Shown here piece after piece: positions 1-24,586 of a DNA stretch of 24,586 nucleotides. Position 1 is the first letter of the stretch. The number at the start of each line of letters is the position of its first letter. The translations under genes were made by a program, and so were the position numbers. The notes below the pieces were generated by a model. It saw only the letters and a program-made list of their open reading frames with translations. It made no database searches and had not been told where the DNA came from. This DNA comes from a virus, in IMG/VR virus record IMGVR_UViG_3300007734_000502, positions 1 through 24,586 of that record; one strand, given 5' to 3'.

Positions 1-2
1 AA

Positions 3-578
3 GAAGCAGAAAAATTTGCTGAGGAGGTTATTGGAGATAATGATAAAGAATTAGTAAATAAATTATCTCAAAACTTAGTTAATTTTATTAATGATGCTAA
101 AGGAAGCACTACAACAGCATTTAATAATTGGTTTAAAGATTTAAAAAATAATGGGTTTAGTGATGAAGAGGTTATTAATATATTAGATGAAGTTAGACCC
201 GTATATTTAAAAAGAAGAAAAATAGAATTCATTCAAAATAGAGCCAGATTAGCAATATTAAATATTTTATTAAATAGATTTAAAACAACAGATATGAAGA
301 AATTGGTTGAAATAGCTGAGGAGGTGATTAATGAAAGCCCCTACCAAAGAAGATATTGGGTAGTTGGTTGGGATAATAAAAATAATAGAGGATTTTATAG
401 TGACGATTTTTTACAAAATGGAGGTCGTGAGGGAGAAGAGGCTGCTTATGCTTTTAAGAGAGAACAAATGGAAAAATGGAATATAAACCCATGTGTTGTT
501 ATATTAGGAACTAATGAGGATAGAGATAATACATTAAAAGATATCTACAAAAACAAAGGAGTTAAATATTCTGAATAA
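3..578 (+). CDS. Hypothetical protein, 5' end outside the window
   Basis: The frame is open from base 3 to the TAA at 576-578, so the apparent ATG at 294 is probably an internal Met of a longer protein and about 191 codons are visible. I do not recognise the family. The first part is helical and charged (EEVI, LVNKLSQNLVNFI, RRKIEFIQNRARLAILNILLNRF). The last 80 residues look globular, with an aromatic RYWVVGWDN segment and a hydrophobic VVILGTNEDRD strand. It is cytoplasmic in appearance, with no signal peptide in the visible part. A separate 94-residue gene starting at 294 cannot be excluded, but nothing in front of 294 looks like a gene end. Function unknown. Confidence 0.65.
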   Translation, partial: EAEKFAEEVIGDNDKELVNKLSQNLVNFINDAKGSTTTAFNNWFKDLKNNGFSDEEVINILDEVRPVYLKRRKIEFIQNRARLAILNILLNRFKTTDMKKLVEIAEEVINESPYQRRYWVVGWDNKNNRGFYSDDFLQNGGREGEEAAYAFKREQMEKWNINPCVVILGTNEDRDNTLKDIYKNKGVKYSE

Positions 579-600
579 AATTTTGGTAACTGAAATAAAG

Positions 601-621
601 GTCATATATTAAATATATGAC
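601..621 (+). promoter_or_regulatory. Perfect 9-bp inverted repeat covering the denV start codon
   Basis: GTCATATAT (601-609) and ATATATGAC (613-621) are perfect inverted repeats separated by TAA. The ATG of the glycosylase gene (617-619) lies inside the right arm, so an RNA hairpin here would hide the start. It could also be a dyad operator. Seen in sequence; any regulatory role is inferred. Confidence 0.4.
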
Positions 622-979
622 TCGCATAAATGTTAATTATCCTGTAACAAAATTGACTACTCGACATTTACTTAGTGAACATCGGGAAATGAAACGAATA
701 CCTAATAATGTATCAAAAGGTAGATATAACCTTAAAAATATACCAAGTCAATTTACTTTAGGTAAAGGCCATGTAGCGTTTTTTTATAACAAATTAAAAT
801 ATCTTAAAGATAGATATGAAGAAGTTTATCAAGAATGTGTAAATAGAGGATACAATATTTCATATTATGGAAATGCTTGGGATAATGTTCCTAAATATTT
901 ATTAGGGGATTATGTTCCTACTAAAAGGGACGAACAAATTATTAGACAACGAATTAAAGAAAAATTAGAAAAAAAATGA
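617..979 (+). CDS. denV: Pyrimidine dimer DNA glycosylase / endonuclease V (DenV family)
   Basis: The protein resembles T4 endonuclease V, which cuts the glycosyl bond of UV-induced pyrimidine dimers and nicks the abasic site. It opens with MTRIN, so Thr2 would be the catalytic amine after Met removal. It keeps HLLSEHREMKR, with Glu24 equivalent to T4 Glu23 and Arg23/Arg27 matching T4 Arg22/Arg26 (one-residue insertion). It also keeps LGKGHVAFFYNKL, the EC-x-NRGYNI segment and DYVP. At 120 residues it is shorter than T4 DenV (138): it ends in a KEKLEKK helix and lacks the aromatic WYKYYGK-type tail used by T4 DenV in dimer recognition. T4 Gln15 aligns with Arg16. Substrate range may therefore differ. 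The stop overlaps the next gene's ATG (ATGA). Confidence 0.88.
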   Translation: MTRINVNYPVTKLTTRHLLSEHREMKRIPNNVSKGRYNLKNIPSQFTLGKGHVAFFYNKLKYLKDRYEEVYQECVNRGYNISYYGNAWDNVPKYLLGDYVPTKRDEQIIRQRIKEKLEKK

Positions 980-1308
980 TAGAAGAATATACTATTGATG
1001 ATTCTAAAGTAAATGAATTTATTTTAGAACTTAAAAAATGTATTGAAGAAACTAATGGTATTTTAGAAGAAGCAAAATATCAAGGTCGAAATATTACTTT
1101 AAATAAACCTATGAGAGGTGATTCTAAAAAATTTAAAGTTTATGTTAAGAATGAAAAAGGAAATGTAGTAAAAGTGAATTTTGGTCAAAAAGGAATGAAT
1201 ATAAAGAAAAACAATCCTGTTAGACGAAAAGCATTTAGAGCTAGAATGAATTGCAGCAATCCAGGTCCAAAATGGAAAGCAAGATACTGGTCCTGTAAAA
1301 AATGGTAG
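976..1308 (+). CDS. Small conserved phage protein, FRAR..C..GPKWKARYWSC type
   Basis: A 110-residue basic protein. The N-terminal 45 residues are an acidic helical stretch. The middle (about 47-80) has a strand-rich KKFKVYVKNEKGNVVKV segment. The C-terminus carries RRKAFRARMNC and GPKWKARYWSCKKW, with two Cys (and usually a His where Met stands here) that could bind metal. From memory, this C-terminal signature recurs in many tailed-phage small proteins of unknown function; no search was possible. The start overlaps the DenV stop by four bases, implying coupled translation. Function not assigned. Confidence 0.75.
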   Translation: MIEEYTIDDSKVNEFILELKKCIEETNGILEEAKYQGRNITLNKPMRGDSKKFKVYVKNEKGNVVKVNFGQKGMNIKKNNPVRRKAFRARMNCSNPGPKWKARYWSCKKW

Positions 1309-1329
1309 TAAACAATAAAAAATAAAACA

Positions 1330-1644
1330 ATGAAACAACCACTCAACAAACAATTTAAAAAAATGCAAAAACTTGCAGGAATCATTACTGAAGAAGAAAT
1401 TAGTAAGATTTTAAAAGAAGATCATATTGCTATTGCTAATGGTACAATGCTTGATAAAGAAGGTGAAATGATTAAAAATCAACTTGAAACTATTGAAAGA
1501 TCTGTTAGTCTTTTAAAATCACAAATTAAAAGCGATAATATGCAAATTCCAGCATGGGTCCAATCAAAAATAACTCTTGCAACAGAAAATATTCTTACTT
1601 GTGCTAATTATATGGCAGGTGAGGATGAAGAAAGTAATATATAA
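1330..1644 (+). CDS. Small protein with N-terminal KLAG-type tag, putative prohead core or virion protein
   Basis: A 104-residue helical protein. Residues 8-22 read QFKKMQKLAGIITEE. The MxKLAG[IL]xxE pattern recurs at the N-terminus of the protein at 12234 and, without the Glu, at the very C-terminus of gp22. T4-type prohead protease cuts after Glu in (L/I)xE contexts, so the peptide after residue 21 could be a capsid-targeting sequence removed on maturation. The C-terminal half contains IPAWVQSKITLATENI, which I recall from marine phage structural proteins (uncertain). An intrinsic terminator follows directly. Its position outside the head module is notable. Function inferred only. Confidence 0.7.
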   Translation: MKQPLNKQFKKMQKLAGIITEEEISKILKEDHIAIANGTMLDKEGEMIKNQLETIERSVSLLKSQIKSDNMQIPAWVQSKITLATENILTCANYMAGEDEESNI

Positions 1645-1650
1645 ATTGAT

Positions 1651-1677
1651 GTCTCCTCTAAAAAGGAGATATTTTTC
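1651..1677 (+). terminator. Intrinsic terminator after the 1330 gene
   Basis: GTCTCCT (1651-1657) pairs with AGGAGAT (1664-1670) with one G-U pair, around a CTAAAA loop, followed by ATTTTTC. It ends the denV-1644 unit. The TTG at 1678-1680 and TAATTTTT at 1699-1706 (18-base spacing) just downstream weakly resemble a Bacteroidota promoter for the next gene. Confidence 0.75.
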
Positions 1678-1736
1678 TTGATAAAAAAATAAATTTTTTA
1701 ATTTTTCTTTCGTATATTTAAATAATAAAAAAAGAT

Positions 1737-2648
1737 ATGACAAAAGTAAATTATGGTTATGCGTGTTTAAATGAAACACTAAAAGCACAAGACATTACTA
1801 CAAACAGAAGCTTAAAAAAAGCTACATTAAGTAAAAAAGGTTTAGAGTATTGTAGCAGTTTAGCAGTTCAAAACATTAGAGACTTAGAAAAGATTTTACA
1901 TTGGAATGTTAAAAACAATCTTTTGTTTTTTAGAATATCATCAAACATCATTCCATGGGGAAATAAATTAAATTGGTTTGAATTTAAAGACTTTGATGAA
2001 ATTAAAGAAATTTTAAAACGTTGTGGGGAATATGCTAAAGAACATAATTTAAGACTCACAATGCATCCTGGACAATATTGTATTCTTACTAGTCCACATC
2101 AACATGTTATTGATAATAGTGTAAGTGATTTACAAATGCATAATGACATTATGGATTTAATGGATTTAAGTGTTACTCCATTCAACAAAATAAACATACA
2201 CATGGGAGCAGCATATGGAGACAAAATTACCACTGCAAAAACATTTGTAAAAAATTTTAAATTACTGTCAAGTCAAATCAAGTCAAGACTGACAATTGAA
2301 AATGATGATAAGGCAGCAATGTATTCAACTAAAGAGTTATATGAACTAATTCATCAAGAAGTAGGTATTCCTATTGTGTTTGATTATCATCACCATAAGT
2401 TTTGTACAGGCAATCAAACAGAAGAAGAAGCATTAAAATTAGCTGTATCAACTTGGGGGGATGTAAAACCTTGTGTACATTATAGTGAATCTAAGTGTAT
2501 AAATGAAGGTTTAAAAGTTAAACCACAAGCTCACAGTGATTATATTTTCAATAAAGTTGAATTGTATGGTTTAGATATTGATGTAATGATGGAATGTAAA
2601 ATGAAAGAAACTGCTGTTTTAAAGTATAAAGAAAAATTTAAAATATGA
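1737..2648 (+). CDS. uvsE: UV damage endonuclease UvsE/UVDE
   Basis: A 303-residue TIM-barrel endonuclease of the UVDE family, which nicks 5' of UV photoproducts to start alternative excision repair. Typical features are in order: NYGYACLN start, RISSNIIPWG (67-75), LTMHPGQ with His110, NIHMGAAYGDK with His155, LTIENDD with Glu188, VFDYHHHKF (215-222), CVHYSES with His248, AHSDY with His266, and MMECKMKE with Glu286. These cover the usual metal-binding His/Glu/Asp set, so the enzyme looks intact and full length. It follows the 1651 terminator, so it likely starts a transcription unit. Its end overlaps the FAD gene start (ATGA). It complements the DenV homologue about 750 bases upstream. Confidence 0.92.
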   Translation: MTKVNYGYACLNETLKAQDITTNRSLKKATLSKKGLEYCSSLAVQNIRDLEKILHWNVKNNLLFFRISSNIIPWGNKLNWFEFKDFDEIKEILKRCGEYAKEHNLRLTMHPGQYCILTSPHQHVIDNSVSDLQMHNDIMDLMDLSVTPFNKINIHMGAAYGDKITTAKTFVKNFKLLSSQIKSRLTIENDDKAAMYSTKELYELIHQEVGIPIVFDYHHHKFCTGNQTEEEALKLAVSTWGDVKPCVHYSESKCINEGLKVKPQAHSDYIFNKVELYGLDIDVMMECKMKETAVLKYKEKFKI

Positions 2649-3187
2649 AAAAATACACTGATAAAATTATAATCATTGGTGCTGGGGTTGCAGGTATTAA
2701 TGCTGCAACAAAATTAGTAGATAATGGATATCCAGGTGAACTAATAACTATTATAGATAAAGGTAAAGATCCATATACTCGTAGTCCTGAGCAAGTTATG
2801 GAAGGTATGCTAGGAGCTGGAGGTTGGTCAGATGGTAAATTAACCTACCATACTGCTATTGGTGGTCAACTATCTAAATATTGTGGTGAGGAAAAAGCTA
2901 TGGAATTATTCGATCAGGTAATAGCTAACTTCAAGCGTTTTCATCCATGTCCTGAAGAAATATTTTGTAGTAATCCTATAGAAGAACCTGAATTTATTAA
3001 ACCATATTTTGGACTTAGACTATTTCCTGTATGGCATATTGGAAGTAATTATCTTTCTCTTATAGCTTCCAAATGGTATCAATATTTATTATCGAAGGGT
3101 GTTAATTTCTTATGGCAACATGAGGTCACCAATATAAATTTTGAAACTAATGAAGTCGAATACAAACCAATTGAAGATAAAAAATAA
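2645..3187 (+). CDS. FAD-dependent oxidoreductase, N-terminal half of a split gene (COG2509-like)
   Basis: This 180-residue piece starts with the FAD-binding Rossmann motif IIIIGAGVAGINAATKL (residues 8-24), followed by an acidic strand end (IDKG). MLGAGGWSDGKLTYHT is typical of uncharacterised COG2509 FAD dehydrogenases. Homologues are normally one chain of about 450-500 residues. Here the frame stops after FETNEVEYKPIEDKK, just where the second FAD-contacting segment should follow. That remainder is encoded separately at 4035-4859, behind an endonuclease cassette. Two fragments could reassemble non-covalently, as reported for phage NrdA split by a homing endonuclease. Alternatively the gene is dead. 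Both halves remain open and motif-intact, which favours function. Substrate unknown. Confidence 0.85.
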   Translation: MKKYTDKIIIIGAGVAGINAATKLVDNGYPGELITIIDKGKDPYTRSPEQVMEGMLGAGGWSDGKLTYHTAIGGQLSKYCGEEKAMELFDQVIANFKRFHPCPEEIFCSNPIEEPEFIKPYFGLRLFPVWHIGSNYLSLIASKWYQYLLSKGVNFLWQHEVTNINFETNEVEYKPIEDKK

Positions 3188-3803
3188 AGCTTTTATATAT
3201 TATTTAGAAAAAGATAATAATGTATTTTATATAGGTAAAACTAAAAACATAAGATCTAGAGAAGCGGATTGGAAACGTGAATATGGAGAGGATATTAAGT
3301 TTTATGTTATAGATGAAGTTAAGATTGAAGAATGGAAACAGTGGGAATGTTATTGGATTGAACAATTTAAACAATGGGGATTTAATTTGATTAATCAAAA
3401 TAAAGGTGGAGGTGGTCCTAATAAACATTCTGATGAGACTATTGAAAAAATTAGATCTAAAAAGATAGGTATAAAACAAAATAGAACTAAAGTAAGGAAA
3501 GATAAAGGATTAAAACATTTACAATCTGGTATAAAAATTGGTCGTCCTGAAGGATTTCATTATAGTGAAGAATTAAAACTTCATTTAAGTAATATGAAAA
3601 AAGGAAAATCAAATTATACCATAGAAGGTAAACGTAGATTAACTAATAAAGAATTATATACTTTTATTAATATAAATACTAATGAAGAATTTGAAGGTAT
3701 TAGATATGATTTCCAAAATCAATATAATTTAACTTATAAAGGAATATATAATTTAGTCACAAATAAAGCAAAAACATATAAAGGATGGAAAATAAAGATG
3801 TAA
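3150..3803 (+). CDS. GIY-YIG homing endonuclease with NUMOD-type DNA-binding tail
   Basis: The nuclease domain (about residues 13-90) begins FIYYLEKDNNVFYIGKTK, the GIY-YIG motif, with an Arg in NIRSREADW. The catalytic Glu is probably in WECYWIEQF, followed by NLINQNKGGGG. Next comes NKHSDETIEKIRSKKIG, like the NUMOD3 repeats of I-TevI-type enzymes. The C-terminus (TNKELYTFININTNEEFEG to YKGWKI) resembles a NUMOD1/IENR1 helix-turn-helix. I chose ATG 3150; a TTG at 3141 in the same frame is possible. The first dozen codons overlap the FAD N-terminal piece in another frame, so the endonuclease seems to borrow its start from target DNA. Such enzymes spread by cutting alleles without the insertion. 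Confidence 0.9.
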   Translation: MKSNTNQLKIKNKAFIYYLEKDNNVFYIGKTKNIRSREADWKREYGEDIKFYVIDEVKIEEWKQWECYWIEQFKQWGFNLINQNKGGGGPNKHSDETIEKIRSKKIGIKQNRTKVRKDKGLKHLQSGIKIGRPEGFHYSEELKLHLSNMKKGKSNYTIEGKRRLTNKELYTFININTNEEFEGIRYDFQNQYNLTYKGIYNLVTNKAKTYKGWKIKM

Positions 3804-4048
3804 AAATAGATAAAGGAAGTTTAGAAAAAGGATATGTTTGGGCTCCATATGTTTGTGTTACTGTTGCTACTCAAATAAATGGAGAAACAGTTTGGTATAA
3901 AAATAAATTTAAGAATTTCTTATTAAAAATTAAGCATTTCTTTATCAAACCAAAATATTTAAAAAGCAAATTTATTTCTAAATATTCTCAAAAAATTATT
4001 AACCCAAATTTTTATAGTACAATTAAAATAACAGATGGAAACAAATAA
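3785..4048 (+). pseudogene. Orphan fragment resembling the C-terminus of a gp23-type major capsid protein
   Basis: An 87-residue frame. LEKGYVWAPYVCV matches LETGAVFAPYIPL of this window's own capsid protein, and KYSQKIINPNFYSTIKI matches its RYAKKMLRPEYYAKIYV near the C-terminus, in the same order. Between them lies a lysine- and aromatic-rich insert (KNKFKNFLLKIKHFFIKPKYLK) absent from the local gp23, so it is not a recent copy of it. The likeliest reading is the 3' part of a divergent capsid gene carried with the endonuclease. It lacks the rest of the capsid fold, so it cannot build a capsomer. It may still be translated: it overlaps the endonuclease end by 19 bases and the next gene by 14. 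An unrelated small protein is possible. Confidence 0.55.
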
Positions 4049-4859
4049 AATAAAATACGACTCTTTAATTTTTGCAGTAGGTAAATCAGGTATTGATTTT
4101 GGTAAACAATTAGCTGAACAATATAATTTAGAAACAGAAGCAAAATCAGTTCAAATAGGTGTTAGATTCGAAGCACCACAAAAATATTTCCAAAAGCTAA
4201 TTGATATATCTTATGATTTCAAATTATATCAAAAACCAAATGAAAATGTTTCATTAAGATCATTTTGTACTAACAATAATGCAGCTTATGTTGCTGTAGA
4301 AGAAACTTATGGAGATATAAGCTATAACGGACACGCAAAGAAAGGTGAAGAATATCGTAATGATATGACTAACTTTGGTATTCTAATGGAAATTAAGGGT
4401 ATTGAAAACCCATTTGAATGGAGTAGAAATGTAGTTAAAGTATGTCAAGCAAATAATACAGGATTATATTACTCACCTAATATGACTCGCAAACCAGGAC
4501 TAACATCAGAAGGTACAACAGTATCAGCTTGGGAAATATCTAAACATTCATTAAATAATGTTAGACATGTTATGGGTGGGTATTTTGAATATATTGAAAA
4601 TTTTATTGATGATATGAATAAAATATTTGAATTTGGTGATGATTGGGGTATGTATATTCCTGAAGTAAAATATTTATCTCCTGAACCATTAGTAAAATAT
4701 ATAGATCTATCATTAATAGACTATCCAAATATTCATTTTGTAGGAGACGCACTTAGTGCAAGAGGAATAACAGTATCAGGTGCGCAAGGAATTTATGTTG
4801 CAGAATCAATACTCCAAAATAAAGAACAAGAGCATCCTGAATTCATAGAAAATTTTTAA
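4035..4859 (+). CDS. FAD-dependent oxidoreductase, C-terminal half of a split gene (COG2509-like)
   Basis: This 274-residue piece continues the protein begun at 2645. NKIKYDSLIFAVGKSG is the second FAD-contact strand of such enzymes. RSFCTNNNAAYVAVEE, SYNGHAKKGEEYRNDMTNFGILMEIK and the C-terminal IHFVGDALSARGITVSGAQGIYVAESIL are typical of the COG2509 family, the last closing the FAD site. It has its own ATG, reached by coupling from the upstream fragment (14-base overlap). The preceding frame reads TDGNK and then stops; deleting four bases of the AAAT-rich run at 4043-4055 would give DGNKIKYD in one frame, hinting at slippage. Whether it is active with the other half cannot be told here. Confidence 0.85.
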   Translation: METNKIKYDSLIFAVGKSGIDFGKQLAEQYNLETEAKSVQIGVRFEAPQKYFQKLIDISYDFKLYQKPNENVSLRSFCTNNNAAYVAVEETYGDISYNGHAKKGEEYRNDMTNFGILMEIKGIENPFEWSRNVVKVCQANNTGLYYSPNMTRKPGLTSEGTTVSAWEISKHSLNNVRHVMGGYFEYIENFIDDMNKIFEFGDDWGMYIPEVKYLSPEPLVKYIDLSLIDYPNIHFVGDALSARGITVSGAQGIYVAESILQNKEQEHPEFIENF

Positions 4860-4870
4860 AAATAAAGGTT

Positions 4871-5164
4871 ATGGACACACTAAGAGATTATCAAGAAAGG
4901 GATTATGAACTAATTTGTGATGAATTTAGTAGACACAATTCTGTTTTATACCAAGGAGCTACTGGATCTGGGAAATCGCTATTAATCCAAAAATGGGTTG
5001 AAGATAACAAAGAAGATAAAATATTACAATTCAGTCGAACTAAATTGAGATCAACTAACGAAATTAAGTTTATGGATGTTAATAAAAAGTTGATTGAAAC
5101 TAAACAAAATATCAAACCTGAAAAGGTAATTGAAATATTAGAAGATTCTGGTTGGAAGGGTTAA
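4871..5164 (+). CDS. Short Walker A protein, possibly a truncated SF2 helicase
   Basis: A 97-residue product. Residues 1-40 (LRDYQERDYELICDEF, then GATGSGKS at 29-36) match the Q-motif-like start and Walker A of superfamily 2 DNA helicases such as T4 UvsW. The DEAD/DEAH box and every later helicase motif are absent. After about residue 52 the sequence is unrelated (LRSTNEIKFMDVNKKL to EDSGWKG). Either a deletion has left a remnant, or this is a small phage protein keeping only the nucleotide-binding loop. The frame is clean and has a proper start and stop, so it may be expressed. A perfect 10-bp hairpin follows immediately. Helicase activity is unlikely. Confidence 0.65.
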   Translation: MDTLRDYQERDYELICDEFSRHNSVLYQGATGSGKSLLIQKWVEDNKEDKILQFSRTKLRSTNEIKFMDVNKKLIETKQNIKPEKVIEILEDSGWKG

Positions 5165-5194
5165 TAGTTTATATTATATTCAGGATATAAACTA
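5165..5194 (+). repeat. Perfect 10-bp inverted repeat between genes
   Basis: TAGTTTATAT (5165-5174) and ATATAAACTA (5185-5194) are perfect inverted repeats around a 10-base spacer. It begins directly after the stop of the 4871 gene and ends eight bases before the next start. No T-run follows, so it is not a standard terminator. It may be an operator, an RNA-processing hairpin or a translation control element. Confidence 0.5.
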
Positions 5195-5201
5195 AATTTA
5201 T

Positions 5202-5729
5202 ATGCCTAAATTTTGCTTCACAGGAACAGTCTCAGTTGGTAAATCAACTTTAGTAACAGAATTATCCAAACTAGATCAATTTAAAGATTATCATATTGCA
5301 ACGGAACGCAGCAAATATTTGCGTGATTTAGGAGTATCATTAAATACTGATAGCACAGTAAAAGGACAGCTATTATTCATAGCAGAACGAGCTTCAGAAT
5401 TATTTTATGAAAACTTATTAGCAGATAGATCGCCATGGTGTGTTTCAGCATTTACATTAAGTGCTCAATCAATCGACTTTGAGGATAGAAAGCAGTTGGT
5501 TAAAACAGCTATGTTGCTTAAAGATGAATATGATGTTGTGTTTTATGTATCTCCTGAAGGTGTGCCAATTGAAAACAATTCAGTAAGAACAACAGATCCT
5601 ATATATAGGGACAAAATCGATTACACTATCCAGGAACTACTGAAAGAATATCATCCAAAACGCTTAATATATTTGTCTGGTTCAATTGAACAAAGGATTG
5701 AAGCAGTTAAATCAGCAATATTTTCATAA
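5202..5729 (+). CDS. P-loop ATPase/kinase, AAA_28 or NadR/dNMP-kinase-like
   Basis: A 175-residue, probably cytoplasmic protein with N-terminal Walker A GTVSVGKS (residues 8-15) after a hydrophobic strand. ATERSKYLRDLG and LLADRSPWCVSAFT resemble the substrate-facing DR segment of deoxynucleoside and nucleotide kinases, and VVFYVSPEG the next strand. The size fits single-domain kinases of the AAA_28 group, common in phages, which may phosphorylate nucleosides, nucleotides or nicotinamide riboside. Substrate cannot be decided from sequence. Start chosen at ATG 5202, no Shine-Dalgarno, A/T-rich leader. Its stop lies inside a long inverted repeat shared with the next gene. Confidence 0.75.
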   Translation: MPKFCFTGTVSVGKSTLVTELSKLDQFKDYHIATERSKYLRDLGVSLNTDSTVKGQLLFIAERASELFYENLLADRSPWCVSAFTLSAQSIDFEDRKQLVKTAMLLKDEYDVVFYVSPEGVPIENNSVRTTDPIYRDKIDYTIQELLKEYHPKRLIYLSGSIEQRIEAVKSAIFS

Positions 5730-5765
5730 TATTTATATATAAACAATTCTATTAATTATGAAAAT
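5720..5765 (+). promoter_or_regulatory. 11-bp inverted repeat enclosing a gene junction and start codon
   Basis: ATTTTCATAAT (5720-5730) and ATTATGAAAAT (5755-5765) are perfect inverted repeats with a 24-base spacer containing ATATTTATATATAAAC. The left arm includes the stop of the kinase-like gene and the right arm the ATG (5758) of the next. It could fold to hide the start or act as a DNA dyad. Role inferred. Confidence 0.45.
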
Positions 5766-7152
5766 CAAACTATCCGAGTTTAAAAAACAGATACGCGAAG
5801 AAATTATATCAACATTAGCTGAATCAGCTGATTATAATTTTTGGGCAAAGAAATTTGACACCACAAAGCACATATATGTTGATGGTGGTAAAGGAGGAAC
5901 TGTCTGCGGTAGTGTTGCTGCTTGTCTTGGTAATAATTATGCGACTACTGATATGAAGGTTTGTCCTACATGCCTTAAGAAAAAGGGTTTACAGAAAGAA
6001 GATTCATCAGCATTGGTAACCAGCAAATCAGGAACCAAGTCGATTTCCTATAAAAACCCACAAGAGTTGGACCAACTAAAAAGAGATCCTAATGTATCCT
6101 CGATTACTAGTACTGCTGGTCAAAAGATTAAAGAAGAGGTTTTACCAAATGATGATAGAATTTATGATGCTTTAGTTAATACTGATCATGAACAATTAGT
6201 TTCTGAAATGCTGGCTGAAGCAGAAAAAGATGAATCATTAACATTATTTAATTTTTTAAAAGGATATGATTTTAGTGACGAGTTAGAAGATAATGAAATG
6301 ATTGAAAATAAACAACTAAATGAAGGTGAAATTTTAGAAAAACAAGCATATACATCAAGAGGATATATTTCAAATATAGAACAAGCATGGTCTGAATCAT
6401 CAGATGCATATGATGATATTTCAGAATTTTTAAAAGATATTGAAGGAAATGAAAATATTTATGGTCCTAAAGCTGATTGGATCAGAGAAATGTTAATAGC
6501 TATTAAAAACAATAAAGGTTCTAAATTAGAAGAAATGGCGCGCATAGCAACTACAATTAAAATAGGTAACAAAGAAAAAGCTACATTTTATAAAGAACAA
6601 AATGCTGGTAAATGGCTAGCAGATATGATTACCAAAGTAGAAGAAGCGGGAGAAGAGGGAATATCCCAACCTGATCTAGCAGCTGCCTTAGGTAAAGGGT
6701 CGCAACAGGTAATTAATCCAAAAGTTAGAGAATTAATTTCTGCAGGTGTTTTTATAACTTCTGCAAAAGAAAAATCAGAACCAAAACCATCACCTAAAAA
6801 ATCTACTACAACAACATCATATGATTCGCCAAAGCCTAAAAAGAATACATTATCTTTAAATACAGATTTTGATGAAAAAGAACCATCTAAAGCGGCAATA
6901 GCAAAAGCTGATAAAAAAGTTGGTAATTCACATGCCGCTAAGTTGTCACCTGAACAAGAAGATAAATACGAGCGAATTAAAAAAGGAATTTTAGCTAAGG
7001 TATCTAAATTAACTAAAATGGGTAAAGCTGAAATGCTAAAATCTGAAGATATGAAGTTGCTGAAAGCTTTAATTAACAAAGACGAAATTAAGGCGTTATT
7101 TAAATCGAAGGGAGTTAATGTCAAAGACTTAGTAAAAGATATAATCGCTTGA
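5758..7152 (+). CDS. Putative prohead-core or ejected protein with targeting peptide, Cys/His cluster and winged-helix-like segment
   Basis: A 464-residue protein I cannot assign to a named family. Residues 1-22 (KLSEFKKQIREEIISTLAE) form an amphipathic helix ending in LAE|S, like a T4 capsid-targeting peptide with a gp21 cleavage site. Residues 38-72 hold His38, Cys50 and CPTC (69-72), a pattern that could bind zinc. Residues about 295-335 (EGISQPDLAAALGKGSQQVINPKV to GVFI) look like a winged helix-turn-helix. These are followed by a Ser/Pro/Lys-rich linker and a Lys-rich helical C-terminus. The combination suggests a DNA-associated internal protein packed with the genome. It sits just upstream of the terminase block. 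Function inferred; the frame itself is secure. Confidence 0.8.
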   Translation: MKIKLSEFKKQIREEIISTLAESADYNFWAKKFDTTKHIYVDGGKGGTVCGSVAACLGNNYATTDMKVCPTCLKKKGLQKEDSSALVTSKSGTKSISYKNPQELDQLKRDPNVSSITSTAGQKIKEEVLPNDDRIYDALVNTDHEQLVSEMLAEAEKDESLTLFNFLKGYDFSDELEDNEMIENKQLNEGEILEKQAYTSRGYISNIEQAWSESSDAYDDISEFLKDIEGNENIYGPKADWIREMLIAIKNNKGSKLEEMARIATTIKIGNKEKATFYKEQNAGKWLADMITKVEEAGEEGISQPDLAAALGKGSQQVINPKVRELISAGVFITSAKEKSEPKPSPKKSTTTTSYDSPKPKKNTLSLNTDFDEKEPSKAAIAKADKKVGNSHAAKLSPEQEDKYERIKKGILAKVSKLTKMGKAEMLKSEDMKLLKALINKDEIKALFKSKGVNVKDLVKDIIA

Positions 7153-7730
7153 ATAAACATTTAATTTACTGTATTACAATCATTATTTTATTAATATTTG
7201 TTTTAAGGCTATCATTTTGTGATTCACCAAATCCACCTAAACCTAACAATCACAGAGATACTGTAATAAGTGTTGAATGGGATACATTAACAGTTGAAGT
7301 CCCAAAATATGTACCACAATGGAGAACAAAATATAATTTTATTCATGATACTCTATTAGATAAAGTAGATACAGCTTCTATTCTAAAAGATTATTTCGCA
7401 ACATATTCATATATAGACACAGTAGGAAATGATACAATTAAAGCAATTATAAATGAAAATGTTTCACAAAATAAGATTTCTTCAAGAGAAGTTAAATTTA
7501 ATTTACTATACCCAACTGTTACCAAAATTGTTACAGTTACAAAAAATAATCGTCAATTATATATAGGATTAGGAATTAATGGAACAAAGGAGTTAAATAT
7601 ACTAGGAGTTGGTCCTGAATTAGCTTACAAGACAAAAAATGGTTATTTATTTGGAATTGGAGCCAATATACTTGGTTCTGCAGCTCCAAACTACAATATA
7701 AGAATATATCGAAAGATAGGAAAAAAATAA
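7149..7730 (+). CDS. Membrane-anchored protein, possibly envelope or lysis related
   Basis: A 193-residue protein read from a TTG start (7149) that overlaps the preceding TGA; no ATG occurs near the N-terminus. Residues 3-24 (HLIYCITIIILLIFVLRLSFC) are one membrane segment or an uncleaved signal. A Pro-rich linker and a periplasmic-type domain follow. The end alternates hydrophobic residues and glycines (LYIGLGINGTKELNILGVGPEL, GYLFGIGANILG), like beta-barrel strands. I recall similar anchored proteins in Bacteroidota phages, where a spanin-like or lysis role is sometimes guessed, but nothing here proves it. Coupled to the upstream gene by the start/stop overlap. Confidence 0.7.
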   Translation: MNKHLIYCITIIILLIFVLRLSFCDSPNPPKPNNHRDTVISVEWDTLTVEVPKYVPQWRTKYNFIHDTLLDKVDTASILKDYFATYSYIDTVGNDTIKAIINENVSQNKISSREVKFNLLYPTVTKIVTVTKNNRQLYIGLGINGTKELNILGVGPELAYKTKNGYLFGIGANILGSAAPNYNIRIYRKIGKK

Positions 7731-7768
7731 ACAGCGGGTGGATTTAAATGGTATAGAGATAAAATAAA

Positions 7769-9358
7769 ATGAGTCAACAAGATAATATTAAGGAAATTAT
7801 TCGCAAAGAATATATTCTTTGTTACCAAAGTCCTATTCATTTTATGAAGAAGTACACATTCATCCAGCATCCAACTCGGGGCCGAATTTCCTTTAATCTA
7901 TTTCCATTCCAAGAAAAAGTTATCAACCTTTGGCTAGAAAATGATAAGTCAATTATCAACAAATCTCGCCAGTTAGGTATTTCTACTTTATGTGCTGGTT
8001 ACGCTTTATGGTTAATGTTGTTTCATAAAGATAAAAATATTCTCTGTATTGCTACTAAGCAGGAAACTGCTAAGAACATGGTTACCAAAGTTAAATTTAT
8101 GTTTAACAATTTACCTTCATGGTTAACAAAGGGAGTGGAAGCGGAGGAAGAAAATAAATTGACTCTTAGATTAAAGAATGGTAGCCAAATCAAAGCTACT
8201 TCAGCTGCAAGTGATGCAGGTAGATCTGAAGCAGTTTCATTGTTAATTATAGATGAAGCAGCATTTATTGAAGGGATTGACTTAATTTGGGCATCAGCTC
8301 AACAAACATTAGCAACAGGAGGAGGAGCAATTATATTGTCTACTCCTTTTGGTACTGGTAACTGGTTCCATAAAACATTTACAAAAGCGGAATCAAGAGA
8401 AAACGACTTTTTGCCTATCAAATTACCTTGGCATCTCCATCCTGAAAGAAATCAAGCATGGAGAGATAAACAAGATAGTGAATTAGGAGACCCAAGAATT
8501 GCAGCACAGGAGTGTGATTGTGACTTTAATACATCAGGAGATGTTGTATTCTTTTCAGAATGGATTGACTTTATAACAACCACAACTGTTAAAGAGGCTG
8601 TTGAGAGAAGAGGAATGGATAAAAACTATTGGATTTGGGAATATCCTGACTTCAGTCGCCAATATTTAATGGTTGCAGATGTGGCTAGGGGTGACGGGAA
8701 AGATTTTTCTTCATTCCATGTTATAGATATTGAAAGTAATACTCAAGTTGCTGAATATAAAGGACAAGTGGATACTAAAGAATTTGCCCATATCTTAGTA
8801 GGAGTAGGTAATGAATATAATCAAGCTTTACTGGTAATTGAAAACACAGGGATTGGTTGGTCAACAGTTAGAGAAGTTGAAGATTTAGGTTACAGAAATT
8901 TATACTATTCAGCTAAAGGAGAAGCAACAAATTCAGCTGATTCATTTGTTGAAGGTTATAGAGATCCATCTAATTTAGTAGCTGGTTTTACCAACTCATT
9001 AAAAACAAGACCATTAGTAGTTGGTAAATTTAGAGAATATGTTGGAGATAAATCGGTTGTAATTCGCTCAAAACGATTGGTTGAAGAAATGAAAGTATTT
9101 ATTTGGAAAAATGGCAGAGCTGAAGCACAAAGTGGCTATAATGACGATTTAGTAATGCCTATGGGGGTTGCAATGTTTTTAAGAGATACCAGCCTTAAAT
9201 ATAAACAACAACACCAAGATTTAGCTAGAGCTACTTTAAATAATATCTCAACACAAAAAATAGGTTATAAAGGTTCTTACTCAACAATTGATATAAATAA
9301 TCCCTATCAAAATTTTTCAATCAACGGTAACAAAGAAGATTTAACATGGCTTTTATGA
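7769..9358 (+). CDS. 17: Terminase large subunit (gp17-like)
   Basis: The 529-residue packaging motor. The ATPase half shows FPFQEKVI (adenine motif, 45-52), a Walker A variant KSRQLGIS (65-72), Walker B LLIIDEAAF (159-166) with Glu163, and the coupling motif STP (191-193). The RNase H-like nuclease half shows ADVARGDGKDFSS with Asp304, VIENTGIG with Glu358, and GYNDDLVMP with Asp459/460, the usual metal ligands. It would drive ATP-dependent packaging at the portal vertex and cut concatemers. Length is somewhat shorter than T4 gp17 (610). The small terminase subunit is not recognised in the window. No Shine-Dalgarno; leader AAAATAAAATG. Its end overlaps a 42-residue frame that leads into the portal gene. 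Confidence 0.97.
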   Translation: MSQQDNIKEIIRKEYILCYQSPIHFMKKYTFIQHPTRGRISFNLFPFQEKVINLWLENDKSIINKSRQLGISTLCAGYALWLMLFHKDKNILCIATKQETAKNMVTKVKFMFNNLPSWLTKGVEAEEENKLTLRLKNGSQIKATSAASDAGRSEAVSLLIIDEAAFIEGIDLIWASAQQTLATGGGAIILSTPFGTGNWFHKTFTKAESRENDFLPIKLPWHLHPERNQAWRDKQDSELGDPRIAAQECDCDFNTSGDVVFFSEWIDFITTTTVKEAVERRGMDKNYWIWEYPDFSRQYLMVADVARGDGKDFSSFHVIDIESNTQVAEYKGQVDTKEFAHILVGVGNEYNQALLVIENTGIGWSTVREVEDLGYRNLYYSAKGEATNSADSFVEGYRDPSNLVAGFTNSLKTRPLVVGKFREYVGDKSVVIRSKRLVEEMKVFIWKNGRAEAQSGYNDDLVMPMGVAMFLRDTSLKYKQQHQDLARATLNNISTQKIGYKGSYSTIDINNPYQNFSINGNKEDLTWLL

Positions 9359-9474
9359 AAAAGAAAATTCCATTAACAGCTAAAGATATTTATACTCCTA
9401 AAGATAAACCTGGAGATAGAATAAAAATGAAGGATATTAAAAAAGCATTTAAAATATTAAAAAATGGCAGATAA
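9346..9474 (+). CDS. 42-residue protein bridging terminase and portal genes
   Basis: The frame starts at ATG 9346 (alternative ATG 9355) inside the terminase 3' end and stops at TAA 9472-9474, inside the portal start. It encodes a very basic peptide with KKKIPLTAKDIYTP, KDKPGDRI and a C-terminal KDIKKAFKILKNG helix. It overlaps both neighbours (13 and 11 bases), which points to coupled translation. It fills the only gap between gp17 and gp20, and its codon content looks coding. Possibly a small virion or packaging accessory protein; function unknown. Confidence 0.7.
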   Translation: MAFMKKKIPLTAKDIYTPKDKPGDRIKMKDIKKAFKILKNGR

Positions 9475-11338
9475 AAGTATATTCGCAAGGCTCCAAAGAT
9501 TATTTAGTACGGATGTTATAATCCGCCAACAGGGTGAAGATGGTATTAAGGTAATGGATGTTAATGCAATTCAACGATCAGGAGAAATAGCAACTAACTC
9601 AATGTTAGATAAATATAATAGGATCTACTCACCAAATAGTACTTCATTATATGGCAACCAGATAACATTAAATTACCAATATTTAAGACCCCAAATCTAT
9701 TCAGATTATGATGTTATGGATGGAGATGCTATTATTGCCTCAGTGTTGGATATAGTGTCTGATGAATGTACTCTTAAAAATGAAACTGGTGAGGTGTTAC
9801 AGATTAGATCGTCTGATGAAAACATTCAAAAGTTGTTATATAATCTTTTTTATGATGTACTGAATATTGAATTTAATCTTTGGTCTTGGATTCGCCAAAT
9901 GTGTAAATATGGAGACTTTTTCTTAAAGTTGGAAATTGCAGAAAAATTTGGAGTCTACAATGTTATTCCCTATACTGCATATCATATAGAGCGTCAAGAA
10001 GGATATGATAGAGAAAATTTATCATCAGTCCGTTTTAGATTTAGTCCTGAAGGGTTAGCTGTAAGTAGTTATGCTTATGGAGTTGTACCTCAAAAAGTTG
10101 ATACAAATGGAATCTACTTTGACAACTATGAAATAGCTCACTTTCGCCTACTAACAGATGTTAACTATCTACCTTATGGCCGAGCATTTATAGAACCCGC
10201 TCGTAGATTATATAAACAGTATGCTATGATGGAGGATGCAATGTTAATTCACAGAATAGTAAGGGCTCCTGAAAAGAGAGTATTTTATATAAATGTAGGT
10301 TCTATTCCACCAAACGAAGTGGAAAACTTTATGCAAAAAACCATTACGACAATGAAAAGAACTTCGTTAATGGACCCTACAACAGGTGATTACAATCTTA
10401 AATTTAACATGCAAAATATGTTAGAAGATTTTTATATACCAGTTAGAGGAAACGACTCAGCAACTAAAATTGATACAACAAAGGGATTAGAATATGATGG
10501 TATAAAAGATGTTGAATATCTAAGAGATAAGTTGTTTGCAGCGCTAAAGGTACCTAAAGCATTTATGGGATACGAAAAGGATTTAACAGGTAAAGCTACT
10601 TTAGCAGCAGAAGATATTCGCTTTGCTCGTACAATTGACAGAATACAAAGAATAGTATTATCAGAATTATATAAGATTGCTTTAGTTCACCTATATACTC
10701 AAGGTTATACAAATGAGTCATTAACCAATTTTGAGTTAAATTTAACAACACCATCTATTATATATGACCAAGAACGAATTGCTTTACTGACTGCAAAAGT
10801 TGATTTAGCAAAGTCGATTATGGAAGCGAAGATATTACCTACTGATTGGATTTATGATAATGTGTTCCACTTTTCACAAGATGAATTTGATGAATATAGA
10901 GATTTAATTCGCGAGGACGCAAAACGCGACTTTAGGTTGAAACAAATTGGAGAAGAAGGAAACGACCCAACAATAACAGGTAAATCATATGGAACACCAC
11001 ATGACTTAGCTCAAGCATATGGTATGGGTCGTTATAAAGATGCGTCCCTACCTGCTGGATATGATAAAGATCTTGAAATGGGTCGTCCTGAAGAGTCACC
11101 AACCGATCGTAATACTCAAGATGACAACTTTGGTAAAGATAGATTGGGGGTAGCTGATATGAAAAAAGATGACCAGCCCTCAAATGCTAAAGCAGATTCA
11201 AAACCACTTGCATTAGAAAGCGCAGCAATTATTTATGCTAAAAATAAGAAGTTGATCGAAGGGATGGCTAAGAAAGTATTTAAAAAGTCTATGTATGAAA
11301 CTGAATCATTATTAGATGAAAATTTATTAAAGGAGTAA
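9464..11338 (+). CDS. 20: Portal protein (gp20-like)
   Basis: A 624-residue T4-type portal that forms the dodecameric vertex ring for packaging and neck attachment. Family signatures are clear: YRP-type LRPQIYSDYDVMDGDAIIASVLDIVSDE (about 75-102), RQMCKYGDFFLKLEI (about 145-160), LLTDVNYLPYGRAFIEPARR, AMLIHRIVRAPEKRVFYINVGSIPPNE, and KALKVPKAFMGYEK. A hydrophilic C-terminal extension of about 130 residues (TGKSYGTPHDLAQAYG onward, Asp/Lys-rich) goes beyond the conserved core and ends in a charged helix. Translation is probably coupled to the preceding 42-residue gene. T4 genes 18 and 19 do not precede it here. Confidence 0.96.
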   Translation: MADKSIFARLQRLFSTDVIIRQQGEDGIKVMDVNAIQRSGEIATNSMLDKYNRIYSPNSTSLYGNQITLNYQYLRPQIYSDYDVMDGDAIIASVLDIVSDECTLKNETGEVLQIRSSDENIQKLLYNLFYDVLNIEFNLWSWIRQMCKYGDFFLKLEIAEKFGVYNVIPYTAYHIERQEGYDRENLSSVRFRFSPEGLAVSSYAYGVVPQKVDTNGIYFDNYEIAHFRLLTDVNYLPYGRAFIEPARRLYKQYAMMEDAMLIHRIVRAPEKRVFYINVGSIPPNEVENFMQKTITTMKRTSLMDPTTGDYNLKFNMQNMLEDFYIPVRGNDSATKIDTTKGLEYDGIKDVEYLRDKLFAALKVPKAFMGYEKDLTGKATLAAEDIRFARTIDRIQRIVLSELYKIALVHLYTQGYTNESLTNFELNLTTPSIIYDQERIALLTAKVDLAKSIMEAKILPTDWIYDNVFHFSQDEFDEYRDLIREDAKRDFRLKQIGEEGNDPTITGKSYGTPHDLAQAYGMGRYKDASLPAGYDKDLEMGRPEESPTDRNTQDDNFGKDRLGVADMKKDDQPSNAKADSKPLALESAAIIYAKNKKLIEGMAKKVFKKSMYETESLLDENLLKE

Positions 11339-11348
11339 AATTTTTCAC

Positions 11349-11372
11349 ATATTTATAACAAAATCTATAAAT
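11349..11372 (+). promoter_or_regulatory. Leader motif shared with the fibre gene, overlapping a hairpin
   Basis: ATATTTATAACAAAATCTA (11349-11367) is identical to 20045-20063, each just before a start codon. ATTTATA (11351-11357) pairs with TATAAAT (11366-11372), which enters the ATG at 11371. Shorter ATATTTA or ATATTTAT versions precede the genes at 5758, 15649, 16488 and 19372. It may be a phage late promoter element (the reverse complement contains TATAAATA, the T4 late core) or a translation signal. Role inferred. Confidence 0.45.
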
Positions 11373-12213
11373 GGCTCATTCAAAGCTAAAGAATACAGGA
11401 ATATTATTTGAGTTATTAATCTCTAATATAACAGCCGATACATTAGCGGGTAAAGATTCCAAAGCGTTGCCAATCCTCAAAAAATATTTTGTTAAAACGG
11501 AGTTAGGTAAAGAATATAAATTATACGAAACACTAATTAAGCATAAAAACTTATCAGAGGGTAAAGCAAATATAATAATCAACGCAATTATTGATGGTTC
11601 TCAAAAATTAAACAAGACGGTGATAAAGCGTCAAAAATATAATTTAGTCAAGGAAATATCAGAAAATTATTCACTAGAATCCTTTTTCAAAACTAAATTA
11701 TTAAACTATAAAGTTCATGCCTCTATATATAACTTGCTTGAAAATCAGTCACTAAACACAAATCAGATTATAACTAACAAGAATACATTATTAGAACATT
11801 TATGTGCTGCACCAATATCTAAAGCAGTTGATAAAGGTAATGCAATTTTGGAGGAATTTAAAACATATGACAAAGATTTGCGAATACTGACATATAAATT
11901 GATTTTAAACAAATTCAACGAAAAATATGCAGACTTAGACCATAATCAGAAATCCGTTTTAAAAGAGTTTATAAGCGCAGTTGACAGCGCCCCTAAATTA
12001 AAGGAATTCTATAATACAAAGGTGGGTGAAATAAAGATACAATTAACTAAATTAAACAAAGTTGTTACTGACAAGGTGACACAAATTAAGTTGAACGAAA
12101 CCATTAACATTTTGTCGCCTTTGGGTAAAGGGGATAAAATCAACAATGACCATTTGGTTTCCTTGTTACAATATTATGAAATGTTAGCAGAATTAAAAAA
12201 TATACATAAATAA
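11371..12213 (+). CDS. Conserved head-module protein of unknown function
   Basis: A 280-residue basic, mostly helical protein beginning KLKNTGILFELLISNITADTLAGKDSKA, then LKKYFVKTELGKEYKLYETLI. It lies between the portal and protease genes, where T4 has prohead core genes 67 and 68. It is much longer than either and not recognisably related. I recall similar proteins in the same place in other T4-like environmental phages, without function. Its C-terminus has AELKNIHK and then a TAAA repeat that puts stops in all frames. No KLAG or LRE tag is seen at its N-terminus, unlike its neighbours. Likely virion assembly, not proven. Confidence 0.75.
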   Translation: MAHSKLKNTGILFELLISNITADTLAGKDSKALPILKKYFVKTELGKEYKLYETLIKHKNLSEGKANIIINAIIDGSQKLNKTVIKRQKYNLVKEISENYSLESFFKTKLLNYKVHASIYNLLENQSLNTNQIITNKNTLLEHLCAAPISKAVDKGNAILEEFKTYDKDLRILTYKLILNKFNEKYADLDHNQKSVLKEFISAVDSAPKLKEFYNTKVGEIKIQLTKLNKVVTDKVTQIKLNETINILSPLGKGDKINNDHLVSLLQYYEMLAELKNIHK

Positions 12214-12230
12214 ATAAATAAATAAATAAA
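12207..12230 (+). repeat. (TAAA)6 microsatellite with stops in all three frames
   Basis: Six perfect TAAA units. The stop of the 11371 gene is the TAA at 12211-12213, and the 4-base period places TAA in each frame. It lies four bases before the next ATG (12234), so it also serves as an A-rich leader. Confidence 0.8.
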
Positions 12231-12233
12231 TCG

Positions 12234-12812
12234 ATGAAAAACAAATTAACAGAACAAAAGAAGAAAACATTGTTTCAAAACAAGCGAATGCTTAAATTGG
12301 CAGGTTTGATTAAGGAGAATATCAATGATGAACAAAAAATGGGTATTCTTGACGATATAGATAATGATATAGAGAATTCTGATATGGATGCAAAAGATTG
12401 TGTTTTTTATTTAGAAGACATCATAAAATATTGTCAAAAATTAAAGAAGGAATTTGTTGAAAAAACATATGATGATGTATTATCAAAACCTGAAGTGGAT
12501 GAAAATTTAGATGAAGCAGGTCCAAGAATTCCTTCAGGTTGGAAAGAAGATAGAAAGGAAGATATAGATCAAGATGAAGAACTTTATGGTGGTGAAATAT
12601 TAAGAAGATTTAGAGCACCTATGGAGGGTTGGGATGATGATCATGAAGATATGGTTACAATAATAAAATCACCAGAGGGACTTTATTTTTTAGATATATA
12701 TACCGCTTTTGGTGAAGATAGACAAACAGATGGTTATAAAACTGAAGTAATGGCTTTTTTAACAGCTATAGTTGAAATGAAAAATTTTAAAGCAGATTGG
12801 AATGATGATTAA
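12234..12812 (+). CDS. Acidic protein with N-terminal KLAG tag, putative prohead core protein
   Basis: A 192-residue protein. Residues 17-29 (KRMLKLAGLIKEN) match the KLAG-type tag of the 1330 product and end in LIKE, a possible gp21 cleavage context. The rest is strongly acidic (DDIDNDIENSDMD, EEDID-type runs) with a C-terminal strand/helix segment (GLYFLDIYTAFGEDRQ, VMAFLTAIVEM). Acidic, cleavable proteins encoded between portal and protease are typical of T4-like prohead cores. The stop TAA abuts the next ATG directly. Family not recognised; role inferred from tag and place. Confidence 0.72.
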   Translation: MKNKLTEQKKKTLFQNKRMLKLAGLIKENINDEQKMGILDDIDNDIENSDMDAKDCVFYLEDIIKYCQKLKKEFVEKTYDDVLSKPEVDENLDEAGPRIPSGWKEDRKEDIDQDEELYGGEILRRFRAPMEGWDDDHEDMVTIIKSPEGLYFLDIYTAFGEDRQTDGYKTEVMAFLTAIVEMKNFKADWNDD

Positions 12813-13229
12813 ATGGATAAGTTAAAACTTAGAGAATTAATTCAAAAGGTATTATCTGAAGAGTCTACAACAGGATCTGGCGGAGGAAGCTTTACACCAG
12901 GTCAATCAGAAAACTACGCAACCCCTTTTGCATTCAAACGAACAACTAAAAATAAATCAAAAAAAAAATTCCAATCAAAAATAGTTGACTTTAAGCAGCT
13001 TTGGCACCACCACCTAAATGAAGAAGAAGATTTAAAAAATTTCATAGACAAGCGATTAGAAGGGTTTCAGGTTATACAAACTAAATTGAACGAATTAATT
13101 CCAATGATTGCAAGAGCAAAAAAGAAAACTGTTGATGCCTATAAATCCAACCCAAACTATGACATTATGTACGGAACCGACATTGCAAGTAGTTATTTAG
13201 ATGACTTAATAAAATTATTTAAAGATTAA
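12813..13229 (+). CDS. Small basic protein with targeting helix and a capsid-like GSFTxGQSEN motif
   Basis: A 138-residue protein. Residues 1-16 (KLKLRELIQKVLSEE) resemble a T4-type capsid-targeting peptide, with cleavage expected after LSE. The next residues are Gly/Ser/Thr-rich and read GGGSFTPGQSENYATPFAF. The major capsid protein has AGSFTVGQSENWAGIALP just after its own expected cleavage site, so both share cleavage site, Gly-rich spacer and motif. The rest is Lys-rich, with QLWHHHLNEEEDLKNFIDKR and helices. It may be a core component or may mimic the capsid N-terminus during assembly. No known family recognised. Confidence 0.75.
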   Translation: MDKLKLRELIQKVLSEESTTGSGGGSFTPGQSENYATPFAFKRTTKNKSKKKFQSKIVDFKQLWHHHLNEEEDLKNFIDKRLEGFQVIQTKLNELIPMIARAKKKTVDAYKSNPNYDIMYGTDIASSYLDDLIKLFKD

Positions 13230-13233
13230 AAAT

Positions 13234-15633
13234 ATGACAACATTACAAAACGAATACAATTTAATTGAGGAAGGTAAGGGTTCAAAAGCCCAACTGATGA
13301 AACAAGCTAAGATGTTGTTTCCCCACCTAATTAATAACTTGATACAAAACCAATATCCTCAAGTAGTAAGTATACTTAAAAATAAAGGGATTATAGTGGA
13401 AAATAAATCAACTACTAAAAAGAAAAAAGTTGATTCTACTGACTGGGTAAAAACCTTTAAGAAAAATATTAGTAAAAATATTAATGAAATTAAATCATTA
13501 ATATCACTTGAAGAATTAATTGACATGGCTGATAAAGCAAAAGATATTGTTGAAGATGCTTCAGATGCTTTAATGGAATTAGGTGAAGTATCTAATAAAA
13601 TATCAGTTGATCAAGTTGCTGAAATATTATCAAATTATGATTTAGATTGGGGAGATGTTACTGATACTCCTGAAAAATATAGTTCATTATATGAAAATTT
13701 AAAAGAACGCTTGAATGAAGGGATTAAAGCAACTGAAAAAGAAACTTCAAAAGAAGTATTAGATACACAAAAACACGCCTACGATCCTAAAGCAAAAACA
13801 ATCGACAATGTTTATGGTCAGTCGTTCTTAAACGGCTACTATACAGAACTCAAGGATCCAGACAACAAAGATAAAACAGTAGATCAATTATTGGATATAG
13901 TAGCTAAAAACATGTTCAAAGATATAAACTACTATTTAAAAAACGGTCAGTTTGGTACAAAGGGATTAGGTGTAGCTGATATTAACAAACAACCTGGTTT
14001 ACCTGTTCCTGGTGTAGCTAAAGGTGTTCATAAATCAAGCGGTTATGGCGACTTACCAGATGGTTTGGTAGATAAAATTAAAGCAAATGTTAAGGCGACA
14101 TTAGGTAACCAAGAAGCTAAAACAGGTGACCCTAAGAAGGTTAAGAAAATGTCAATAGATGCTCAGTCATCTAAAGGTGTTACTAAAACTGCTGCAGGTA
14201 ACCAAAAATGGAAAACAGTTAGAGCTAAAAAATTAAACGAATCAAAAAAAAATTTTAAATTCAAGTTATCTGAGTCACTGATTAAAGAAAATGAAGTACT
14301 AAATCTAGCTCCAGATTTAGAAAAATTAAATGACGACCAAGCAGACACATATTTTAACCGTCGTTCACAAATAGAAAATGGTTCAAAACAAGCATTAGAA
14401 GATGCTGGTTACACAGTTGAACATATTGACACTATGGATGTCAGTGACGACGAATTACCTTGGAATATATATAAGGTGACTAAAGGATATAATTATGAAG
14501 ATGATGACGATATGGACCCAGCAGGTGGGACTAGAGGTTTAGATGGTTATTTAGAAGAATCAAAGTTGAGAAAAATAATATCCAAAGTTATTAAAGAAGA
14601 AATGTCTTCAAGAGATCATCAATTACTCAAACTTAAAACAGGCGATAGAATTAAAATAGGAACTAATAATGAAGAAGTTACAATTATATCTAATAAAATA
14701 AAACCAGGAAATTGGGGAGTTTTAGGTTATATAACTTATAAAAAAGATGATTCCCCAGGAATATTTATGATGGATGCTGAAAATATAAATACATCATCAG
14801 GTATAAATTTAAAAGAATATGGTGAAGATAATGATTCAGACGACAGAATTCAAATCAACTGGAATAAATGGGATAAGGAGATAAGAGCCTTAGCTCTTAA
14901 AGATGCTATGCCTAAACTTAATGCATCAAATTGGGTTAATACACCCTGGAAAGATTTAACTCCTGAAATTAAACAAAGGTTAATTGATTATAACAGTGAT
15001 GAAGAAGATGATACTAATCCTGCAGGTAGTTGGGATATATACGAAAATAAAGATAAAAATTGGGAAAAAGGAGATATATTATCATCTGAAAATGAAACTC
15101 TAGAATTTATTAAATATAATAATAATGATGAAACCTTTGAAGGAAAGAGACTTAAATCTAAATTTAAAGATGATAAAATAGGAGCTATAGTTCCTGATGC
15201 ATATATAACAGCATATAAAAAATCTTTAAAAGAATATGAAGGTGAGGGTGAAGACAGCAGCACTGAAGATTTAGGATACTATGAAAAAATGGATAAAGGT
15301 ATTGATAACGATGAATGGTTAAATTTAGCAAGAGTTTATTCTGAAGGAGAAGATAATGTGTGGTCAAAATTTTTAGATAAATCATCAGTGAAGGGTGAAG
15401 GGGATCGAGAGTCATATAGTCTTGATTTTAACCTCCTTATTCCAAAATCTGAAGTTAATTATCCTGATTCTTTACTCAAAACTGAAGAGGAGTTAGATAA
15501 CGACTTAACATATTCATCTCATGGAGTAGAAGGAAATCCAGGAGGTAGCTATTCAAGACGCAGTATATCAGTTAGTGAAAAAGGTGATAACTACAAAGTT
15601 GAAGTAAGAGTTAGAGGTGGTTTAGATATATAA
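13234..15633 (+). CDS. Large mosaic head-module protein with internal targeting-like peptides
   Basis: A 799-residue protein. The N-terminus (EEGKGSKAQLMKQAKMLFP, NKGIIVE) and a middle part (NVYGQSFLNGYYTEL, VAKNMFKDINYYLKNGQFG, about 190-250) look like pieces of one phage structural family I recall, of unknown function. Between them lies an unrelated-looking acidic helical segment (about 60-165). Residues about 335-350 (NFKFKLSESLIKEN) and 440-456 (LEESKLRKIISKVIKEE) repeat the targeting-peptide pattern seen at N-termini of neighbours, so the chain may be several proteins fused and cut by gp21. The last 340 residues are acidic (DDSDE, NWEKGD). It lies just upstream of the protease. Internal-virion role inferred. 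Confidence 0.72.
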   Translation: MTTLQNEYNLIEEGKGSKAQLMKQAKMLFPHLINNLIQNQYPQVVSILKNKGIIVENKSTTKKKKVDSTDWVKTFKKNISKNINEIKSLISLEELIDMADKAKDIVEDASDALMELGEVSNKISVDQVAEILSNYDLDWGDVTDTPEKYSSLYENLKERLNEGIKATEKETSKEVLDTQKHAYDPKAKTIDNVYGQSFLNGYYTELKDPDNKDKTVDQLLDIVAKNMFKDINYYLKNGQFGTKGLGVADINKQPGLPVPGVAKGVHKSSGYGDLPDGLVDKIKANVKATLGNQEAKTGDPKKVKKMSIDAQSSKGVTKTAAGNQKWKTVRAKKLNESKKNFKFKLSESLIKENEVLNLAPDLEKLNDDQADTYFNRRSQIENGSKQALEDAGYTVEHIDTMDVSDDELPWNIYKVTKGYNYEDDDDMDPAGGTRGLDGYLEESKLRKIISKVIKEEMSSRDHQLLKLKTGDRIKIGTNNEEVTIISNKIKPGNWGVLGYITYKKDDSPGIFMMDAENINTSSGINLKEYGEDNDSDDRIQINWNKWDKEIRALALKDAMPKLNASNWVNTPWKDLTPEIKQRLIDYNSDEEDDTNPAGSWDIYENKDKNWEKGDILSSENETLEFIKYNNNDETFEGKRLKSKFKDDKIGAIVPDAYITAYKKSLKEYEGEGEDSSTEDLGYYEKMDKGIDNDEWLNLARVYSEGEDNVWSKFLDKSSVKGEGDRESYSLDFNLLIPKSEVNYPDSLLKTEEELDNDLTYSSHGVEGNPGGSYSRRSISVSEKGDNYKVEVRVRGGLDI

Positions 15634-15648
15634 ACAATATTTATTAAC

Positions 15649-16284
15649 ATGAAACAACTATTAATAGAAGCGCCTATATTATTTAAACCAAACAACCAAA
15701 ACCTTAGAGAGGTTAATGGTAAAGATAGTGGCGGCAATATAATGCTTGAAGATGTATTGGTTATAACAGCCGAAGACAAAAATGGTAACGGTAGAGTTTA
15801 TCCAAAGGAGTTGTGGGTAAGAGAGTTGGAAAAATTTAATGAAAAAATAAATCAACGCACTACTGAAACAGTAGGTGAGTTAGACCATCCTGATTCCACA
15901 ATAATTAACTTAAGAAACGGTAGCCATGCAATTCGTAAATTATGGTGGGAGGGAAACTTAGTAAAAGCAAACATTGAAGTATTTTCAGATCCGGGCCCTA
16001 AAGGAAATGAAGCAGGTCGCATATTCGGCTCATATCTAAGAAACGGGTTAGCGGTTGGTTTTAGTACTCGTGGTGAAGGATCGTTGGAACAAAAGGGCGA
16101 AATAATGGAAGTTCAAGATGACTTTTCATTTGTAACCATAGATGCAGTATCAAATCCATCAAATCATGGTTCTTATGCCCGATTGAATGAAAATAAAAAT
16201 AATTCAAATATTAATATATATTCCTCAGTAAATTCTATTATTACTGAAATATTATGTGCAAACGGCTCTTGTCCCGTTTGGTAA
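15649..16284 (+). CDS. 21: Prohead core protein protease (gp21-like, peptidase U9/S80)
   Basis: A 211-residue serine protease that matures the prohead by cutting core and capsid proteins after Glu. It matches T4 gp21 (212 residues) along its length: LLIE near the start, NGNGRVYPKELW (45-56), VGELDHPD with catalytic His80, LWWEGNLVKANIEV (98-111), RNGLAVGFSTRGEGSL with Ser139, and TIDAVSNPS with Asp165. LLIE|A at residues 4-8 is a likely self-processing site. The C-terminus (IITEILCANGSCPVW) is Cys-containing and differs from T4. Leader has CAATATTTATTAAC. An intrinsic terminator follows 33 bases after the stop. Confidence 0.95.
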   Translation: MKQLLIEAPILFKPNNQNLREVNGKDSGGNIMLEDVLVITAEDKNGNGRVYPKELWVRELEKFNEKINQRTTETVGELDHPDSTIINLRNGSHAIRKLWWEGNLVKANIEVFSDPGPKGNEAGRIFGSYLRNGLAVGFSTRGEGSLEQKGEIMEVQDDFSFVTIDAVSNPSNHGSYARLNENKNNSNINIYSSVNSIITEILCANGSCPVW

Positions 16285-16317
16285 CAGTGCCCCCTCTTGA
16301 ATAGTATTCTTGAGTCG

Positions 16318-16349
16318 ATGCTTCCCCTAAAAAGGAAGCATTTCTTTTT
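16318..16349 (+). terminator. Intrinsic terminator between gp21 and gp22 genes
   Basis: ATGCTTCC (16318-16325) pairs perfectly with GGAAGCAT (16334-16341) around CCTAAAAA, followed by TTCTTTTT. It separates the protease unit from the scaffold-capsid unit. Confidence 0.85.
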
Positions 16350-16394
16350 CTATTTCGCGACTAATAGATATCTTCATATATGTATCACTAGAAT

Positions 16395-16459
16395 ATGGAA
16401 CCATATATGTTCCATCCAACAATCATAATTTCATTATGCTTCAATATTTAATAAGCATA
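16395..16459 (+). promoter_or_regulatory. Hairpin-rich leader of the gp22-gp23 unit
   Basis: Three inverted repeats lie before gp22: ATGGAAC/GTTCCAT (16395-16401, 16409-16415), CATAAT/ATTATG (16424-16429, 16433-16438) and TATGCTT/AAGCATA (16435-16441, 16453-16459). The last two overlap and cannot form together. The third encloses CAATATTTAAT, a version of the leader motif at other genes. The whole gap 16285-16487 otherwise holds only the terminator. An AAGGA six bases before the ATG at 16488 is the best ribosome-binding-like sequence noticed here. Function inferred: promoter, mRNA stabiliser or switch. Confidence 0.5.
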
Positions 16460-16487
16460 GTTTCCTAAAAAATTAATAAGGATAAAA

Positions 16488-17579
16488 ATGGCAAAAACAA
16501 AATCATCTTTGTTTGAAGAGGCAATCTCCGACGCAAAGGCAATCAAAGAAGTAGCATTAGCTAATGCTAAAAAAACACTTGAAGAATCATTTACTCCAGC
16601 ACTCAGAGAAAGATTCGCCGCTAAATTAGAAGAAATGGATGCAGAAGATGACATTACAGATGTAGAAGATTTAACTTTAGAAAATGAAGTTGAAACAACT
16701 GACGAAGAGTTGAATCTTGAAGCACTATTAGCTGAATTAGATGGTGAAACTGGTAAAGAGGCGATGGAAGAAACAGAAATCGTAGCAGAATCAGAAGAAA
16801 TCGACGAAGCTGAGGATGATGACGACGAGAAAAAAGACGACGCACCTAAGAAAGAAACAAAACCAAAGTCTGATGAAGACAAGCCAAAAGCTAAAAAAGA
16901 TGACGCTAAACCAAAAGCTGATCCTAAGCCAAAAGCTAAGAAAGAGGATGATGAAGAAGTTTCAATCGAAGATATGTCAGAAGAAGATCTTAAAACATAC
17001 ATCGAAGATGTTGTAAAAGATATGGTTGCGACTGGTGAATTGGAAAATGCAGAAGCTGGGATGGACGGAACTGGGGTACCAGTAGGTGAACCAGAAATGG
17101 ATTTATCAATGGATGATGAAGATGTTAATTTAGATGAATTAACAATGGAAGATGAAAATGTAAGTGAATATGGTAATGAACATGAAATTAGTGTAGATGA
17201 TGCATTAGAGATGAAAGAACAATTAGCTGAGGCCCATAAAGTAATACGAAAAATTAAAAAGGACCTTCAAGAAGTTAATTTGTTTAACGCAAAACTATTG
17301 TATTCAAATAAAATTTTCAAAGCCAAAAATAACTTAACTGAATCTCAGAAAATCAAAATTCTTAACTCATTTGATAAAACAACATCAATAAAAGAAGCAA
17401 AATTGGTTTATAACACATTAATGGAAGGTTTAAAAACAGTAACAACTAAAAGCAACCTCCGTGAATCAGTAATAAAAGGAATGGCTTCAAAAACAATTTC
17501 ATCAATTGGAACTAAAAAACCAATTATGGAAGTAAATGACCAGTTTGCAAGATGGCAAAAACTTGCAGGTATAAAATAA
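16488..17579 (+). CDS. 22: Prohead core scaffolding protein (gp22-like)
   Basis: A 363-residue protein between protease and capsid genes, the T4 gene 22 position. The N-terminal 50 residues form Ala/Lys/Glu helices (FEEAISDAKAIKEVALANAKKTL). Residues about 50-190 are extremely acidic with Lys/Pro repeats (PKAKKDDAKPKADPKPKAKK). A helical region follows (MKEQLAEAHKVIRKIKKDLQEV), and the C-terminus is FARWQKLAGIK, which repeats the KLAG element found at N-termini of other core candidates. In T4, gp22 forms the core inside the prohead and is destroyed by gp21. Composition and place fit; direct sequence similarity is weak, as usual for scaffolds. Likely co-transcribed with gp23 (32-base gap). Confidence 0.85.
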   Translation: MAKTKSSLFEEAISDAKAIKEVALANAKKTLEESFTPALRERFAAKLEEMDAEDDITDVEDLTLENEVETTDEELNLEALLAELDGETGKEAMEETEIVAESEEIDEAEDDDDEKKDDAPKKETKPKSDEDKPKAKKDDAKPKADPKPKAKKEDDEEVSIEDMSEEDLKTYIEDVVKDMVATGELENAEAGMDGTGVPVGEPEMDLSMDDEDVNLDELTMEDENVSEYGNEHEISVDDALEMKEQLAEAHKVIRKIKKDLQEVNLFNAKLLYSNKIFKAKNNLTESQKIKILNSFDKTTSIKEAKLVYNTLMEGLKTVTTKSNLRESVIKGMASKTISSIGTKKPIMEVNDQFARWQKLAGIK

Positions 17580-17611
17580 TAAAATTAAAACAAAAAAATA
17601 AAACCATAAAA

Positions 17612-19273
17612 ATGGCAACAACAATTCAATCATTACTAGAATCTGCAAACCCTTGGAAATCACTTCAAAGCGATGCAGCTAGATTATCCCAAAAATGGGA
17701 AAAAACAGGCCTTTTAAAAGGTTTGGCAGAGGTCGATAAGAACAATCTATCTCTTATGCTTGAAAATCAAGCAAAACAGTTGGTTGTAGAAAACAACATT
17801 ACACCTGGAGGTGCAGGAGCAGGATCATTCACAGTTGGTCAATCAGAAAACTGGGCTGGTATCGCTTTACCTTTAGTTCGTAAAGTATTTGGTCAAATTA
17901 TGGCTAAAGAATTTGTTTCTGTTCAACCTATGAATTTACCTTCTGGTCTTGTGTTCTTCTTGGATTTTCAATACAACAACACAAAGAATCCATTTACAGC
18001 AGGTCAATCATTGTATGGTACAAGAAATGCTTCAGGTCAATTCCCATTCCAATCAACTGCAACAGCAGGTGGTTTATATGGTGCTGGTCGTTTTGCATAT
18101 TCAACAAACCAATTTAGTTCAAGTGTTTCATCTTCAGTAGGTGGTGTAGCTTCAGCTTCAGCAGCTTGGTCAGAAGTAAATTTTGACTCAACTTACTCAG
18201 CTTCAGCAGCAGCAGGAACTATTAAGAAAGTTACAATTCCTCTTTCATCTTCATTCACAGGATTTGATCCGGATGCAGTAAGAGCTTTTGTAATAACTTC
18301 AGGTTCAACTTATACAGCAGCTGAAAATTTAGCTCAATTTACAACTTATAACTACACTAATGCTACATTAACATTCTTTGTAACTGGTTCAACAATTGTT
18401 CCTGCTACAACATGGGTAGTTTATTGGAATAAAATTACAGCAGATAATAACAGAGGTGACTTTGAAGATTCATCTTCATATGCTTCACCAAACAGTTTAT
18501 CTTCAACTAATATCAGTATTCCTGAAATTAACATTTCAATGCAATCACAAGCCATCGTAGCTAAGACTAAAAAGTTGAAGGCAGTATGGACTCCTGAGTT
18601 TGCACAAGATTTGAATGCATATCAGAACATTGACGCAGAAGCAGAATTAACAAACATTATGTCTGAATATATTTCTATGGAAATTGATTTGGAAATTTTG
18701 GAAATGTTAATTGAAGATGCAGCTGCAGGTACAGAACAATGGTCAGCAATTAATAATACAACTTTAAACGCTGGTGGAACTGATTTCACTCAATCTTTAG
18801 GTTATTACAATAGCCAAGGTCAATGGTTCCAAACATTAGGAACTAAAGTTCAGAAGTTGTCTAACAAAATCCACCAATTGACAATGAGAGGTGGAGCAAA
18901 TTTCATGGTATTCTCTCCAACAATTGGAACTATCATGGAAGCAATGCCTGGCTTTGCAAATAATTCAGGTGGCGACACTGAAAAAATGGAATATGCTTTT
19001 GGAGCACAAAAAGCAGGTTCATTTAACGGCCGCTTTACATGCTACAAAAACCCATATATGACTGAAAATGTTATTTTGTTGGGTTACAGAGGAAAACAAT
19101 TCTTGGAAACAGGAGCTGTATTTGCACCTTATATTCCGTTGATTATGACACCTTTAGTATATGATCCAAACACTTTCACACCAAGAAAAGGTTTGTTAAC
19201 TAGATATGCTAAGAAGATGTTGCGTCCTGAATACTATGCAAAAATCTATGTAAGTGGATTAAATACACTTTAG
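17612..19273 (+). CDS. 23: Major capsid protein (gp23-like)
   Basis: A 553-residue HK97-fold capsid protein, close in size to T4 gp23 (521). The start is ATG 17612 (MATTIQSLLESANPWKSL); a frame open from 17552 adds a Lys-rich stretch overlapping gp22 and is unlikely. The T4-like delta segment ends LMLENQAKQLVVE, so gp21 probably cuts after Glu60, before NNITPGGAGAGSFTVGQSENWAG. VQPMNLPSGLVFFLDFQYN is the family signature. A Ser/Ala-rich insertion at about 150-290 probably makes a surface domain. IDAEAELTNIMSEYISMEIDLEILEMLI and FAPYIPL to RYAKKMLRPEYYAKIYVSGL close the fold. Strong intrinsic terminator follows; high late expression expected. Confidence 0.96.
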   Translation: MATTIQSLLESANPWKSLQSDAARLSQKWEKTGLLKGLAEVDKNNLSLMLENQAKQLVVENNITPGGAGAGSFTVGQSENWAGIALPLVRKVFGQIMAKEFVSVQPMNLPSGLVFFLDFQYNNTKNPFTAGQSLYGTRNASGQFPFQSTATAGGLYGAGRFAYSTNQFSSSVSSSVGGVASASAAWSEVNFDSTYSASAAAGTIKKVTIPLSSSFTGFDPDAVRAFVITSGSTYTAAENLAQFTTYNYTNATLTFFVTGSTIVPATTWVVYWNKITADNNRGDFEDSSSYASPNSLSSTNISIPEINISMQSQAIVAKTKKLKAVWTPEFAQDLNAYQNIDAEAELTNIMSEYISMEIDLEILEMLIEDAAAGTEQWSAINNTTLNAGGTDFTQSLGYYNSQGQWFQTLGTKVQKLSNKIHQLTMRGGANFMVFSPTIGTIMEAMPGFANNSGGDTEKMEYAFGAQKAGSFNGRFTCYKNPYMTENVILLGYRGKQFLETGAVFAPYIPLIMTPLVYDPNTFTPRKGLLTRYAKKMLRPEYYAKIYVSGLNTL

Positions 19274-19299
19274 TAGTATATTTTTAACTTAAAATTGAA

Positions 19300-19331
19300 A
19301 AAGCTGAACCCCGTAAGGTTCGGCTTTTTTT
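19300..19331 (+). terminator. Intrinsic terminator after the major capsid gene
   Basis: AAAGCTGAACC (19300-19310) pairs with GGTTCGGCTTT (19317-19327) with one G-U pair around CCGTAA, followed by a run of seven T (19325-19331). A textbook strong terminator. Confidence 0.92.
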
Positions 19332-19371
19332 ATCTATATTTTAATATTTATCATTGATAAAATTTCATAAA

Positions 19372-20037
19372 ATGGATAGTTTTAACCAAAAGAGAAAACC
19401 AAAAAATCCAATACAATTTAAAATTTCTTTGAATGAAGAACAGAAAGAAGCAAAACAAAAAATATTAGAAAATACAATTACAGTTTTAAGAGGACAAGCA
19501 GGTTCTGGTAAATCTTTAGTTGCAGCTCAAGTAGCACTTGATTTACTTTTTAAAAGAGACATTGAAAAAATTATTATAGCCCGCCCTACAGTAACAGCAG
19601 GAGAAGATATCGGCTTTTTACCTGGTTCAAAAGAAGATAAACTTGCCCCATTTACAGCTCCTGTTTTTGATAATATGAATCGCTTATATGATAAAGCAAA
19701 AATTGATAAATGTGTTGAAGAAGGACAAATAGAAATTATACCACTAGGTTTTATTAGAGGCCGCAATTTTACAGACTGTTTAATAATATTAGATGAAGGT
19801 CAAAATGTTACAGATAGTCAAATGCAATTAATACTAACTAGAATGTGTCATGGCTCAAAAATGATAATATGTGGTGATGGCCACCAAATAGATCTTAAAG
19901 ATAAGAAACAATCAGGTTTTGATTATATATGTCGAAGTATGAAAGAAATTGATGGGTTTGAGGTTGTTACATTAAAAACAAATCATCGCCACCCAATTGT
20001 AGAAGATATTTTAAAGGTATATAATAATTTGAGTTAA
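19372..20037 (+). CDS. phoH: PhoH-like P-loop ATPase
   Basis: A 221-residue PhoH-family protein. Walker A GQAGSGKS is at 41-48, IIIARPTVTAGEDIGFLPG follows, Walker B is LIILDEGQN, and LTRMCHGSKMIICGDGHQID plus a final TNHRHP complete the family pattern. The domain is full length and intact. PhoH-like genes are very common in phages of marine and other environments; proposed roles in phosphate stress or RNA metabolism are unproven. I chose ATG 19372; an upstream TTG at 19354 is less likely. It lies alone after the capsid terminator, with a TATTTAT-containing leader and a short TTTATC/GATAAA hairpin. Confidence 0.95.
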   Translation: MDSFNQKRKPKNPIQFKISLNEEQKEAKQKILENTITVLRGQAGSGKSLVAAQVALDLLFKRDIEKIIIARPTVTAGEDIGFLPGSKEDKLAPFTAPVFDNMNRLYDKAKIDKCVEEGQIEIIPLGFIRGRNFTDCLIILDEGQNVTDSQMQLILTRMCHGSKMIICGDGHQIDLKDKKQSGFDYICRSMKEIDGFEVVTLKTNHRHPIVEDILKVYNNLS

Positions 20038-20044
20038 GTAATCA

Positions 20045-20063
20045 ATATTTATAACAAAATCTA
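20045..20063 (+). promoter_or_regulatory. Second copy of the 19-base leader motif
   Basis: Identical over 19 bases to 11349-11367 and placed one base before the fibre gene ATG (20065). The first copy is three bases before its ATG. It lies in the short gap after phoH, so both copies mark the start of a gene. Interpreted as a promoter or translation-leader element; not proven. Confidence 0.45.
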
Positions 20064-20064
20064 A

Positions 20065-22575
20065 ATGCCATTAAATACAATACCAACTGGAGGAATAGTA
20101 GATGGACAAATTATATTTGCTACTCATTCTCTGGCCATTATCCGCGCTTTAAACGGTGAAACTGCTGCTTATACAATAGTTGCCAGTGGATCTACTTATT
20201 TGTTAAACGCTTTTATAACAGGTAGTTTATTTGGTACTGCTTCATGGGCTTTACATTGTTTAACTGCAAGTTTTGCAGACTATGCTACTAGTGCTTCATG
20301 GGCAAATACGGCCTCTTATACAATATCTGCTAGCTATGCTTCACAATCTCAATTTGCAGTAACTGCTTCAAATGCTAGAACAGCTTCATATTATAATGAA
20401 GTTGATCCAATATTTGTTAATAAATCATCATCGCTAGCAACAACAGGATCAAATCAATTCTCAGGTAGTCAAGGTATAACAGGTTCAGTATCAATTTCAG
20501 GTAGTTTAACAGTTAGATTTTTACCAACAGGTAGTCAATATATAGTAACATATGATTCTGCTTCAGGTCAATTATTTTATACTTCGAGTACTTCAGTAGG
20601 AGGAGCAACGCCTCCAGGTGGAACTAACTTACAAATACAATATAATAGTCAAAGCAATTTTGCAGGAGCAACTGCTTTAAGATATAATCCTGCTACAGGT
20701 TTAACTACAATAGATTCTATACAAGCTACTGGTTCATATAGTGGTTCTTTAACAGGAAGTCTACTAGGTACATCTTCATGGGCTATAAGTGCTTCTGTTG
20801 CAAACACTGCTTTAACATCATCATATGTAGTAACTTCTCAAACAGCAAGTTATTATAACGAAATTGATCCTATTTTTAATGCTAAATCCTCTTCTTTAGC
20901 TACAACAGGATCAAACCAATTCAATGATAATCAAAATATATCCGGATCGGTATTTATAAGTTCAAGCATAACAGTTAAAGGTTTATTAAATCAAACTAGA
21001 CCAAATGTTATATTTTATGATTCTGCTTCAGGTCAGTTTTATTATGCTTCAAGTGCAAGTTCAGGAGGAACAGGTTCATTAACACCTCCAGGTGGAACAA
21101 ATACTCAATTACAATATAATAATAATGGAACATTTGGTGGAGCTACTGCTTTAAGATATAATTCATCTTCAGGATTAACAACAATTGATTTAATCCAATC
21201 AACAGGTTCTATTAGTGGTTCTATAACAGGTTCATTATTAGGTACTTCGAGTTGGGCTTTAAATGCTTTATTATCAAATACTGCCTCTTATGCTTTATTA
21301 TCAAATACAGCATCATTTTATAATGAAATAGATCCTGTTTTTAACGCTAAGTCTTCAAGTTTCGCTACAACAGCTTCTAATAATTTTGGAGGCAATCAAG
21401 TTATAACAGGTAGTTTAATAGTTAGTGGTTCATCAACTATTATATTTAGAAATTTAGTATCACAAAGTAGACAATATATAGTTGTTTATGATACTGCATC
21501 GGGTCAATTATCTTATGTTTTAAGTTCATCTATTGCTTCAAGTGGAAGTGGTGTACCTGCAGGTTCAGATACAATGATTCAGTATAATAATTCTGGAACT
21601 TTTGGTGGAGCTACTGCTTTAAGATATAATCAAGGAACAGGTTTAACAACAGTTGATTTTATCCAAGCAACTGGTTCTATGTCTGGTAGTTTTACTGGAT
21701 CATTTAAAGGAAATTTAGTAGGTACTGCTTCATGGTCTTCAAATTCATTATTTGCATTAACATCTTCTTTAGCATTTCTAGCTCAAACAGCTTCATATTA
21801 TAGTCAAAGTGTTGAAGTTGATTTTATACCATTTGGTAAAGGAGGAGGACAATTAACAAGTAGTGCTGAATTAACATGGAATTCTCTTTTCCCACACTTT
21901 ATAGGAATTAATTCAATCTCATCATCTGGAGTATTAATTTCAAGAAATACAGGTAAATCAGCAGGAATAATTTTAGCAACAAACACAGGTAGTTTAACAG
22001 CATCATTTAGATGGGCCCATTTTATAGATAATGATGATAATTATGCTTTCAGACGTTATGATGATACTGGTAGTTTTATAGATAATACTATATTTTTAGA
22101 AAGATTAACAAATAGAGTTAACTTTCCAGTTTTAGCAGGAACAGGAGTAAGAATGGTAGTTGCAGATGCAACAGGTTCTATATCAACACAAGCAGTTCCA
22201 ACAGGTAGTGCTGCTGTTAATACAGGTTCATTTATGACTACTGGTAGTGTTAGTGGAAACGTTTTAACATTTACTAAAGGAGATGGTTCAACATTCCCTC
22301 TTACAGTATCAACAGGTTCAGGAGGAAGTAGTACAACAAAAGCAGGAACAGCGTCAATAGCTTCTTTTGGAGGAACACCTCTTACAGCATCAGTAACTTT
22401 TGGAACAGCATTCTCAAATACAAATTATTCTATATCTGTTTTAGGACAAAAATCAGATAGTAGATCATGGACAATAGAAAGCCAAGCAACTAGTAATTTC
22501 GTAATAAATTCAAATAGTAATTCTTCATTAACCAACCCAGTATTTTGGATAGCAACACCTTTTAATAATTCATAA
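20065..22575 (+). CDS. Long repetitive tail fibre / appendage protein
   Basis: An 836-residue Ser/Thr/Gly/Ala-rich protein without signal peptide. The N-terminal part (GSLFGTASWALHCLTASFADYATSAS) contains short GTASWA/NTASY heptad-like repeats typical of fibrous phage proteins. Three modules of about 155 residues follow (about 109-577), each with YNE[VI]DPIF, TGSNQF, YDSASGQ, PGGTNxQ[IL]QYN, GATALRYN, and GSLLGTSSWA or a variant of these. The C-terminal 260 residues differ and include the putative tip: FRWAHFIDNDDNYAFRRYDDTG, then a beta-rich end (SVTFGTAFSNTNYSISVLGQ to FWIATPF). Such proteins form trimeric host-contact fibres. Receptor unknown. The stop is directly followed by the next fibre ATG, so the two are likely made together. 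Confidence 0.85.
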   Translation: MPLNTIPTGGIVDGQIIFATHSLAIIRALNGETAAYTIVASGSTYLLNAFITGSLFGTASWALHCLTASFADYATSASWANTASYTISASYASQSQFAVTASNARTASYYNEVDPIFVNKSSSLATTGSNQFSGSQGITGSVSISGSLTVRFLPTGSQYIVTYDSASGQLFYTSSTSVGGATPPGGTNLQIQYNSQSNFAGATALRYNPATGLTTIDSIQATGSYSGSLTGSLLGTSSWAISASVANTALTSSYVVTSQTASYYNEIDPIFNAKSSSLATTGSNQFNDNQNISGSVFISSSITVKGLLNQTRPNVIFYDSASGQFYYASSASSGGTGSLTPPGGTNTQLQYNNNGTFGGATALRYNSSSGLTTIDLIQSTGSISGSITGSLLGTSSWALNALLSNTASYALLSNTASFYNEIDPVFNAKSSSFATTASNNFGGNQVITGSLIVSGSSTIIFRNLVSQSRQYIVVYDTASGQLSYVLSSSIASSGSGVPAGSDTMIQYNNSGTFGGATALRYNQGTGLTTVDFIQATGSMSGSFTGSFKGNLVGTASWSSNSLFALTSSLAFLAQTASYYSQSVEVDFIPFGKGGGQLTSSAELTWNSLFPHFIGINSISSSGVLISRNTGKSAGIILATNTGSLTASFRWAHFIDNDDNYAFRRYDDTGSFIDNTIFLERLTNRVNFPVLAGTGVRMVVADATGSISTQAVPTGSAAVNTGSFMTTGSVSGNVLTFTKGDGSTFPLTVSTGSGGSSTTKAGTASIASFGGTPLTASVTFGTAFSNTNYSISVLGQKSDSRSWTIESQATSNFVINSNSNSSLTNPVFWIATPFNNS
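20390..21794 (+). repeat. Three tandem long modules within the fibre gene
   Basis: Modules start near 20390, 20851 and 21315, each about 460-480 bases, with a partial fourth start near 21795 (ASYYSQS). They are clearly related in protein but diverged in DNA, so the triplication is old. A shortened form of the middle section recurs in the next gene around 22700-22830. Confidence 0.8.
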
Positions 22576-24147
22576 ATGGCAAATATATTTCAAACAACAG
22601 ATGCAATAATCAACAATTTAACAACATCAGGAAGTTTTATAGCTTCAGGCAGTGTTAATATGATATCTTTAGCATCATCTTCTAAATCTAATATACTAGC
22701 ATTTGACTCAGCTTCTGGACAATTATATTATACTTCTACTTCATCTGTAGCAACTCAACCTGGAGGAACAAATACTCAAATACAATTTAATTATAGTGGT
22801 GCTTTTTTAGGAGGTTCTTCCTTAAAATTAAATTCAAATCTATCAGGATTAGAAAACGGAACTTTAGTTACAGCTTCAGGAATATCTAGCCATGCAGAAG
22901 GGATAAAATCATCAGCTACTAATATTGGTAGCCATGCTGAAGGAGGATATTATACTGTAGGATTTGGAACCACATATTTTCCTGGGGGTTTAGCATCTGG
23001 AACTTCTAGCCATGCTGAAGGAGTAGGAACAGAAGCATCAGGTTTGGGTAGCCACGCAGAAGGATGGGCTACAATAGCATCAGGAAGTTATAGCCATGCA
23101 GAAGGAGTAAATACATTAGCCGAAAATGAATATACACATGCTGAAGGTTCAAATACAATAGCAAAAGGAGTTTCTTCACATGCAGAAGGATATTCAACAG
23201 TAACAGAGGCAGATTATAGCCATGCAGAAGGGTATGGTGCAATAGTAGCACCAGGAGCAGAAGGAGCGCATGTAGAAGGGTTAAGCACAATAGCTTCAGG
23301 TTCATATAGTCATGCTGAAGGATCTACTACAGAAGCATCAGGTTTGGGTAGCCATGCAGAAGGAGCAGGAACAATAGCTTCAGGTTCATATAGTCATGCA
23401 GAAGGATATAGAACAGAAGCATCAGGTTTGGGTAGCCACGCAGAAGGAAGAATTGCAATTTCATCAGGTTCTTATAGTCATGCTGAAGGAGCAACAACAA
23501 TAGCTCTTGGAGATTACAGCCACACAGAAGGAGAAGGAACAACAACTTTAGGATATGCAAGCCACGCTGAAGGAGCAACAACAAAAACATCGGAAAGTTA
23601 TAGTCATGCTGAAGGAGAAGGAACAACAACTTTAGGATATGCAAGCCACGCTGAAGGATCAACAACAAAAACATCGGAAAGTTATAGTCATGCTGAAGGA
23701 GAAGGAACAACAACTTTAGGATATGCAAGCCACGCTGAAGGATCAACAACAACAACTTATGGGTCTTCTAGCCATGCTGAAGGATCTGGTACAGAAGCAT
23801 CAGGTTTGGGTAGCCATGCAGAAGGATATAAAACAAAAGCTTATGGTTTGGCTAGTCATGCAGGGGGAGCAAACACGATAGCTTCAGGTTCATATCAAAC
23901 AGTAATAGGCTCTTTTAATACCCATAATGAAACTACTAGTCCATTTATAGTAGGGTTAGGAATAGCAGATAATTCAAGAAAGGATGCTTTTAAAGTAACA
24001 CATAGTTCATCAATAGTAGTAGCAACAGGTTCAGGTTTACCAACATGGGCAGGCACAGAAGGAGAAATTAAACCTTATGTTTCAGCTTCTAAATATTTTC
24101 TTGCTATGTTTATAGGAGGAACTTGGAGATCATCATCATTTATTTAA
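22576..24147 (+). CDS. Fibre/adhesin with YadA-like SHAEG beta-roll
   Basis: A 523-residue protein. Residues 1-35 are a Ser/Thr-rich fibre start (TTSGSFIASGSV). Residues 45-85 repeat the module of the previous gene (FDSASGQLYYTS, PGGTNTQIQFN). Residues about 105-431 hold 23 SHAEG-type repeats at 14-25 residue spacing (20 with exact HAEG, plus HVEG, HTEG and HAGG). This is the pattern of the trimeric left-handed beta-roll of YadA-type adhesin heads. The C-terminus (VIGSFNTHNE, GIADNSRKDAFKV, KYFLAMFIGGTWRSSS) is a conserved-looking cap. In a phage it would be a trimeric tail appendage contacting the cell surface. No membrane anchor as in bacterial YadA, and no signal peptide, which supports a virion role. 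Confidence 0.88.
   Translation: MANIFQTTDAIINNLTTSGSFIASGSVNMISLASSSKSNILAFDSASGQLYYTSTSSVATQPGGTNTQIQFNYSGAFLGGSSLKLNSNLSGLENGTLVTASGISSHAEGIKSSATNIGSHAEGGYYTVGFGTTYFPGGLASGTSSHAEGVGTEASGLGSHAEGWATIASGSYSHAEGVNTLAENEYTHAEGSNTIAKGVSSHAEGYSTVTEADYSHAEGYGAIVAPGAEGAHVEGLSTIASGSYSHAEGSTTEASGLGSHAEGAGTIASGSYSHAEGYRTEASGLGSHAEGRIAISSGSYSHAEGATTIALGDYSHTEGEGTTTLGYASHAEGATTKTSESYSHAEGEGTTTLGYASHAEGSTTKTSESYSHAEGEGTTTLGYASHAEGSTTTTYGSSSHAEGSGTEASGLGSHAEGYKTKAYGLASHAGGANTIASGSYQTVIGSFNTHNETTSPFIVGLGIADNSRKDAFKVTHSSSIVVATGSGLPTWAGTEGEIKPYVSASKYFLAMFIGGTWRSSSFI
22888..23868 (+). repeat. SHAEG-encoding repeat array
   Basis: Twenty-three imperfect units built on AGCCATGCAGAAG-like DNA. One longer unit encoding EASGLGSHAEG occurs four times with nearly identical DNA (near 23031, 23331, 23415 and 23791), suggesting past unequal exchange. 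Confidence 0.9.
23527..23753 (+). repeat. 84-bp near-perfect tandem repeat, about 2.7 copies
   Basis: Copies start at 23527, 23611 and 23695. Copies 1 and 2 differ only at one base (GAGCAAC/GATCAAC); copy 3 diverges after about 58 bases. Each encodes two 14-residue beta-roll turns (28 residues), so gain or loss keeps frame. Confidence 0.92.
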
Positions 24148-24153
24148 AATATT

Positions 24154-24586
24154 ATGAAAAAAATAACATTAATATTATTTATTTTATTATTAGGGATAAT
24201 AGTAAAAGCTCAAACATCTACCTATACAGATAGCATTTATCCTATACAGATTCAAACTGATATATTATATGGTTCTACTATAAATGTTTTTCATCTACCT
24301 CAAAATCTATACATGGATATGTATAGCCCTGTAGGATTAGATGATCTTAACAAACCAGTAATATTTTTATTTCATGGAGGAGGTTTTGTTAGTGGAAGTA
24401 AAGCAGAAGGAAGATTAGTAGAACTAGCTAAATATTATGCTGGATGTGGGTATGTAGTATTTTTACCTGACTATAGATTAGGATGGAAATTAGCAGCTGA
24501 CACAACAAAAGCTATTATGAATTCTCATAAAGCATATTATAGAGGAATACAGGATGGTTTTACCGCTGTTAGATATGCTAAATATT
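24154..24586 (+). CDS. Secreted alpha/beta-hydrolase (esterase/lipase), 3' end outside the window
   Basis: At least 144 codons from ATG 24154 to the window edge. The start is a classical signal peptide (KKITLILFILLLGIIVKA, likely cut before Gln20). A short region with QTDILYGSTINVF and LYMDMYSP precedes PVIFLFHGGGFVSGSK, the HGGG oxyanion-hole motif of carboxylesterases. VVFLPDYRLG and QDGFTAVRYAKY follow, as in this fold. The nucleophile Ser, Asp and His lie beyond the edge. The closest pattern I know is secreted esterases of Bacteroidota. Directly after the fibre genes, it could remove acyl groups from host surface glycans, or be a metabolic gene taken from a host. A signal peptide is unusual for a virion enzyme. 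Confidence 0.85.
   Translation, partial: MKKITLILFILLLGIIVKAQTSTYTDSIYPIQIQTDILYGSTINVFHLPQNLYMDMYSPVGLDDLNKPVIFLFHGGGFVSGSKAEGRLVELAKYYAGCGYVVFLPDYRLGWKLAADTTKAIMNSHKAYYRGIQDGFTAVRYAKY

Follow-up and report, generated by a model that had tools for sequence, protein, structure and literature searches.

The window, a stretch of 24,586 nucleotides of viral DNA (IMG/VR record IMGVR_UViG_3300007734_000502), encodes an FAD-dependent oxidoreductase in two pieces that lie on either side of a homing-endonuclease gene. This raises the question of whether the enzyme is broken, is restored by splicing or works as two chains. Most probably, a mobile cassette consisting of a GIY-YIG endonuclease gene and a passenger gene has split a COG2509-like gene of Flavobacterium-type T4-like phages, with a two-chain flavoenzyme as the result. 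Four forward frames occupy positions 2645-4859 and overlap successively by 38, 19 and 14 nt (ATG starts at 3150, 3785 and 4035), exactly as the first-pass annotation had described. The features of the locus are as follows.

2645..3187, + strand: half A, the N-terminal half of the FAD oxidoreductase, 180 aa (phrog_12409, Pyr_redox_2, alignment with homologues).
3150..3803, + strand: H1, GIY-YIG homing endonuclease, 217 aa from the ATG at 3150 (Pfam GIY-YIG).
3785..4048, + strand: passenger ORF C, 87 aa (same-place ORF in contig L047; stand-alone homologues).
4035..4859, + strand: half B, the C-terminal half, 274 aa (phrog_12409; identity of up to 84-87% to unsplit homologues).
3125..4085, + strand: mobile cassette with its co-converted edges, approximate (identity profile against L047, dS).

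Half A extends from the Rossmann motif GAGVAG to the first strand of a beta-hairpin, and half B from the second hairpin strand and the FAD strand IFAVGKSG to the C-terminal motif GDALSARGITVSGAQG; the family motifs reported earlier for both halves (GAGVAG in A, the FAVGKSG strand and the C-terminal motif in B) are thus present. The start of H1 lies within the last part of half A, with an alternative TTG start possible at 3141. The insert is more than an endonuclease, since positions 3785-4048 form a separate small gene that had been overlooked. This ORF C starts within the 3' end of H1, its MENK start being the KGWKIK codons read out of frame, and its 3' end in turn covers the first 14 nt of half B. 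With its co-converted edges, the cassette extends approximately over the end of A, H1, C and the first ~50 nt of B. Half B lacks a Shine-Dalgarno site and has an A-rich start context, as do the other genes of this phage. At the upstream end of the locus, the ATG of half A overlaps the 3' end of a UvdE-like gene by 4 nt. The terminase of the window is 56% identical to those of immuto-group Flavobacterium phages and relatives of the enzyme also occur in contigs of flavobacterial MAGs, which suggests that the host is probably a flavobacterium.

The two halves match successive segments of the same profile, phrog_12409 (dehydrogenase, 422 aa), half A at positions 2-158 (E 5e-6) and half B at positions 184-418 (E 1.8e-13), and are thus consecutive parts of one protein. 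Half A also scores above the Pfam cut-off for Pyr_redox_2 and covers residues 1-170 in alignments with unsplit homologues; at the thresholds applied, annotated phages yielded no homologue of half A. For one unsplit homologue (L079), AlphaFold gave a confident fold (pLDDT 85), whose top Foldseek match was PDB entry 3nlc (VP0956), with an E-value of 1.3e-17 and a lead of six orders of magnitude; the same entry was the best sequence-profile match (E 2e-4). This COG2509-type flavoprotein backs the COG2509-like assignment made at first reading. It is the best fold match but a single chain of only ~18% identity. The dehydrogenase gp012 of Fletchervirus CP30A is a distant unsplit phage homologue, likewise a single chain, with only ~30% identity.

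Relatives were collected by two scans of IMG/VR with half B and by further scans in which H1, ORF C or a distant homologue served as query; bacterial genomes were scanned once. The segments corresponding to A and B form one uninterrupted ORF in 128 loci (91 distinct proteins), so the four-frame arrangement of the window is not a chance one. They are separated at the same residue in ~26 contigs, six of which cover the B side alone; one further contig (L024), with a frame break close to its end, was left out of this count. L047 has the complete A-H1-C-B chain too, with a 94% identical C and a frameshift in H1. On a distant branch (the L098 type, 57% identical to L079), contig L237 has a B half beginning at the same site, preceded by an endonuclease with an H2-like start (H2 being the second endonuclease type described below) and an H1-like catalytic part. 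The search for unsplit alleles in related phages, which had been proposed as a check, yielded one in a very close relative: the split L026 and the unsplit L033 belong to phages that are ~95% identical, and L026 has ~1343 nt where L033 has ~108 nt. The replaced stretch of L033 takes in the final 25 nt of A and reaches 80 nt into B.

In the L079 model, strands 167-170 and 173-176 form a beta-hairpin, and the break lies in the turn that joins them, just ahead of the FAD strand at 179-182; this agrees with the earlier placement of the break just before the second FAD-contact strand. The junction segment is the most variable of the protein, with a mean column entropy of 1.7-2.3 bits as against 0.1-0.6 over most of its length, and a second variable stretch lies at 331-350. 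Because the break sits in the segment of highest entropy, nothing conserved is lost, and alignment with the 91 unsplit proteins, carried out as a check for missing residues, showed that only a hypervariable loop is absent at the junction. Split A halves stop after the first hairpin strand, at one point in every split allele, and split B halves begin at the second strand. The ATG of half B is found at one place in all split alleles examined except L006, which lacks it and where B must start further upstream.

The endonuclease H1 narrowly passes the Pfam GIY-YIG cut-off (23.3 bits against 22.6). Besides the window, it is found at the left edge of the insert in L006, L086, L087, L088, L090 and L091, as well as in L047 in its frameshifted form. 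The gene that follows has a start that overlaps or abuts the end of H1 and usually reads MENK, and its nature differs between alleles. It is ORF C in the window and L047, an ADP-ribosyltransferase-like ORF (weak Pfam 2CompART match) in L086, L087 and L090, an acetyltransferase (Pfam GNAT) in L088, and other ORFs in L006, L091 and L224, the last being a contig that ends before H1. A second GIY-YIG-like type, H2, lies at the right edge in L056, L152, L165, L035 and L045, with its end at or adjoining the start of B; it gave no match in the Pfam search and was assigned by eye from the motif YIHIR..FYVGKG. The distance between the halves across split alleles ranges from 428 to 1513 nt. The comparison of these alleles indicates that the site is reused repeatedly, by two endonuclease types with exchangeable passengers.

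As for ORF C itself, three further large phages (L083, L084 and L085) carry stand-alone ORFs that are 61-68% identical to it. It matched no Pfam or PHROG family and, at the thresholds applied, no homologue turned up among annotated phages. Two of its motifs resemble, in collinear order, the C-terminus of the major capsid protein of the window, a match that ranks first among the other frames of the window with an E-value of only 0.05; an origin of C as part of a capsid protein is therefore no more than conceivable. Its AlphaFold model (pLDDT 42) is too low in confidence to be used.

Between the window and L086, dS is 0.20 in H1 as compared with 0.98 in A and 0.97 in B; between the window and L047, it is 0.04 in C as compared with 0.79 in A and 1.03 in B. 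Identity to L047 reaches 100% at 3125-3184 and 90-100% at 3665-4084 and is mostly 60-90% in the outer flanks. The cassette edges are 97-100% identical, and identity drops within ~60-120 nt of the flanks. As judged by dS, the flanks are much older than the cassette, which is a signature of homing. Together with the GIY-YIG match of H1, this bears out the earlier reading of the insert as a homing-endonuclease cassette. The A tree requires a minimum of 10 changes between the split and unsplit states and the B tree a minimum of 13, of which well-supported branches force 4 and 7, respectively. H1 is predicted to cleave cassette-free alleles. A scan for an empty H1 target with the A-end sequence TTTGAAACTAATGAADTHGARTAY matched only six contigs, all of them split already.

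Several split alleles no longer carry an intact endonuclease. L175 keeps only ~50 codons of H2 as a C-terminal remnant, L026 retains an H2 tail of 42 nt and L039 and L040 retain ~25 nt of it, and in L178 no endonuclease is recognisable. A piece of H2 of ~25 nt is also left in L086, which has H1 at its left edge. In spite of the lost or broken endonuclease, both halves are open in L175, L026, L039, L040, L178 and L047, which indicates that the split outlives the endonuclease.

These alleles bear on the possibility that the enzyme is broken and that its halves are the decaying remains of a selfish insertion. Free-standing cassettes are able to inactivate genes, and the B frame of L035 contains an internal stop, either real or an assembly error. 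This is the only such stop in the ~26 contigs, among which stop-rich second halves had been looked for as a sign of decay; in nearly all split contigs, including those without an endonuclease, both halves are open, and the new start of B is conserved. A comparison of the split L026 with the unsplit L033 gave a dN/dS of 0.03 for A and 0.12 for B; both values lie within what unsplit pairs show and are no worse than the medians of those pairs (0.076 for A and 0.22 for B). For B of the split L045 compared with the unsplit L032, dN/dS is 0.08. This ratio was used only for close pairs such as L026/L033; distant split alleles were set aside as weak evidence because most of their divergence can predate the split, and the half A comparison of L087 with L073 was dropped, half A of L087 being cut by the contig end. 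Decay is consequently an improbable account of the locus.

It is still less probable, to the point of being very doubtful, that only one half is functional, for instance B as a smaller enzyme or a regulator, with the other half kept by linkage. The halves are separate polypeptides that recombine independently, and the nearest unsplit relatives of A and B often differ, as such a reading would allow. However, both A and B are constrained, and no contig with enough upstream sequence pairs an intact B with a decayed A. Moreover, the FAD site needs the Rossmann motif of A as well as the IFAVGKSG and GDALSARG motifs of B, so that neither half would be a complete flavoenzyme.

Splicing is equally hard to sustain as an explanation. 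If the insert were an intron, of group I or a similar type, the enzyme would still be one chain; homing endonucleases are frequent residents of group I introns, and the fragmented genes of gut jumbo phages with Bacteroides as predicted host are rich in small ones (PMC12363816). Rfam, however, gave no match at an E-value of 1 in the window region or in L056 and none at the gathering score in 15 loci, and it detected no group I catalytic core in the window insert. Coding sequence makes up 100% of the gap in the window and 86-100% in all but one of the other alleles measured, and the gaps of the different alleles have no core in common. An intron would need neither the stop that closes every A nor the new ATG that nearly every B has at one place, and the A-end sequence of the window was found only beside an H1-type endonuclease. 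An intein was rejected, as A ends in a stop and B lies in another frame, so that the insert is not in frame with both halves.

The cassette-split, two-chain reading can be set out as a series of steps. A cassette of GIY-YIG endonuclease and passenger would enter the gene at a surface beta-hairpin turn. The halves would then be translated separately from a single polycistronic message, with A terminated by a stop codon and each of H1, C and B initiated at an ATG that overlaps the preceding frame; the halves would be co-translated in this way. A and B would assemble through the broken hairpin, the strands at the new ends pairing in trans, into the same flavoenzyme, which we infer to be active. 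Homing would carry the cassette between alleles, and the endonuclease would later decay or disappear while the split, the passengers and both halves stay. Since both halves are under constraint, a two-part enzyme is strongly suggested by the sequence comparisons.

Similar situations are known in other phages. In Aeromonas phage Aeh1, nrdA is split by mobE and the two-chain ribonucleotide reductase was shown to be active (PMC2988022). As in Aeh1, a homing endonuclease lies within an enzyme gene and leaves two separate coding regions, and here the enzyme gene is whole in relatives. MobE is an HNH endonuclease, whereas the endonuclease here is of the GIY-YIG type, and the Aeh1 insertion is in a functionally critical region (PMC2988022), whereas the one described here is in a hypervariable hairpin turn. 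Beyond Aeh1, the present locus has passengers, two endonuclease types and endonuclease-free split alleles, and the activity of its enzyme is a predicted one. T4 gene 60/mobA is a further precedent, and translation from overlapping starts has been described for free-standing endonucleases of T4 (PMC2988022). In phage 25, gene 43 is split into 43A and 43B, and the DNA polymerase halves co-purify and are active (PMC2988022). As with gene 43 of phages 25 and 44RR, related phages occur with and without an endonuclease at the split gene, but the 44RR spacer is untranslated, while the spacer here consists of coding passengers and footprints of endonuclease 3' ends, and the enzyme is a different one. 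In vibriophage ICP1 and its relatives, HEG islands that combine endonuclease and cargo genes lie at genetic exchange boundaries (PMC10448857). Endonucleases travel with cargo in both cases, but the ICP1 islands exceed 10 kb and are flanked by endonucleases, whereas the cassette here measures ~0.4-1.5 kb and lies inside one gene. Classification as an HEG island was rejected, the gap of 428-1513 nt falling short of the required block of >10 kb bracketed by endonucleases.

What is new with respect to these precedents is the enzyme, the repeatedly used hypervariable site, the cargo within the split and the series that leads from invaded to endonuclease-free alleles. The flavoenzyme joins a handful of enzymes known to be cut in two by a homing endonuclease. 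In contrast to the textbook example, it offers a natural series of alleles, unsplit or split, the latter with a live-looking, broken, remnant or absent endonuclease, together with a near-isogenic split/unsplit pair. With this series, the origin and fixation of a two-chain enzyme can be put to the test.

The turn at which the gene is split is also variable in unsplit alleles. In 74 unsplit proteins with a delimitable loop, loop length ranges from 16 to 40 codons and 32 loop families were distinguished. When the flanks are at least 90% identical on both sides (44 pairs), the loops are less than 70% identical in 29 of the 44, with a mean loop identity of 56% over all pairs; the same loop is also seen in diverged backgrounds. 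The loop is exchanged through local recombination, and the split cassettes act like one more loop allele. A more tentative proposal, which we hold to be possible rather than probable, is that the hairpin turn may be a standing exchange site, the loop diversity of which would come from an arms race with homing endonucleases cutting in or near the loop. If this is true, the site would be a small landing platform that passes endonucleases and passengers between phages, with the enzyme working in one chain or two. The allele series lets one ask whether a hypervariable loop swapped as a cassette is the scar of such an arms race. Some loop mosaics could be assembly artefacts; the pattern is repeated in independent contigs.

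In the unsplit enzyme, the hairpin loop behaves as an exchangeable cassette. Among 74 proteins, the loops fell into 32 families, and alleles with flanks at least 90% identical can carry unrelated loops. The loop and the orphan copies of the enzyme C-terminal end are as follows.

L079:3962-4018 (residues 160-178 of this unsplit homologue), with equivalents in other alleles: hairpin loop
Within L052:4822-6066 and L070:4783-5909: orphan copy of the enzyme C-terminal end, ORFs of 44-61 aa, sequence GDALSARGITVSGA...

These last two segments, L052:4822-6066 and L070:4783-5909, lie 3' of a complete enzyme gene and consist of an endonuclease and passenger ORFs, and then the orphan C-terminal end. This arrangement amounts to a second target site, close to the 3' end of the enzyme gene, with a duplicated tail. 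In L019 (2150-3465), L005, L007, L032 and L064, a GIY-YIG endonuclease sits just before the 5' end of the unsplit enzyme gene. Ahead of the L019 endonuclease stands a truncated copy of the enzyme gene's first codons (about 26 query residues matched). The endonuclease of L237:53-931 is a mosaic, with an H2-like start, an H1-like GIY-YIG part and a different C-terminal part, which suggests module shuffling.

Passenger ORF C of the window (3785-4048) has two collinear motifs (G.v.APYi... and Y.KK..p.YY..I) similar to the C-terminal end of the major capsid protein encoded in the window (19094-19273), at a non-significant E of 0.05. Directly 3' of half B, a 97-aa ORF (4871-5164) shows similarity to a phage DNA helicase that is confined to a short stretch of the latter (positions 270-330 of the 986 in phrog_16), and is possibly another gene fragment. 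Two N-terminal motifs, ..RMQKLAGI.. and MKKSELQQIIKEEI..L, recur on unrelated small phage proteins and passengers, and perhaps constitute a shared targeting or cleavage signal. The proteins bearing them are:

Window 1330, 5758, 12234 and 12813: small phage proteins
L086, L087, L040 and L070: passengers

At the window end, a protein with many GSYSHAEG-type motif repeats (22576-24147), probably a tail fibre or adhesin, adjoins a second repetitive protein (20065-22575).
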